Shown one piece after another: positions 1 to 64,000 of a stretch of 64,000 nucleotides of DNA. The stretch is from NCBI GenBank assembly GCA_009392815.1, contig VFFS01000055.1:1-64000 (forward strand). Reading direction: 5' to 3'. Source of the DNA: SAR202 cluster bacterium. Lineage in GTDB: Bacteria; Chloroflexota; Dehalococcoidia; Lucifugimonadales; UBA826. A program made the position numbers and the translations under genes. Positions within the stretch are counted from its first letter, which is position 1, and each line of letters begins with the position of its first letter. A model generated the notes under the pieces. That model was not told where the DNA came from. It made no database searches and saw nothing but the letters and a program-made list of their open reading frames with translations.

Positions 1-447
1 CAGATAGTCAACAAAGCATTGGAAGTCACCGACACCCTGAATCTCAAAAACCGCCAATTGGGAAATATATCAGGGGGAGAACTGCAGAGAGGTATGTTAG
101 CTCTGGCTTTAGCGCAGGATTCTCCCGTCATGCTGCTTGACGAGCCTACGTCTAATCTAGACCTGTCACATCAATCCAAGGTGATGAATCTCGTATCTAA
201 TTCCCACGATAATAGACAAGGTCCAACTGTTATAGGAATTCACGATCTCACATTGGCTGCAAGATATAGTAGCAGGATGATCTTGATATCAGAAGGAAAT
301 GTACTTGTAGATGGAACACCAAAGGAAGTTCTGACCCCGTCCAACATCCTACAAGCCTACGGCGCTGAGGTAGCCGTTATCCCTCATCCCGAGGGTGGTT
401 CTCCAGTAGTACTACCCGTTTCAAATGCATACCCTAAAGCAAAATAA
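1..447 (+). CDS. ABC transporter ATP-binding protein (iron-siderophore/B12 type), 5'-truncated by window edge
   Basis: Frame is open from base 1; signature motif SGGELQR, Walker B VMLLDEPTSNLD, H-loop GIHDLTLA. Confidence 0.9.
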   Translation, partial: QIVNKALEVTDTLNLKNRQLGNISGGELQRGMLALALAQDSPVMLLDEPTSNLDLSHQSKVMNLVSNSHDNRQGPTVIGIHDLTLAARYSSRMILISEGNVLVDGTPKEVLTPSNILQAYGAEVAVIPHPEGGSPVVLPVSNAYPKAK

Positions 448-459
448 AAATACCGAAAA

Positions 460-996
460 TCATTCCAGATTACCATCAGATTTATACCGCTTAGCGTTTT
501 CAGAATAGACCCCTACAAGCCATTTCTGCAAGTCTAGATGTTTCTGCTGGACCTCCCCCCGAATCCTACCTGGAATCCCCATTACGATAGAGCCGGAAGC
601 AATTTCCATGTTCTCAACGATCATGGCACCTGATCCAATAATCGTATTTTTACCAATTTTCACTCCGTCGTTGATGATGGATCCATTACCAAGCAGACAA
701 CCGTCACCTACTTCCGATGCATGGCACAAAACTCTGTGGGCAATCACTACACTATCCCCAATGACAACGTCCGCATCGCCATGAACAATGGAATTATCTT
801 GAATATTAGTGTACTTACCAATGATGACTGTCCCCATATCTCCTCGAACTACCGCACCAGGCCATACACTTGACCCCTCTCCTATCTCAACATTACCTAC
901 CACATAGGCTGCTTCACTGACAAAAGCAGTAGGATGAATTTTTGGAGTATTATTTCCCAGTGATTTAATCAAATATACCTCCTGTGACACAGTCAA
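460..996 (-). CDS. Gamma-carbonic-anhydrase-like hexapeptide-repeat protein
   Basis: Left-handed beta-helix repeats (VVGNVEIGEGSSVWPGAVVRGDMGTVIIGKYTNIQDNSIVH), characteristic of the gamma-CA/YrdA family. Confidence 0.88.
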   Translation of the reverse strand: MTVSQEVYLIKSLGNNTPKIHPTAFVSEAAYVVGNVEIGEGSSVWPGAVVRGDMGTVIIGKYTNIQDNSIVHGDADVVIGDSVVIAHRVLCHASEVGDGCLLGNGSIINDGVKIGKNTIIGSGAMIVENMEIASGSIVMGIPGRIRGEVQQKHLDLQKWLVGVYSENAKRYKSDGNLE

Positions 997-1131
997 CTAA
1001 TAACCAGCATTATTTAAACACTTAGCTCATTTTCAAGAATACAGCACGTTCTTCTAACACAACTTCTATAATAGAGTCCAAGTCAATTAACAAATGCAAC
1101 ACCTATTTTAATCCAACGGAGTCCCTAAACT

Positions 1132-1698
1132 TTGACAATTAATAATAACCTTAAATGTATAGTTATTACTTTTTTCATACTACTAACTCTGTCAGGATGT
1201 AAACAGACAACATCCGAACTCGTCAGGGAATTATCTACACCATACCCGACATCGACACCGTACCCGACATCGACACCATATCCAATACTTAGCACTCCAA
1301 TTCCTCAAGAATCCCCTACGCCAGAATTAGATGCCTTATTTATATACAACAGAGCCGTTCATTCTCTAAGAATGGAAGAATACGATGATGCAATCAATGG
1401 CTTTTCGCAGGTAATCAAACGTATGCCGAACTTATCTATAGGATATAAGGGCAGAGGAGGTGCATACTACTATTCAGAAAGAGTAGATTTTGCAACTGAA
1501 GATCTCGAATACGCTGTATCCCTAGATCCAAATCTCGGGGGATCATACCTCTATCTTGGCATGATATACCGGGATCAGGGAGACCTAAGCAAAGCTGAGG
1601 AATATATGACCAGAGCCCTCGAACTAATACACCCAATCCGAGAGAGATGGGAACTGGAGGTGGCAGTCAAAGCCTTGACAGATTTGAATGAAAAATAA
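1132..1698 (+). CDS. TPR-containing lipoprotein with a Pro/Thr-rich linker
   Basis: TTG start, lipobox LTLSGC, STPYPT repeats, then TPR-like helices. Confidence 0.75.
   Translation: MTINNNLKCIVITFFILLTLSGCKQTTSELVRELSTPYPTSTPYPTSTPYPILSTPIPQESPTPELDALFIYNRAVHSLRMEEYDDAINGFSQVIKRMPNLSIGYKGRGGAYYYSERVDFATEDLEYAVSLDPNLGGSYLYLGMIYRDQGDLSKAEEYMTRALELIHPIRERWELEVAVKALTDLNEK
1243..1278 (+). repeat. Tandem 18-bp direct repeat (tacccgacatcgacaccR x2) encoding the STPYPT linker
   Basis: 1243-1260 and 1261-1278 identical except the last base. Confidence 0.85.
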
Positions 1699-1709
1699 AT
1701 GAATAACGC

Positions 1710-2144
1710 CTAGAGGAGAGTACAGATAGGATCACCCTGAGAAATTTGGTCTCCTGAGTCAACCAGCACACTCATTACCTCACCGGACATATCAGCAATA
1801 ATAGTCTGCTGCATCTTCATAGCCTCCAAAATACAAACGGGATCACCCATTTCGATTAAATCCCCAACTTTGACTGATATTGATACTATGGAACCGGGCA
1901 TGGGTGAATTGAAGAATTTATGATCCCCACTCTCAGTCTCCTTAATAGAGACAATATCATCGCCATTAATTGGATATATCTCAGGTTGAGGATCTGGTAC
2001 CTGTTCAGGGGCCACAACTCCGTCTGTAAGGGATACTTCGTACACCTCACCCTCAACCCAAACCTTCACAGGATAAGAAGTGATATCTTCCACCTCTACT
2101 CGGTACCATTTGGTTCCCACACGAATTTGTAATTTACTACTCAT
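1710..2144 (-). CDS. Biotin/lipoyl attachment protein (BCCP-like, decarboxylase biotin carrier)
   Basis: C-terminal biotinylation motif EAMKMQ; adjacent to oadB. Confidence 0.9.
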   Translation of the reverse strand: MSSKLQIRVGTKWYRVEVEDITSYPVKVWVEGEVYEVSLTDGVVAPEQVPDPQPEIYPINGDDIVSIKETESGDHKFFNSPMPGSIVSISVKVGDLIEMGDPVCILEAMKMQQTIIADMSGEVMSVLVDSGDQISQGDPICTLL

Positions 2145-2145
2145 G

Positions 2146-3303
2146 TCAATTAACCAAGGAAATGAATACGCCAGCTATGACGGCCGACCCAATAACTCCA
2201 GCAACATTGGGCCCCATAGCATGAGGTAGCAGAAAAGAATCAGAATTTTCCTCTTGGCCTATTTGGTGGGAAATTCGAGCTGCCATAGGCACAGCAGAAA
2301 CACCAGCAGACCCAATGAGTGGATTTATTTTTTCCTTTAGGAAAATATTCATTACACGGGCAAATAAAATACCCCCTATAGTTCCACAGCAAAAAGCTAA
2401 AAGACCTAGTACCAAAATAACAATAGTTTGTAAATCAAACACTCTCTCAGCAGTTAGTTGGGTACCGACGGTAATCATGAGAAATATGGTAGCTATATTC
2501 AACACCTCATTTGACGCCGCTTTCGTGAGCCTCGGGACAACCTCACTTTCCTTAAAAATATTTCCAATCATGAACATAGCAATCAATGGAGCGGATTTTG
2601 GTACCAGCAATACTATAGCTATAAGCGCGATATGTGGGAAAACAAGTTTCTCAAACTTCGAAACATCCCTTGGAGGAGCCATCACTATTTGGCGTTCTTT
2701 TTCTGTTGTGAATAGTTTCATCAGCGGTGGTTGTATAAATGCGACCGATGCCATATACGAGTAGGCAATTACAGCCGTCACTCCGAGAATTTCAGGAGCT
2801 AACCGAGCGGATAGAAAAATTGTCGTAGGCCCATCCGCGCCACCTATAATACCTATGGAAGCCGCTTCTTCTATCCCAAATCCCATACCTAATGCTCCAG
2901 CAAAAAGTGCTCCCCAAAAAGCAATAAATATACCCACTTGAGCCGCAGCTCCTAAAAGCAAGGTCTTTGGATTAGCAATAACCGGACCAAAATCCGTTAG
3001 AGCTCCTATCCCCAAGAAAATTATTGGAGGCAATATATTCCAAAAGGAAAGACCATAATGAAAAAATATCCCAAATATCCCCGCTCCTTGAACTTCGTTT
3101 GTATCCATAGGAGAATCCACCAACCCAGTAAGAGGTAAATTGGCAGCTATTATTCCCAAACCAATTGGCAATAATTCATAAGGTTCCAATTTCTTTCGAA
3201 TCGCCAGGGCAATGAACGAAATACCTATCAGTATCATAATGGCCTGACGCCAATCTAAATTAGCTATTCCAGTATTGGAGAAAAAATCAGAAAATTCTTG
3301 CAT
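2146..3303 (-). CDS. oadB: Sodium-translocating decarboxylase beta subunit
   Basis: Multi-TM protein with OadB-family motifs (GIIGGADGPTTIFLSARLAPEILG; GSAGVSAVPMAARISHQIG). Confidence 0.92.
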   Translation of the reverse strand: MQEFSDFFSNTGIANLDWRQAIMILIGISFIALAIRKKLEPYELLPIGLGIIAANLPLTGLVDSPMDTNEVQGAGIFGIFFHYGLSFWNILPPIIFLGIGALTDFGPVIANPKTLLLGAAAQVGIFIAFWGALFAGALGMGFGIEEAASIGIIGGADGPTTIFLSARLAPEILGVTAVIAYSYMASVAFIQPPLMKLFTTEKERQIVMAPPRDVSKFEKLVFPHIALIAIVLLVPKSAPLIAMFMIGNIFKESEVVPRLTKAASNEVLNIATIFLMITVGTQLTAERVFDLQTIVILVLGLLAFCCGTIGGILFARVMNIFLKEKINPLIGSAGVSAVPMAARISHQIGQEENSDSFLLPHAMGPNVAGVIGSAVIAGVFISLVN

Positions 3304-3321
3304 CTTGCTTCTACAATCTTA

Positions 3322-3540
3322 TCAATCTTTGATGTTTAAACCGCGATCCTTAGTTTTAGCACTGATAACAGCTACGGCAGCGGCGGCAGCAACAGACCTA
3401 TTGTGGGTTTCTAAGATTTTTTCGGCAATATATAATTCATATTTCGAAACTATTTTCTGTTTGAACGTTCTGACGGCAATAATAGACCCAATAAGAATCA
3501 ACAAAAGTGAAAAGGCCGTTACCATACCAATAACGGTCAA
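3322..3540 (-). CDS. OadG-like gamma subunit, small single-TM protein (true start probably upstream)
   Basis: TVIGMVTAFSLLLILIGSIIAV TM segment typical of OadG/MmdD, directly upstream of oadB; frame stays open 5' of the listed TTG. Confidence 0.65.
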   Translation of the reverse strand: MTVIGMVTAFSLLLILIGSIIAVRTFKQKIVSKYELYIAEKILETHNRSVAAAAAVAVISAKTKDRGLNIKD

Positions 3541-3659
3541 ATACAGGGCTTGAGTCAGAGTAGACGAATCGATTTGAATAATATTACCTACGGTGGGATT
3601 ATATAGTGTGAAAAGTTTACACTATTAGTGTTTATATCTCTTACATCAAATCGATTATC

Positions 3660-4271
3660 ATGACAAAAAGTACAACCCCCCCACCTAAGAAAAAAGAATC
3701 TTACGATGACAACTCTCCTAAAAGGGGGAATCCTTCACTGGTGGAATATGGGTTCAGAGCAGCCACATTGGACCCGTCAGTATCCATTGTATTTCGGTCT
3801 AAAGCAGAGTTAGTTCTTCATTCTCTTGGAGCTGTGGCTGCAACAGGGTTATCACTAGCGATTTGGGTTCAATATTCGGGAAATAATCCAATTCCGACAG
3901 AAGGAATACAAAGCATATATCCAGTCCTAGTATCATTTAGCACTGTGATGGTAGGTTGGATGATGTGGGCGTTTGTCGCGAAAGCTATTTGCAACATGAT
4001 GGGAAGTGAAATTGACTTCAGGGCAAGTATGCGATCAATTGGAATCGCTTATAGTCCTGGAATTTTTCTCGTATTTGCGAGCATTCCATTAATCGGATCT
4101 TATTTATTTCTTATCATTTCAATCTGGCTGATGGTAACAGTAACAAGAGCAATCGGATCGGCAAATAACGTTGGCTTCCTGAAAGCCCTTATTCCAGGCT
4201 TTCTAGGATGGCTCATGTCTTGGATACTTCTCATGGGATGGATGGTTATATATCCATTCGCTCTCGTGTAA
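3660..4271 (+). CDS. Yip1-domain-like integral membrane protein
   Basis: Several TM helices with Yip1-like layout; cytosolic N-terminus rich in Pro/Lys. Confidence 0.55.
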   Translation: MTKSTTPPPKKKESYDDNSPKRGNPSLVEYGFRAATLDPSVSIVFRSKAELVLHSLGAVAATGLSLAIWVQYSGNNPIPTEGIQSIYPVLVSFSTVMVGWMMWAFVAKAICNMMGSEIDFRASMRSIGIAYSPGIFLVFASIPLIGSYLFLIISIWLMVTVTRAIGSANNVGFLKALIPGFLGWLMSWILLMGWMVIYPFALV

Positions 4272-4275
4272 TGCT

Positions 4276-5073
4276 CTAGTCACAGGAAATATATTTTTCC
4301 ACTATATCCCAGCGCTTAGATAGTATTTTTTTTGTGTTAGCAAACACTTTCTCTTCAACTTCATTCACAGATTTTCCCTGCAATTCGGCAATTTTTTCGA
4401 TAATGGGCCTCAAATGCCTTGGTTCCGTCCAATTATTACGGTTATTTTTAAAAGGCTGAGGAGAAGAATCCGTTTCTACGACGATGTGATCGAGGGAAAT
4501 TTGGCTAACCACATCGGCCAGATGACCAAGTCGGAAGATAGGTCGAGCTATTGAAACATAAAATCCTAGGTCAATAACCCTCTTTGCATCATCTAGGGTT
4601 CCTTGAAAATAATGCATCACACCTGGTACTTCATATGCTTTCTCTTCTAAAAGAACTCGAAAACAATCTTCGTGAGCCTCCCGACTATGAAATACAATTG
4701 GGAGACTTAGCTCCTTAGCGATGGAAATTTGTCTCCTAAAAGCATCAAACTGCAAAGCTCGATCTGGAGACGATTCTAGATAATCTAATCCTATTTCGCT
4801 CATTACGATCACTTTTTCGTTGCTGGAAGCCATAGACTGAAGTACATCACAATCTGCAGAGCTCAGTGGATCTTCTATATCCATTGGATGCACCCCGACT
4901 CCTGAAAAAAAACGATCATGGCGAGACGATAGTTCTACAGAAACTGAAGAGGTCTCGAGGGTTGTTCCGGCATCAATTACCAAGCCTACACCCACAGAAC
5001 TGGCTCTTTGTAGGATCTCATCGATTTCATCTTCCGGATAGGAATGAATATGGACGTGAGTATCTATAATCAA
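4276..5073 (-). CDS. TatD-family metal-dependent hydrolase
   Basis: N-terminal IIDTHVHIH, SEIGLDY, VFHSREAHEDC, VETDSSPQ metal-binding motifs. Confidence 0.92.
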   Translation of the reverse strand: MIIDTHVHIHSYPEDEIDEILQRASSVGVGLVIDAGTTLETSSVSVELSSRHDRFFSGVGVHPMDIEDPLSSADCDVLQSMASSNEKVIVMSEIGLDYLESSPDRALQFDAFRRQISIAKELSLPIVFHSREAHEDCFRVLLEEKAYEVPGVMHYFQGTLDDAKRVIDLGFYVSIARPIFRLGHLADVVSQISLDHIVVETDSSPQPFKNNRNNWTEPRHLRPIIEKIAELQGKSVNEVEEKVFANTKKILSKRWDIVEKYISCD

Positions 5074-5184
5074 TTTATTCTTATTCTTTCAAATTACTTT
5101 TTTACGGTGTTACAGGCCATGTTGCAGATTATACTTAACTCTAAGAACAGCTTTATATGAATACGCGGATTCTAGGTTAATACA

Positions 5185-6936
5185 TTGCTTATTCAATCAC
5201 ACAAATGGAGATGGTTTTTCTATATTTCGCTTGTTGCAATATTTTCAGCCGTCTCATGTAACAACTCACAGGAGCAGCAATTTTCCATTCAAACTCCCAC
5301 ACCGGTAATTTTTTCAGATAATGAAACATTAAATGAACCAACCGCCCCCAAATCAACAGAGCCACCGACACAACCGCACATGGAAGTATCAAAGCCCATT
5401 TTACCAACGAATGTCCCGACGGAAATAGCAGCTGTAAACACCAATATTCCCACTCCTCACATAACATCGATAGGAAATTATGGTGGGACTTTAACTATTC
5501 CCACGGAGGCTTGGTTTGAGAGTTTAAATCCCCACATGGAAGGATCCGATGCCTTTGCCGCGTGGGGGCCAGGGATTGCCTACAGTAGGCTTATGAAATT
5601 TAAAACAAATGAATCTATATCACTACCATCTCTCTCGACAGAATGCGATTTATGTTCTAACTGGATAATGGTGTCACCCAAAGAGTTTCTATTTGAAATT
5701 CGAAAAGACATCAACTGGCATTACGACAATGTCCAAAAGTCCGAACGGGTAACCGCAAAAGACATTGCATACAGTTTGCAATTGCAAGGTCATGACTCTT
5801 CTCCTAACTCACACATCATCCATATGATAGAGAACGTTGAAGCCATGTCTGACGATGAACTTCGCATCAATCTAGTATGGCCAGACGCGGATTTCTTTGC
5901 CGCATTAGCGAATGGTAGAACGAAAATAGTCTCTCCACACAGAACCGACTCATATCAGGCCGATCAATCATATTTTAAGAGCGCTACTTCAGGCTCCTGG
6001 ACTCTCGACAAATATGACGAGAACGGAATAGCTAAAATGATCTCAAGAATGGGAATAACAGATCCCCCTCGCCTGGATGCTATTCAATTTAATTTTGTCC
6101 CAGATTCCACTGCACGTGTAGCTGGGTATAGAGTAGGACTGCTTGATCTAATTAATCTTCATACCACGAACACTGATTCAAAACATATACAAGCGCGTTT
6201 TCAAAATCCAGTTCCTGGGTCTGGATTTGAGTTAGCTTTCAATACAAATCATAAACCACTAGATTCAAAAGTTGTACGACAGACAATTATGGCCTCAACA
6301 AACCCAACCTTAGTCATAGACAACGCCTGGGAAGGACAGGGGTTTTTCTCATTTGGTTTCCCCTGGTCAAACTCAAAATGGGCTCCAAGCCCCAACTTAT
6401 TACAAACATTTTTCTCTAATACTAACCCCAAGATTGCAACAAATGAAAATCAAATTTTACGTATTGATATAACGGTAGGTAATTTCAACAAAAACCACAA
6501 TGATTCTGTGGAATTACTATCCAAACAGCTAACAGAATCGGGGTTCAATCCCGTAATCAATTATGTTGACCGAAGAACCTATGCCAATCACTGGCAAACA
6601 GGCGATTTCCAAATATTGGCAGGCCCTACTTTCCCACAATCCACTCCCAACGGATACTTACTGCCAGTGCTACATAGTGATGGGAAATGGAACACTACTA
6701 AACACAAAGACAACACATTGGACTCCCTGCTGGAGAAACAAGCAATTGAATACGACTCAGATGCCAGAACAACCATCATTCAAATGATAAATGTGCATCT
6801 ACTAGAAAATGCTTATAGATTCATGCCAATTACCAATATGGAAGCATGGGCTTGGCCAAACAAGATGATAAATTTTCACCCAAACTTTTCATCTGGCGAA
6901 TACTCTCACTGGCAACATGTTTGGATTGAACCCTAA
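5185..6936 (+). CDS. ABC transporter substrate-binding lipoprotein, family 5 (oligopeptide type)
   Basis: TTG start, lipobox SAVSC, Pro/Thr linker, SBP_bac_5-like body (ESLNPHMEG...VTAKDIAYSL). Confidence 0.8.
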   Translation: MLIQSHKWRWFFYISLVAIFSAVSCNNSQEQQFSIQTPTPVIFSDNETLNEPTAPKSTEPPTQPHMEVSKPILPTNVPTEIAAVNTNIPTPHITSIGNYGGTLTIPTEAWFESLNPHMEGSDAFAAWGPGIAYSRLMKFKTNESISLPSLSTECDLCSNWIMVSPKEFLFEIRKDINWHYDNVQKSERVTAKDIAYSLQLQGHDSSPNSHIIHMIENVEAMSDDELRINLVWPDADFFAALANGRTKIVSPHRTDSYQADQSYFKSATSGSWTLDKYDENGIAKMISRMGITDPPRLDAIQFNFVPDSTARVAGYRVGLLDLINLHTTNTDSKHIQARFQNPVPGSGFELAFNTNHKPLDSKVVRQTIMASTNPTLVIDNAWEGQGFFSFGFPWSNSKWAPSPNLLQTFFSNTNPKIATNENQILRIDITVGNFNKNHNDSVELLSKQLTESGFNPVINYVDRRTYANHWQTGDFQILAGPTFPQSTPNGYLLPVLHSDGKWNTTKHKDNTLDSLLEKQAIEYDSDARTTIIQMINVHLLENAYRFMPITNMEAWAWPNKMINFHPNFSSGEYSHWQHVWIEP

Positions 6937-7394
6937 GCTAAGTCAGAAATACCCTTGTCGAGTGCTGTCCAGGCTAAAAGAGCACATTTAACCCTTACGG
7001 GAAACTCCCTCACCTTATACAAAGCTGACAATTCACCAAGATTTATAGCCTCCTTGTCTGCTGCAACAACGTCTTCTGGTAAAGAGGCCCTCATTAGGTT
7101 CGAAAAATTTTTTGAAAGCTCAACCACCTCATTCAATGTAAGACCGATAAGGGAATCGGAAACAATGGAACCGGCTGCCTGATTTATTGCACAACCTTCA
7201 CCTTGAAACCCAACTTCTTTGATCCTACTTTTATAGTCAAGCTTAAGTTGAAACCGAATTTCATCGCCGCAAAATGGATTTACAGCCTCACAACATATAT
7301 CAGGTGAATTTGGTACAACTGAGTTCCTAGGGTGACGGCAGTGATCCAAAATCACCTTGTCCCTATATAAGTCATTAAGACTACCTAACGCCAT
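6933..7394 (-). CDS. sufU: SufU/NifU-type Fe-S assembly scaffold (copy 1)
   Basis: DHCRHPRN, CGDEIRF, GEGCAINQAAGS, VKCALLAW; adjacent to sufS. Confidence 0.9.
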   Translation of the reverse strand: MALGSLNDLYRDKVILDHCRHPRNSVVPNSPDICCEAVNPFCGDEIRFQLKLDYKSRIKEVGFQGEGCAINQAAGSIVSDSLIGLTLNEVVELSKNFSNLMRASLPEDVVAADKEAINLGELSALYKVREFPVRVKCALLAWTALDKGISDLA

Positions 7395-8634
7395 CCCGGA
7401 AATACCTCATTGCCTCAAGAATTCCCTCAACCAATATATCAACTTCCTGTTTTGTGTTGTACACATAAAAGCTGGCCCTAGAAGTTGCTGATACTCCCAA
7501 ACTTCTGACCAATGGCATCGCACAGTGATGCCCAGTGCGAACGGCGATACCCATCTGATCTAACAATGTGCCCAAGTCGTGAGGATGAATGTCTGGGGTA
7601 TCAAAGGAAATTATTCCACCTCTTTGAGTTGGATTTCTAGGGCCGAACAGTTTCCCCCCCTCCTCTTCTACGTCAACAAATTTATTCATTGCATAGCTTG
7701 TTAGTTCCCGCTCATATTCATCTACATTTTCCATGCCTATATTTTCTAAGTAATCTACAGCAGCTCCTAAAGCAATAGCATCTCCTATATTCGGAGTACC
7801 AGCCTCAAACTTCATGGGTAAATCAGCCCATGAAGCTTCCTCATATGAAACCTCCAACACCATTTCTCCACCCGTCAGAAAAGGCTCCATTCCTTCCAAA
7901 AGATTCTTTTTTGCGTAAAGACACCCAATACCCGTAGGTCCCATCATTTTATGGCCTGAAAACGCCATGAAATCACAATCTATTTCTTTAACATCTATCA
8001 CCATATGTGGCACACTTTGTGCCCCGTCAACTAGGAACATAGCTCCTTTGCTATGTGCCAAGTCACATAGTTCCTTGACGGGGTTTATAGTACCTAGAGC
8101 GTTAGACATATGTACGATAGATACAAGGCTTGTATGGTCATCGATTATTGAATCAATAGTTGATAAGTCTAGGACACCTTCGTCATCCATGGGAATATAT
8201 CTAATATTGATGTTCTTATCTCTAGCTAATTCCTGCCACGGAACAAGATTGCTATGATGTTCCATAGGGGTTAGAACTATATTATCTCCACTCTCAATAT
8301 TGTCCTTCGCCCACGAGTGGGCAACCAAATTTAGGCTCTCGGATGCATTGCGAGTCCATATGACAGTATCGGGATCCCCAGCATTTATGAACTTTGCTAC
8401 TTTATTTCTAGCAACCTCATACATATCCGTTGCTTCCATACTGAGAGTATGTACACCCCTGTGAACATTGGCATTGAAGTTTTCATAGTAGTCAACCAGA
8501 GCCTGAATCACTTGCCTAGGCTTCTGTGTTGTTGCGGCATTATCCATATAAACGAGAGGGTGACCGTTAACTTCTCGACTCAAAATCGGAAAGTCATCCC
8601 TTATTTTTTCTACGTCCAACATATTTAAATGCAC
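7381..8634 (-). CDS. sufS: Cysteine desulfurase SufS
   Basis: YMDNAATTQKP, HSNLVPWQ, SGHKMMGPTGIG (PLP lysine), RTGHHCAMP active-site cysteine. Confidence 0.96.
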   Translation of the reverse strand: MHLNMLDVEKIRDDFPILSREVNGHPLVYMDNAATTQKPRQVIQALVDYYENFNANVHRGVHTLSMEATDMYEVARNKVAKFINAGDPDTVIWTRNASESLNLVAHSWAKDNIESGDNIVLTPMEHHSNLVPWQELARDKNINIRYIPMDDEGVLDLSTIDSIIDDHTSLVSIVHMSNALGTINPVKELCDLAHSKGAMFLVDGAQSVPHMVIDVKEIDCDFMAFSGHKMMGPTGIGCLYAKKNLLEGMEPFLTGGEMVLEVSYEEASWADLPMKFEAGTPNIGDAIALGAAVDYLENIGMENVDEYERELTSYAMNKFVDVEEEGGKLFGPRNPTQRGGIISFDTPDIHPHDLGTLLDQMGIAVRTGHHCAMPLVRSLGVSATSRASFYVYNTKQEVDILVEGILEAMRYFRDGVR

Positions 8635-8665
8635 TGACTCCCTATTACTATGAAGCTAATAAAAA

Positions 8666-9124
8666 CTATAGGCTCAGGGTTATCTCATTTTGAAAAGAGC
8701 CCAAATCTTTCTTTATTTTCGTTTTTTCTACAAGTTGATCAATCGTAACGGAATCAAGTATCCCAAAAACCGCATCCTCCACACTCCTCCATACTTCTCT
8801 TTGAGCACAATCAGGACAATGGACGCAGAAACCAGTGTTATCTAGGCATTCCACAAGGTTTTCAGAACTATCGAGACAATCGACAACTGCACTGAGGCGA
8901 ATTTGATCGGCAGGCATAGCCAAAGAGTGTCCACCTCCTGGACCTCTTGTACTGCTGACCAGCCCCGATTTCTTCATCGTATGAAGCACTTGAGCCAAAT
9001 AAGGTTGTGGTATAACCGCCCGCCTAGAAGTATCGGCAGCACGTACAAATTGACCATCTTCTCCATACATCGCTATATCAATGAGAGCTCGAACGCCGTA
9101 ATCTACTTTGATGGGTACGTGCAT
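8666..9124 (-). CDS. Rrf2-family transcriptional regulator (IscR/SufR-like)
   Basis: YGVRALIDIA, RGPGGGHSLA winged-helix motifs, Cys cluster CLDNTGFCVHCPDC. Confidence 0.9.
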   Translation of the reverse strand: MHVPIKVDYGVRALIDIAMYGEDGQFVRAADTSRRAVIPQPYLAQVLHTMKKSGLVSSTRGPGGGHSLAMPADQIRLSAVVDCLDSSENLVECLDNTGFCVHCPDCAQREVWRSVEDAVFGILDSVTIDQLVEKTKIKKDLGSFQNEITLSL

Positions 9125-9172
9125 TGAATACCTCCTTTCATAGCGCTGTCAATGGCTGATTTTAAACAATAG

Positions 9173-9625
9173 TTACTCAGTACTGACATCACTCCCACTA
9201 CCTTGAAGAGCTGCTTGTAGGGTGTGCCAGGACAAAGTCGCACATTTTATTCTCGTGGGATATTGAGATACTCCTTTGAGTATTTCCAAATCTCCTAGTA
9301 TCTCGGAGTCTTCCACTTGATCACTAGTTGTCGTAAGCATTCTCCTGAACGCTTGAAAAACTATGAGTGCTTCCTCAACAGATTTGCCCTTTACTCCCTC
9401 AGTCATCATAGAAGCAGAGGATTTCGAAATAGCACATCCAACACCTTCAAAAGAAACATCCTCAACAATCTCATCTGAAACCTTCAAAAATACGGTTACC
9501 TGATCACCACAAAGTGGATTAAAGCCTTCCGAACTTGAAGTCGAATCGGCAATGGAACCAAAGTTTCTCGGCCTGCGGTTATGATCCATCACGATTTCTT
9601 GATAAAGATCTTGAGCGTCAAACAC
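9173..9625 (-). CDS. sufU: SufU/NifU-type Fe-S scaffold (copy 2)
   Basis: DHNRRPRNFG, CGDQVTVF, GVGCAISKSSAS, IKCATLSW; next to sufD. Confidence 0.9.
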   Translation of the reverse strand: MFDAQDLYQEIVMDHNRRPRNFGSIADSTSSSEGFNPLCGDQVTVFLKVSDEIVEDVSFEGVGCAISKSSASMMTEGVKGKSVEEALIVFQAFRRMLTTTSDQVEDSEILGDLEILKGVSQYPTRIKCATLSWHTLQAALQGSGSDVSTE

Positions 9626-9627
9626 TG

Positions 9628-10935
9628 TTAAAACTCAAACCTGTAGCTTGGCAGTGATGTCAGAAAAGCTTCTTCTAAGTAATCTCGTAATTCGGACACT
9701 TCAACCTTGTCAATAACCTCTCCGGCAAAGCCATAGATCAGGAGCTTACTAGCAGTCTCTAAGTCAATCCCCCTGCTTCTCATATAAAAGAGAGTGTCAG
9801 CGTCTACGTTACCAGCTGTTGCTCCATGCGCGCATTTAACATCATCAGCATAAATAAACAATGCAGGTTTACTATCGACTTCTGCATCAGGGGACAAAAT
9901 CAAATTTTTGTCTGACTGTACCGAATCCGTTTTTTGAGCAATTTTTCTAACAAGGACAGTCCCACCAAAAACGGCCCTAGATTTGCCATCCAAAATACCC
10001 TTATAGAATAAATTGCTTGTACCATGTGGCTGTGCATGGTCAATGTTAATAAAATTGTCCATATGCTGATCGCCGCTGGTGAAATATAATCCCTGAAGAT
10101 CGCAGGAAGCGTACTCCCCATCAATCAAAACATTAAGATCATAGCGACCTATATTCGCTCCCTTGAAAAAAGAACGGGAGTTAAAAACGCTATTGTCGGA
10201 CAAATTTACCCTGCCATAACCAACGTCAAACGTGTGCTCTGACTCCGACAGTAGCCTGTAATGATTGACTTCGGCATCTTCTCCTACAAATATCTCAGAT
10301 ACAGAGTTTGTTAGGCTATAATCTCCGCCTCCTCCGACGTAGTTTTCTATGACAGATACTGAACTCCCTCGGTCAGCTTTTACAAAAATACGAGGATGTG
10401 ACACCACCCCTGGAGTCCCATCTGAATAAAATACCAGGTTTATAGGTGATTTAACCTTTTTCCCTTCCTCAACTCTCAGTACTATTCCGTCCTGAAGAAA
10501 AGAGGTGTTTAAAGCAGCAAACCCATCGTCACTTATATCAATAAGAGAGCCCAGCTCATCAACTGGAGTATCTTTTTGATCTAATTCTGCCAGAGTAGAC
10601 ATGTCCAACTCATCTGACGAATCAGATAAGTCTTTCCTGAAATGACCGTTAACAAAAACAACATTAGTCCAATCGGCACTCCAAGGAGATACGGACTTAA
10701 TTACGTTAATAGGAGTATTACTGGAACCTGCCAGTTTAAAAGGAAGTCTAGCAATAGGAGCTACGTTAGTGTACTTCCATTTCTCATTTCCTTTCCTGGC
10801 AATCGGAAGGCCAATATCTGTAAACGTCTCCATCGCACGACCACGGATTTCTGTAATCCAATTGTCCTTATTGGAGCCTTGCAGTTTCTGGAAGTCGGAT
10901 GAGTAATGATCCAGTTCAGCAACGTTACGAACCAT
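9628..10935 (-). CDS. sufD: Fe-S assembly protein SufD
   Basis: C-terminal SufBD motif DVKCAHGATAGNVDADTLFYMRSRGI. Confidence 0.94.
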   Translation of the reverse strand: MVRNVAELDHYSSDFQKLQGSNKDNWITEIRGRAMETFTDIGLPIARKGNEKWKYTNVAPIARLPFKLAGSSNTPINVIKSVSPWSADWTNVVFVNGHFRKDLSDSSDELDMSTLAELDQKDTPVDELGSLIDISDDGFAALNTSFLQDGIVLRVEEGKKVKSPINLVFYSDGTPGVVSHPRIFVKADRGSSVSVIENYVGGGGDYSLTNSVSEIFVGEDAEVNHYRLLSESEHTFDVGYGRVNLSDNSVFNSRSFFKGANIGRYDLNVLIDGEYASCDLQGLYFTSGDQHMDNFINIDHAQPHGTSNLFYKGILDGKSRAVFGGTVLVRKIAQKTDSVQSDKNLILSPDAEVDSKPALFIYADDVKCAHGATAGNVDADTLFYMRSRGIDLETASKLLIYGFAGEVIDKVEVSELRDYLEEAFLTSLPSYRFEF

Positions 10936-10941
10936 TAAAAA

Positions 10942-11715
10942 CTAAACCTTTGTCCCTGAAGATTCTCTAATCCATTCATACCCTTTTTGCTCAAGTTCTA
11001 GCGCAAGCTCTGCATCTCCAGATTTAACTATCCTCCCATCAACCAAAACATGAACAAAGTCCGGAGATATATAATCTAGAATCCGCTGGTAATGTGTAAC
11101 AAGTAGAACAGACTTTTGTGGGCCTCTAAAGTTATTAACTCCTTCTGACACAATCCTCAAAGCATCTATATCAAGACCTGAATCTGTTTCATCCAGCAAA
11201 GCTAATTTAGGGTCTAATAAAGCCAATTGGAGAATCTCGTTCCTTTTCTTTTCACCACCAGAAAAGCCTTCGTTTACTGATCTCTTGACAAGGTCTGGAT
11301 CCATCTCTACCAGCTGCCGCTTTTCCTCCAAGAGTTTATCGAAATCCCGAACACCCATCTCCTCTTCACCATTTTCTTTTCGTATAGCATCTACAGCTGA
11401 CTTCAGAAACTGCCACGTACGTACACCTGGAAGTTCCACTGGATATTGAAAAGCTAGAAATATTCCTGACCTTGCCCTAATTTCAGGCTCGGTTGAAAGG
11501 ATATTAACTCCTTCATAGATTATCTCCCCATCCGTTACCGTATATCCAGGCCTACCCGCAATAACATTAGCTAAAGTGCTCTTACCTGAGCCATTAGGGC
11601 CCATAATTGCATGTACCTCACCCACACCAATTTCTAGGTCAATCCCGTTGAGAATTTCAGTATCTTCAACGGAGGCGTGCAAATTTTTTATTTCAAGAAG
11701 ATTATTTTTGCTCAT
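10942..11715 (-). CDS. sufC: Fe-S assembly ATPase SufC
   Basis: Walker A GPNGSGKSTLA, SGGEKKRNEILQLALLDPKLALLDETDSGLDIDAL. Confidence 0.96.
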   Translation of the reverse strand: MSKNNLLEIKNLHASVEDTEILNGIDLEIGVGEVHAIMGPNGSGKSTLANVIAGRPGYTVTDGEIIYEGVNILSTEPEIRARSGIFLAFQYPVELPGVRTWQFLKSAVDAIRKENGEEEMGVRDFDKLLEEKRQLVEMDPDLVKRSVNEGFSGGEKKRNEILQLALLDPKLALLDETDSGLDIDALRIVSEGVNNFRGPQKSVLLVTHYQRILDYISPDFVHVLVDGRIVKSGDAELALELEQKGYEWIRESSGTKV

Positions 11716-13179
11716 CTATCCAACTGTACCTTCCAAACTAACCCGAAGTAACTGTGATGCTTCCATGGCAAATTCAAATGGCAGTTCCTTAAATATGCCG
11801 CGGCAAAACCCATTAATAATCATGTAATTTGCTTCTTCCAAGTCAATACCTCTTTGTTGCAAATAAAACAACTGATCATCATTGACTTTAGAGGTGGTTG
11901 CCTCATGACCCATTTGAGCGGAAGGATTACGAACTTCTATATACGGAACGGTATGGGCTCCACATTCATCTCCAATTAACAGGGAATCACATTGAGTGAA
12001 ATTTCTAGCATTGTCTGCATTAGGCAGAATTGACACTTGACCTCTATAAGTATTCTCAGCCTTGCCAGCCGAGATACCCTTGGCAATAATCGTGCTTCGG
12101 GTATTTTTTCCGATATGAATCATCTTCGTACCCGTGTCAGCCTGTTGGTGATTATTAACAAGCGCAACGGAATAAAACTCTCCAACAGAGTTGTCCCCCT
12201 GAAGAATCACACTAGGATACTTCCAAGTAATGGCTGAACCAGTTTCTACTTGAGTCCAAGATATCTTGGAATTTTCTCCTCTGGCAGCACCACGCTTCGT
12301 CACAAAGTTAAATACCCCACCATTACCGTCCTTATCGCCAGGATACCAATTCTGTAACGTGGAATATTTAATTTCCGCATCTTTAAGAGCTACTAACTCA
12401 ACCACCGCAGCATGAAGTTGGTGAGTCTTCCTCATCGGAGCCGTACAACCTTCTAAGTAGCTTACGTAACTACCCTCATCGGCAATTATCAAAGTACGTT
12501 CAAATTGACCGCTATCGACCTCATTGATCCTGAAATAAGTCATCAATTCTATGGGGCAACGTACCCCCGGGGGAACGTAACAAAAGGAACCATCACTGAA
12601 CACAGCAGAGTTCAAGGTGGCATAGAAATTGTCACTGTAGGGTACTACCGAGCCAAGATATTTCTGCACCAACTCAGGATATTTTTGAACTGCCTCACTA
12701 ATGGGGCAGAAAATGACTCCAGCCTCCTCCAGCATATCTTGATAAGTAGTGGCAACTGAAACACTGTCAAGAACAGCATCAACAGCGACCCCTGTGAGTT
12801 TTTTCTGCTCCTCCAATGGAATGCCTAATTTGTCAAAAGCCTCTATAAGCTCTGGATCAACCTCATCCAGACTTTCAGGAGCATCATCTTTCGACTTAGG
12901 AGCTGAATAATAGATAATGTCTTGGAAATCTATTTCTTCAAATTTAACCTTGGCCCATTTGGGTGATGCATCCTCTCCCTGCTTCTTCCAATGGGAAAAG
13001 GCTTTAAGTCTCCACTCAAGCATCCAATCAGGTTCATTTTTTTTTGCAGAAATAAACCGAACTATATCTTCATTAAGTCCTCTAGGGGCATTGTCGGATT
13101 CAATGTCGAACTCAAAACCCCACTTATATTGTTTTTCCTCGACGCCTGTCTGGCGGGAAATGACCTTTTGTTCGGTCAT
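11716..13179 (-). CDS. sufB: Fe-S assembly protein SufB
   Basis: [54 protein letters not shown]. Confidence 0.97.
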
Positions 13180-13385
13180 AGGGCGTTATTCTCCTTCTTC
13201 TATCAAAATATCCAACAATTCGAGCAATCAATCGATTTGAAACAACAGTCTGGACTGCTATAACCGCAATATTAAAACGCCATACACAAATCGATAAGGT
13301 TCAATAGTTCTTGAGTTAATCGGTCAACAATAACAGGTAAAATATATCATCCTAGCGTAGATAAGGTCAAAAATATGAGCCTAAT

Positions 13386-13868
13386 TTAGGTCTGACCTAA
13401 AACCTGAACAACAACTTCTCGATAACCTATTTGTTGAGCTTTCTCTCCGTCGAGTTCCACCATGAATACCCTTTGCCACTCACCAAGCGCCATTTTACCG
13501 TCAATAACTGGTACAGATTCACTAGAACCGAGTGTCAGGTGTTGGCAGTGGGAGTGTCCGTTGGGACATTCATTATCGTGCATGTGCACAGTCCGAACAT
13601 CGAAGTCATTATGACTATATTTGGCATCAGAAGAAGCTATGCTATCCAACAGATTTCTAAAATCATCTAAAAGAAGTGGTTCATCTTCCTGTATTACTAT
13701 GGCCGCCGTCGTATGCTTTGAAAAAACAACAACAATTCCATTTAGAACGCCTGAAGACTCTATAAACTCCTCAACTTCATCCGTTATGTCAATAAATTCG
13801 GGTGAAGTCTCCGATCTCACTTTTAATGTAATCGTAGAAGTCCTCATGACTGCGTCAAAAACGTTCAT
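13386..13868 (-). CDS. YjbQ/UPF0047 family protein
   Basis: FSKHTTAAIVIQEDEP, LGSSESVPVIDGKMALGEWQRVFMVELDG. Confidence 0.88.
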   Translation of the reverse strand: MNVFDAVMRTSTITLKVRSETSPEFIDITDEVEEFIESSGVLNGIVVVFSKHTTAAIVIQEDEPLLLDDFRNLLDSIASSDAKYSHNDFDVRTVHMHDNECPNGHSHCQHLTLGSSESVPVIDGKMALGEWQRVFMVELDGEKAQQIGYREVVVQVLGQT

Positions 13869-13942
13869 AACCTATCTCTAATTATGTCCCTATATAAATT
13901 AATGCAAGAAGAATAATCTTCGCTTCGGATTATCACTATTTT

Positions 13943-13961
13943 AGCTGTCAAATTGACAGCT
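13943..13961. promoter_or_regulatory. Perfect 9-bp inverted repeat AGCTGTCAA-a-TTGACAGCT (candidate operator)
   Basis: Direct reading; about 75 nt upstream of the yjbQ-like start. Confidence 0.45.
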
Positions 13962-14038
13962 TAGTACCATTCTAACCCTTTTTGGGCAACGGTTCACACT
14001 TTTTTATCACATAGTCTTTTTCTACATCAAAACGAACA

Positions 14039-14791
14039 TTATTCATGAAGCGAGAGCGCATTTATCCTGGTTAAGACCTGATCCATCCTAGTGGATGCGG
14101 TTCTCACTCCGAGACGAAATTTGATGTAATCAAATATACCTACTGGAGTTATAACCCTTTTCGATTTAGCACTTCGGGTACTAGAGCCTGCTCGATATCT
14201 GGACAGCGAAAAATTACTGGACTCTTGTGACGTTATCCCTCTGATTATTGCGAACGGTATAGACATTTCTGAACAAGCTAATGCGATATAAGAAGCGTCC
14301 TGATCCATTGCGTCGACCCCTAATCTTCTACCCAACCATGCTCTCATATTGGAGTTTGTTGCTATATGTGGTGCAGTTACCATAGATCCTGTAAACAATT
14401 TTCTTTCGCTCTCATCAATGTGCCTGAAAAGCATTTCCATAGGCTCCAATTTGGCAATCTTAAGTTCACCCACCGAACTAGGAGACCACAAAGCCATATC
14501 TCCCTCAAGCTTCCTAAGACGTTCACACAACATGACACTCCCTATTCTGACTGTCTTAACTAAAGCGGCTGCCGTGCCTACAGAGGCAATAAATGTGACT
14601 TCCGACATACCCCCTAGCATCCTGGCACCGCCATATGCCCTCTGTCCGGCAGCACCTGTCATAACGACAAGTTCAGTCAACTCAGTGGATTTGTAAGTTA
14701 TATATCTATCTTTAGAACTTGAAACACTGAAGTGATGTTTTTTTAGAAATCTTCGCACCATTTTTGTGTCTGAAGTTAATATCCCTTTCAT
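14039..14791 (-). CDS. Phosphorylase-superfamily protein (MTA/SAH nucleosidase or HpnG-like)
   Basis: FIASVGTAAAL, MDQDASYIALACSEMSIPFAIIRGITS nucleosidase-like motif (normally ME.A.. then RGISD). Confidence 0.65.
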   Translation of the reverse strand: MKGILTSDTKMVRRFLKKHHFSVSSSKDRYITYKSTELTELVVMTGAAGQRAYGGARMLGGMSEVTFIASVGTAAALVKTVRIGSVMLCERLRKLEGDMALWSPSSVGELKIAKLEPMEMLFRHIDESERKLFTGSMVTAPHIATNSNMRAWLGRRLGVDAMDQDASYIALACSEMSIPFAIIRGITSQESSNFSLSRYRAGSSTRSAKSKRVITPVGIFDYIKFRLGVRTASTRMDQVLTRINALSLHE

Positions 14792-14821
14792 ATCCGTGTT
14801 CCACTTTACTGAATGGGGGAC

Positions 14822-15871
14822 CTAGTACTGCCTTACCGCTAAAAATCGAGCGAGTACTCCAAAATCTAATTGGTGGCTATCAGATAGCCTTGTCTGGGAA
14901 AATAGTTTCAATGCCTTCCCCTCATACTCATATGCTAGTTTCTGGGCGTAATCTCTAGTGCCGGCCTGCTCCATAATCTCCAAAACTGCCGCAACCTCTT
15001 GCTCTCCTGGATGTTCTAGGGAATAAATCTCCCGCAACAATTCTTTACCTTTTTTATCGGCTTTATCCATAGCGTGAACGATGGGAAGAGAATTCTTTTT
15101 CCTCAAAATATCTATCCCTACTGGTTTGCCAGTTGACTTTTCCTCACCCCATATGCCGAGAATGTCATCCCTTATCTGGAAAACAAACCCCAAGGAAGTT
15201 CCTGTCTTTCGAAAAGTTTCTAGTGTCGCCAAATTTTCAGTACCCATTGCAGCACCTAATTGAAGAGAACAGCGAATTAATGCACCAGTCTTTCTCGATA
15301 TCATAGCCATGTACTGATCCAAAGTTATATCGATTCTCCCCTCAAAAGATATGTCCATATATTGACCTTCAATCATCTCGAGACAGGCTTCCGTCAAAAG
15401 TTCTACTCCTTTCACTACCCGTTCTGCATCCTTACCTTCATCAATTTTCATCATCTCCATAGAACGATCCGCAACTATTCTCAAAACGTTTCCAGCCACT
15501 AGGGCTTTATTTATTCCCCACAATGTCCAGAGAGTTGGTCTGTGATGTCTGGTCTCATCAAAATCTTCAATTTCATCATGAATCAACGAAAAATTGTGTA
15601 TCAGCTCTAGGGATGCAGCAGCCGGTAAGGCATGCCTAATTTGCCCTCCCACCGCTTCGCAGGCAAACAAGCACAGGGATGGTCGTAGTGACTTCCCCAT
15701 CGCCCCGTCAACAGGATTCCCATCTTTATCAGACCATCCCATGCAGTACCTAAGCATGTCATAAACAGGTAAAAAATCCTGACTTAATCTCTTCTTAAGG
15801 GTAGTTACAATGATGTCTCGGTATCTAACTAGCATCTCAGGGGCAGGTATAGATTTTTCTTTATGTTGCAA
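14822..15871 (-). CDS. Polyprenyl (geranylgeranyl/farnesyl) diphosphate synthase family
   Basis: FARM region LIHDEIEDFDETRHHRPTLW; SARM QIRDDILGIWGEEKSTGKPVGID. Confidence 0.92.
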   Translation of the reverse strand: MQHKEKSIPAPEMLVRYRDIIVTTLKKRLSQDFLPVYDMLRYCMGWSDKDGNPVDGAMGKSLRPSLCLFACEAVGGQIRHALPAAASLELIHNFSLIHDEIEDFDETRHHRPTLWTLWGINKALVAGNVLRIVADRSMEMMKIDEGKDAERVVKGVELLTEACLEMIEGQYMDISFEGRIDITLDQYMAMISRKTGALIRCSLQLGAAMGTENLATLETFRKTGTSLGFVFQIRDDILGIWGEEKSTGKPVGIDILRKKNSLPIVHAMDKADKKGKELLREIYSLEHPGEQEVAAVLEIMEQAGTRDYAQKLAYEYEGKALKLFSQTRLSDSHQLDFGVLARFLAVRQY

Positions 15872-15989
15872 TGTTCGAGAAGACCCACACGGTATAATTA
15901 TTATGGACTGGTATACCTGATTTTCTAAAGGATACTAGATAGGACCTAACTAGTCACAACATCTAACTTAACTAGTGGAGCATTTTTAC

Positions 15990-16019
15990 TTGCTAGCCGA
16001 TCGGACCCTGTGCTATATT
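15990..16019 (+). promoter_or_regulatory. Candidate sigma70-type promoter for the nuo operon (TTGCTA-18-TATATT)
   Basis: -35-like 15990-15995 and -10-like 16014-16019, about 80 bp upstream of nuoA. Confidence 0.35.
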
Positions 16020-16101
16020 TTCGACTCATAACTGCCCATCGTTTGGGGATTGGGTAAGGAACATTTTAGCCTCCAACTATATGCAATAAACTGCAGGGAA
16101 T

Positions 16102-16497
16102 ATGCTCGACGAATACTTCAGACAGTACGGCGTAATCGCGATATTTGCAGCGTTAGCAGTTGCTGTACCAGCAGGGATGCTAATAATATCGTGGCTTTTA
16201 TCAGTATTGAAGATAAGGCCTAACAACCCATCCACAGTAAAAAACAGTATCTATGAGTGCGGTTTTGAAACAATCACCGAAAGATGGAGTAATTTCAATT
16301 TTCGGTACTATAGCATCGCTCTTCTTTTCGTAATTTTTGATGTTGAGGTCGTATTTTTATTCCCTTGGGCTGCTAGTTTTGGGACCATGTCGGTACAATT
16401 CGGAGCATACGTTTTCATCGAAATGGCGATTTTCATCGGGATACTAATATTGGGCTGGCTTTATGCATGGAAAAAGGGGTCATTAGAGTGGAGTTGA
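16102..16497 (+). CDS. nuoA: NADH-quinone oxidoreductase subunit A
   Basis: [40 protein letters not shown]. Confidence 0.95.
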
Positions 16498-17120
16498 ACA
16501 CTTCTGAAACGATAGAAGAATCCTCGGGACTTATACCGCTACACGACACGACTTGGGGGTTGGATCAGCAAGAGGGCGAATACGTTAATCATCTCAAGTC
16601 AACCCATCTGGAGGCACTCACAGAACCTATCATAGAGGTGCCAGATGATCTGCAGAGAAACATTGCCGTTACATCGGTAGATGCCATCATAGGATGGGGA
16701 AGAAAGTCGGCAGTATGGCCCCTTACATTTGGATTAGCCTGCTGCGCGTTTGAGATGATTGCCAGTGCAATGTCTAGATTTGATCTCTCACGCTTCGGCA
16801 TGGAAGTGTTTAGACCATCACCAAGACAGGCAGATTTAATGATAATTGCAGGAACGGTCACCTGGAAAATGGCTCCTGCCATCGAAAGGGTTTACGAACA
16901 GATGGCTGAACCAAGATGGGTAATTTCGATGGGAGTATGTGCCACAAGTGGTGGGCCATATTACGGGTCTTATAGCGTTGTACCAGGGGTTAACCACATC
17001 ATTCCTGTTGACGTTTATGTTCCTGGCTGTCCTCCAAGACCAGATGCACTACTCTACGGAATCATGCAGCTTCATGAAAAGATAAAAAGATATTCCGTAA
17101 AGACGCAGAATAGATCTTGA
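16467..17120 (+). CDS. nuoB: NADH-quinone oxidoreductase subunit B
   Basis: [36 protein letters not shown]. Confidence 0.95.
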
Positions 17121-17572
17121 CCAAGATTATAAGTGGAAGTGAATTAGCTTCTTCTCTGGAAAAGAGTCTACCTGGCTCTGTTACTGACAGTAATGAGGTG
17201 GACGTCTGGGTATCACCCGATTCACTGTTTGAAGTATGCGAAGCACTAAAAAATCCCAAAGGGTTAGATTTCTCATACCTTACTTCAATATCCGCCGTAG
17301 ATTACATTGATAGTTTTGAGCTCGTATATCACGTGCTTTCAATGAGAAACAATTACAGTGGTGTCATAAAATGTCGATGTAGTAGTGACGGAAATGGTAG
17401 AGGTGAACCTACTGTTCCATCAGTCACCGGAATCTGGAAAGGCGCGGATCTTCAAGAAAGAGAGATATGGGACCTCATGGGAATAAAATTCGACGGGCAT
17501 CCTAATCTTAAAAGAATCCTCCTTTGGGAAGGTTTCGATGGGCATCCCCTGAGAAAAGACTACCTAGGATAA
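17117..17572 (+). CDS. nuoC: NADH-quinone oxidoreductase subunit C
   Basis: TTG start; [43 protein letters not shown]. Confidence 0.95.
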
Positions 17573-17576
17573 CCAA

Positions 17577-18683
17577 TTGACAGGAATTAGAACGGAACCG
17601 ATCACTATCAATCTAGGGCCTCAGCACCCCAGCACACATGGCGTTTTTAGGTTGCGAGTCACCTTTGATGGTGAGGAGATCATCGACGCCGAACCAGTTT
17701 TTGGATACCTGCATAGGGGAACAGAAAAACTGGCTGAGACCAGGAATTATGTCCAGATAGTGACTCTCACTGACAGAATGGATTATCTAGCCAGTATGTC
17801 AAACAATCTAGCATATGTAAGAACTGTGGAAAAGCTTGCCAATATTGAGGTCCCTGAAAGAGCACAATACATAAGAGTTATCAGTGCCGAACTGCAAAGA
17901 ATCGCTAGCCATCTTATGGCAACTGGGTTTCTGCTAAACGACCTAGGGGCTCTTGCCACTCCACTTGTTTATTGTTTCAGGGAGCGGGAAAGAATCCTTG
18001 ATCTTTTCGAAATGTTATGCGGAGCAAGGATAACCCTAAGCTACATGAGACCTGGGGGCGTTTTTCAAGATGCCCCAGAGGATTTTTGGCCATCTCTGGA
18101 GTCCTTAGTAGGGGATTTGCCACATTATCTGGACGAGCTAGAATCCTTGATAACTTCCAATGAAATTGTCTTAGCAAGAACAAAAAACGTTGGCTTGCTA
18201 ACGGATGAACAAGCAATCGACAACTCGATTTCAGGTCCGAACCTTAGAGCCTCAGGAGTGAAATGGGATTTGCGCAAAGCGGACCCGTATGAAATCTACG
18301 ATCGAGTGAAATTCGATGTCCCCATAGGTGCGATCGGGGATACTTTCGACAGGTATCTAGTCCGGATTTTAGAGATGAGAGAGAGCGTTAAAATTATTGA
18401 ACAATGCTTAGAGCAGATAGCCCCAGGCCCTATAAGAGCAAATACACCTTTTTTCATCAGGCCTCCTGCAGGAGAAGCTTATTCTGCTGTGGAAGGGCCC
18501 AAAGGAGAGCTGGGATTCTATATGGTGAGTGACGGTGGAGTAGCCCCTTATAGGTGCAAAGTAAGAGCGCCATCCTTCATCAACATCACACCTCTCAGGG
18601 ATATGTTGAAGGGCTGGAAAATGGGTGACCTAATTATCATATTTGGATCCATTGATATCGTTTTAGGAGAGGTGGATCGCTGA
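17577..18683 (+). CDS. nuoD: NADH-quinone oxidoreductase subunit D
   Basis: TTG start; NLGPQHPSTHGVFRL, GYLHRGTEKLAE, terminal GSIDIVLGEVDR. Confidence 0.97.
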   Translation: MTGIRTEPITINLGPQHPSTHGVFRLRVTFDGEEIIDAEPVFGYLHRGTEKLAETRNYVQIVTLTDRMDYLASMSNNLAYVRTVEKLANIEVPERAQYIRVISAELQRIASHLMATGFLLNDLGALATPLVYCFRERERILDLFEMLCGARITLSYMRPGGVFQDAPEDFWPSLESLVGDLPHYLDELESLITSNEIVLARTKNVGLLTDEQAIDNSISGPNLRASGVKWDLRKADPYEIYDRVKFDVPIGAIGDTFDRYLVRILEMRESVKIIEQCLEQIAPGPIRANTPFFIRPPAGEAYSAVEGPKGELGFYMVSDGGVAPYRCKVRAPSFINITPLRDMLKGWKMGDLIIIFGSIDIVLGEVDR

Positions 18684-19900
18684 TGAACTATCTCCCTGGA
18701 TTCATAGACTTTTATACCTTGTACGACTTTTGTCTGACGCTTTTTCAGAATTTCGGTTTTGGTGATAATGCGGAATGGCTATCATATTTGACTGCAGGGG
18801 TAATCATTTCGTTCATAGTAATCAACCTGATGATACTCTCAACGGCATTTTACACATGGTTCGAAAGACGAGTCTTAGGGCGCTTTCAAGTAAGACGAGG
18901 CCCTAACAGGAACGGACCTTTTGGCATTTTCCAACCATTCGCTGATGTTGTAAAGCTCATAATGAAAGAAGATACCATCCCTACAGAAGCCGACAGACCC
19001 GTCTTCACATTGGCTCCCATAGCATTGGTCGCCCCTACCTTATTGATCATGACAGTGATACCAATGGGGGAAAGCTCCTTCTTAGGAAGTTTAAATATTG
19101 GAATACTTTTCATTGTGGGTGTCACATCGGTCAACTCCATAGCCATTTTCATGGCTGGATGGGGCTCAAGAAATAAATATGCGATTTTGGGATCAATGCG
19201 TGGCGCAGCTATGCTAATCAGTTATGAGATTCCAATGGCACTTGGAATAACGAGTGTACTACTTATGTCAGGTTCATTGGCTATGACAAGCATAGTGAGC
19301 AGCCAAGATATTTGGTTCATCGTCGTGATGCCATTAGGGTTTTTTGTATTTATGGCAGCTGCGACCGCCGAAATCAGTAGAACGCCTTTCGACCAGATAG
19401 AGGCCGAATCAGAGCTTGGATCCGGATACAATACGGAATTCAGTGGGATAAAATTTGCCATATTGTTCCTAGCAGAATTTATGGCCCCTATTGTCACCGC
19501 CGCCGTCGTAGCAACTTTATTTCTAGGCGGTACAAAAGGATTCGATCCAATCCCTGGTCAAATCTGGTTTGTATTAAAGATGTTTGTGGTAATTTTCGTA
19601 TTGCTGTGGTTTAGAGCAACGTGGCCAAGGCTACGCGTAGATCAAATAATGGGATTCGCATGGAAAGGTTTGTTCGGATTAGGCATATTGAACATATTCA
19701 TTGTTGCCATTGAAATTATGATATTCAGAACAGAAGAAGGAACAGTAGGCACTTCCAATATGTTGATAATGTCTGCCATAAACTGGGTAATAGCAGTTGT
19801 GACACTACTAACGCTCATGCGCATTTATGGTCAAAAGAAATTGGAGAGGCCAATCCCTGTTCCATCTCCTCTTGCAAACATGGGCGTGGAGGCTGACTAG
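18683..19900 (+). CDS. nuoH: NADH-quinone oxidoreductase subunit H
   Basis: YTWFERRVLGRFQVRRGPNRNGPFG, AEISRTPFDQIEAESELGSGYNTEFSG. Confidence 0.97.
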   Translation: MNYLPGFIDFYTLYDFCLTLFQNFGFGDNAEWLSYLTAGVIISFIVINLMILSTAFYTWFERRVLGRFQVRRGPNRNGPFGIFQPFADVVKLIMKEDTIPTEADRPVFTLAPIALVAPTLLIMTVIPMGESSFLGSLNIGILFIVGVTSVNSIAIFMAGWGSRNKYAILGSMRGAAMLISYEIPMALGITSVLLMSGSLAMTSIVSSQDIWFIVVMPLGFFVFMAAATAEISRTPFDQIEAESELGSGYNTEFSGIKFAILFLAEFMAPIVTAAVVATLFLGGTKGFDPIPGQIWFVLKMFVVIFVLLWFRATWPRLRVDQIMGFAWKGLFGLGILNIFIVAIEIMIFRTEEGTVGTSNMLIMSAINWVIAVVTLLTLMRIYGQKKLERPIPVPSPLANMGVEAD

Positions 19901-19902
19901 TT

Positions 19903-20574
19903 ATGTACGGTACAGGAATAATAAAGGGCCTAGGCATCACCATGAAAAACCTGGTGATCCCCTCACGGCAATTCAACATTCACCAATATCCAAATAGAAA
20001 AGCCAGCCCGGCGGACCTAGCGAAACTTGAAGAAAAAAACACTATATCTTTCTTGTTTTCCAATCCCATTAAATCTGTTAAAGCTTTAGTTGGTTTAGTG
20101 ACTATAGAAGAACGTTTGCCACAACATGCAAGATTTAGAGGTGAAGAGTTCGCTTGGTATGACCAAAGATGTACCGGTTGTGCAAGTTGCGCCAAATACT
20201 GTCCACTAGGCATTATAAAAATAGTCACCGATACTAGCGGTGCTAATCTGCAAGAAGGTCAAAGTTACGACATAGAAACTTTTGATATCGATATAGGAAG
20301 ATGTATGTTCTGCGGACTTTGCGTAGAGGCATGCCCCTATGACGCTCTCCACATGGGAAGTGGATTTGAAGAAGGTACCTACCGCAGAAGTGAGCTGGTA
20401 ATTGATGTCGAACGCTTAAGAAAGGCGGATAAAAAACCAAGCACATGGTTTAGGCCTCAACTTACAGACCGTGGACACGATCCTATCAGAGGGTCTCAGG
20501 CGGACTGGGATGAAGTAGGAAGGCATGAGAAACCTACTGGAGACCAGCAGCGCGATAGGTGGGCTAAAAGATGA
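19903..20574 (+). CDS. nuoI: NADH-quinone oxidoreductase subunit I
   Basis: Two 4Fe-4S motifs CTGCASCAKYCP and CMFCGLCVEACPYDAL. Confidence 0.95.
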   Translation: MYGTGIIKGLGITMKNLVIPSRQFNIHQYPNRKASPADLAKLEEKNTISFLFSNPIKSVKALVGLVTIEERLPQHARFRGEEFAWYDQRCTGCASCAKYCPLGIIKIVTDTSGANLQEGQSYDIETFDIDIGRCMFCGLCVEACPYDALHMGSGFEEGTYRRSELVIDVERLRKADKKPSTWFRPQLTDRGHDPIRGSQADWDEVGRHEKPTGDQQRDRWAKR

Positions 20575-21119
20575 TTTTAGGAGAAGGAACAGAAGGCGCA
20601 CTAATAACTGAACTAGTGTTCTGGACAATAGCCCTGTCAACCGTGGTGTCAGCCATAGCAGTGGTTCAAATACGCGACCTTTTTAGAGCATCTCTTTTCC
20701 TAATAGTTACTCTTCTGGGGGTCGCTGGGCTATTTATTCTCCTGAGAGCCGAATTTCTCGCAGGGGTCCAACTGATGATCTATGTTGGGGCAATATCAGT
20801 CCTAATAATCTTTGCCATTTTAATGACCAGAGACCTAGAAGATGGAAGCACGGCTCACAATTTCCGAATTCCTGTGGCTCTGGTTGCTTTGATTCTCATG
20901 GGTGTCTCTATATACGCAATCTCTAATACAGAGTGGAATATCATAGGAACTGAAACTCTTAATACCGATCAAATGAACCAAGCCGCCGACGTTTTTAGTA
21001 ATGGCATCCCCACACTGGCAAAATTATTACTAAGAGATTTTGTCTTGGCGTTTGAAGTCGTGTCTGTACTGTTACTGTCTGCTGTACTGGGTTCACTTGC
21101 TCTTGTGAGAGGTCGCTGA
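20571..21119 (+). CDS. nuoJ: NADH-quinone oxidoreductase subunit J
   Basis: Operon position; LRAEFLAGVQLMIYVGAISVLIIFAILMTRD. Confidence 0.95.
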   Translation: MILGEGTEGALITELVFWTIALSTVVSAIAVVQIRDLFRASLFLIVTLLGVAGLFILLRAEFLAGVQLMIYVGAISVLIIFAILMTRDLEDGSTAHNFRIPVALVALILMGVSIYAISNTEWNIIGTETLNTDQMNQAADVFSNGIPTLAKLLLRDFVLAFEVVSVLLLSAVLGSLALVRGR

Positions 21120-21121
21120 AT

Positions 21122-21472
21122 ATGACCTTAGAACGATTCCTAATTATTGGTGCAATACTTTTTGCGATCGGCCTGTACGGTGCTCTGTCAAAAAAACATG
21201 CGATAGCAGTCCTTATGTCATTAGAACTCATGTTTAACGGGGTTAACGTGACAGCTGTGGCTTTATCACGATATACAGTACCCAAGGCACTTTCAGAAAG
21301 CTACCAAACCGTAGAAAACGCTGCTGGGTTTCTACTCACAGGACACGTATTTGCGGTATTCATTATCACTGTCGCAGCTGCAGAAGTAGCACTGGGACTC
21401 GCAATAATAATTGCCATATATAGATCTCGCAGCACAGTGCTAGTAACTGAAGCCGCAGACATGAAAAAGTGA
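21122..21472 (+). CDS. nuoK: NADH-quinone oxidoreductase subunit K
   Basis: AVLMSLELMFNGVNV, FIITVAAAEVALGLAIIIAIYR. Confidence 0.95.
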   Translation: MTLERFLIIGAILFAIGLYGALSKKHAIAVLMSLELMFNGVNVTAVALSRYTVPKALSESYQTVENAAGFLLTGHVFAVFIITVAAAEVALGLAIIIAIYRSRSTVLVTEAADMKK

Positions 21473-21488
21473 TGGATAAGTAAGCAAC

Positions 21489-21683
21489 ATGTGGATCGAA
21501 TATATGAACGCCCCTAATCTCATTACAGCGGAAATGTGGAAAGACACATTTGAAGGCGAAGGGCTCGCTACAAAAATTATGCCTGAGGGCGAAATTACTG
21601 ATTGGGCGGAACAAGTTTCCTACAAAATCTACGTTCCAAAGGGTCGTGAACACGTAGCCGACGAAATTCTAAGGAAACTTTAG
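21489..21683 (+). CDS. Small (64 aa) DUF2007-like protein embedded in the nuo operon
   Basis: ATG start, tight spacing to nuoK and nuoL; APNLITAEMWKDTFEGEGLATKIM...YKIYVPKGREHVADEIL resembles the DUF2007 pattern. Confidence 0.6.
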   Translation: MWIEYMNAPNLITAEMWKDTFEGEGLATKIMPEGEITDWAEQVSYKIYVPKGREHVADEILRKL

Positions 21684-21684
21684 A

Positions 21685-23769
21685 ATGTTCAATGAGCAAC
21701 TAGTCTGGGCCATATTTTTTCTACCGCTGATCTCGTTCGCTTTAATATCGTTAATCATTAGGCCTTTTTTTAATCAGATCTCAGTGGTATCAGGACCTAT
21801 AGCTGTTCTGTCTATCGGTGCGTCTTTCGTGATATCAATTATTACTTTCATTGAGACAACCATAAATCACAATAACCCGGTTGGGGATCCAAAAAATTGG
21901 TTGACAATAGGAAACTTTGAATTACAAGTTGGGATCCTACTAGACCCTCTCACAGCCACTATGCTTGTAGTCGTGACGGGTGTAAGCCTCATGGTGCAAA
22001 TATATTCCACTTTCTATATGAAAAATCCTGAGTCTCATCACGGGACCGAGAATCAGGATGGCAAGCGGGAGACACACTCCGCCAAGCCACCGGATGATAA
22101 ACAAGAAGTACAACCTGCAGAACTTGGTCAGCCGGTATACGCAAGATACTTTGCATATATGTCCCTGTTCACCGCTTCGATGCTAGGGTTGGTGATGGCC
22201 TCTAACGTAGTTCAATTATTCGTATTCTGGGAGCTAGTTGGGCTCTGTTCATATCTTCTAATAGGCTTCTGGTTCCACCGCCCTGCTGCCGCTGCCGCAG
22301 CCAAAAAAGCATTCATCGTAACGAGAGTTGGGGACTTTGGGTTCCTACTCGCCCTAATGTATCTATTTTCCAAAACCTACCAGGAAAATATTAACTATTT
22401 GGACATTCAGACTATAAATGATCAACTGCCGGGACTGGTTCAAGCAGGAACCCTGGGTGCTGGAGCATTAACCCTTATAGCAATAGGTTTTTTTGTGGGA
22501 GCAATTGGCAAATCTGGGCAATTCCCACTTCACACTTGGCTTCCCGACGCCATGGAAGGCCCAACACCAGTTAGTGCACTTATACACGCTGCTACTATGG
22601 TCACAGCAGGAGTTTTTTTGGTCGGGAGATTCTTCCCAATATTCCAGGCTTCGCAGGATGCCATGATGGTAGTGGCACTTGTTGGAGGGATTACCGCATT
22701 GTTCGCCGCTACGATGGGGCTCGTTAGTAACGATATTAAACGAGTTCTCGCCTATTCGACCGTAAGTCAGCTTGGATACATGATGCTTGCGCTAGGAATA
22801 GGGGCCTATGGAGTAGCTATATTTCATCTATTTACCCATGCCTTTTTCAAAGCCTTGCTTTTTCTAGGATCCGGCAGCGTCAACCACGCAACCGGCACTT
22901 TTGACATGCGATTTATGGGTGGGCTCAGAAAAAAAATGCCTCTAACATATATCACCTTCCTAATTGGAAGTTTGAGTTTGGCCGGTATTTTCCCGTTAGC
23001 AGGCTTCTGGAGCAAAGATGAAATTCTCCTTAACTCGTTTATGTCAGGTACTGATGGGGGAGAAATTATCAGTCTGATTGTGTTTGTACTGGCCATAATG
23101 GCGGTGTTCATGACTGCCTTCTACATGTTCAGGGCACTCTTCATGACCTTCGAAGGAGAATTTAGAGGAGGATCAGAGAAAGATCCTGAAGCCAAGCCTC
23201 ACGGCCCCGTACATTTGGGAGAGTCACCGTTTCTGATGGTGGTTCCAATGGTAATACTGGCAGTTCCAGCTGTAATTATTGGATTCATAGCTAATCCACC
23301 AGGGAATTTGCTCGGCATAGAAGCGCATTGGATGGTTCATACACTGGACCATATGTACCACCTCCCCAAAGGGGAGGCGTTTAATATACCGCTTGCTGCT
23401 GTTTCCACTCTCGTGGCTTTATCGGGAATTGCCTTAGCAATAGCTATGTACAAGCCAAAACCCATCATATCTGCAGAGTCAATTGGCAAAACTTTAAAAC
23501 CTCTTCACACAATTCTGTACAAAAAATATTACTTTGATGAGCTCTACGAAGGTGTATTCGTACGTCAAATTTATTACAGAGGAATAGCGCTAGCATCCGA
23601 CTGGTCTGATAGAAATATTGTAGACAGAATCGTAAACATTGTTGGGTGGCTGGGTGCAAATTTTGGAGGTCTGATAAGGCAATTCCAAAATGGCCAGATA
23701 CAAATGTATGCCACCGTAACATCGATAGGAATAATAGTAATTGCCGCCATGTTCATTTTTGGTGATTAG
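21685..23769 (+). CDS. nuoL: NADH-quinone oxidoreductase subunit L, with hydrophilic insertion
   Basis: GKSGQFPLHTWLPDAMEGPTPVSALIHAATMVTAGVFL. Confidence 0.96.
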   Translation: MFNEQLVWAIFFLPLISFALISLIIRPFFNQISVVSGPIAVLSIGASFVISIITFIETTINHNNPVGDPKNWLTIGNFELQVGILLDPLTATMLVVVTGVSLMVQIYSTFYMKNPESHHGTENQDGKRETHSAKPPDDKQEVQPAELGQPVYARYFAYMSLFTASMLGLVMASNVVQLFVFWELVGLCSYLLIGFWFHRPAAAAAAKKAFIVTRVGDFGFLLALMYLFSKTYQENINYLDIQTINDQLPGLVQAGTLGAGALTLIAIGFFVGAIGKSGQFPLHTWLPDAMEGPTPVSALIHAATMVTAGVFLVGRFFPIFQASQDAMMVVALVGGITALFAATMGLVSNDIKRVLAYSTVSQLGYMMLALGIGAYGVAIFHLFTHAFFKALLFLGSGSVNHATGTFDMRFMGGLRKKMPLTYITFLIGSLSLAGIFPLAGFWSKDEILLNSFMSGTDGGEIISLIVFVLAIMAVFMTAFYMFRALFMTFEGEFRGGSEKDPEAKPHGPVHLGESPFLMVVPMVILAVPAVIIGFIANPPGNLLGIEAHWMVHTLDHMYHLPKGEAFNIPLAAVSTLVALSGIALAIAMYKPKPIISAESIGKTLKPLHTILYKKYYFDELYEGVFVRQIYYRGIALASDWSDRNIVDRIVNIVGWLGANFGGLIRQFQNGQIQMYATVTSIGIIVIAAMFIFGD

Positions 23770-23780
23770 GAAATAGATAA

Positions 23781-25286
23781 GTGACAGAATTTTCAGGTCT
23801 GCTGACGCTGGCAATATTTCTCCCAATAGTGGGAGCGATACTTATTGCTCTCTTTTTGAACGGAAAAAATGCTAGAACCTTAGCCCTAATAACAACCCTG
23901 GCCGAACTAGCACTGACCTCCTATATCTTTTTGCTTTACGATAAAGAAAAAGGCGGATATCAACTTGTAGATAAATTCGAGGGGTGGATACCTTTCGATA
24001 CTTTCAGAGTAGATTATTTCCTCGGGATTGACGGGCTCAGTGCCCCGTTGGTCTTACTCACAGGTATTCTAGGAATTGTGGCCGTCTTCGCGTCATGGAG
24101 TGTCTCTGTGCGCATGAAAGAACATTTCATGTGGCTATTGGTTTTGCAGGGTGCGGTCATCGGAGTATTCACATCCTTAGACTTTTTCCTGTTTTTCCTG
24201 TTTTGGGAACTAGAACTTATACCTATGTTTTTCTTAATATCTATTTGGGGAACGGGTAGAAAAGAATATTCAGCGATGAAATTCATAATTTTCACCATAC
24301 TGGGAAGCGCGTTTTTACTTATCGGAATACTTTCACTCTATTTTTCTACCAACACTTTCGATATGACATTGCTACCCGACAAAATAGCAGGCGCAAATCT
24401 TATTATGCCAGCCTCTGTTCTATTTTTTCTGACAATCATAGGGTTCGCTATAAAGCTACCAGTATTCCCATTCCACACCTGGCTGCCAGATGCCCATACT
24501 GATGCGCCGACAGCAGCAAGCGTTATGCTGGCCGGAGTACTTCTAAAGATGGGTGGCTACGGAATGTTCCGTGTATCAGCTTCAATGTTTCCCGAACAAA
24601 TAGTCGATTATTCATGGCTCTTGGCAACTCTCGGACTCATCAATATCCTATATGGTGCCGCAATCACTATAAGACAGACAGATCTTAAAAGGTTGATTGC
24701 ATACAGCAGCGTGAGTCATATGGGATTTGTGCTGCTGGGAATTGCAGCAGCTAAGGGAGGAACCGCAGAGCTGGGCATGAATGGGGCTGCGCTTCAGATG
24801 TTTACTCACGGAACCATCACAGGATTACTTTTCTTGACGGTAGGATTCATTTATGAAAAAGCGCACACGCGATATATACCCGATCTTGGGGGATTAGCCA
24901 ACCGAATGCCTTTCTTGGCTGCAGGGTTATTAGTGGCAGGCCTTGCATCTCTTGGACTACCTGGAACAAGCGGGTTTGTGGCAGAAATAACCATATTCAT
25001 GGGTAGCTTTCCAGCATGGCATTGGTTTGCGGCTCTGGCTGCAATAGGGGTAGTTCTTACAGCAGGATACATACTATGGATGATACAGAGGGTAATGTTC
25101 GGGCCCCAACTGTTACGCCACAATAATCTTTCTGACGCTTCTATCCCAGAAATGATCCCAGTAGCAATACTAGTGGCTTCCATTTTAGTTGTGGGAATAT
25201 ACCCGGCTGTAATTTCCGATGTATTCAACACAGGTTTGGACCCTATAGTAGGTGAGATAACCAGCTACGCCATGGGAGGGAAATAA
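23781..25286 (+). CDS. nuoM: NADH-quinone oxidoreductase subunit M
   Basis: GTG start; FFLFWELELIPMFFLISIWG, FHTWLPDAHTDAPTAASVMLAGVLLKMGGYG. Confidence 0.96.
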   Translation: MTEFSGLLTLAIFLPIVGAILIALFLNGKNARTLALITTLAELALTSYIFLLYDKEKGGYQLVDKFEGWIPFDTFRVDYFLGIDGLSAPLVLLTGILGIVAVFASWSVSVRMKEHFMWLLVLQGAVIGVFTSLDFFLFFLFWELELIPMFFLISIWGTGRKEYSAMKFIIFTILGSAFLLIGILSLYFSTNTFDMTLLPDKIAGANLIMPASVLFFLTIIGFAIKLPVFPFHTWLPDAHTDAPTAASVMLAGVLLKMGGYGMFRVSASMFPEQIVDYSWLLATLGLINILYGAAITIRQTDLKRLIAYSSVSHMGFVLLGIAAAKGGTAELGMNGAALQMFTHGTITGLLFLTVGFIYEKAHTRYIPDLGGLANRMPFLAAGLLVAGLASLGLPGTSGFVAEITIFMGSFPAWHWFAALAAIGVVLTAGYILWMIQRVMFGPQLLRHNNLSDASIPEMIPVAILVASILVVGIYPAVISDVFNTGLDPIVGEITSYAMGGK

Positions 25287-25287
25287 T

Positions 25288-26760
25288 ATGAACCTCCAAG
25301 ACATATATCTCATATCCCCGGAACTTGGAATAGGTGTGGTCGCAGCCCTTGTGATAATAGTTGACTTACTCGTCTCCAATAAGAAGGTACTTCCTATTGT
25401 GACCTTAGTCGGGCTGTTGATCCCACTTTTTTTTGTCATCCAGATCGATATAGATGCAGGGTCTAAAACAGGTTTCTCCGGTACTTTTCAAGTGGACGAT
25501 TTTGCCATCTTCTTCAAATATTTGATTCTTGGTTCAACCGCTGTTGTGGTCCTGTCCTCTACAGAATATGCAAAAAAATTTGAGGGGCATCAGGGCGAGT
25601 ATTACGCTCTGATATTATTCTCCGCTACCGGAATGATGCTTCTTGCATCGGCCATGGAACTGATTACTTTATATGTTGCTCTGGAACTCACAGCGCTACC
25701 TTCGGCAGCACTAGCAGCATTCATACGCGAAAGAAAATCTGCAGAATCTGGAATCAAATTTCTCGTGCTTAGCGCAGTCAGCTCTGCAGTATTACTATAC
25801 GGAATGGTCTTAGTTTACGGACTCACTGGGTCCACTCACCTTAGTGAAATTGGTTCGTCCATTACCGCCTACGGATTAGAAACAAGTCCTGCCCTACTAT
25901 TTGGAATAGTATTGATCACTGCAGGCTTTGGATTCAAAATATCGGCAGTCCCATTCCAAATGTGGGCACCCGATGTATACGAAGGAGCTCCAACACCGGT
26001 CACAGGATTTTTATCCGTCGCCAGTAAAGCTGCAGGCTTTGCTGTCATATTAAGAGTATTTTATACATCATTCGGATTAGATGACGCCAATATTGACTGG
26101 GCCAACATGATCGCTGTGTTGAGTGCAGTATCCATGTCAGTAGGCAACTTAATTGCCATTAGACAAAACAACATCAAAAGGATGCTAGCCTACAGTACCG
26201 TTGCACAGGCTGGATATTTGATGGTTGGACTAGCAGCAATAACCGCTTTGCCAGGAGGCGATGATAACGCGGGGCCAATAGGAGTGTTGTTCTACCTCGC
26301 GGGTTATGCCATGACAAATCTTGCCGCATTCAGTGTCGTCATAGCCGTCTCAAATATAAAGAACAATGACTCAATAGAATCATTCTCTGGGCTCGCTAAG
26401 GGATACCCGCTAATCGCAGTAGCCATGACTCTGGCGATGATTTCCCTTATCGGCATACCTCCAACGGTCGGCTTCATGGCGAAAATATATTTGTTTAGTG
26501 CCGCTATGGATACAGGACTTGAATGGCTAGCAATAGTCGGAGTGATCAACAGCGTCATTTCCGCCTACTACTACCTTAGGGTTGTGAAGGTAATGTTTCT
26601 TTCTGATCCCGAATATAAAATGGAAAAGTCAAAAACATCTTATGGAGTTGGGGCTGTATCAGCTGCCGTCATTGCTATGGTAGGAACATTTGTATTTGGA
26701 ATATACCCGGCGCCGATTCTTCGAATAGCACACACTGCCGTTGAGTCCCTAATAGGATAA
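25288..26760 (+). CDS. nuoN: NADH-quinone oxidoreductase subunit N
   Basis: FQMWAPDVYEGAPTPVTGFLSVASKAAGFAV. Confidence 0.96.
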   Translation: MNLQDIYLISPELGIGVVAALVIIVDLLVSNKKVLPIVTLVGLLIPLFFVIQIDIDAGSKTGFSGTFQVDDFAIFFKYLILGSTAVVVLSSTEYAKKFEGHQGEYYALILFSATGMMLLASAMELITLYVALELTALPSAALAAFIRERKSAESGIKFLVLSAVSSAVLLYGMVLVYGLTGSTHLSEIGSSITAYGLETSPALLFGIVLITAGFGFKISAVPFQMWAPDVYEGAPTPVTGFLSVASKAAGFAVILRVFYTSFGLDDANIDWANMIAVLSAVSMSVGNLIAIRQNNIKRMLAYSTVAQAGYLMVGLAAITALPGGDDNAGPIGVLFYLAGYAMTNLAAFSVVIAVSNIKNNDSIESFSGLAKGYPLIAVAMTLAMISLIGIPPTVGFMAKIYLFSAAMDTGLEWLAIVGVINSVISAYYYLRVVKVMFLSDPEYKMEKSKTSYGVGAVSAAVIAMVGTFVFGIYPAPILRIAHTAVESLIG

Positions 26761-26869
26761 ACACTTACATGGCATCCCATCTGACTTGATTGGCTGTCTA
26801 TAATATTTACAGATTCAGACCTCTATCCAATAGTTTCTTCTTAAAATACTTCTGCTCCGGTGAATAAGT

Positions 26870-27772
26870 ATGTCAAACACAAAAAAAATAGCTTTCATTC
26901 ATAATTCGCGAATGCCAGCAACGAAAGAGAAAGCAGAAGAAGTCATTCATGAACTTTCCCTGGATGATAGAGTATGGGTTGCTTCTGCAGGCGATCTACC
27001 AGACAGCGCACATGAACTTGAAAATACATCTCTTGTGGTAGTCGTAGGCGGTGATGGAACTATTCTGAGAGCTATACGAGCGATAAGTCCTTTCAACGTG
27101 CCTGTAGTTGGTATAAAAATGGGAAAGGTAGGCTTCATGGCTGAACTAAATCCTGAAGAAGCAATCTCCAGATTGCCAGAGTTTTTATCCTTCATATCCC
27201 AAGAAAACCAATCGGAAACGGCTATAAGAGTGGAAGAACGGATGATGATAGAGGCCAACATTATGCCTTCCTCCGGCACACAACCTCGTATAACAGTTCA
27301 CGCCTTAAACGATATAACTGTCGGCACCAGTAAAGCAGCCAGACTTGTGGAACTGAAAGCATCAGTAAATAGGGTCCATCTCACAAACTACAGGGCAGAC
27401 GCGGTAATAATATCGACTGCTACAGGAAGCACAGGCTATGCTCTCTCCGCCGGTGGCCCCATAGTTTTTCCAGAAGCTCAAATGATGATATTGCAGCCTG
27501 TGGCGGCCCATACTGGACTGAGGGATGGTCTCATCCTAGCCCCTGATTCATTAATTGAACTAGAGGCATCCGACGGATACCAAGCATCTATAAGTGCTGA
27601 TGGATTTGTAGATTCGGTACTTGAGTCAGGGGAAAAAGTCATTATACGTAGAAGCCCTCATACCGCGAAATTTCTCAGGGCGCACCAACCAGATTTTTTT
27701 TACACTGCTTTAAACATGAGGCTTGGATTGGCATACCGATCCCAGAGACCACCAGAAGATCCTACAACCTGA
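26870..27772 (+). CDS. nadK: NAD kinase
   Basis: VVGGDGTILRAIR, GKVGFMAEL, STATGSTGYALSAGGPIV. Confidence 0.94.
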   Translation: MSNTKKIAFIHNSRMPATKEKAEEVIHELSLDDRVWVASAGDLPDSAHELENTSLVVVVGGDGTILRAIRAISPFNVPVVGIKMGKVGFMAELNPEEAISRLPEFLSFISQENQSETAIRVEERMMIEANIMPSSGTQPRITVHALNDITVGTSKAARLVELKASVNRVHLTNYRADAVIISTATGSTGYALSAGGPIVFPEAQMMILQPVAAHTGLRDGLILAPDSLIELEASDGYQASISADGFVDSVLESGEKVIIRRSPHTAKFLRAHQPDFFYTALNMRLGLAYRSQRPPEDPTT

Positions 27773-27789
27773 CAAAAATTAAATCGTGA

Positions 27790-28332
27790 GTGGCAATGGA
27801 ACAAATAGATTCAGATCGAACAATTAGCTCCCAAATTAAATATCAGGGGAAGATTGTTAACATCAGAGAAGACACCATCCTATTGGAGAACGGAGCACAG
27901 GCTCAACGAGAGGTGGTAGAGCACAGGCCCGCCGTGGCTATTCTCCCTATCGATAGTGAAAATAACGCACTATTAGTCAAGCAGTACAGGCACCCAACTA
28001 GTCAATATATTCTAGAGGTTCCTGCTGGATTAGTAGAATTGGGTGAAGAACCCGATGAAACTGCAATGCGGGAGCTTCGCGAAGAGACCGGCTATGCCTC
28101 CAAAAACCTAAGACTCCTAGGGGGGCTTTGGTCAAGTCCAGGATTCACAGACGAATACCTTTATTGTTACTTGGCAAAAGACCTAGTAGAAAACAGATTG
28201 CCAGCGGACGAGGATGAGGAAATAACAGTCGAAAAAATTCCCTTATCCAGAGTTGATCAACTGATAAAACTAGGAGAGATCCAGGACGCAAAAACAGTGG
28301 CAGTCATTTTAATGGCCACAAAACTATTTTAA
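27790..28332 (+). CDS. NUDIX hydrolase (ADP-ribose pyrophosphatase type)
   Basis: Nudix box GLVELGEEPDETAMRELREETGY; GTG start. Confidence 0.93.
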   Translation: MAMEQIDSDRTISSQIKYQGKIVNIREDTILLENGAQAQREVVEHRPAVAILPIDSENNALLVKQYRHPTSQYILEVPAGLVELGEEPDETAMRELREETGYASKNLRLLGGLWSSPGFTDEYLYCYLAKDLVENRLPADEDEEITVEKIPLSRVDQLIKLGEIQDAKTVAVILMATKLF

Positions 28333-28342
28333 TCAAATAACA

Positions 28343-29722
28343 TTGATCTTAAAGGAACAGATTATGGCCACTCTAGAAGAAATGCTGGGACAAATAGATG
28401 ACCTCGAAGAAGAACTCATCACCCTTGAGCAGGAGCTTGTCCGGATCCCATCTGTCAATACAGGATCAATGCCAACAGGTAACGAAACACCTGTTTGTAA
28501 CTACATTAGAAAATGGTTTTTGGATGACGGGATCCAATCGGATATTTTATTTAGGGACCCAGAAAGAGGAAACATCATTTCTAGACTAGAGGGAACCAGC
28601 GGAAAAACTGGACTGATTTTCATGTCCCATACTGATGTTGTACCAGTAGAAGATGAAACCAAATGGACCTATCCTCCTTTCAGTGCTGAAATACATAATG
28701 GCCGCATTTATGGACGTGGAGCTTCTGACTGTAAAGGACTACTCACCGCACAAATGATGGCAATGCGAGTTCTAAAGCGAAACGGCATCATACTGAAAGA
28801 TAGCCTGGCTTTAATTTCCGGTGCCGATGAGGAACATGGAGGAAGATACGGTTTTGGCTGGCTCGCCGAAAAACATCCTGAAGTCTTGGATGCTCCTTTT
28901 GCGGTAAACGAAGGCGGTGGTACCCCAATAGAAGCGGCTGGAGCCTTAACTTATGTGCTCGGGGTCGGAGAAAAAGGAAGACTGCAGGTAGAAATTGATA
29001 TCAAAGGAACAAGCTCACACGCTTCCGTTCCTTGGCAAGGTACTAATGCCTTGTATAGACTCCAAAAACTTTTACAGAGATTGGAAGAATATGAGCCTGA
29101 AAGGGATACAAGTACAAGTTTGTTTAACTACCTCTCCACGTTTGCAATAGAACACAAACCCTCCGCTAGCAATATAGATGAAATTATCCTTGAGCAAGAA
29201 GAAAATAATCCAAGATTCGCGTCAATGCTCAAGGCACTGTCCAGAATGACAATAACTCCTACCATGATTAGTGGCGGGATCAAATCTAATAGCGTGCCAG
29301 AGGATATTCATCTGACATGTGATGTACGCACTCTACCGAATCAAAGTGAAGACTATTTGCGACAAGAGTTAGACAGTCTAATTGATGGAATACCCGGTAT
29401 CGAATATGAGATCGACTATATGGCAGAACCAAATTCATCGGAATTTGAAACAGAACTTATGGCAAGTCTCCAGACAGCAACACAAAAGGCATTGGACAGA
29501 GATGACATCCAGTTCGTACCAGCCATCAGCACTGGATTTACAGATTCGAGATTCACACGCCCACTTGGAATTACAACATACGGATTTTCTGGGTCACACC
29601 CAGATGATGATCCGATGCTAAGTAGAGCCCATGGTACGGATGAGTCCATAGGTATTAAAAGTCTTACTAGCGGAGCGAAGATTATGCTGCATCTAGCTTA
29701 TGACCTTTTGGCAATGAAATAA
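28343..29722 (+). CDS. M20-family metallopeptidase (ArgE/DapE/ACY1-like)
   Basis: MSHTDVVPVEDE, GRGASDCKGLLTAQ, GADEEHGG. Confidence 0.92.
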   Translation: MILKEQIMATLEEMLGQIDDLEEELITLEQELVRIPSVNTGSMPTGNETPVCNYIRKWFLDDGIQSDILFRDPERGNIISRLEGTSGKTGLIFMSHTDVVPVEDETKWTYPPFSAEIHNGRIYGRGASDCKGLLTAQMMAMRVLKRNGIILKDSLALISGADEEHGGRYGFGWLAEKHPEVLDAPFAVNEGGGTPIEAAGALTYVLGVGEKGRLQVEIDIKGTSSHASVPWQGTNALYRLQKLLQRLEEYEPERDTSTSLFNYLSTFAIEHKPSASNIDEIILEQEENNPRFASMLKALSRMTITPTMISGGIKSNSVPEDIHLTCDVRTLPNQSEDYLRQELDSLIDGIPGIEYEIDYMAEPNSSEFETELMASLQTATQKALDRDDIQFVPAISTGFTDSRFTRPLGITTYGFSGSHPDDDPMLSRAHGTDESIGIKSLTSGAKIMLHLAYDLLAMK

Positions 29723-29726
29723 GTAA

Positions 29727-30860
29727 TCAGACAGGAAAAATTTCTCCTCTTTTTGAAATAACTTCCCTGTTTAATCCAACCCCTAGCCCAGGCCCTTCAT
29801 GCAATTGGATATGCCCATCTTTAATCACCTCTGGGGGATCTGTAATTTCATATCTCCAGTCTGACTCGAACACAGCATGTTCAAGAGCCATCGAACCTTT
29901 CACAGCAGCGGTGGCATGAGCCGAAGCAAGTAAGGACACTGGTCCCGATGGGCTATGTAAGGAAAAACTCCCTCCTACAGAAAGTGCCGAACGACCAATT
30001 CTGACACTTTCAGAAACTCCTCCACAATATTTGATATCTGGCATTATTATTTCCACAGAACCATTGGATAGAAGTCCATCAAAAAATAATTGCCCGTACC
30101 CAGTCTCTCCACCCGCGAGTGGAATTGAGACATTATTTACCAGCTCAGATAGTGCTCTGCCATAGTCATTGGGTGACAATGGCTCCTCAAACCATCCAAT
30201 AGAAAGCGCTTCCAATTTTTCAGCTATATGACTGGCTGTTTCAGTAGTGAATCTACTATGACAATCTATCAATATAGTGATGGACTCTCCAACAGAGCTA
30301 CGGATAGCATTCACTCTTGCCAGACCTATATCCGCTGCCTTCAATATATCGGTTGGTGCCTCTAATGGATTAACTTCATCGAATGGTGCACACTTAATAA
30401 TAGAAAAGTTTTGTTTTGCAGCATCTTCAGCAGCAACAGCAAAATCTCGAGGAGTTCTATCAGTAGCAAATAAGCCTCGATTGATATTTGCATACACCGG
30501 GATATTCTTAATGCCACTTCCACCTAACATATGGCCTAAAGATATTCCTTTTTCCATGGAAGAGAGCTGAGTGATAGCGGTTCTAATAGCACTTATAGCA
30601 GCTGCTTCCACCGATCTTCCATCTAAAATACGATCATAATTGAGAATGGATTCAATATCAGCTTCCGTATCGACTAACTTGCCCGACAGATGGGTAAGGA
30701 TATTTTGAATTAATTTAGCTACCTCTACAGACGAAGCTCCTTTCGTAAACTCAACAACCGTCATCAGGCCATTTGAATTCACTATTTCAGCAAAATACCA
30801 TGTCGTCCTCGGAGTAACCTCAACACTCGCAAAACTAACTTTATCAATCTGCATGCTCAT
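29727..30860 (-). CDS. Enolase-superfamily protein (mandelate racemase/muconate lactonizing type)
   Basis: IIKCAPFDEV, LIDCHSRF, WFEEPLSPNDYG, AGGETGYG metal-ligand pattern. Confidence 0.85.
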   Translation of the reverse strand: MSMQIDKVSFASVEVTPRTTWYFAEIVNSNGLMTVVEFTKGASSVEVAKLIQNILTHLSGKLVDTEADIESILNYDRILDGRSVEAAAISAIRTAITQLSSMEKGISLGHMLGGSGIKNIPVYANINRGLFATDRTPRDFAVAAEDAAKQNFSIIKCAPFDEVNPLEAPTDILKAADIGLARVNAIRSSVGESITILIDCHSRFTTETASHIAEKLEALSIGWFEEPLSPNDYGRALSELVNNVSIPLAGGETGYGQLFFDGLLSNGSVEIIMPDIKYCGGVSESVRIGRSALSVGGSFSLHSPSGPVSLLASAHATAAVKGSMALEHAVFESDWRYEITDPPEVIKDGHIQLHEGPGLGVGLNREVISKRGEIFPV

Positions 30861-30864
30861 ATAT

Positions 30865-31836
30865 TCAAGAATCCATTCCTTTGAAGTAGTCTGATAAAAA
30901 TCTCATGCTACGTGAGGTTGAAGCGTGTTTCCCTGGATCAGACACAATCGAAACCAATATTTCGCTTGCACCAGATTCAAATAAGGAATCCAATCTGTCA
31001 GAGGCTTCATGCTCCGTACCATTGATCAAAATGGATTTGATCATCTCATCTGTCCAGCCTGACATAGCCGCATCTGTAAATCCAGCTCTCTCAAACATAT
31101 TGGTATAAAACGGAATATTGGGGAAATACCCCAATCTTGATCGAACTCCTCTCATCCCTTCGCAATTATCATCTGATACGCAAAGCGCAGCGTGCAGAAC
31201 CAAAGGAGGCGTAGGTCTATTTACCGCTTTTGAACTCTCTCGAAGAATGTTTAGTGCTTCACCAGTAGCATAAGAATGTGGAGTCACCCAAGTTATAGCA
31301 CCATCAGCAAATTTGCCTGCTATTTCATAAGACTTTGGACCAAGTGCCGAAGAGAGCACAGGTACATCGTCAGCAATCCCAGGAAGTTCTGAACGAGCTG
31401 TATAGCAACTACCTTCAAAGTTAACACTACCCTCATGAAGGAGCGTTCTCACAATATGCACATATTCCGTGAGATGGGTCAAGGGACGTTTAAATCTCAC
31501 ACCGAAGGTACGTTCAACCGTATTATTTATCCCGCTCCCAACTCCTAATCGGAACCTACCCGGAGCTATCGAAGAAATAGTGGCAACTTGTTCAGCTGTT
31601 GTTACAGGATGACGGGACCATATCCTCATTATGGAGGTTCCCAGTAAAATCTTATCTGTTCTGGCTGCTGCTGCTACCAGAACAGATAAGGAATCCCCCG
31701 CACCTCCACCAGAAGTCAACCAAACTGCCGGAATACCTTCCTCTTCAGCTTCAACAATTGCATCCACCACATATTTGGAACTCGGACCAGAAATCGCGAC
31801 TCCCACGATATTTTTCGAGAGTTTCTTATCACCCAT
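30865..31836 (-). CDS. LLM-class (luciferase-like, probably F420/FMN-dependent) oxidoreductase
   Basis: ILLGTSIMRIWSRHPVTTAEQVATISSIAPGRFRLGVGSG. Confidence 0.9.
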   Translation of the reverse strand: MGDKKLSKNIVGVAISGPSSKYVVDAIVEAEEEGIPAVWLTSGGGAGDSLSVLVAAAARTDKILLGTSIMRIWSRHPVTTAEQVATISSIAPGRFRLGVGSGINNTVERTFGVRFKRPLTHLTEYVHIVRTLLHEGSVNFEGSCYTARSELPGIADDVPVLSSALGPKSYEIAGKFADGAITWVTPHSYATGEALNILRESSKAVNRPTPPLVLHAALCVSDDNCEGMRGVRSRLGYFPNIPFYTNMFERAGFTDAAMSGWTDEMIKSILINGTEHEASDRLDSLFESGASEILVSIVSDPGKHASTSRSMRFLSDYFKGMDS

Positions 31837-31910
31837 TTAGGAACCTCATATTTAAATCACAATATTTCCAAGTAAAAAGTTCAATACTCGAGGAAACTCT
31901 CGAAAAATAT
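31808..31910 (-). repeat. 18-bp perfect inverted repeat (31808-31825 / 31893-31910) bracketing the RBS and start of the LLM gene
   Basis: ATATTTTTCGAGAGTTTC ... GAAACTCTCGAAAAATAT, 67-nt spacer. Confidence 0.85.
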
Positions 31911-32078
31911 TTCCTTCCGGGTCATATTTCCACAATCACTAATCGATAAAGGCTCTATTATCTAAATTATTTAATCACAGGTAAAAACCACAATATAGGC
32001 AAATTTAGCCCGCCATCATTGGCATATGTAGGGCAAAATGATACACTCATTTGAAATTAGGACTGTATGGAGCTTTGA

Positions 32079-32963
32079 ATGAACGGCTTGATCGTCCACG
32101 ACATTCCAGAAGTTAAGCATTCGACAATGGTAGTGGCCTTTGCAGGTTGGCCTGATGCGGCGGAAGCCGCCACCAGGGCCATCAGGTATTTGGTCAGAAA
32201 ATTGCCCACACAAAAGATTATGGAAATTGATCCAGAGTCTTATTACGATTTCACCGTTAATAGACCGCAGACTAGGATAAACCGTCGAAAAGAAAGAATA
32301 ATAAAGTGGCCTTGTAATGAATTCTACAGCTACATACCAGAGGACAATCCAGAAAACGCTGTCTTGTTCTATGTCGGGACCGAGCCTAATCTGAAATGGA
32401 AAACTTTCTCCAACACCGTTCTAGAGGTCGCTGATAAAGTGGGAGTCGACTTGGTTGTGTCTCTCGGGGCTCTACTAGATGCGGTTCCACACACACGTGA
32501 AGTCAGAATTACTGGACGCGCGAGTAACAAGGAACTCAGTAAGAAGGCTCAATGGCTTGGAATAAAAAACTCGGGTTACCAGGGCCCTACAGGGATCCAT
32601 TCTGCATTTGCAGACGAATGTAATAAACGAGAAATACCCCATGCCAACATATGGGGTCACTGTCCCCACTACGTGCAAACAACGCCGAACCCCGTAGCAA
32701 GCTATGCCCTTCTAGAAAGACTTAAAAGCCTGGTTGATATTGACATTGACATGAGTGAATTAGAGTTGGCAGGACAAGCCTTTCAGGAAGAAGTCACCAA
32801 AGCAATATCTAATCAGCCTGAAGTCAAGTCCTACGTGACCAAACTGGAACATCAATATGATGAATCCGCGAGGGAACCGGATGACATGCCCACCGGCACT
32901 GATATGGTTCATGAAATTGAAGAATTTTTGCGCAGCCAAAGTAGCGGTCCAGAAAGCTTGTAA
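32079..32963 (+). CDS. PAC2-family protein
   Basis: VVAFAGWPDAAEAATRAIRYLV, SLGALLDAVPHTR, GPTGIHSAFADEC, WGHCPHYVQTTPNP. Confidence 0.88.
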   Translation: MNGLIVHDIPEVKHSTMVVAFAGWPDAAEAATRAIRYLVRKLPTQKIMEIDPESYYDFTVNRPQTRINRRKERIIKWPCNEFYSYIPEDNPENAVLFYVGTEPNLKWKTFSNTVLEVADKVGVDLVVSLGALLDAVPHTREVRITGRASNKELSKKAQWLGIKNSGYQGPTGIHSAFADECNKREIPHANIWGHCPHYVQTTPNPVASYALLERLKSLVDIDIDMSELELAGQAFQEEVTKAISNQPEVKSYVTKLEHQYDESAREPDDMPTGTDMVHEIEEFLRSQSSGPESL

Positions 32964-32987
32964 TCTCTTTTTGCGGAATTACAAGCT
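32955..32987. repeat. 10-bp perfect inverted repeat AGCTTGTAAT-N13-ATTACAAGCT containing the PAC2 stop codon
   Basis: Direct reading; no strong T-tract downstream. Confidence 0.7.
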
Positions 32988-33036
32988 ACTGAATGTGCGA
33001 ACCTTCAATTATTTACGTTCAGGATGCTTATGAGAG

Positions 33037-33384
33037 TTGTCAGTATTGGAAATTAATCCTTCATACTATAGAGAGCTCTTCACTCAATGGACTTCAAACC
33101 ATGCTTCTCTTCCCGAATTTCCTGAAGACCAGAAGGAACGTCTTGTAGCACTCCATTTTGTGATGATGGCCTTTGAGGAAGGTGTTGACTACAGTGAAGA
33201 AGATTTGAATCAAGGAATTAGAGACAGAAACCTATTCGCAACAGACCACGTTCAGATCAGATTGAGCTTGATAAACAACGGATTTATTGCGCAATCTAAA
33301 AACAGTCAAACTGCTTCATACAGACCTTCACGTTTATTTTTAGATAAAGCCAAATGGGATCCGTCAATACCAGGGGTATCTTAA
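33037..33384 (+). CDS. DUF2087-like small protein
   Basis: FPEDQKERLVALHFVMMAFEEGVDYSEEDLNQGI...DHVQIRLSLINNGFI resembles DUF2087. Confidence 0.5.
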   Translation: MSVLEINPSYYRELFTQWTSNHASLPEFPEDQKERLVALHFVMMAFEEGVDYSEEDLNQGIRDRNLFATDHVQIRLSLINNGFIAQSKNSQTASYRPSRLFLDKAKWDPSIPGVS

Positions 33385-33388
33385 GTAA

Positions 33389-34285
33389 TTGAAACACAAT
33401 AAATATCCCCTAGAAAAAAAAGTCTCCGTAGGCAACATAGAGTTAAGCTACCGACAATGGAAAACAAATGGCCGACCAATTTTACTTCTTCACGGATTAG
33501 CCTCCAATGCAAGGATCTGGGATTTAATAGCACCAATTCTAGCCGAACACTACTCAGTTATCGCCGTTGACCAAAGAGGTCATGGAAAGTCAGATAAACC
33601 TAATGGGGGCTATGATTTTTCTACAGTCACTGAGGATGTCCTTGCCTTTATGGATGCCATGAATATTTGTAATCCCATAGTCGTCGGGCATTCTTGGGGG
33701 GGCAGTGTCGCACTTTGTCTAGCAACGAAATATCCTAAACGTATTTCTGGTCTCTGCTTCGTAGATGGAGGCCTTATCGAAATCTCAAGGATACCTGGAA
33801 ACAGCTTACAAAAAGCCTTAGTTAGTATGGCACCACCCCTATGGGAAGGGGTCACAGCCGCGGCGGTTACAGAACGGCTCAAAAATCGTGACTGGGGAGA
33901 GCAGGATGAGACCTCAAAAACAGCGAACCTACAAGAAATTGTCATGGCCAATTTGCTACAACATAATGACGGAACCATAAGTGCCAGACTTTCAAGAAAA
34001 AACCATCTGGAAGTAGTAGAGGCTTTTTGGTATCACAAACCATCAGAACTATTCGAACTGATCAAATGCCCTACATTGATCCTATCCGCGCGAATGGGGT
34101 CGGATAGAACTGGTAGGCAAGTTATAAAAGAGGAACTGGTCCATGAAGCCATCCATAAAATACCTTTAAATAAGTCCATATGGCTGGAGAACAGCATCCA
34201 TGATGTCCCAATTCAAAGACCTGAATTAGTCGCATCTATACTGATAAATAATATAAATGAGAAATTCTTTGAGGACTGGAATTAA
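33389..34285 (+). CDS. Alpha/beta hydrolase
   Basis: LLLHGLASNARIWD, VAVDQRGHGKSDKP, VGHSWGGSVAL nucleophile elbow; TTG start. Confidence 0.93.
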   Translation: MKHNKYPLEKKVSVGNIELSYRQWKTNGRPILLLHGLASNARIWDLIAPILAEHYSVIAVDQRGHGKSDKPNGGYDFSTVTEDVLAFMDAMNICNPIVVGHSWGGSVALCLATKYPKRISGLCFVDGGLIEISRIPGNSLQKALVSMAPPLWEGVTAAAVTERLKNRDWGEQDETSKTANLQEIVMANLLQHNDGTISARLSRKNHLEVVEAFWYHKPSELFELIKCPTLILSARMGSDRTGRQVIKEELVHEAIHKIPLNKSIWLENSIHDVPIQRPELVASILINNINEKFFEDWN

Positions 34286-34548
34286 GAGATGGCTCTAGCC
34301 ATTGGCTTGCCTAAGAAATAGTACGGCACATTCCAAATTCCTAAAATACCCAAGTCGACTACTGCCTTATTCGCGTACAACTTTTTAACAATACCTGAAG
34401 ACCCAGTGCTTGGACCACCATTCACTTTCCCCAGATATAAAACCCTCTGGCCTGTCCCAACATCTCTTGAGTTGATAACCGTCTCACATCGAGGTTCCAA
34501 ATCTACCTCTACCGGCAATTTAAGTTGAATGGGCTGATCACGTTTCAT
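34282..34548 (-). CDS. Uncharacterised 88-aa protein
   Basis: Open frame with upstream operator-like array; GSSGIVKKLYANKAVVDLGILGIWNVPYYFL resembles a small beta-barrel. Confidence 0.55.
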   Translation of the reverse strand: MKRDQPIQLKLPVEVDLEPRCETVINSRDVGTGQRVLYLGKVNGGPSTGSSGIVKKLYANKAVVDLGILGIWNVPYYFLGKPMARAIS

Positions 34549-34585
34549 AATATTACTTCCTTGTGTATTTAAGGGAAGCCTGTTT

Positions 34586-34616
34586 AGAACATTTTAGAAC
34601 AGAACACTTGTTCTGT
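34586..34616. promoter_or_regulatory. AGAACA x3 plus inverted TGTTCT; core palindrome ACAGAACA-ct-TGTTCTGT (GAAC-N4-GTTC)
   Basis: AGAACA at 34586, 34596, 34601; TGTTCT at 34609; 40-70 nt upstream of the 88-aa gene. Confidence 0.5.
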
Positions 34617-34724
34617 CAAGAATTAGGTGGCGACCATACCTTATCCACTATACCTACTCGAATGCTACAATTCTGATCGAAGCCACTGGTTAAGAGAATA
34701 AGTTCAGGGACCTAAATTAATAAA

Positions 34725-35480
34725 ATGACTAATCGACTTAAAAATAAAGTAGCCGTGATAACTGGCGCCGCCAAAGGACAAGGAGAGTTTGAAGCTAGAC
34801 TTTTCGCTGATGAAGGGGCCGCTGTAGTCCTCTGTGACATAGATGTTGAGGCTTGCGGTATCACGGCCGAAAACATCTCTTCTTCAGGTGGTCAATCCGT
34901 CGCTATGACCCTGGATGTCACAAGTGAATCTGACTGGATCAAAGTAATTGAACAGACCGTAGAAATTTTTGGGAAGATTGATATCCTTGTGAATAACGCA
35001 GGGATATACAGTCGCATCCCTATCGAAAACACGTCAGTTGAGGAATTCGATAGCATCTTAGGGGTGAATCTGAGGGGAGTTTTTTTAGGAACAAAGCATG
35101 CTATTCCCGCCATGAGAGCGTCGGGGGGAGGATCCATCATAAACATATCCTCTACAGCAGGGATAGTGGGTAACGTAGGAAGCGGTGCATATGGTGCTTC
35201 TAAAGGAGGTGTTCGATCTTTTACAAAGTATACCGCGATTCAACATGCCTCTGATGGAATAAGAGCTAACTCTGTACACCCTGGACCAATCGATACTGAC
35301 ATGATATCCGACAATCTCTCCACCATTGAAGGAAGAAAATCCACTGAATCTCGAATACCAATGGGTAGAGTAGGCAGTATCGAGGACGTCGCCCTCGGAG
35401 TTTTATTCCTAGCTACTGACGAATCCTCCTATATGACTGGATCCGAACTAGTCATAGATGGGGGCATGACAGCCCAATAG
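34725..35480 (+). CDS. SDR-family oxidoreductase
   Basis: VITGAAKGQGEFEARLFADEGA, NNAGIYS, YGASKGG, PGPIDTDM. Confidence 0.94.
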   Translation: MTNRLKNKVAVITGAAKGQGEFEARLFADEGAAVVLCDIDVEACGITAENISSSGGQSVAMTLDVTSESDWIKVIEQTVEIFGKIDILVNNAGIYSRIPIENTSVEEFDSILGVNLRGVFLGTKHAIPAMRASGGGSIINISSTAGIVGNVGSGAYGASKGGVRSFTKYTAIQHASDGIRANSVHPGPIDTDMISDNLSTIEGRKSTESRIPMGRVGSIEDVALGVLFLATDESSYMTGSELVIDGGMTAQ

Positions 35481-35496
35481 GCGAAATATAAAAGTA

Positions 35497-36318
35497 TTGA
35501 CTAACCAACCCCTTCATTTTTCAGACCACATCGATACTTGGAAATCCTTGATAGGTTGTCATAAACCCGCCTTGATAGTCGACTTCGATGGCACACTTTC
35601 AGAGCTTAAACCTGATCCTTCAGACGCCGCCATCGATCCTGTATGCCTTACTCTTCTTAGGAAGCTAGATACATTTTTACCGCTTATTGCCGTTGTTTCT
35701 GGGAGATCTGTAACAGACCTAAAAACCAAAATTCAACTTAAATCAGTTGAATTATATGGAAACCACGGTGCTGAAAAATTCATTTCCGGAAAATATATAT
35801 CCCAATCAAATACAGAAGTGGATTTTAGCCATATTAGTGAACTGCTAACTTTTCTAAAATCAGAAGTATGTCTGCCTGGATTATTTTTTGAGGACAAGAC
35901 CTTTAGTGCCTCTGTCCATTATCGAATCTCTGAAGATCATGATTTAGTCAGAAAAAAATTGACTGAGGCCCTAAGATTAGCACCAAATATAGATAATTTA
36001 GAAATTTTCTGGGGAAGAGAAATTCTAGAAATACGACCAACCGCTCAATTAAACAAAGGCTATGCAATACAAGATATATATGAGCGCCACCAACCTAAAT
36101 CTATGGTATTTGTCGGAGACGATACAACCGATATAGACGGCCTCGCACATTTAACTAAATTAAGAAACAGTGGACTAATTATGGGGCTTGCCGTAGCTGT
36201 TAAATCCAGCTCTGTGAACCAAAACCTACTTCGGATGGCGGACACATACGTCGAAGACATAGATGGGGTACGTAATCTACTGAATTGGATGCTTAAAAAT
36301 TGGTCCCCCGACATTTAA
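35497..36318 (+). CDS. otsB: Trehalose-6-phosphate phosphatase family (HAD)
   Basis: LIVDFDGTLSELKPDPSDAAID, VVSGRSVTDL, YGNHGAE, KGYAIQDI, FVGDDTTDIDGL; TTG start. Confidence 0.88.
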   Translation: MTNQPLHFSDHIDTWKSLIGCHKPALIVDFDGTLSELKPDPSDAAIDPVCLTLLRKLDTFLPLIAVVSGRSVTDLKTKIQLKSVELYGNHGAEKFISGKYISQSNTEVDFSHISELLTFLKSEVCLPGLFFEDKTFSASVHYRISEDHDLVRKKLTEALRLAPNIDNLEIFWGREILEIRPTAQLNKGYAIQDIYERHQPKSMVFVGDDTTDIDGLAHLTKLRNSGLIMGLAVAVKSSSVNQNLLRMADTYVEDIDGVRNLLNWMLKNWSPDI

Positions 36319-36467
36319 TCATGGGATAATGACCATTACTTACTTGACATATATTTTTATCATTTGCTAGCCTGATCTAAATTGGACGATCCTCCTAGTA
36401 GTACGACAATAACATTATTTTTTTCAGAGCTACTTCATGCGCTCAAGGTGTGCTGTCGAGTTGATTA

Positions 36468-37832
36468 ATGACTAGGAACGAAACATCTCTGGATATCACT
36501 GCTATTGTGTTGGCCGCTGGAAACGGTTCCAGGATGAAATCTCAGACGCCTAAACCACTCCATAAGGTTTGCGGACGAGAAATGCTCAACATGGTTCTCG
36601 ATTCAGTAGAACTCAGCGGCATAAAGTCTTCAGTCACGATAGTGCCTTGTGATCATCAGCTTTTCAAACGCTCAGTTGGAGATCGGACAAAATTTGAAAT
36701 TCAAAACCAACCGAAAGGTACTGGTCATGCCCTACTTCAGGCAAAAAGATTAGCTAATAATTCCTCTCACATATTGGTTATTAACGGAGACATCCCACTC
36801 ATAACCTCAGAAACCCTATCCGAACTCGTATATATCCATCAAGAGAAAAAATCCACCGCCACATTCCTAACCGCCAGAAAAAATAATCCGTCGGGGTCAG
36901 GCAGAGTCATTAGGACATCCACTGGGGCCGTGAAAGCAATAGTGGAGGAAGAAGAAGCAGACAGCGACATAAAAAATATTACTGAAGTAAACTGTGGTGT
37001 TTATTGCTTCACATCGCCTTGGGTTTGGTCCGCACTTGATTCACTCAAACCTTCCACAACTAATGAATTTTATATTACCGATTTAGTAGCTTTGGCAGTG
37101 GCACAAAACCACACTGTAGAAACTCTACAAACTCCCCAGGAAAGCGAAGTTATGAACATAAATAACAGGCTACAACTGGCTGAAGCAGAGTCTATTCTCC
37201 AAAGTCGCATTAGATCTAAATGGATGGAGTCTGGGGTCACCATGATTGACCCTAAATCAACATATATAGATCAGGACGTTTACATAGGTAAAGACACATC
37301 TATATTCCCCAACACTCATATTCAAAGTGGATCCAATATAGGACAAAGTTGTCGGATAGGTCCAGATACCACGGTCAAATCTTCAAATATTGGACACAAA
37401 TCCAAAATAACACATTCATTCGTTGAGGACGCTAGTTTAGGGGAAAATGTGTCTGTAGGTCCTTTTAGTCGCATTAGAGATGGCACCACCCTAGAAAATA
37501 ATGTGTATGTTGGCAACCATGTCGAAATTAAGAACAGCACATTAGGTGAAGAAACTAAATGTGGTCATTTCAGTTATATAGGTGACGCGATTATTGGAAG
37601 AAATGTTAACGTAGGTGCCGGAACAATAACCTGCAATTATGATGGGATTTCAAAACACTCAACGGTAATAGGAAACTATGCTTTCATTGGTTCCAACACT
37701 ATGATCGTGGCTCCAGTTGTTATAGGTGATAACGCAGTAACTGGAACTGGTTCCATAGTAAACAAAAATGTACCTGAAGGAGCGAAAGCCATAGGGGCGC
37801 CCATAAGAATAATAAAAGGAGAGAGGTCTTAA
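36468..37832 (+). CDS. glmU: Bifunctional UDP-GlcNAc pyrophosphorylase / GlcN-1-P acetyltransferase
   Basis: VLAAGNGSRMKSQTPKPLHKVCGREML; C-terminal hexapeptide repeats, VGAGTITCNYDG. Confidence 0.95.
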   Translation: MTRNETSLDITAIVLAAGNGSRMKSQTPKPLHKVCGREMLNMVLDSVELSGIKSSVTIVPCDHQLFKRSVGDRTKFEIQNQPKGTGHALLQAKRLANNSSHILVINGDIPLITSETLSELVYIHQEKKSTATFLTARKNNPSGSGRVIRTSTGAVKAIVEEEEADSDIKNITEVNCGVYCFTSPWVWSALDSLKPSTTNEFYITDLVALAVAQNHTVETLQTPQESEVMNINNRLQLAEAESILQSRIRSKWMESGVTMIDPKSTYIDQDVYIGKDTSIFPNTHIQSGSNIGQSCRIGPDTTVKSSNIGHKSKITHSFVEDASLGENVSVGPFSRIRDGTTLENNVYVGNHVEIKNSTLGEETKCGHFSYIGDAIIGRNVNVGAGTITCNYDGISKHSTVIGNYAFIGSNTMIVAPVVIGDNAVTGTGSIVNKNVPEGAKAIGAPIRIIKGERS

Positions 37833-37838
37833 CCCGCA

Positions 37839-39122
37839 TTGGATTTGAACATAAATAACGAAAATCTGCCCGTCATAATATTCATCATTTCCATTATCTT
37901 ATACGGAACAATTGGAATTATTCAGTCCGCTTTATCCTCTGTTACAAGAGAAACAGTCTATGTGTGGAAAAGTGAAGGAAGAAATCGGGCAGAAAATTTA
38001 GAATCTCTACTCAGAAGATTTGATCAATGTAAATCAGCATTTGCCATACTAAAAGCTACCACCCTAGCTTTATCAATTGTTGCGGCGAACCTAGTGCTCA
38101 ATAAAGCAATCAGTCAAACTGATTGGGGCATAGCCCACGCCCTCATTACTACAGCTGCAACTCTCTTAGGTCTTGGCATTTTAGAAACTATTGTCAAAAC
38201 CTGTGTTGGCCCAAGAGGACCATTAGTTGCAACTTGGCTGTCAGGATTTACTGCATTTGTCGGAATCCTTTTAAGCCCTATTACCAGGTCCCAGGAACGA
38301 ATCATAGAGATAGGTTCAGCTTCTACCGAGGAGGAATCAGCCACTGCGAACAATTCGGATGGTATATCCATGCGCCTAGACGATGAAGGTGAACCACTGG
38401 AAGAGCATGAAGTTCGGATGATTAGAGGAGTCTTTCAACTTGATAAAACCATCGCGCGAGAAATAATGGTACCGCGAGTTGACATGACGTGCGCGGAAGT
38501 CTCCACCTCTCTCGACGAAGTAGCAAATATTATGTTATCCAGTGGCCACAGCAAGTTACCTGTCTATAAAGATGAATTGGATCACATCGAGGGCATTGCA
38601 CACTCTATGGACATATTAAGGTTTATGTCTGATCCTTCTAACCTACAAGCTTCTGATCTCACAAGATTTCTGAGACCAGTCTTGTATGTGCCAGAATCAA
38701 AAACTCTCGAAGATCTTCTAACCGAATTCCAAGAGAAAAGAATGCAGATGGCGGTCGTAGTAGATGAATATGGAGGGGTCTCAGGTTTGGCAACGGTAGA
38801 GGATCTTGTGGAAGAAATTGTAGGAGAACTACACGATGAGTTCGACCGTGGTGGCCCGAAAATCAGAAAAATTAGTGATTCAGAGTACTTTATGGATGCG
38901 GGGACAGATATTGATGATGTTTCTGAAATAGTTAATGTTTCTTTCGAAGGGGATGGCTTCGACACGATAGGAGGATTTGTCCTACATCAACTAGGTAAAA
39001 TTCCAAGCCCTGGAGACCAAGTCAAGTATCAAAATATACGGATTGAGATCATATCAACTACAGGTAGACGTGTTAGATCCCTACGGATAAGGAAATCATC
39101 ACACAAGTCTGATATACAGTGA
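37839..39122 (+). CDS. CNNM/TlyC-type transporter-associated protein with tandem CBS domains (hemolysin C family)
   Basis: DUF21-like TM region, IAREIMVPRVDMTCAEV, VVDEYGGVSGLATVEDLVEEIVGEL. Confidence 0.9.
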   Translation: MDLNINNENLPVIIFIISIILYGTIGIIQSALSSVTRETVYVWKSEGRNRAENLESLLRRFDQCKSAFAILKATTLALSIVAANLVLNKAISQTDWGIAHALITTAATLLGLGILETIVKTCVGPRGPLVATWLSGFTAFVGILLSPITRSQERIIEIGSASTEEESATANNSDGISMRLDDEGEPLEEHEVRMIRGVFQLDKTIAREIMVPRVDMTCAEVSTSLDEVANIMLSSGHSKLPVYKDELDHIEGIAHSMDILRFMSDPSNLQASDLTRFLRPVLYVPESKTLEDLLTEFQEKRMQMAVVVDEYGGVSGLATVEDLVEEIVGELHDEFDRGGPKIRKISDSEYFMDAGTDIDDVSEIVNVSFEGDGFDTIGGFVLHQLGKIPSPGDQVKYQNIRIEIISTTGRRVRSLRIRKSSHKSDIQ

Positions 39123-39134
39123 CCCAAAGGGTCA
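39120..39134 (+). repeat. TGACCC-aaa-GGGTCA hairpin beginning at the TlyC-like stop codon
   Basis: Perfect 6-bp inverted repeat; stop TGA = 39120-39122. Confidence 0.6.
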
Positions 39135-39198
39135 ATCCTTGCTGATGGATTTAATCCTCTTTACTGTGTTTGCAGCATGTTTAACGAGTTTACCAACA

Positions 39199-39247
39199 AT
39201 AAAAAAAGGAGCCCCGAACCTTTATAGCCAGGGCTCCCTTTTTTATT
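39199..39247. terminator. Bidirectional intrinsic terminator (A-tract, GGAGCCC...GGGCTCC, T-tract)
   Basis: AATAAAAAAAGGAGCCC-N16-GGGCTCCCTTTTTTATT between convergent genes. Confidence 0.93.
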
Positions 39248-39277
39248 GTCGATCCAAATTAGATCTAAATCACATCA

Positions 39278-40114
39278 TTAATCTTTAGAAGCAACCAAGA
39301 ATGGTGCCGTGGCTTCAGATCCATCTGAACCAATCGCGGTTAGAGTGTAAACACCCTCACTTAGTCCAACTGCAACCTCTACCTGAAATGCGCCGTTCTT
39401 ATTGGCTTCCGCACCGGCAAGTATATTCCCACCAGCCCACAAACTTATCATCTCTCCCTTATTAAACCCTGACCCGTATGCCACAGTAGTTTCACCCGGA
39501 GATCCCGGACTTATCGCCAAGTTGGAAGAAGGAGAAGTCGCCGCTACAGCGTCGTCACTTATGACGATGGCTGTGCTGGCCACACTCCCTGATCCTCCCG
39601 TAGCCTCCAATGTCGCGGCTCCACCAGCTCGCGAGATAACATTGCTATCTTCACTGATTGATGCGAAGGTGACCTCAAACGCTCCTGCGCCATTAGCCGC
39701 AACTTGAGCGCCACGACCACCACCAACAATCACAGACAAATTTTCATCCACATGGAGTTGAATAATAACGGCCTCGCCAGCCTCAAATCCACCACCTGTA
39801 ACGGTGAGTTCATCACCCATGCCGACAGATGAACTGCTCGCGGACAAGCTAGCCTTCGGGATTGCCGGGGCATCAGCACCGGGAGCACCGGCAGGACCTT
39901 GTGGTCCGGGAGCACCAGGAGCACCAGGATTACCCGGGAGACCAGGCAGACCAGGCTCACCTTGAGGGCCCGCAGACCCAGGGGCACCAGGATTACCTGG
40001 GTTACCTGGAAGACCGGGAGAACCAGGATCTCCTTGACAACCCACTAGAGCAATTATTACTACTGAGAAAACCAGGGCTGTCACCAGTCCCCGCACATTT
40101 ATTAGCTTTCTCAT
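39278..40114 (-). CDS. Collagen-like (GXY repeat) lipoprotein with C-terminal beta-sandwich-like region
   Basis: Lipobox ALVGC followed by 18 uninterrupted GXY triplets, then Ig/IPT-like sequence. Confidence 0.85.
39872..40033 (-). repeat. Collagen-like GXY repeat region (18 triplets)
   Basis: [54 protein letters not shown]. Confidence 0.9.
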
Positions 40115-40462
40115 TTGACCCCCTCTTCTACATGGAGAATCCAGATTTGTACTAGCCCAACAAGTAGCGCCGCAATGCCGACGCCTGTTCCGGTCGCTGA
40201 AACCAACAACTCACGAACGGTCCCATCATATTAATCACTATAAGGCGATGTCAAGACATTTTGACCTCTACTTTAGGCAGTGATAATCCCTGCCTCCCGC
40301 ATGCAGGTTATCGACATAACAAACACCACCCAAATACACACAGCAATTCTGGGAAAAAGACTCCAAATTCACAGCAAGATTTCGAGCTTAGGCTGTTATA
40401 CTTAGGCAGTTAAATAAGAAAAGATTTATGGCAGCATTTTTAATTCACAAGGGTAATATTAG

Positions 40463-41710
40463 ATGAATGAGAACGTGAAAAAGAGCTACACATCTTCATG
40501 GATCACAATGGGTATCTTTGCAGCCCTAGGGATACCATCATTTATCATAGTCTTCGCTAATCTCCACTTCGATCCAGTTCTATTGGCGTTCATATTCGGT
40601 ATGGGTATTGTGGGCGGCGCCTTCCTAATATCTTGGGGTGCAGAAGCGGCCCAGGTAGACATATCTGCCTCATTTGCTATCGCTATACTTGCTTTAATCG
40701 CCATACTCCCAGAGTACGCTGTTGAAGCAGTTTTGGCATGGGATGCAGGGCAATCATACCTGGAAGCCTCCGCTGCGGGACAAGTTTTTAGTGCGGGCAG
40801 CGCCGTCACAGACGAAATGGAACGTGTGGCAGCGAACGTGACGGGTGCAAACAGGTTACTTATTGGCCTTGGCTGGTCCGCTGTAATATTAATATTTTGG
40901 CTTAAGAGGCGTTCTACTCTAAACATCAGAGGCACGATGGGACTAGAGATAATAATGCTTATAATAGCAACCCTGGTCACATTTCTTATATTCTTTATGC
41001 AGCAAGTACATATCGTCGTGGCAGTTGCTTTAATTGCACTCTACCTCGTATATCTGTGGATAAGCTCTACTAAAGAAGCAGAAGAACCTGAACTTATGGG
41101 CCCTTCTCTTGCTATTGGTGAACAGAGCAAAATAGTGAGACGCCTGCTAGTACTTGGACTGTTTCTTTATGCTGCGATAGTAATCATTGTTGCAGCCCAT
41201 CCATTCGTCCATGCACTGGTTGAAAGCGGTTTGGAACTCGGCATAGACGAATTTATCCTCATACAATGGATAGCGCCATTAGCCTCCGAATCACCCGAAA
41301 TAATAATAGCTGTGTTATTCAGTCTTAGAGCTAACGCTATTGCAGGACTCACAACCCTAATATCCGCTGAAGTCAATCAATTAACTTTGCTTGTCGGGAG
41401 CATGGTAGGTGTATTTAGCCTGTCGGCAGGAGAGTTATTACATTTTCCTCTAAATCACATGCAATCTGTCGAATTTTTATTAACAGGTGCAGTATCAGCA
41501 TTAGGTGTAATGTTTGTCATCAGCCGGGTTATTAGTTGGAAAGCAGGTCTAATACTCCTAGTATTATTTATAGCCCATTTGCCTTTCACCGACTCGTCAG
41601 AAAGACTCTATTTTACCTACATATATCTCGCCCTAGCCTTACTGTATGGAATTTACAATTTATACCTATGGAGGTCCGGAGAACTTTCAAGCAAGAATGC
41701 CTCAGATTAA
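40463..41710 (+). CDS. Sodium/calcium (cation) antiporter-like membrane protein, CaCA family
   Basis: Two alpha-repeat-like segments (LISWGAEAAQVDISASFAIAILALIAILPEYAVEAVLAW; QWIAPLASESPEIIIAVLFSLRANA). Confidence 0.78.
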   Translation: MNENVKKSYTSSWITMGIFAALGIPSFIIVFANLHFDPVLLAFIFGMGIVGGAFLISWGAEAAQVDISASFAIAILALIAILPEYAVEAVLAWDAGQSYLEASAAGQVFSAGSAVTDEMERVAANVTGANRLLIGLGWSAVILIFWLKRRSTLNIRGTMGLEIIMLIIATLVTFLIFFMQQVHIVVAVALIALYLVYLWISSTKEAEEPELMGPSLAIGEQSKIVRRLLVLGLFLYAAIVIIVAAHPFVHALVESGLELGIDEFILIQWIAPLASESPEIIIAVLFSLRANAIAGLTTLISAEVNQLTLLVGSMVGVFSLSAGELLHFPLNHMQSVEFLLTGAVSALGVMFVISRVISWKAGLILLVLFIAHLPFTDSSERLYFTYIYLALALLYGIYNLYLWRSGELSSKNASD

Positions 41711-41757
41711 CAATCTCTTGTAACTTAGACAGTGGCAATATATATCCCAATTCCTGC

Positions 41758-41832
41758 GCCCCTGTAGCTCAGCGGATAGAGCACTGGCCTCCGGAGCCAG
41801 GTGCGCGGGTTCGAGTCCCGCCGGGGGTACCA
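41758..41832 (+). tRNA. tRNA-Arg, anticodon CCG, encoded 3' CCA
   Basis: Cloverleaf folded by eye: acceptor GCCCCTG/CGGGGGT, D-stem GCTC/GAGC, anticodon stem CTGGC/GCCAG with loop CTCCGGA, T-arm GCGGG-TTCGAGT-CCCGC, A73 + CCA. Confidence 0.97.
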
Positions 41833-41879
41833 GCGACTTCCCACTCTTGATCTTCGTACTCAGTAACTGGATGAATAAC

Positions 41880-42767
41880 CTATATCTCTTCAGGAATCCA
41901 CTTGGCCGGTTGAGTCGAAAGATTTTCCATTCCAGTCTCTTTGCAAAGTTGCGAAAACAGCACCTTGTGTGCTCCTTTCCATTCCAAATCCAAAACAGTT
42001 TCAACTATTGGAACATCGAGTCTCAGCGTAGCTAACTTCTTATAGAGTGCGACATCTTTACGATGCTCTTCAAGGCTGAGACCTAAAGCAGCTGCAGACC
42101 TGACCGTTACATCCCATAATCGGTAATCTGAAGGTATCTGCTCGATATAATGATACCTAGCCAGTAGAGTAGAACTAGATTTTGCTCCCCATTTAGGTAT
42201 ACCAGGAATGCCATCAGATGTATCCCCCATTAAAGCCAAATAGTCTGGAATAGATTTCGGAGCCACACCAAATTTATTTTTTACGCCCTCTTCATCAAGC
42301 ACTCGATCCCTTCTACGATCCAAACATACTACCTTTTTACCCCTGACCGCTTGCGCCAAGTCTTTGTCAGGAGAACAAATCACTACTCTCTCTATTGAGG
42401 GATCTCTGCAATATTTTGCAGCGGCTGAACCTAGAGCATCGTCGGCCTCAAATTCCTGCATTGGCCAGCAGACAATACCCAAAGCGCTTACTGCTCTTTC
42501 AGCCAAAAGAAATTGCATTTTTAATTCCTCAGGAGTGGAAGATCCATCTTTGTAGTCAGGAAAAATTTCATTTCTAAACGATTCAACTTCGCTGTCAAAA
42601 GCAACTGCAATATGGGTGGTTTTATTAGCTCTTAACATTGAAAGTAGCGTTTGAATTAATCCTCGGACGGCGGATACATGCATTCCATCAGGAGCAATTC
42701 TGGGTGGCTGTCCAAAATGAGACCTAAACAATTCGTAGGTGCCATCGACTAAATGTACTTCTGTCAT
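41880..42767 (-). CDS. 5'-3' exonuclease (DNA polymerase I N-terminal/FEN-like), stand-alone
   Basis: VDGTYELFRSHF, FEADDALGSAAAKY, SPDKDLAQ, LMGDTSDGIPGIPKWGAKSS. Confidence 0.92.
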   Translation of the reverse strand: MTEVHLVDGTYELFRSHFGQPPRIAPDGMHVSAVRGLIQTLLSMLRANKTTHIAVAFDSEVESFRNEIFPDYKDGSSTPEELKMQFLLAERAVSALGIVCWPMQEFEADDALGSAAAKYCRDPSIERVVICSPDKDLAQAVRGKKVVCLDRRRDRVLDEEGVKNKFGVAPKSIPDYLALMGDTSDGIPGIPKWGAKSSSTLLARYHYIEQIPSDYRLWDVTVRSAAALGLSLEEHRKDVALYKKLATLRLDVPIVETVLDLEWKGAHKVLFSQLCKETGMENLSTQPAKWIPEEI

Positions 42768-42783
42768 GGAGCTTTTCGCTCAA

Positions 42784-43755
42784 CTAAAACCAATTGGACT
42801 TATCCACGATATTCATAAGTTGTTTCCCATCAGAAAATCTCTTGCAATTCTCCAGAAACAACTCTGTTCTCCTTTCTGGAAGATAAGGACCTTCTCCCGC
42901 AACATGCGGAGTAATTAAAATGCCTGGAGCAGTCCAAAGCGGATGATCTTTAGGAAGAGGTTCTATCTGAAAAACATCCAGCGCAGCTCCTCTTAGATCT
43001 CCTTCCCTGAGCCCTTCATTGAGATCATCCAAAACAACAGTAGCTCCCCTTCCAATATTTATAAAATACGCTTCATTTTTCATCTTGGAAAAGAACGTCT
43101 TGTCGAAGTAATTCTGTGTACGAGGCGTTTCAGGTACTGTACTCACGACAAAATTTGCCCTTGGAATCAAGAAATCAACTTCATCTGGATGAACAAGTTC
43201 ATCAACAAAATCCAGAGAATCTTCAACCCTTGGATCACTCGCTATCACTGTCATTCCAAAACTTTTGCATAAGCGTGCAGTTTCGGCACCTATGCCTCCA
43301 ATTCCAATTATCAACACAGTAGAATCCGGAAGATGAACAATCGGGTAGTTCGGTCTTCGCCACTCGCCTTTGATTTGATGCGGAAAATAAAGATTTAGAC
43401 CCCTTGCGAAGGCCAAAATAAAAGACAAAATATGAGTGCTTATATGGTCGTTGTAAATATCCCTTGTATTGGTCACAACGACATTGCTGCTAATCAAGTC
43501 GCTGTGATACCAGCCAGCGGGAGGCCCGGCTTGAGGGCATGCAAGCCATTTTAAATTGTTAGCATGCCTAAATATTGTAGGGCCTATATTCCCAAAAGCT
43601 GCGTCAACATCCCTAATAGACTCTATCGCTTCACCTTCTGAATCCGCTACTGTGACCTCAATATCTGGGATTAGGTTTTTCAGAGCTTCCGGCCATGTTT
43701 GTAAATTATGTTCCGGATGCCCGTCTGGAGCATAAAGTAGAAGCTTGAAACTCAT
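42784..43755 (-). CDS. D-2-hydroxyacid dehydrogenase family protein
   Basis: VLIIGIGGIGAETARLCKSFGM Rossmann motif; NIGRGATVVLDDL; ALDVFQIEPLP; TPHVAG. Confidence 0.93.
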   Translation of the reverse strand: MSFKLLLYAPDGHPEHNLQTWPEALKNLIPDIEVTVADSEGEAIESIRDVDAAFGNIGPTIFRHANNLKWLACPQAGPPAGWYHSDLISSNVVVTNTRDIYNDHISTHILSFILAFARGLNLYFPHQIKGEWRRPNYPIVHLPDSTVLIIGIGGIGAETARLCKSFGMTVIASDPRVEDSLDFVDELVHPDEVDFLIPRANFVVSTVPETPRTQNYFDKTFFSKMKNEAYFINIGRGATVVLDDLNEGLREGDLRGAALDVFQIEPLPKDHPLWTAPGILITPHVAGEGPYLPERRTELFLENCKRFSDGKQLMNIVDKSNWF

Positions 43756-43841
43756 TAATGCACACCTCGATAAATGGAGTGGCCATATCCTAGCACCGAA
43801 AGAAATATATCTCTAATCGAATATATTCGCATTTCAGATTA

Positions 43842-44822
43842 CTAGCGCGTATGAGGATTCAATACGTCACTCAAAGCATCTCCAAGCAGATTCCAACAGA
43901 GTACCAACGACCATGCAACGAACCCAGGTGCAATAAGCATCCAAGGCACAACTCTTAGTGCACTTATACTACCTGCCTCCAAAAGCATGGTCCCAAGACT
44001 TGGTCTGGGAGGCTGAATACCAAGACCAAGCCAACTAAGGATAATTTCTGTTCCTACTAGGGCCCCCATGCCCATCGACACTGTGACTATAATCGGGCCA
44101 ATAGCGTTTGGTAATAGATGGACAAAAAGAACCCTGGGGGTCGATGCCCCGGCAGCGACTGCTGCATCAACATATTGGGTCTGTTTGAGAGACAAAACTT
44201 GACCCCGAACGAGACGAGCCATCCCTATCCATGAAAAGGAAACGAGAGCTAGTGCAACAACCAAATAGTCAGCAATACCAGTCTTCACTAGACCATCCAA
44301 AAAAGTATTATCTTCTAGCCAGTAGACAACTTCCAAAACCCGTTGACGTAATGTGGCCGCCAGAATAATTACAAGCAAAATATCGGGAAAAGACGCAAAT
44401 ACTTCTCCAATCCTCATGATCATAGAATCCGTCTTTCCACCAAAGTAACCAGAGATAAGACCAAGGGAAACCCCCAAAATAAGCCCCCCTGTTACCATCG
44501 TAACAACGGTAATGACGACCGTATTTTGTATTCCCCACAATACACGGCTTAAAACATCTCTACCCTTCATGTCAGTACCAGCCCAGTGTTGTAGAGTAGG
44601 TGACTCTCTAATGTGGAGGTAGTCTTGATCGTTATATTCATATGGAGCAATCCAGGGAGCAAGAATTCCAGCAAGATATATGAGAATTATTACTCCCAGG
44701 CATACCACTGCAAGTTTTTTGCGAAGTAGTCTTTCAAATGCCCTTCTTAAATGGCCTCGATTTTCCTCAAATCCAACCAAAGGTTTGGATATTGATGAAG
44801 CACCATCGTTCACTTTATTCAC
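43842..44822 (-). CDS. ABC transporter permease, DppC/OppC type
   Basis: HWAGTDMKGRDVLSRVLWG; YVDAAVAAGASTPRVLFVHLLPN EAA-like loop. Confidence 0.93.
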   Translation of the reverse strand: MNKVNDGASSISKPLVGFEENRGHLRRAFERLLRKKLAVVCLGVIILIYLAGILAPWIAPYEYNDQDYLHIRESPTLQHWAGTDMKGRDVLSRVLWGIQNTVVITVVTMVTGGLILGVSLGLISGYFGGKTDSMIMRIGEVFASFPDILLVIILAATLRQRVLEVVYWLEDNTFLDGLVKTGIADYLVVALALVSFSWIGMARLVRGQVLSLKQTQYVDAAVAAGASTPRVLFVHLLPNAIGPIIVTVSMGMGALVGTEIILSWLGLGIQPPRPSLGTMLLEAGSISALRVVPWMLIAPGFVAWSLVLCWNLLGDALSDVLNPHTR

Positions 44823-44823
44823 C

Positions 44824-45753
44824 TCAGGAAAGCCTTATACGAGGATCGATAAAAGTGTAAGCAATATCCGCTATCAAATTTGCAATGACAAACGCTGAGG
44901 AAGTGATAATAGTAATCGCCATAATTACTGGGTAATCTCTATTAAAAATAGACTGTATTGCAAAGTCCCCCACCCCAGGAATCCCCAATATACGCTCAGT
45001 TATAAACCCTGTGGTCAGCATTCCTGCTAATGAAAACGACAAAACAGTCACTATTGGTATGAACGAGTTTCGAAGTATATGCCTGTAGTCAATTAATATA
45101 GGGTGCAAACCCTTTGAATGGGCCGTTCTTATAAAATCTCTTCCCATAACATCGAGAGTACTAGCCCTCATCAGTCTGGCAAGTCCAGCAACTCCAGGTA
45201 TACCCATAGTAATGGCAGGCACAATTATCCTAACGTCAAACAAGCCTCCCCAGCCTGAGCAAGGTACCCAACTTAACTTTAAACATAGACCCCATAAAAC
45301 CAATGGAATACTGACCATTATGGGTACCGACATGAGAACCAAGCTTACTGTAACGGCTGCCGGATCCAACCAAGTTCCTTGTTTGTGAGCAATCCAAAAA
45401 CCTAGTGGTAATCCTATAGATAAACTTACAAACATTGCGGCTAAATTGACTTGAAACGAAACCCACATTTTTGAAGCCAGCAAAGAACCTACGGATTTAC
45501 CCCGATATCTCAGACTCTCCCCAAAATCTCCCCTCAAAACACCCCACATATAGTCAGCATATTGGACAATTACAGGTCTATTTAAACCAAAGGATTCTCT
45601 TAGTCTTTCTGCGACAATCGGGTCATATTTTGTACCCATCATGACCTGAACTGGGTCGCCCGGCCCGTAGGTACCAAGAACAAATGTTACCGCTGAAACT
45701 GCAGTTAATAAAAACGGTACCCACATTATCCGCCGAAGAACAAATTGCCACAT
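44824..45753 (-). CDS. ABC transporter permease, DppB/OppB type
   Basis: GDPVQVMMG, DFIRTAHSKGLHPILIDYRHILRNSFIPIVT, GIPGVGDFAIQSIFNRDYPVI. Confidence 0.93.
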   Translation of the reverse strand: MWQFVLRRIMWVPFLLTAVSAVTFVLGTYGPGDPVQVMMGTKYDPIVAERLRESFGLNRPVIVQYADYMWGVLRGDFGESLRYRGKSVGSLLASKMWVSFQVNLAAMFVSLSIGLPLGFWIAHKQGTWLDPAAVTVSLVLMSVPIMVSIPLVLWGLCLKLSWVPCSGWGGLFDVRIIVPAITMGIPGVAGLARLMRASTLDVMGRDFIRTAHSKGLHPILIDYRHILRNSFIPIVTVLSFSLAGMLTTGFITERILGIPGVGDFAIQSIFNRDYPVIMAITIITSSAFVIANLIADIAYTFIDPRIRLS

Positions 45754-45885
45754 GTGTTCTATCCGTCACAGCTGTTGTAACTAACTAAAAATAGCCTCGT
45801 AAAAGGAGTCCAATTTAAACTCAACATTCGTGACTACTCCATATTCTGTTAGAAGCAATAACAGTGCGATCAGCTTCCCAAGAAA

Positions 45886-47628
45886 TTAATCTTGAATATA
45901 AACATGCCTCATTTTTGGCACTATCATAGGCGTGACAACATACCCCTTAACATATGGCTTGATAAGCAGATGTCTCTCTCCTGCGAACCATAACGGTAAC
46001 CATGGAGCATCAGCCACTATTGATTCCTCAGCCTGACCGTATAGCTCCATTCGCTTTACAACATCAACCTCCACCCTAGCCTCCTCCAAAATGCTGTCCA
46101 CGTCAGTGTTTGAGTATGCCCCGTTGTTATTCTCGCTTTCTGTGTGGAACAGTATATCTAAAAAGTCCTGTGGATCAGGATAATCAGCCTCCCAACCAAG
46201 ACCCCCAAAGGCCTGAAATTTTTGCCGATCTAGATCTCTAAGATATGTTGCCCATTCAACCTGTTGAATTTCAACTTCAACACCCAACACATCTAGCCAC
46301 ATATTAATGATCACCTCCAAATCAAGGTTTGGAGTCCCACCAGAACCGGGAATTGTTACTATGATTCTTGGTCTGCTAGAAGGGTCTGCATATGCAGACT
46401 CAGAAAGAAGCTTCTTGGCCAAAACTGGATCATATCTAAGGCCTTCTAAATTTTCGTTATGTCCCGGAAAACCAGGAGGAAGTATTCCATAGGCAGGAAC
46501 TACAAGATCAGCGAGAACTTCCCTAGCGATTAGTTCCTTGTCTACAGCATGATTTAATGCCTGCCTGAACTTAGGATCGTCAAATGGAGGCTGCTGAGCA
46601 TTAAAACCAATATAGGAAATTGAAAAACTAGGATTCGCCACTACCAAGTCAGAGTGTAACGGGTCACTGGGGTCTTTTATTCTTTCAAGATCAAAAAGTC
46701 CCACGCCTGTTATATCTATTTCATCGTTTTCATACATCGCCATAGATGAACCACCAGCCAGATTCATCTGAATCTTTTTTAACCCAACATCACCAAGATG
46801 ATATGCGTCGTGTCTTTCCAAAATTAATCGCTCACCAATTTTGTATTCGACTAACTTAAACGGCCCAGTACCATTGGGCTCATCAGTCCAGTTCCTCCCA
46901 CCAGATTCAACGTTTTCTCGATCCAAAACATATGCCGTCGGATATGTAAGTTTCTGCAGAAAATATGCTTTGGGGGAATCAATTTTGATCTGGATCGTCC
47001 TATCATCTACTACTGTGACGCCACTTATTTGGTCTGTCATCCCGTCCAAAACCTCTTCAACGCCAATGATATCTCCCAGATAGGTCTCGGCCACAGGTGA
47101 GGCAGTATCAGGATTAGCTGCTCGTTCTAAAGACCATTTAATGTCAGCCGCTGTAACTGGTTTACCGTTGTGAAAAACCGCCGTGTCACGTATAACGAAA
47201 GTATAAGTGAGAGAATCGGACGATATTTCAAAACTTTCCGCTAAATCCGGAACTAGATTCAAGTCTGTGTCGAAAGATACAAGCCCCCCAAATATCTCAA
47301 CGACCAGCCCTGAGGATGTTGTATCAGACGTCAGGTGAGGATCTAGTGTGGGTGGATCCGACCATAGGCGATTAAAGACACCATCTTGTCCTTCATTACC
47401 AATTGCAGACGCGTCAGCCAGAGTAAGAGGCTCAGTCTTGGTAATACCCGTTCCAGAAGTCCCTCCTGTCGCCATAGGAGACTCTTTTACTGGCTCCAAG
47501 TCAGCCGGTTGTTCCAAATCCGCAGATCCCCCACATCCGACAGCAGCAATTAAAAACACAACCACTAACCCAACTAAAAGTGGTAATTTAATTCTTGATG
47601 AGTGATTTTTATTTGACCTAATTCTCAA
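45886..47628 (-). CDS. ABC transporter substrate-binding lipoprotein, family 5
   Basis: Lipobox IAAVGC; DPPTLDPHLTSDTTSSG; FHNGKPVTAADIKWSLERAANP. Confidence 0.93.
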   Translation of the reverse strand: MRIRSNKNHSSRIKLPLLVGLVVVFLIAAVGCGGSADLEQPADLEPVKESPMATGGTSGTGITKTEPLTLADASAIGNEGQDGVFNRLWSDPPTLDPHLTSDTTSSGLVVEIFGGLVSFDTDLNLVPDLAESFEISSDSLTYTFVIRDTAVFHNGKPVTAADIKWSLERAANPDTASPVAETYLGDIIGVEEVLDGMTDQISGVTVVDDRTIQIKIDSPKAYFLQKLTYPTAYVLDRENVESGGRNWTDEPNGTGPFKLVEYKIGERLILERHDAYHLGDVGLKKIQMNLAGGSSMAMYENDEIDITGVGLFDLERIKDPSDPLHSDLVVANPSFSISYIGFNAQQPPFDDPKFRQALNHAVDKELIAREVLADLVVPAYGILPPGFPGHNENLEGLRYDPVLAKKLLSESAYADPSSRPRIIVTIPGSGGTPNLDLEVIINMWLDVLGVEVEIQQVEWATYLRDLDRQKFQAFGGLGWEADYPDPQDFLDILFHTESENNNGAYSNTDVDSILEEARVEVDVVKRMELYGQAEESIVADAPWLPLWFAGERHLLIKPYVKGYVVTPMIVPKMRHVYIQD

Positions 47629-47664
47629 TTCCTTCTCCTATAAATTAATATCAACCACTAGAAT

Positions 47665-48766
47665 TTATTCGTCTCCCACTTGAGACGTAAGATAAGCAGA
47701 TATGAAGTCGTCTATATCCCCGTCAAGAACGTCACCTGTTGATGACGTTTCTAGCCCAGTCCTATGATCCTTGACCATCTGATACGGGTGCAAGACATAA
47801 CTTCTGATCTGATTACCCCATTCAGCTGATATATGTTCACCTTTAATTTGTGCTATCTCCTCTTCCTTCTTTTTTCTTTCCAGATCCACAAGGCGTGCCG
47901 TAAGTATCCGCATTGCTATTTCACGGTTTTGATGCTGCGACCGTTCATTTTGGCAGGTAACAACAATGTTTGTTGGCACATGCGTGAGACGCACTGCCGT
48001 GGAGTTTTTCTGAACGTTTTGGCCTCCGTGTCCACCAGCTCGAAAAACATCTAATCGTATATCATCGGAATTAATATTTATATCAATACCTTCCTCCACC
48101 TTGGGCAATATTTCTGCCAGCGCAAACGATGTATGCCTAGCATGATCGTTATCAAAAGGTGAAATTCTCACAAGTCTGTGAACTCCTTTTTCAGACCGCA
48201 AATGCCCGTATGCAAAGTCTCCAGACACCTGTATAACCGCACTTTTGACTCCAGATTCTTCCCCATATGATCTATCCAAAACATCACATTGGAACCCTCT
48301 ACGTTCAGCCCATCTGGTGTACATACGAAGTAACATCGACGCCCAATCCTGGGAGTCCACTCCCCCCGCTCCAGCGTGAAGAGCAAGTATCGCATCACGT
48401 TGATCATATTCCCCCGAGAGGGTCAACTGAAATTCCATTTCAGAGAGAAGCCGGGCAATCTCGACTGTTTCATCCCTAATACTCTTGATCATTTCAGCAT
48501 CTGACTCGGCAGCCGCTAACTCCAAAAGTTCACATGCTGAATCTGATCTTTCCTGAAGAGAGTTCCAGCTAGACACTTGCTTATTCAGTAAAGCTAACTC
48601 TTTCATTTTGCCCTGTGCAAAAGAACTCACATCCCAGAAACCCGGATCCGAAGCCTCTATTTCAAGTTCTTTTATTTCGCGTTCCATGGAAGATATGTCA
48701 AAGCCGCACCATGATATGGCCGATCTTTTCGCTCAATTCAATTAACCAACTATTAAGATCCTGCAT
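47665..48766 (-). CDS. prfB: Peptide chain release factor 2 with programmed +1 frameshift (CTT TGA C at 48703-48697)
   Basis: ORF 47665-48687 has GGQNVQKNSTAVRLTHVPTNIVV; upstream 0-frame MQDLNSWLIELSEKIGHIMVRL(TGA) joins +1 frame at DISSMEREIKELEIEASDPGFWD. Confidence 0.92.
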
Positions 48767-48892
48767 TTGGTTTACTCCGCATAACATTCATACATAGCAA
48801 TTCGAGTTAGGAGTTATGATGAACCGATAAAGAGGAACGCAGCAACAATTATACCAACATTGAGACAGACTCCCCTTTACCAGTTGTTGGTT

Positions 48893-48916
48893 TCTCCCCA
48901 AATCAAATCGGGGAGA
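48893..48916. repeat. Hairpin TCTCCCC-N10-GGGGAGA with the penicillin-acylase stop codon in the loop
   Basis: Direct reading; 7-bp perfect arms. Confidence 0.65.
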
Positions 48917-51224
48917 GAAGTTGCCTGGACACAGAAGTTTCATCCACCGCCGTTTCTGTATAGCACATGTGAATGGTCTCAACTTTAGACCAAATATCTA
49001 ACTGATCCGCATAGTGAGGACTCCCAGGATGACCAGAGGAGCCGAGTGGCACGATCCAACGAGAATTATCCCAATTAGATGCGTCAAAAACATACCGCGC
49101 CACTGACATACCGGTCATTACAAATGGATTTGTATGTGCAAAACTGCCAGCCTGAGGGGTATCTCCATCTCCCCCCATAGCCACAGATGGCGGATCAAGT
49201 TTTTTAGACAGATCCGGATGATATTCTGACAGAGGATGTACTGGATTTGTATGGTGTACTCGACCCCATTCCCAACTACTAACATCCTCCCCCAAAATAT
49301 CAATTAGCCATAATATTCCATCGCTAAACGCTTTAGGTACAATACTTTCCCAAGTTTCACCTTCAGGCAACAATGATTCGTTCCTAAAATCGGCATCCGT
49401 CACAAGGTTGGAAGCGAGTTGGCTAACATGCCTCGGTGCACCTCTCCCACCCGCGATAAGAGCTTCACCAGCTAACGAACCGAAGAGATTTTGAAATACG
49501 CGGTCATGCAGTTTCAGTCTAAAAGCCGAATAAATAGTTGCGGCAGTGGAATCAGAATCCATAACACCGTTCCATTCAATCAGAATTTTCTTCGCAGACT
49601 CCTCAACGGAACCACTAGGCACAACTTCCTTTAAGATGTCCATATAAACGAGTGCAGGAATAGAAGTTCGCTCTGAGTGAATAGCCACCATGTCTTCGAC
49701 AGTAGCTTTCCTAAGTCCTAACACTCTCTCAATGATCCTTCTAGATCTGTACTCTGGAGCATATTCAAGGGCTATGTAATAAGGATAATCTTCATCCACT
49801 ATACGATTGTTGGCAGTCACTATGAATCCGTTCTCCGGATTTGTGGATCTAGGTAGCTCATCAAAGGGGATATATCCTGACCATTCATGATCTCCATCCC
49901 ATCCGGGAACAGGCAACCAAGCATTGTCCATCGACCTTATAGGAACCTTGCCTCGGTTTAAATATCTAATATCACCGTAGACATCCACAAAAACATAGTT
50001 ATTACATGGATCAACCCAATCTCGCATCGCTTCATCTGCGTCATTAATGGATGCAGCCACCATTTGGGGAATAAGAGACTGAAAACCAAGATTGGGGCCA
50101 AACGTTGATGTATAGCTAAATGCCAGTCCTTTGGTCAAATCTTCATTTTCCAGAAAAATTGGGCCATGTTTAGTTACTCTTACATCAATCGACTCAGAAT
50201 CTTGGCCAGCTACTTTTATAATTTCCTTTCTAATTTCAGCATCTACTAAAGATCCTTTCCATCTATATTTAGAGGGATCTGAGAATTCAAAATTTTCCAC
50301 AAAAATATCTTGATAGTCAGCACCTGCATGAGTAACACACCAAGCTACATTCTGGTTGTGACCAAAATGTGGAAACCCTGGTACTCCCGGAAAAGAAAGA
50401 CCAATAACATCAATGGATTCCGAAGTTACATGATTTTGATAATAGCAATTGGGAGTGTCTAGACCTCTGTGCGGATCCCCACTTAGAAGCGGTTTACCGG
50501 AATAAGTCTTAGAACCATGTAATGCCCAACTATTGCTACCAGAATCAGGAGATTCTTTCAACCATTCAATTGACTCCAAATTATTTTTAAAATGATCAAA
50601 CCCAGCGGCGGCAGGACCAGAATATTTGTTAAGTGGAGGCACAATAACAAAATGCCCTTCCTGGTACCCTCTCAACAAATCAGAAGCAATATCCGCCCCC
50701 AATTCGTTAGCCAATTGAGCACGCCATAATTTGCCTTCGAATACCCCCATCATAATGTGACGCACTTTATAGACTGCAATGCAATCTATTGGTGTCCATG
50801 GCTCTGGCGCACCTGATACTAAAGTATATTCAATGGGAAAACTTTTTGTAGATTGGATAAATGCGTTCACTCCAGATGAATAGGCTTCCAACATCTCGCG
50901 GGTTTCGACATTAAGTGCCCCATAGTCCAACTCCGCCGAAGATTTGATTTGAAACCTACGCATCATTTTGTCACTTTCCACACCACCAATGCCCACAAAT
51001 TCAGACCATCGCCCATAAGCCTGTCTTCTATCAAAATCCATATGCCACAACCTATCCTGAGCTGTCGCAAATCCCTGTCCAAAAAAGGCATCATTGTTAT
51101 TCTTAGCTCGAATATGGGGAATGCCATATTTATCTCTGACAATGGTCACTTCACTATCGATACCAGGGACGCTAATAAACGATTCCGTATCTGGAAGAGA
51201 GGAAGAGAAATTTAGATCAGCCAT
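48903..51224 (-). CDS. Penicillin acylase family (Ntn-hydrolase) protein
   Basis: VTIVRDKYGIPHIRAKNNNDAFFGQGFATAQDRLWHMDFDRR; GSNSWALHGSKT (putative nucleophile Ser). Confidence 0.92.
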   Translation of the reverse strand: MADLNFSSSLPDTESFISVPGIDSEVTIVRDKYGIPHIRAKNNNDAFFGQGFATAQDRLWHMDFDRRQAYGRWSEFVGIGGVESDKMMRRFQIKSSAELDYGALNVETREMLEAYSSGVNAFIQSTKSFPIEYTLVSGAPEPWTPIDCIAVYKVRHIMMGVFEGKLWRAQLANELGADIASDLLRGYQEGHFVIVPPLNKYSGPAAAGFDHFKNNLESIEWLKESPDSGSNSWALHGSKTYSGKPLLSGDPHRGLDTPNCYYQNHVTSESIDVIGLSFPGVPGFPHFGHNQNVAWCVTHAGADYQDIFVENFEFSDPSKYRWKGSLVDAEIRKEIIKVAGQDSESIDVRVTKHGPIFLENEDLTKGLAFSYTSTFGPNLGFQSLIPQMVAASINDADEAMRDWVDPCNNYVFVDVYGDIRYLNRGKVPIRSMDNAWLPVPGWDGDHEWSGYIPFDELPRSTNPENGFIVTANNRIVDEDYPYYIALEYAPEYRSRRIIERVLGLRKATVEDMVAIHSERTSIPALVYMDILKEVVPSGSVEESAKKILIEWNGVMDSDSTAATIYSAFRLKLHDRVFQNLFGSLAGEALIAGGRGAPRHVSQLASNLVTDADFRNESLLPEGETWESIVPKAFSDGILWLIDILGEDVSSWEWGRVHHTNPVHPLSEYHPDLSKKLDPPSVAMGGDGDTPQAGSFAHTNPFVMTGMSVARYVFDASNWDNSRWIVPLGSSGHPGSPHYADQLDIWSKVETIHMCYTETAVDETSVSRQLLSPI

Positions 51225-51279
51225 GAGTGCTCCTTCTAGTGTCGCAATTAACTTTTCAACTTTGGTTAAATTTTAAAAA

Positions 51280-53760
51280 TCACGTGACAGAAACAGGATT
51301 TATATCCACAGACCATCCGTTCAGACCCTCTGCCCTATTTCCATCGTATGCCAATTGGTTTACTTTATCTAAGAGAATCCTAGGATTTGGACCCTTCAAG
51401 ATTATTTGCCATCTATACCTGCCTTTCACCCGAGATGGGAAAGCGGGCAGCGGGCCAAAAACATCCGTGTCAGACAGACCCCATTTGTTTCGTTCATCGA
51501 ATAACTCATTGACCAAACCCTTGGCCTGTTTCTCAGCTCTAGAGTTATTAGTATCTTCTCTGACTAAGCGTATCAGTCTAGTAAAAGGAGGATAGGCATT
51601 AAGTTTCCTGTAAGCTGACTCCATATCAAAAAACGACCTGTAATCTTGTTTTGACGCCGCAACCACTGCATAGTGTTCAGGTTGATAAGTTTGTATTATT
51701 ACTTTCCCAGGTCTTTCACCTCTGCCCGCCCTTCCAGAAACTTGGCACAAGGTCTGAAATACTTTTTCTCCCGATCGAAAATCTGGCATATTAAGACCTA
51801 TATCCGCAGAAATTACTCCAACAAGAGTCACATTTGGAAAATGGTGACCTTTCGCTACTAGCTGGGTACCAATTAGTATGCTGGAACTTCTGGAACTAAA
51901 TTGATCAATAATTGATTCATATTGCTTAGGTCGAGTAGCAACGTCTCTGTCCCACCTCAAGGCATTGGCATCGGGAAATAATTCATCTATTCGTTTAGCT
52001 ACCGATTGGGTTCCCAGACCATATCGACCAAGTGAATCCTCCGTACATGAAGGACAATTAGAGGGAAATAGTCTATTACGGCCACAATAATGACAAACCA
52101 ATCGGTCATACTGTGAATGATAGGTAAGAGAGATATCACAGCTACCACATTTAATCACCGAACCACATGATCGGCACTGTACGAAGGAGGAGGCTCCTCT
52201 ACGATTCAGAAACAATATGATTTGTTCACCCAACTTCAGGGTCTCGTCGATAGACTGATACAACGATCTGCTCAGAATATCCCTATTGCCTACCTTGAGT
52301 TCTTCCCTCATATCGACAACAGAGACCGAGGCTAACTCACTTCTACCAATGTCATTTACCCGAGAATGGGGAATGAACCTTTGCCTTAGTTCAGCAAATT
52401 CATATCTTCCCCGCTTGGATCGAATAAAGGATTCTAAATCCGGCGAAGCTGAGCCAAGAAGTACTACAGAACGAGAAATTCCCGCTATCTGCATAGCCAC
52501 CTCACGAGCATGATATCTAGGAGAAGACTCGTTTTGTTTATATGTCCACTCATGCTCTTCATCCAAAACTATTAACCCAATATCTGGAAGTGGCGCGAAT
52601 ATAGCCCCCCTAGAACCAATTACAACTTGATACTCCCCATTTTTGATTTTCCACCATTGATCATATCTTTCACCGGCTGACAGGCCGCTGTGAGAAATTG
52701 CTACTTGACCTTGAAACCTCGACTCAAACCTTTGAATCGTCTGAGGAGTCAAAGCTATCTCAGGAACAAGAACAATTGCGTTCTTTCCTAATGAAATGCA
52801 CTCTTTTACTGCCTCAATATATACTTCCGTTTTCCCACTACCCGTTACTCCGTACAACAAAATGGCGCGGGGGTTATGCTCGGGATGCTGAAGCATGTTT
52901 TTGATCACGCATAGAGCTTCTTCTTGCTCTTCTCTTAGACTTAATGAAGGAGCTGCATCGTATATTTTCCCTCTCAAAGGGTCCCGAAATATTTGGATTT
53001 TTTCTTGAGTAATAAAACCCTTTTTCAAAACTGAGTTAACGGCAGAGGCACCAAATAGTTTACGAGCCTCTGGCATTGTTAGGTCATTTTTCCGGATCTG
53101 GAGTGTTTGTATAAATTCCTTCTGTTTGTGGGCTCGATCTAGTTCCTGTTTATTCAAGGCATCAACTGCAGCCTTAGTGACACGTGGAACAAACTTGAAA
53201 CGTTCACTTACAGAAGTTCTGCTTCTCTCCACATGTCTCACAACCAAGCCATATTCTTCTAAGGCTTTGATAGCAGATCGAGCACCCCGTCCGAACCGGG
53301 AAACAATCTTATCTAAACGAAAGCGTTCGTTTGTTCCCAAATAGTCCATAATGTCCCCTTGAAATCTTGAAATCTTGAAGGTTTCTTCTGAAGATCTTTT
53401 AGACCCAGAAGCTGAGATCCAAATAATTTCACGAGTTCGGATTCCTGGGGGAATCATGAGTGAAGCAGCTTCAAAAAGAGAGCACATGTAGTACTCGCTT
53501 AGCCAGGAGACAATTTTTAAATGCAGAGGGTCGACAAGCACCCTTGTGTCAGATATTTCAATAATATCCCGAGTTTTCTCAACCTGGGGCTCACCTGACA
53601 CTTCAATGACAATCCCCTGTCGAGAACGGGGGCCGAAGGGAACAATCACTAAATGGCCAGGATTAACTACGAGTCCATCAGGAATGGAATAACTAAAAGT
53701 TCGGCCATATCCGGCAGGGGCATCTACTGCTATCTCTGCAAATTTCAAAACCAAGCCCAC
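51280..53760 (-). CDS. priA: Primosomal replication protein N' (helicase)
   Basis: LLYGVTGSGKTEVYIEA, VLDEEHEWTYKQ, zinc cysteines CRSCGSVIKCGSCDISLTYHSQYDRLVCHYCG, QLVAKGHHFPNVTLVGV, QVSGRAGRGE. Confidence 0.95.
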   Translation of the reverse strand: MGLVLKFAEIAVDAPAGYGRTFSYSIPDGLVVNPGHLVIVPFGPRSRQGIVIEVSGEPQVEKTRDIIEISDTRVLVDPLHLKIVSWLSEYYMCSLFEAASLMIPPGIRTREIIWISASGSKRSSEETFKISRFQGDIMDYLGTNERFRLDKIVSRFGRGARSAIKALEEYGLVVRHVERSRTSVSERFKFVPRVTKAAVDALNKQELDRAHKQKEFIQTLQIRKNDLTMPEARKLFGASAVNSVLKKGFITQEKIQIFRDPLRGKIYDAAPSLSLREEQEEALCVIKNMLQHPEHNPRAILLYGVTGSGKTEVYIEAVKECISLGKNAIVLVPEIALTPQTIQRFESRFQGQVAISHSGLSAGERYDQWWKIKNGEYQVVIGSRGAIFAPLPDIGLIVLDEEHEWTYKQNESSPRYHAREVAMQIAGISRSVVLLGSASPDLESFIRSKRGRYEFAELRQRFIPHSRVNDIGRSELASVSVVDMREELKVGNRDILSRSLYQSIDETLKLGEQIILFLNRRGASSFVQCRSCGSVIKCGSCDISLTYHSQYDRLVCHYCGRNRLFPSNCPSCTEDSLGRYGLGTQSVAKRIDELFPDANALRWDRDVATRPKQYESIIDQFSSRSSSILIGTQLVAKGHHFPNVTLVGVISADIGLNMPDFRSGEKVFQTLCQVSGRAGRGERPGKVIIQTYQPEHYAVVAASKQDYRSFFDMESAYRKLNAYPPFTRLIRLVREDTNNSRAEKQAKGLVNELFDERNKWGLSDTDVFGPLPAFPSRVKGRYRWQIILKGPNPRILLDKVNQLAYDGNRAEGLNGWSVDINPVSVT

Positions 53761-53868
53761 CTATACGATTATCGCATTCAGGAGCAACTACCCAAAGTAT
53801 AAGGGCTACATGATGTATATGATCAAACCCGTAAGCAAATCACTTACAAGAAATAACCACATAATGGT

Positions 53869-54279
53869 CTAACCTCGACGTGCCTCTTTGATCCGTGCAG
53901 ACCTGCCAGATCTTCCCCTCAGGTAATATAACCTGGAGCGGCGAACTCGTCCTCGGCGTGTAACATTGACAGAGTCAACATTGGGAGAGCAGAAAAGAAA
54001 AGTTCTTTCTACTCCAACCTGATTGGCTACACGCCTAACAGTGAAAGTTTCGCCCTGACCTTTGCCACGGCGTCTTATCACGACACCTTCATAAGCCTGT
54101 GTCCTGACTCGTTCCCCCTCAACCACCTTAACGTTAACCCTTACAGTATCACCCGAAGAGAAATCTTCTATATTTGGGTTTTTATCAACCGGTATTAGAT
54201 CGTGAGCATCCATATCATATCCACTCTGACATTTGTTACATGTGAAAACCTTAATTTGCATCCCACCCCAAAAAGGCAA
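53869..54279 (-). CDS. rplS: 50S ribosomal protein L19 (probable true start at 54213)
   Basis: [33 protein letters not shown]...[28 protein letters not shown] 7 nt before the ATG at 54213. Confidence 0.92.
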
Positions 54280-54453
54280 AAACGCAAGAGCATCAATTTT
54301 AACTTCACATCAGGTTAATTATCAATAAGCTGGTCTATACTGTTTGCCATGAACACGATTTAACTGGGTAATAGATTTGGTAGAATTGACAACGAAACGT
54401 TTTTTAGTATGTCGATTAACTAATTCAGAAAATTGCATCAACTTTGAATAGGG

Positions 54454-54663
54454 GTGAGATATATGCCTTTTAGATTCGGCCCCATGGAATTAATAATAGT
54501 TCTGGTGGTAGTCCTAATAATTTTTGGCGTGGGTAGGCTTCCTGAGATAGGAGGAGCGATGGGGAAAGCCCTCAAGGAATTCAGGAACACTCAGAAAAAC
54601 CAGCCAGGATCCGATGACAATATTATCGACAACGAGTCAAAGGACGATGCCAAACAAGCATAA
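54454..54663 (+). CDS. tatA: Sec-independent translocase TatA
   Basis: [38 protein letters not shown]. Confidence 0.9.
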
Positions 54664-54767
54664 TTCTGTTAATAAATCCCTATCGCGAAACGGTAACTGA
54701 ATCCCAACCATTTTAGTTTTTGCTGAATTGAGTCCTGATGGTTTTTACTAACAGACCCATTCTTAGA

Positions 54768-55517
54768 CTATTCATCTTTTTTTGTTTTTCTTTCCCTAAT
54801 TTTGGACCCTAATTTTGAAAGCTGTATTCCAACTTCATAAAGGACGATTATTGGGCCGGCTACGAGAGCCTGGTTGATTGGATCTAGTGTGGGTGTGATC
54901 AGTGCTCCTAGAATAAAAGATAATACTATCGCCCATCTTCTGTTTCGGGCAAGAAACCTAGGCCCAACTACTCCAATTCTAGAAAGAAAAAAAAGTATGA
55001 TGGGCAGCTCAAAGACTATGCCCATCCAGAACAAAAGAGACAGCATAAGATTTACATAATTCCCAATCCTAATCATCGGAACAGCAACATCACTGCCAAA
55101 TGTGATGAGGAATCTCACCGCAGGCGGAAATAAAACGAAATATCCGAACAAAGCCCCTATAAAAAACACAAAAAGACTCAACGGCATTAGAACGAAAAGG
55201 TAACGCCTTTCAGTGGGATTTAATCCGGGGGAAACAAACATTACCATTTGCCACAACAGAAATGGTAAAGATGCAAAAACTCCCACAAGTAAAGAAGCTT
55301 TCATTGCGATACCCAGAAATTCCGTCAAGTCTGTGTAAATAGGTTTACTGTGTGGTAAATCAGTAAAGTCACCAGCTGGTTCCATGAGAATTAGAAGAAT
55401 TTGTTGATGGAAAACGAAAGCAATTACCGTAAGAGTAAATATTGATACAGCAGACCAAGTTAGACGTCTTCTCAACTCATTAAGATGACCAGATAAACTT
55501 TGACCTTCCTCGCTCAC
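54768..55517 (-). CDS. tatC: Sec-independent translocase TatC
   Basis: SLSGHLNELRRRLTWSAV; six-TM layout; FELPIILFFLSRIGVV. Confidence 0.95.
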   Translation of the reverse strand: MSEEGQSLSGHLNELRRRLTWSAVSIFTLTVIAFVFHQQILLILMEPAGDFTDLPHSKPIYTDLTEFLGIAMKASLLVGVFASLPFLLWQMVMFVSPGLNPTERRYLFVLMPLSLFVFFIGALFGYFVLFPPAVRFLITFGSDVAVPMIRIGNYVNLMLSLLFWMGIVFELPIILFFLSRIGVVGPRFLARNRRWAIVLSFILGALITPTLDPINQALVAGPIIVLYEVGIQLSKLGSKIRERKTKKDE

Positions 55518-55915
55518 CCTTCTCTGACCTCTCCAGAACTTCCTCTCTCGTCTTTGTGGCCTGTTTCTTCTCCATCAGAAACGGATAAATCTTCGTCGTT
55601 ATCATCTCGAGCATTTGTAGCAAGTTTTTTTCTGGACCTAAAGGGTATTGGATCGTCCATAACCTCATTCTTGGTTCTATTGTCCAATCTGCTATCTGCT
55701 TCTAGTTGATCTCCATCCACAGTCCTTGATTGATCTAGGATCTCATCCTCATCTATATCGTCCAAATCAAGGTGAGGAATATCTGCTGCCATATTCTTAG
55801 CTTGGCCAACAAGTTTACCTAGAGCACGTGCAGCCTCTATCATCTTTTGAGGGCCTAGAAAAATGAAGGCTATTAGAAGGATTACAATAACTTCCAAGCT
55901 ACCCATTCCCATCAT
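55514..55915 (-). CDS. TatA/TatB-family protein (TatB-like by position)
   Basis: GSLEVIVILLIAFIFLGPQKMIEAARALGKLVGQAKNM; overlaps tatC by 4 bp. Confidence 0.85.
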   Translation of the reverse strand: MMGMGSLEVIVILLIAFIFLGPQKMIEAARALGKLVGQAKNMAADIPHLDLDDIDEDEILDQSRTVDGDQLEADSRLDNRTKNEVMDDPIPFRSRKKLATNARDDNDEDLSVSDGEETGHKDERGSSGEVREG

Positions 55916-56571
55916 GTCAAAGTCACCGCCTCCACACTGAATTCCCGGGCATCAACCTGATCCCCACAATGTATCCCTTCCTCTAAAACACCTTTCTGAG
56001 ACAAAATATCTGAAAGGGCGCACAACGGTAATCCCACGGCGGACGTATAGCATCCTTCGATCCGCCTCGCTGGTTGGAAAACCTTATTTTGGATCGCATA
56101 ACCACCAGCTTTGTCCATCGGATCACCTGTGGTTACATATTCATCAATTTCCATATCGGAGTAACTCCTCATATGAATCAAAGTTCTTATTGTTCGAGAA
56201 CATAATTCGCCATTATGATCAGATACAACAACAGAGGTGATCACTGTGTGAGTTATGCCTCTTAATGAATTTAGCATCTCCCTCGCATGGCTAGCACTCT
56301 GGGGCTTCCCAAGAATTTCTCCGGCCAACTCCACGGAAGTATCAGAACCTATTACCACCTGGTTGTCCTTGATATTGCCAACAGCATTTGTCGCTTTAAT
56401 AACAGCCATCCTTGAAACATACCGACCGGCGGATTCGCCAAACAGTGGTGGCGTTTCAAATGAATTTGGAGCAACGAATTTAAGTGGCAAACCCAGCCTG
56501 CCAATTAGGAGCTTCCTACGAGGAGACGTGGAAGCAAGTATTAACTCTTTAATTTTTTTTCGTTCTGGCAT
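55912..56571 (-). CDS. maf: Maf-like nucleoside triphosphate pyrophosphatase
   Basis: LILASTSPRRKLLIGRLGLPL, VIGSDTSVELAGEILGKPQSASHAREML, DPMDKAGGYAIQ. Confidence 0.93.
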   Translation of the reverse strand: MPERKKIKELILASTSPRRKLLIGRLGLPLKFVAPNSFETPPLFGESAGRYVSRMAVIKATNAVGNIKDNQVVIGSDTSVELAGEILGKPQSASHAREMLNSLRGITHTVITSVVVSDHNGELCSRTIRTLIHMRSYSDMEIDEYVTTGDPMDKAGGYAIQNKVFQPARRIEGCYTSAVGLPLCALSDILSQKGVLEEGIHCGDQVDAREFSVEAVTLT

Positions 56572-56638
56572 TATGAAAGGGGCACTGATTTAATATGTAG
56601 ATGCAATATTAACTGAATAGGAATTTCCACATTTCCCG

Positions 56639-57892
56639 TTAACTAGAAATACTGAGACTGGCGACACATTCAACATGATAAGTTTGCGGAAACATGTCAA
56701 CTGGCTGAACGTTCATTACCCGATAGTTTCCCTTGACAAGGATATCAAGATCTCTAGCCAGGCTGGAAGGATCACAGGATACATACGCGACTCTCAAGGG
56801 CCGACTATCGATTACTGCCTTCAGAGTGTCAGCATGGCATCCAATTCTCGGTGGATCAAGTATCAGGGCATCAATGTCATCATCTATTTCACCTAAAACT
56901 TTCTCTGTTTTCCCTAGAAGAAACTCTAAATTCTCCACATCCGATAACGCAGAGGCTGCATCACTAACTGCAGACGCTGATTCCTCTATTGCGAAAACCT
57001 TCTTTACACTGGAAGCCAATATAGCAGCAAAAGTTCCAACTCCCGCATAAGCGTCAACGAGGATTTGTTCTTTCGTAAGTGCAAGATGCTCTGAAACTAG
57101 ATCAATCAAAGTTTCTGACTGGGGGGTGTTCACCTGAAAAAAAGAGGGCGACGCCACTCTGAAAGTGCGACCTTTGAGATTTTCGGTATACCATTTTTGA
57201 CCTGATAAAAATGGTACCTCAGGAGCATGTAATGTCGGCTGTATCAGCCTGTCTCCCGTATTTGCCCCTACCCTAACAGATAAATTGGTAGTTTCAGAGA
57301 CTTTATCTTGAAGGCCCTCTAAAACTTTATTGATTTCTGGTTCCATTAGCATACATTGGTCAATCCGGACAAACCGTCTAGTTATCCTATTAGAAAAACC
57401 CATCTGGCCACCAAAGCGGACAGTAAACCGAGCGTGATTTCTATATTCAAATTGCGAAGGAGCCGGAACAGTCGAGCATATATTAATATCGCTCAGAGTG
57501 CTGTAAAAAGAAAAGCTATCACTAACTATCCTACGCTTAAGTTCCAGCTGATGGTCATAGTCAATGTGCTGCCATTGGCATCCACTACATGGGCCAAAAT
57601 TGGGGCACGGGGCTTCAACCCTATGTGGGGATGGCTCAATTACTTGACAGACCATCCCAGATATAACCGATCGTTTTCGCCGACGGTACCTATAAATTCT
57701 CGCCCTCACCAATTCGCCAGGAATACCACCAAAAACCGAAATATCCTCGCCATCAAAATCCGCTACGCAGTCCCCTAGTTCACCTATATCTCCTAACCGA
57801 AGGTCAGCATATTCCCTATTATCGTCTTTATTTCTAAGTGGATCGAGTGACATATACCTATTTTTAGAGACCTTAGAGATTGAAGGATTCAT
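56639..57892 (-). CDS. TrmA/RlmD-family RNA uracil-5 methyltransferase
   Basis: TRAM domain, CPNFGPCSGCQWQHIDYDHQ, SPSFFQVNTPQSETL, DAYAGVGTFAAIL, DPPRIGC, YVSCDPSSLARDL. Confidence 0.93.
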   Translation of the reverse strand: MNPSISKVSKNRYMSLDPLRNKDDNREYADLRLGDIGELGDCVADFDGEDISVFGGIPGELVRARIYRYRRRKRSVISGMVCQVIEPSPHRVEAPCPNFGPCSGCQWQHIDYDHQLELKRRIVSDSFSFYSTLSDINICSTVPAPSQFEYRNHARFTVRFGGQMGFSNRITRRFVRIDQCMLMEPEINKVLEGLQDKVSETTNLSVRVGANTGDRLIQPTLHAPEVPFLSGQKWYTENLKGRTFRVASPSFFQVNTPQSETLIDLVSEHLALTKEQILVDAYAGVGTFAAILASSVKKVFAIEESASAVSDAASALSDVENLEFLLGKTEKVLGEIDDDIDALILDPPRIGCHADTLKAVIDSRPLRVAYVSCDPSSLARDLDILVKGNYRVMNVQPVDMFPQTYHVECVASLSISS

Positions 57893-58028
57893 AATAATTA
57901 CCCGAAATATTACTGTCGTAATATACAGTCACGATTAAGTATACCGATTCGTCAGATTCTTTCTGATAAGATTGAGACTTAAATGACAATAAGTGTACAA
58001 CCTTTAATCAGAGGTAAATGCATCGATT

Positions 58029-58907
58029 ATGACCACAACCCGTAGGCTCCCCGTGTGGCTAAAGGTTAAGATGCCTGGCGGCCCAAATTATTCAAACCTG
58101 AAGAAGTTGATGCGTCAGGAAGGGTTACATACTGTTTGCGAAGAGGCGAGATGCCCAAATATTGGAGAATGCTGGGAAAGGGAAACGGCCACCTTCATGA
58201 TACTTGGTGACACCTGCACTCGAGCCTGTACATATTGTGCCGTTAAAACAGGCAAACCAACGGGTTTGGATTTGGAAGAACCCTTGAGACTAGCTCAGAC
58301 GGTCGAAAAACTTCAGCTCAAGTACGCTGTCATAACTTCCGTGAATAGGGACGATCTCGCAGATGGAGGGGCATTCATATTCTCTCAATGCATCACTCAG
58401 ATAAAAAAACGAACGCCACGTTGCAAGGTGGAAGTTTTGACTCCTGACTTCCAAGGCGACATCAAAGCCCTAAAAAGTGTAATAGATTCAGGGCCGGATA
58501 CATTCAATCACAACATTGAGACTGTAAGAAGGGTATTTCCTCGTATCAGAGCAAAAGGCGACTATGACTTATCTTTAGATGTTTTAGCTAATGCAAAGCT
58601 CATAAATCCAGAATGCGTGACCAAGTCTGGCATGATGGTTGGATTGGGAGAAACGTTTGAGGAAATTATAGACACTATGAAGGACTTGAGAAGGGTCAAT
58701 TGCGACTTAATGACAATTGGTCAGTATCTTCGACCTTCTGTCAAACACTCCCCAATTTCGAAATGGTACACGCCACAAGAGTTTGAAGAGCTAAAGGACG
58801 AAGGAGAGAACCTGGGATTCAAACATATAGCCTCTGGACCATTGGTAAGAAGCTCATACCACGCCGATGAACAACACACCGCAGCAACCCTACTTCCCAC
58901 AAACTGA
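58029..58907 (+). CDS. lipA: Lipoyl synthase
   Basis: CEEARCPNIGECW, FMILGDTCTRACTYCAV radical-SAM motif. Confidence 0.97.
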   Translation: MTTTRRLPVWLKVKMPGGPNYSNLKKLMRQEGLHTVCEEARCPNIGECWERETATFMILGDTCTRACTYCAVKTGKPTGLDLEEPLRLAQTVEKLQLKYAVITSVNRDDLADGGAFIFSQCITQIKKRTPRCKVEVLTPDFQGDIKALKSVIDSGPDTFNHNIETVRRVFPRIRAKGDYDLSLDVLANAKLINPECVTKSGMMVGLGETFEEIIDTMKDLRRVNCDLMTIGQYLRPSVKHSPISKWYTPQEFEELKDEGENLGFKHIASGPLVRSSYHADEQHTAATLLPTN

Positions 58908-58936
58908 ATCCAAGCTGTCTACATCTAGATTCAGTT
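58902..58936. repeat. 9-bp inverted repeat AACTGAATC-N17-GATTCAGTT with the lipA stop codon in its 5' arm
   Basis: Direct reading; stop TGA at 58905-58907. Confidence 0.6.
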
Positions 58937-58958
58937 AGGCTCATTAAGAATTAGAATT

Positions 58959-59102
58959 TCAATCTGATGACGGAAGCTTTCTCGGCTGCTGAAGTTCCAT
59001 TTCCGAATCGCAGCACTGTACTATTCCATCGCCAGCTTTAGTACACAACACGGTACTGCCACAGCTATCACATTCATATCTTCTACCCAATTGATTTGAC
59101 AT
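58959..59102 (-). CDS. Desulforedoxin-like microprotein (47 aa): MSNQLGRRYECDSCGSTVLCTKAGDGIVQCCDSEMELQQPRKLPSSD
   Basis: Not in ORF track (<60 aa). ATG with upstream AGGAAG; C-X2-C-X15-CC spacing identical to classical desulforedoxin. Confidence 0.8.
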   Translation of the reverse strand: MSNQLGRRYECDSCGSTVLCTKAGDGIVQCCDSEMELQQPRKLPSSD

Positions 59103-59133
59103 CTACAACTTCCTTTCTGTGGTTTAGGTTCAC

Positions 59134-59250
59134 CTACTTTTTACTCATCGGCTCCCCGCAACATTCGATGGTCCCATCCGCACCGCGTGTAACAACAAAT
59201 TCTGACCCACATTGTCCACATGAGTACCGTTTACCTGTTTCATTAGCCAA
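59134..59250 (-). CDS. Desulforedoxin-like microprotein (38 aa): MANETGKRYSCGQCGSEFVVTRGADGTIECCGEPMSKK
   Basis: Not in ORF track. TTG start preceded by GAGGTGA at good spacing; C-X2-C-X15-CC and N-terminal MANE as in Dx. Confidence 0.82.
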   Translation of the reverse strand: MANETGKRYSCGQCGSEFVVTRGADGTIECCGEPMSKK

Positions 59251-59378
59251 TTCAATCACCTCTAATCATCCGACATATAAAATAGTAAAACACATCATCT
59301 CTCAATAAATCAGAATTATAAAAAAGCTATCAAGCATGGTCAACGACACCTCAAAACCACAATAAATAACTCTTCATG

Positions 59379-60239
59379 TCAAAGATCCTCAATGACGGCC
59401 TGTGCCGATTCATAATCTCTTCGGCCGCCTTGAAATATCGGTGGCACCAGATAAAAATAGTTGATACCAATTTCGAGGTATCTATGGATCATCTCTAGTG
59501 CGATCTCGTATCCAGAATTTCCGAGGTCTAACTCTTTAGTAATATGGTCGGGAACATTAGCAAAAGAAATGCTTCCTTTTGACATAATCTGAATACCCCA
59601 AATGATCGGAATAGGCATCTCTGACATCCGCCTTTCCTGGTATTCCTGCAGAAATTTATGTGCTGCATCTGGATCGAAATTTGGTTGGGCTATCAAAAAA
59701 TCGGAGCCGGAGCGAATTTTATTATCCGCCAGAGACATTTCCGAACACCATTTTCGAGATATGTCTAAGGTAGCACCGACGCAAAATTGTGTTGGGTCTG
59801 TCAGACTACGGCCCGTAAAATCGATTCGATTGTTCATTTTTCTTACGGAACGTATAAACGCCGTGGGAGTAAATCCTTCGACAGGTTTATCAGTACCACA
59901 TCCAGAATTATTGAAATTATCGCCTTTCACGACTACCAAGTTCCTGAGACCCATAATGTGCGCGCCTAGCAACGTAGTTTGCATCGCGGTCTTGTTCATA
60001 TCTCTAGTCACCATAGTGAATAAAGCGGGAGTTTTGATGTTGCTTTCTATCCACTGTGCGATGGAGGGAGAACTAGCTCTGACCGTCCTTCCAGGATTAG
60101 CAGCCACAAAAAACATGTCGGGAGTAACCGAGGAAAGATCACTCAAGGCTTCGGTATTTCCACTTCTAGGAGGGGATACGTCGCAAACAATAAAAGGTCT
60201 TCGTCTATTTTTGGCAACTAATTCAACCAATGTAGACAT
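59379..60239 (-). CDS. Methylenetetrahydrofolate reductase-like (MetF family) protein
   Basis: TIM-barrel pattern: VCDVSPPRSGN, ALFTMVTRDMNKTAMQTTLLGAHIMGLRNLVVVKGD, DFLIAQPNFD, IPIIWGIQIM. Confidence 0.78.
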   Translation of the reverse strand: MSTLVELVAKNRRRPFIVCDVSPPRSGNTEALSDLSSVTPDMFFVAANPGRTVRASSPSIAQWIESNIKTPALFTMVTRDMNKTAMQTTLLGAHIMGLRNLVVVKGDNFNNSGCGTDKPVEGFTPTAFIRSVRKMNNRIDFTGRSLTDPTQFCVGATLDISRKWCSEMSLADNKIRSGSDFLIAQPNFDPDAAHKFLQEYQERRMSEMPIPIIWGIQIMSKGSISFANVPDHITKELDLGNSGYEIALEMIHRYLEIGINYFYLVPPIFQGGRRDYESAQAVIEDL

Positions 60240-60363
60240 AAAGTCAGACTACCAAACTGCTCTCAATCCGGAATTTATACTCTTCATGCAGCCGACGGGA
60301 TCAAACCCAATTGAAAACAGGTTTGATCTCAACATTACATATTGCACTTAAGTATCAAAATGT

Positions 60364-60381
60364 GGCCGGTTATTTCCAGCC
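60364..60381. repeat. GGCCGG-ttattt-CCAGCC hairpin with the zinc-ribbon gene's stop codon in the loop (one G-U pair in RNA)
   Basis: Direct reading. Confidence 0.55.
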
Positions 60382-60864
60382 TAAAATACCCTCGGGATTG
60401 GGACAAAGAGAAACCCTATGTCCGGAGGTGCACTTATATCGCTCTTCCCTAATCTCTCGCCTTTTGCCAGACAAAGAAGACTGCGACATCCCTGAGCCAC
60501 AGAAAGGGCAACTGACTCCAAACACTGCACGATTACGCACCCTGTAAACTTTTACATGGGTCAGGACTTCGGTTAAAGCAGGAAACTCTCCGATATATCT
60601 CAGTACATAGCGGGTTCCCGTACCGATCACACTGTTTTTAGTTTGTTCAGGACGCTGAACTGTGTACTCATAGTCCACATACCCGCAACTCAAACATTCG
60701 GCTTCCTCAAAGTTTACAGCTAACCGGGCAGAACATTTTGGGCAGTGACTCTTATTAGTTTTTGGCTTTCCTGATGTTCCAGGTAACCCAGGTGTTACCC
60801 TCCTCGGAACGATAGGAACTCTTGGTTTAGCCGGCGCAAATGGGTTAGAAGTCTGAACAACCAT
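60370..60864 (-). CDS. Zinc-ribbon protein, uncharacterised
   Basis: Paired cysteine motifs CPKCSARL...CLSCGYVDYEY and CPFCGSGM...CTSGHRVSLC. Confidence 0.7.
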   Translation of the reverse strand: MVVQTSNPFAPAKPRVPIVPRRVTPGLPGTSGKPKTNKSHCPKCSARLAVNFEEAECLSCGYVDYEYTVQRPEQTKNSVIGTGTRYVLRYIGEFPALTEVLTHVKVYRVRNRAVFGVSCPFCGSGMSQSSLSGKRREIREERYKCTSGHRVSLCPNPEGILGWK

Positions 60865-61465
60865 ATCTTAATTTCACTCCTCTTTCAGTCCTCAACGCCA
60901 CGAGCGGACGGTAGAACAACTTTTTCCCGTGATTCTGATGAGGCAGAGGGAACTGTTCATCAGGTCATCGAATTAACGTGTGGCGCATTTTCTTATATTT
61001 GTCAAAAAAATGTCAAGCCCTAAAGGTGGTTGTTTATATTAATTTTTCTTTTTTTAAATTTTGTATAAAACTTTTGTTCTATTTATATAGCTAGCTAAAA
61101 TAGAATCTCATATTAAACAAAAACTTTGAAGAATTTGTTAAACACCCAAATGATTTTAAAATCCTGAATACCAGTTACAATGCGGAGAGCAAGTTAAATT
61201 AAAATTTATATAAGTATAGTTTTTATATGAATTATGTAAAACTAAAAAGTGTCCCTATAGCAAATTGTTATCAGTGAAAGTTCATTGACACCTCAACGAA
61301 GCGATTGGTAATCTCTAAGCTGATTTATCTAGATTCAATTTCAAGAATTTGCGCTTAATTAACCAACTATGAGAACACATCCGTATGTCCATACAGAGAA
61401 TTCTGCGAAACTATATGTGGCTAAAATCGTAAGTTAACTTTCCCGGTACGGAGGACCTGTTTGCA

Positions 61466-62266
61466 ATGTCCATAAATATTATTGTGTGTGCTAAGCAAGT
61501 GATGGACCCAGAAACACCTTCGTCTGCGTTCAGCGTGGATTCAGATATTAAACAAGTCACACCAGTGCAAGGCATACCCCCAGTCGTGAACGGCTTTTGT
61601 GAAAATGCTGTTGAGGCAGCGTTGCAAATCAGGGAAGCAGCTGGAGGTGGTACGGTAACTGTATTATCTGTCGGTAACGAATTTGTTATGGATGTTATGA
61701 AGAAACCTCTCTCAATGGGTGCTGATAGTATGATCCTCATTCAAGATCAGCTTTGTGAGAACCTCGATGCTTTAGGAACGGTGAATGTACTCAGTGCCGC
61801 AATCACCCGAGCAGGAGAGTTCGATCTCATTTTGTGTGGCCAGCAAGCATCTGACTGGGATAACGCCCATGTCCCACTAGGGTTGTCAGAAACCTTGGGA
61901 ATACCCTGCCTCACTGAGGCCAAAAATATTGAGATTGGTGACGACTCAGTAACTGTAAATAGCTCAAGAACGGATGGGTATGAAGTTTTCGAGGCCAACT
62001 TACCAGCCTTGATCACCGTTAATAATGAAATTGGTGAGCCTCGGTATCCAACCCTTCGGGGAATTATGCAAGCAAGCAGAAAAACCCCAGAAATTTTGTC
62101 ACTTTCGGACCTTGGGTTATCAGAAGATCAGATGGCCCCAGCAATGGCGCTCTCGGACCTTTATATTCCAGTCAGTGAAGCACAATGTGAAATCATTGAG
62201 GGTGAAGACGACGCAGATTCCGGAAGGTTGCTAGCACTAAAACTTCGAGAAGCCAAAATAATATAA
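61466..62266 (+). CDS. etfB: Electron transfer flavoprotein beta subunit
   Basis: IIVCAKQVMDPETP; DLILCGQQASDWDNAHVPLGLSETLGIP. Confidence 0.93.
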   Translation: MSINIIVCAKQVMDPETPSSAFSVDSDIKQVTPVQGIPPVVNGFCENAVEAALQIREAAGGGTVTVLSVGNEFVMDVMKKPLSMGADSMILIQDQLCENLDALGTVNVLSAAITRAGEFDLILCGQQASDWDNAHVPLGLSETLGIPCLTEAKNIEIGDDSVTVNSSRTDGYEVFEANLPALITVNNEIGEPRYPTLRGIMQASRKTPEILSLSDLGLSEDQMAPAMALSDLYIPVSEAQCEIIEGEDDADSGRLLALKLREAKII

Positions 62267-62345
62267 GCTCCCTTAATCTGAATTTATTAAATGGTATAGA
62301 CACCAAAAATCACTAACTCGTGAAAGTAAAAACAGGAACAATAAT

Positions 62346-63338
62346 ATGTCTGAAATTCTGGTTCTAGCGGAGATAGAAAATGGAACACTACACTCGACAG
62401 CAGGAGAGCTACTAGCAGCAGCAAGAAAACTCGCCGCCGAACTAAACCTAGATGTTTCAGCAGCTTTATTTGGAGAAATAACAGAGGATATTACTGGAGA
62501 AGTCGTCGCATTAGGGGCTGATAATGTCTATACCGCTTCCCACCCAAAACTCGCCTCCAATGTAGCTGACGCCCACGTGGCAGCCCTTGAACAAATATGT
62601 CAGCAGGCGTCACCTACAGCTGTGCTAACAGCGAAAACACCTTTGGGTCGCGTAGTTGGACCAAGATTGGCTTACCGAATGGGTGTTGGAGTTGCCCAGG
62701 ACTGTATGAACGTCACAGGTGAAAAGATATCGGGGAAAATAACGGTTACAAGACCCGTGTACGGAGGGAATGCAATGGCGGCATTCACTTTCACAGATAA
62801 GAACCCACAATTCATTGTCGTAAGAGTTAAGGCTTTTGAGGCTCTGGAGAGAGATGATAGTAGGGTTGGGCGAATAGTTGAGCTGGATATGGACATCGCT
62901 GATGATCAAATCAAGGTTAAATTGATAGAAACAGTCAAAGAAGAATCAGAGGGCGTAAAACTAGAAGACGCGTCAGTTATTGTAAGCGGAGGGCGTGGGC
63001 TTGGTGGTCCGGAGCCATTTTCGCAACTAGAAGAGCTAGCTAAGATGTTCAATGGTGCCGTTGGCGCCTCACGGGCGGTATGTGACGCCGGTTGGCTTGA
63101 TCACTCCTACCAGGTTGGTCTTACAGGAAAAACAGTTAGTCCAGATCTGTATATAACAGTCGGAATATCTGGTGCTAGCCAGCATATGGCAGGGTGCTCA
63201 TCATCAAAAAGTATTGTGGCTATTAATAAAGATAGTGAAGCAAACATATTCAAAGAAGCTTCGTTTGGGGTTGTAGGGGATTGGGAGAAAGTACTCCCTT
63301 CATTCACGGCAACGGTGCAAGAACTACTTAGTTCGTAA
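62346..63338 (+). CDS. etfA: Electron transfer flavoprotein alpha subunit
   Basis: VIVSGGRGLGGPEPFSQLEELAKMFNGAVGASRAVCDAGW; VGISGASQHMAGCSSSKSIVAINKDSEANIF. Confidence 0.96.
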   Translation: MSEILVLAEIENGTLHSTAGELLAAARKLAAELNLDVSAALFGEITEDITGEVVALGADNVYTASHPKLASNVADAHVAALEQICQQASPTAVLTAKTPLGRVVGPRLAYRMGVGVAQDCMNVTGEKISGKITVTRPVYGGNAMAAFTFTDKNPQFIVVRVKAFEALERDDSRVGRIVELDMDIADDQIKVKLIETVKEESEGVKLEDASVIVSGGRGLGGPEPFSQLEELAKMFNGAVGASRAVCDAGWLDHSYQVGLTGKTVSPDLYITVGISGASQHMAGCSSSKSIVAINKDSEANIFKEASFGVVGDWEKVLPSFTATVQELLSS

Positions 63339-63428
63339 ATCACCTTCTGGCAAAATTTATGACACATTCACCAAATACACATTAAAACAAGAAATTCGGA
63401 GATTGACTCAGACTCATATCGTTACTCT

Positions 63429-63911
63429 GTGAAAATTCAAGAAGATAGTGGGAAACATATTGAAATGATGGGCAATCATTTTTTTGATGAATTAGAAGAA
63501 GTAAAGGAGAGCATACTAGAGGCAGATGTTCTGTCGCTATTCTTTCCATATTTTGGCAAGGCAATTCTTCTAGATACGAGAAGTAATGAAACTAACGGAC
63601 CAACCATATTACTAACTAAAATGGTTAGAAACCCTCAAGAACGAATCAGAAGCCTAGAACAGCTCAGACCCGGATTTCCAGACGTAGATAAAATGATTCT
63701 CATACCTTGGGTGCGATACATTTCGACTCTTATAGAAAGTGGAGTTTGGGCTTCAATAGTGACTCGCTTGGAGCAAACCACCTTCATAGATCCAGAAAAA
63801 TCTACTGACTCACTACTTTTGGAGCTCAAGGAAATGGAACGTATCGAGTTAATTTCTGCGATAAGGGGCCCAAAATATGAAACTATCTGGTCTCTACGTA
63901 AAGATATATAG
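63429..63911 (+). CDS. Hypothetical protein (160 aa)
   Basis: Open frame with GTG start downstream of etfA; no family recognised. Confidence 0.5.
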   Translation: MKIQEDSGKHIEMMGNHFFDELEEVKESILEADVLSLFFPYFGKAILLDTRSNETNGPTILLTKMVRNPQERIRSLEQLRPGFPDVDKMILIPWVRYISTLIESGVWASIVTRLEQTTFIDPEKSTDSLLLELKEMERIELISAIRGPKYETIWSLRKDI

Positions 63912-64000
63912 CGCCCTAGATTTTATATCGCAAACTCCCCTTCGAATCATTTGACGGACAGTAATCCACATCAGAAACGTTTTACCAACCAAGTGTATTC

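Follow-up and report, generated by a model that had tools for sequence, protein, structure and literature searches.

A tail-bearing pair of desulforedoxin-type microproteins in Dehalococcoidia and its genomic link to an acyl-CoA ligase

Two microprotein genes that lie in tandem in a SAR202 genome, both skipped by the gene caller, encode a desulforedoxin-type (Dx) pair that is conserved across the Dehalococcoidia. We propose that their products, Dx1 and Dx2, form an obligate pair serving as the accessory (docking) partner of a class I adenylate-forming acyl-CoA ligase, a reading to which we give a probability of roughly 0.55. The pair often loses its metal site, never loses its C-terminal tail and travels with the ligase, which suggests an unrecognised ligase helper rather than an electron carrier.

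Both genes lie on the minus strand of the window, the 64,000-nucleotide stretch of contig VFFS01000055.1 that was analysed. Dx1 (59134..59250), recognised by ORF reading, a match to the Pfam family PF06397 and its orthologue family, is a 38 aa desulforedoxin-type microprotein that reads (M/TTG)ANETGKRYSCGQCGSEFVVTRGADGTIECCGEPMSKK from 59250 to 59134. Dx2 (58959..59102), recognised by ORF reading and PF06397, is a 47 aa paralogue with an ATG start, a fifth cysteine (C20) and an LPSSD tail, and reads MSNQLGRRYECDSCGSTVLCTKAGDGIVQCCDSEMELQQPRKLPSSD from 59102 to 58959. A preliminary description, made from the letters alone, had reported two ORFs at these coordinates, separated by 31 nt, each with a Shine-Dalgarno-like sequence and the spacing C-X2-C-X15-C-C, and each of these particulars reads as it had claimed.

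The start of Dx1 is TTG rather than ATG, with a GTG at 59259 as the in-frame alternative. This start is well supported, because nearly all relatives, across families, carry ATG, GTG or TTG at the same position. Read from the sequence, a Shine-Dalgarno-like AGAGGTG (59257..59263, minus strand) lies 6 nt before the TTG, and family members carry GAGGTG at the same place; for Dx2, AAGGAAG (59109..59115, minus strand) precedes the ATG. A sigma-70-like promoter, TTGACC-17-TATAAT (59315..59343, minus strand), lies ~65 nt upstream of the Dx1 start and agrees with the consensus at 11 of 12 positions, a consensus match only, in a region where 1.7 sites with at least 9 matches are expected by chance. With this promoter before Dx1, the pair can be transcribed as an independent unit, the MTHFR-like gene lying upstream of it.

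Dx1 and Dx2 are confirmed as real genes of the Dx type arranged in tandem. Against PF06397 (Desulfoferrod_N), Dx1 scores 32.3 bits, above the cut-off of 23, and Dx2 scores 22.1 bits, just below it, which bears out the family that the preliminary description had named; these are the only two places in the window genome that match the family. Dx1 and Dx2 share 40% identity, and their closest credible solved relatives are desulforedoxin and desulfoferrodoxin. Judged by pooled pN/pS within the window's family (0.078 for Dx1 and 0.085 for Dx2), a check of the frame that had been called for at the outset, the pair is under strong purifying selection. These PF06397 scores, the mutual identity, pN/pS values near 0.08 and the recurrence of the tandem in dozens of families set Dx1 and Dx2 far from chance ORFs. 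The NCBIfam model TIGR00319 (desulf_FeS4) gives 19.7 and 17.8 bits for the two window ORFs, both under its cut-off of 36.05. Searches of the Dx family against phages gave no match.

The tandem extends through dozens of families of Dehalococcoidia/SAR202 (Chloroflexota). Among 60 relatives, PF06397 finds matches in 32 and a tailored profile finds Dx2 in 42. Class-wide, 159 of 198 sampled genomes match the Dx2 profile, a count that includes a minority of plain, single Dx proteins that lack the tail; in a sample of the phylum the figure is 30 of 301, only seven of these lying outside the class. A scan for the tail pattern with one genome per species returned 76 loci, one of them labelled HRbin23 and the others Chloroflexota. 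Among the first 31 loci, wherever Dx1 could be checked it is followed immediately 3' by Dx2 in the same orientation; the exception to tandem order is genome G036, which carries the two genes on separate contigs.

The surroundings of the pair vary from lineage to lineage. In the window it is flanked by lipA (lipoyl synthase, 58029..58907, plus strand), a convergent neighbour, and by a same-strand MTHFR-like gene upstream (59379..60239, minus strand), both named by Pfam/NCBIfam. The preliminary description had treated lipA-Dx-Dx-MTHFR as a neighbourhood to be followed through related genomes. That setting recurs in the window's family and several others; elsewhere the pair sits beside lexA, bc-complex, thioredoxin/luciferase-like, Rieske/cytochrome c, CoA-ligase or CoA-metabolism genes. 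Because neighbourhoods vary in this way and the pair persists in many other settings, lipA/MTHFR reflects local synteny and was rejected as functional context. LexA, aldolase, PrmC and thioredoxin-type neighbours were set aside too, being recurrent but lineage-bound and convergent, or of no consistent role, as was an Fe-S_biosyn gene 3' of the pair, found in one family only.

Several of these neighbours deserve mention in their own right. The MTHFR-like protein matches PF02219 and falls far under the NCBIfam equivalog cut-offs; it may be an atypical MTHFR. Upstream of it, a 164 aa gene (60370-60864, minus strand) carries two zinc-ribbon-like motifs, matches no family above cut-off in Pfam and NCBIfam scans, and is syntenic with MTHFR throughout the window's family and in others. 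In seven other families of Dehalococcoidia (L299, L301, L302, L303, L309, L310, L314) the pair lies directly downstream of cytochrome c-type genes on the same strand, mostly with a Rieske gene further upstream. An Amidohydro_3 (YtcJ-like) gene follows the pair at L279-L281, L297, L298 and L310, in other Chloroflexota classes and some Dehalococcoidia.

Another recurrent neighbour is an acyl-CoA ligase. Two rounds of tblastn with Dx2 against plasmids recovered homologues in which the two halves are fused, in Rhodococcus and Streptomyces in the first round, with Mycobacterium branderi, Sphingomonas and Sphingobium added in the second. At 15 of the 16 plasmid loci examined, the fused Dx gene adjoins, on its own strand, a class I adenylate-forming/fatty acid-CoA ligase of a single type, which stands before or after it and mostly 2-60 nt away. 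The sole fused-Dx plasmid gene with no adjoining ligase (L323, on a Rhodococcus gordoniae plasmid) has FAD-dependent oxidoreductases and an aminotransferase as neighbours. Five of six loci from other Chloroflexota classes have the ligase immediately before Dx1-Dx2, and an Amidohydro_3 gene often follows the pair. One Dehalococcoidia genome, G065, carries five ligase/Dx modules that are paralogous to one another (L373-L377); three run in the order ligase-Dx1-Dx2, with gaps of ~10-25 nt. Altogether a same-strand ligase matching one profile adjoins the Dx genes at 25 loci (15 on plasmids, five in other Chloroflexota and five in G065). G065 as a whole (5.6 Mb; L373-L379) holds about seven Dx pairs and seven partner-type ligase copies, an expansion of the whole module.

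The ligase also co-occurs with the pair where the two are apart. With a profile built from 14 adjacent ligases, genomes of the window's order show a distinct orthologue at 425-555 bits, compared with background ligases at 354 bits or less. The orthologue of the window genome scores 516 bits and lies on another contig (G000:C58:43891-45432); it adjoins genes that look molybdenum-hydroxylase-like, a putative naming read from the sequence and not profile-based. Across the order, 39 genomes have both pair and ligase, three only Dx, two only the ligase and 16 neither, so that both are present in 39 of the 44 having either; most of the five genomes that disagree are incomplete (55-91%). With families collapsed, the tallies for both, Dx only, ligase only and neither are 26/0/1/13 (p ~1e-9); the class sample, once shared genomes are removed, gives 113/24/14/39 (p ~6e-13). 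Kinship is handled in these p values by the family collapse only. Some of the 24 class-sample genomes with Dx2 and no ligase above cut-off are likely to be ligase misses, because only seven candidates per genome were scored.

This pattern could also arise if Dx1 and Dx2 were a zinc-ribbon-like pair that had a structural role and some unrelated partner, such as the ribosome or RNA polymerase, and shared presence in metabolically versatile lineages accounted for the association with the ligase. Such a role would suit most Dehalococcoidia pairs, which stand alone with their own promoter and no adjoining ligase, and the weak zinc-ribbon side matches in the Pfam scan. It would not lead one to expect the same ligase type beside the Dx genes in three phyla and five times within one genome, and the genomes that have neither pair nor ligase include large ones, of 2.6-3.1 Mb. 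We consider it the least probable of the explanations weighed here.

What never changes in the pair is the end of Dx2. All 73 distinct Dx2 sequences terminate in [LVI]PS[SA]D, and the plasmid homologues from Actinomycetota and Pseudomonadota all keep the slightly looser [LVI]P[SA][SA]D. The extra cysteine that the preliminary description had singled out in Dx2 is a poorer marker: common as it is, it is Val or Ala in some homologues, and the tail takes its place as the invariant feature.

An invariant end of this kind recalls the LysW/ArgW amino-group carriers, which combine a small metal-binding beta domain and a conserved acidic C-terminal tail with an ATP-dependent carboxylate-activating enzyme. 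By analogy, the ligase might adenylate either an acyl group or the very carboxylate at the C-terminus of Dx2, with Dx as acceptor or carrier and its -SSD/-SAD/-ASD end recognised or modified, whether in a LysW-like manner or as in another C-terminal-tail carrier. The same genomic linkage to a carboxylate-activating enzyme would be expected, the invariant end sits on a tail modelled as flexible at low confidence (pLDDT ~68-70), and Dx1 marginally matches the LysW profile (E 0.069, a lead only). Against this, no single tail serine is fully invariant (PSSD, PSAD and PASD all occur), and no dedicated downstream enzymes of a carrier pathway were found; the plasmid neighbours, acyl-CoA dehydrogenases among them, resemble ordinary CoA-ester catabolism. 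The two systems share the small metal-binding beta domain and the conserved acidic tail; they differ in fold family, in ligase family and in the tail itself, which is EDWGE in LysW. We regard a carrier role as unlikely, if the foremost of the alternatives.

The metal site, unlike the tail, is lost again and again. The preliminary description had expected the four cysteines to be conserved, and this holds for ~80 of 104 loci, where both halves keep their ligands; in other lineages they are gone from one or both halves. At eight loci Dx2 lacks CXXC while Dx1 keeps its cysteines, 14 loci are fused with ligands in neither half, and one is fused with ligands in Dx2 only (L119, where an ambiguous base makes a cysteine appear missing, was not counted as a loss). 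The fourth ligand of Dx2 orthologues may be Cys, His, Asp or Asn, turning CC into CH, CD or CN. The metal-free fusions are single ORFs of ~100 aa. One fused protein from outside the class (L178 and L284) is metal-free in its first half and keeps Cys4 in its second; L284, with only its Dx1 half metal-free, is a separate case from the other fusions.

The fused metal-free proteins have no significant Pfam or NCBIfam match, and align by profile with both Dx1 (hhalign E 2.5e-12) and Dx2 (E 3.7e-20). None of the 14 genomes with this form retains a PF06397 match, and several fused genes stand beside lipA or in another syntenic position just where the pair would be, so the fused forms evidently replace it. 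On a recA tree at least five changes are required to account for the fused state, which leaves a single vertical origin unsupported, and in a Dx tree, built on few columns that include the ligand positions, most fused forms group together. Lateral replacement is thus as admissible as parallel loss. The preliminary description had read the tandem as a heterodimer or as two partners. Joint action of the two products is very probable, because they are fused in many relatives; from the same architecture we infer that the unfused halves touch as a heterodimer.

Structure models are consistent with a fold that outlasts its metal. A tethered, Cys-bearing Dx1-Dx2 model from AF2 (relative L101 with its natural stop read through, a modelling device) reached pLDDT 82 and pTM 0.71 and matched desulforedoxin 1dxg with TM 0.97 at 0.4 A. 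The natural metal-free fusion was modelled with pLDDT 89.8 and pTM 0.79, its domain matching 1dxg with TM 0.88 at 1.3 A. Both models were built from shallow alignments of 16-18 rows, and the TM values describe the match of the domain, not the placement of the halves; a fold of only 36 residues keeps the Foldseek E-values weak. Within these models the desulforedoxin fold is retained after metal loss.

A heterodimeric FeS4 carrier of the rubredoxin type, passing electrons to or from a flavin or acyl-CoA oxidoreductase, would account for the Cys4 spacing, for the near-identity of the fold to desulforedoxin, for the acyl-CoA dehydrogenases near the plasmid loci and for the Rieske/cytochrome c neighbours in seven families, and would fit the absence of a rubredoxin domain from the 30 nearest genomes. 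It sits poorly with the loss of ligands, in many lineages and at shared loci, from one half or from both, with fold and tail kept, and with the frequent use of His, Asp or Asn as fourth ligand. Centre II of superoxide reductase (PF01880) is likewise missing from the window genome and 29 relatives (0/30), and the window ORFs end after the Dx domain; superoxide detoxification was rejected on these grounds. The redox role envisaged at the outset is thus weakened by the many orthologues in which all ligands are gone: repeated ligand loss leaves electron transfer disfavoured, less so for Cys-bearing members, and doubtful as an account of the family.

We return to the proposal of a ligase partner, against which it counts that most Dehalococcoidia have no ligase adjoining the pair and that seven families have Rieske/cytochrome c genes there instead. 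Dx1 and Dx2 would be halves of one unit, most likely a heterodimer resembling the desulforedoxin dimer, and that unit a small accessory subunit of the acyl-CoA ligase. The Cys4 (or Cys3-His/Asp/Asn) site would mainly stabilise the tiny beta-fold, and direct packing could substitute for metal once the halves are fused. The flexible Dx2 tail, [LVI]P[SA][SA]D-COOH, would dock on the ligase and tune or enable its adenylation/thioesterification cycle, in the manner of MbtH-like proteins with NRPS adenylation domains. Those proteins are partners of such domains in the complexes listed in PMC11253843. The likeness is a functional analogy, in that both are small, beta-rich proteins whose genes lie next to that of an adenylate-forming enzyme: sequence and fold are unrelated, Pfam and NCBIfam scans gave no match to the MbtH family, and the candidate partner of Dx, a stand-alone acyl-CoA ligase, is proposed from genomic linkage. 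Taken more broadly, we see an even chance that a cross-phylum family of split and fused desulforedoxin-fold proteins is the dedicated partner of one ligase clade, possibly as a tail-borne carrier or activator, a redox fold having become a metal-optional accessory.

Desulforedoxin of Desulfovibrio gigas (PDB 1dxg/1cfw) shares with the pair its fold, its size (~36-47 aa) and, in most members, C-X2-C-X15-CC. It is one homodimer, whereas here two diverged paralogues stand in tandem, Dx2 has an invariant tail, ligands are often lost, an acyl-CoA ligase is linked and the lineages are mostly aerobic. The desulfoferrodoxin N-terminal domain (PF06397/TIGR00319) is likewise close by Pfam score, but centre II is neither attached to the Dx pair nor present in nearby genomes, and the NCBIfam cut-off is not reached. 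A search of mostly open literature found nothing linking desulforedoxin with Chloroflexi, SAR202 or an acyl-CoA ligase. The fold is known already; the tandem and fused arrangement, the invariant tail, the recurrent loss of metal and the link to the ligase appear not to have been described before.

The family offers a natural series of a metalloprotein fold shedding its metal, from Cys4+Cys4 through Cys4+none to fused and metal-free, with the tail unchanged. To our knowledge, acyl-CoA ligases (FadD-like, class I adenylate-forming) are usually regarded as enzymes that work alone, and a small partner would have been overlooked because its genes are only 38 and 47 codons long. If the proposal is true, such a conserved partner would add a new layer to the activation of fatty acids and of aromatic and steroid-type acids, relevant to the abundant SAR202 bacteria of the dark ocean and to cultured degraders such as Rhodococcus and Sphingobium.
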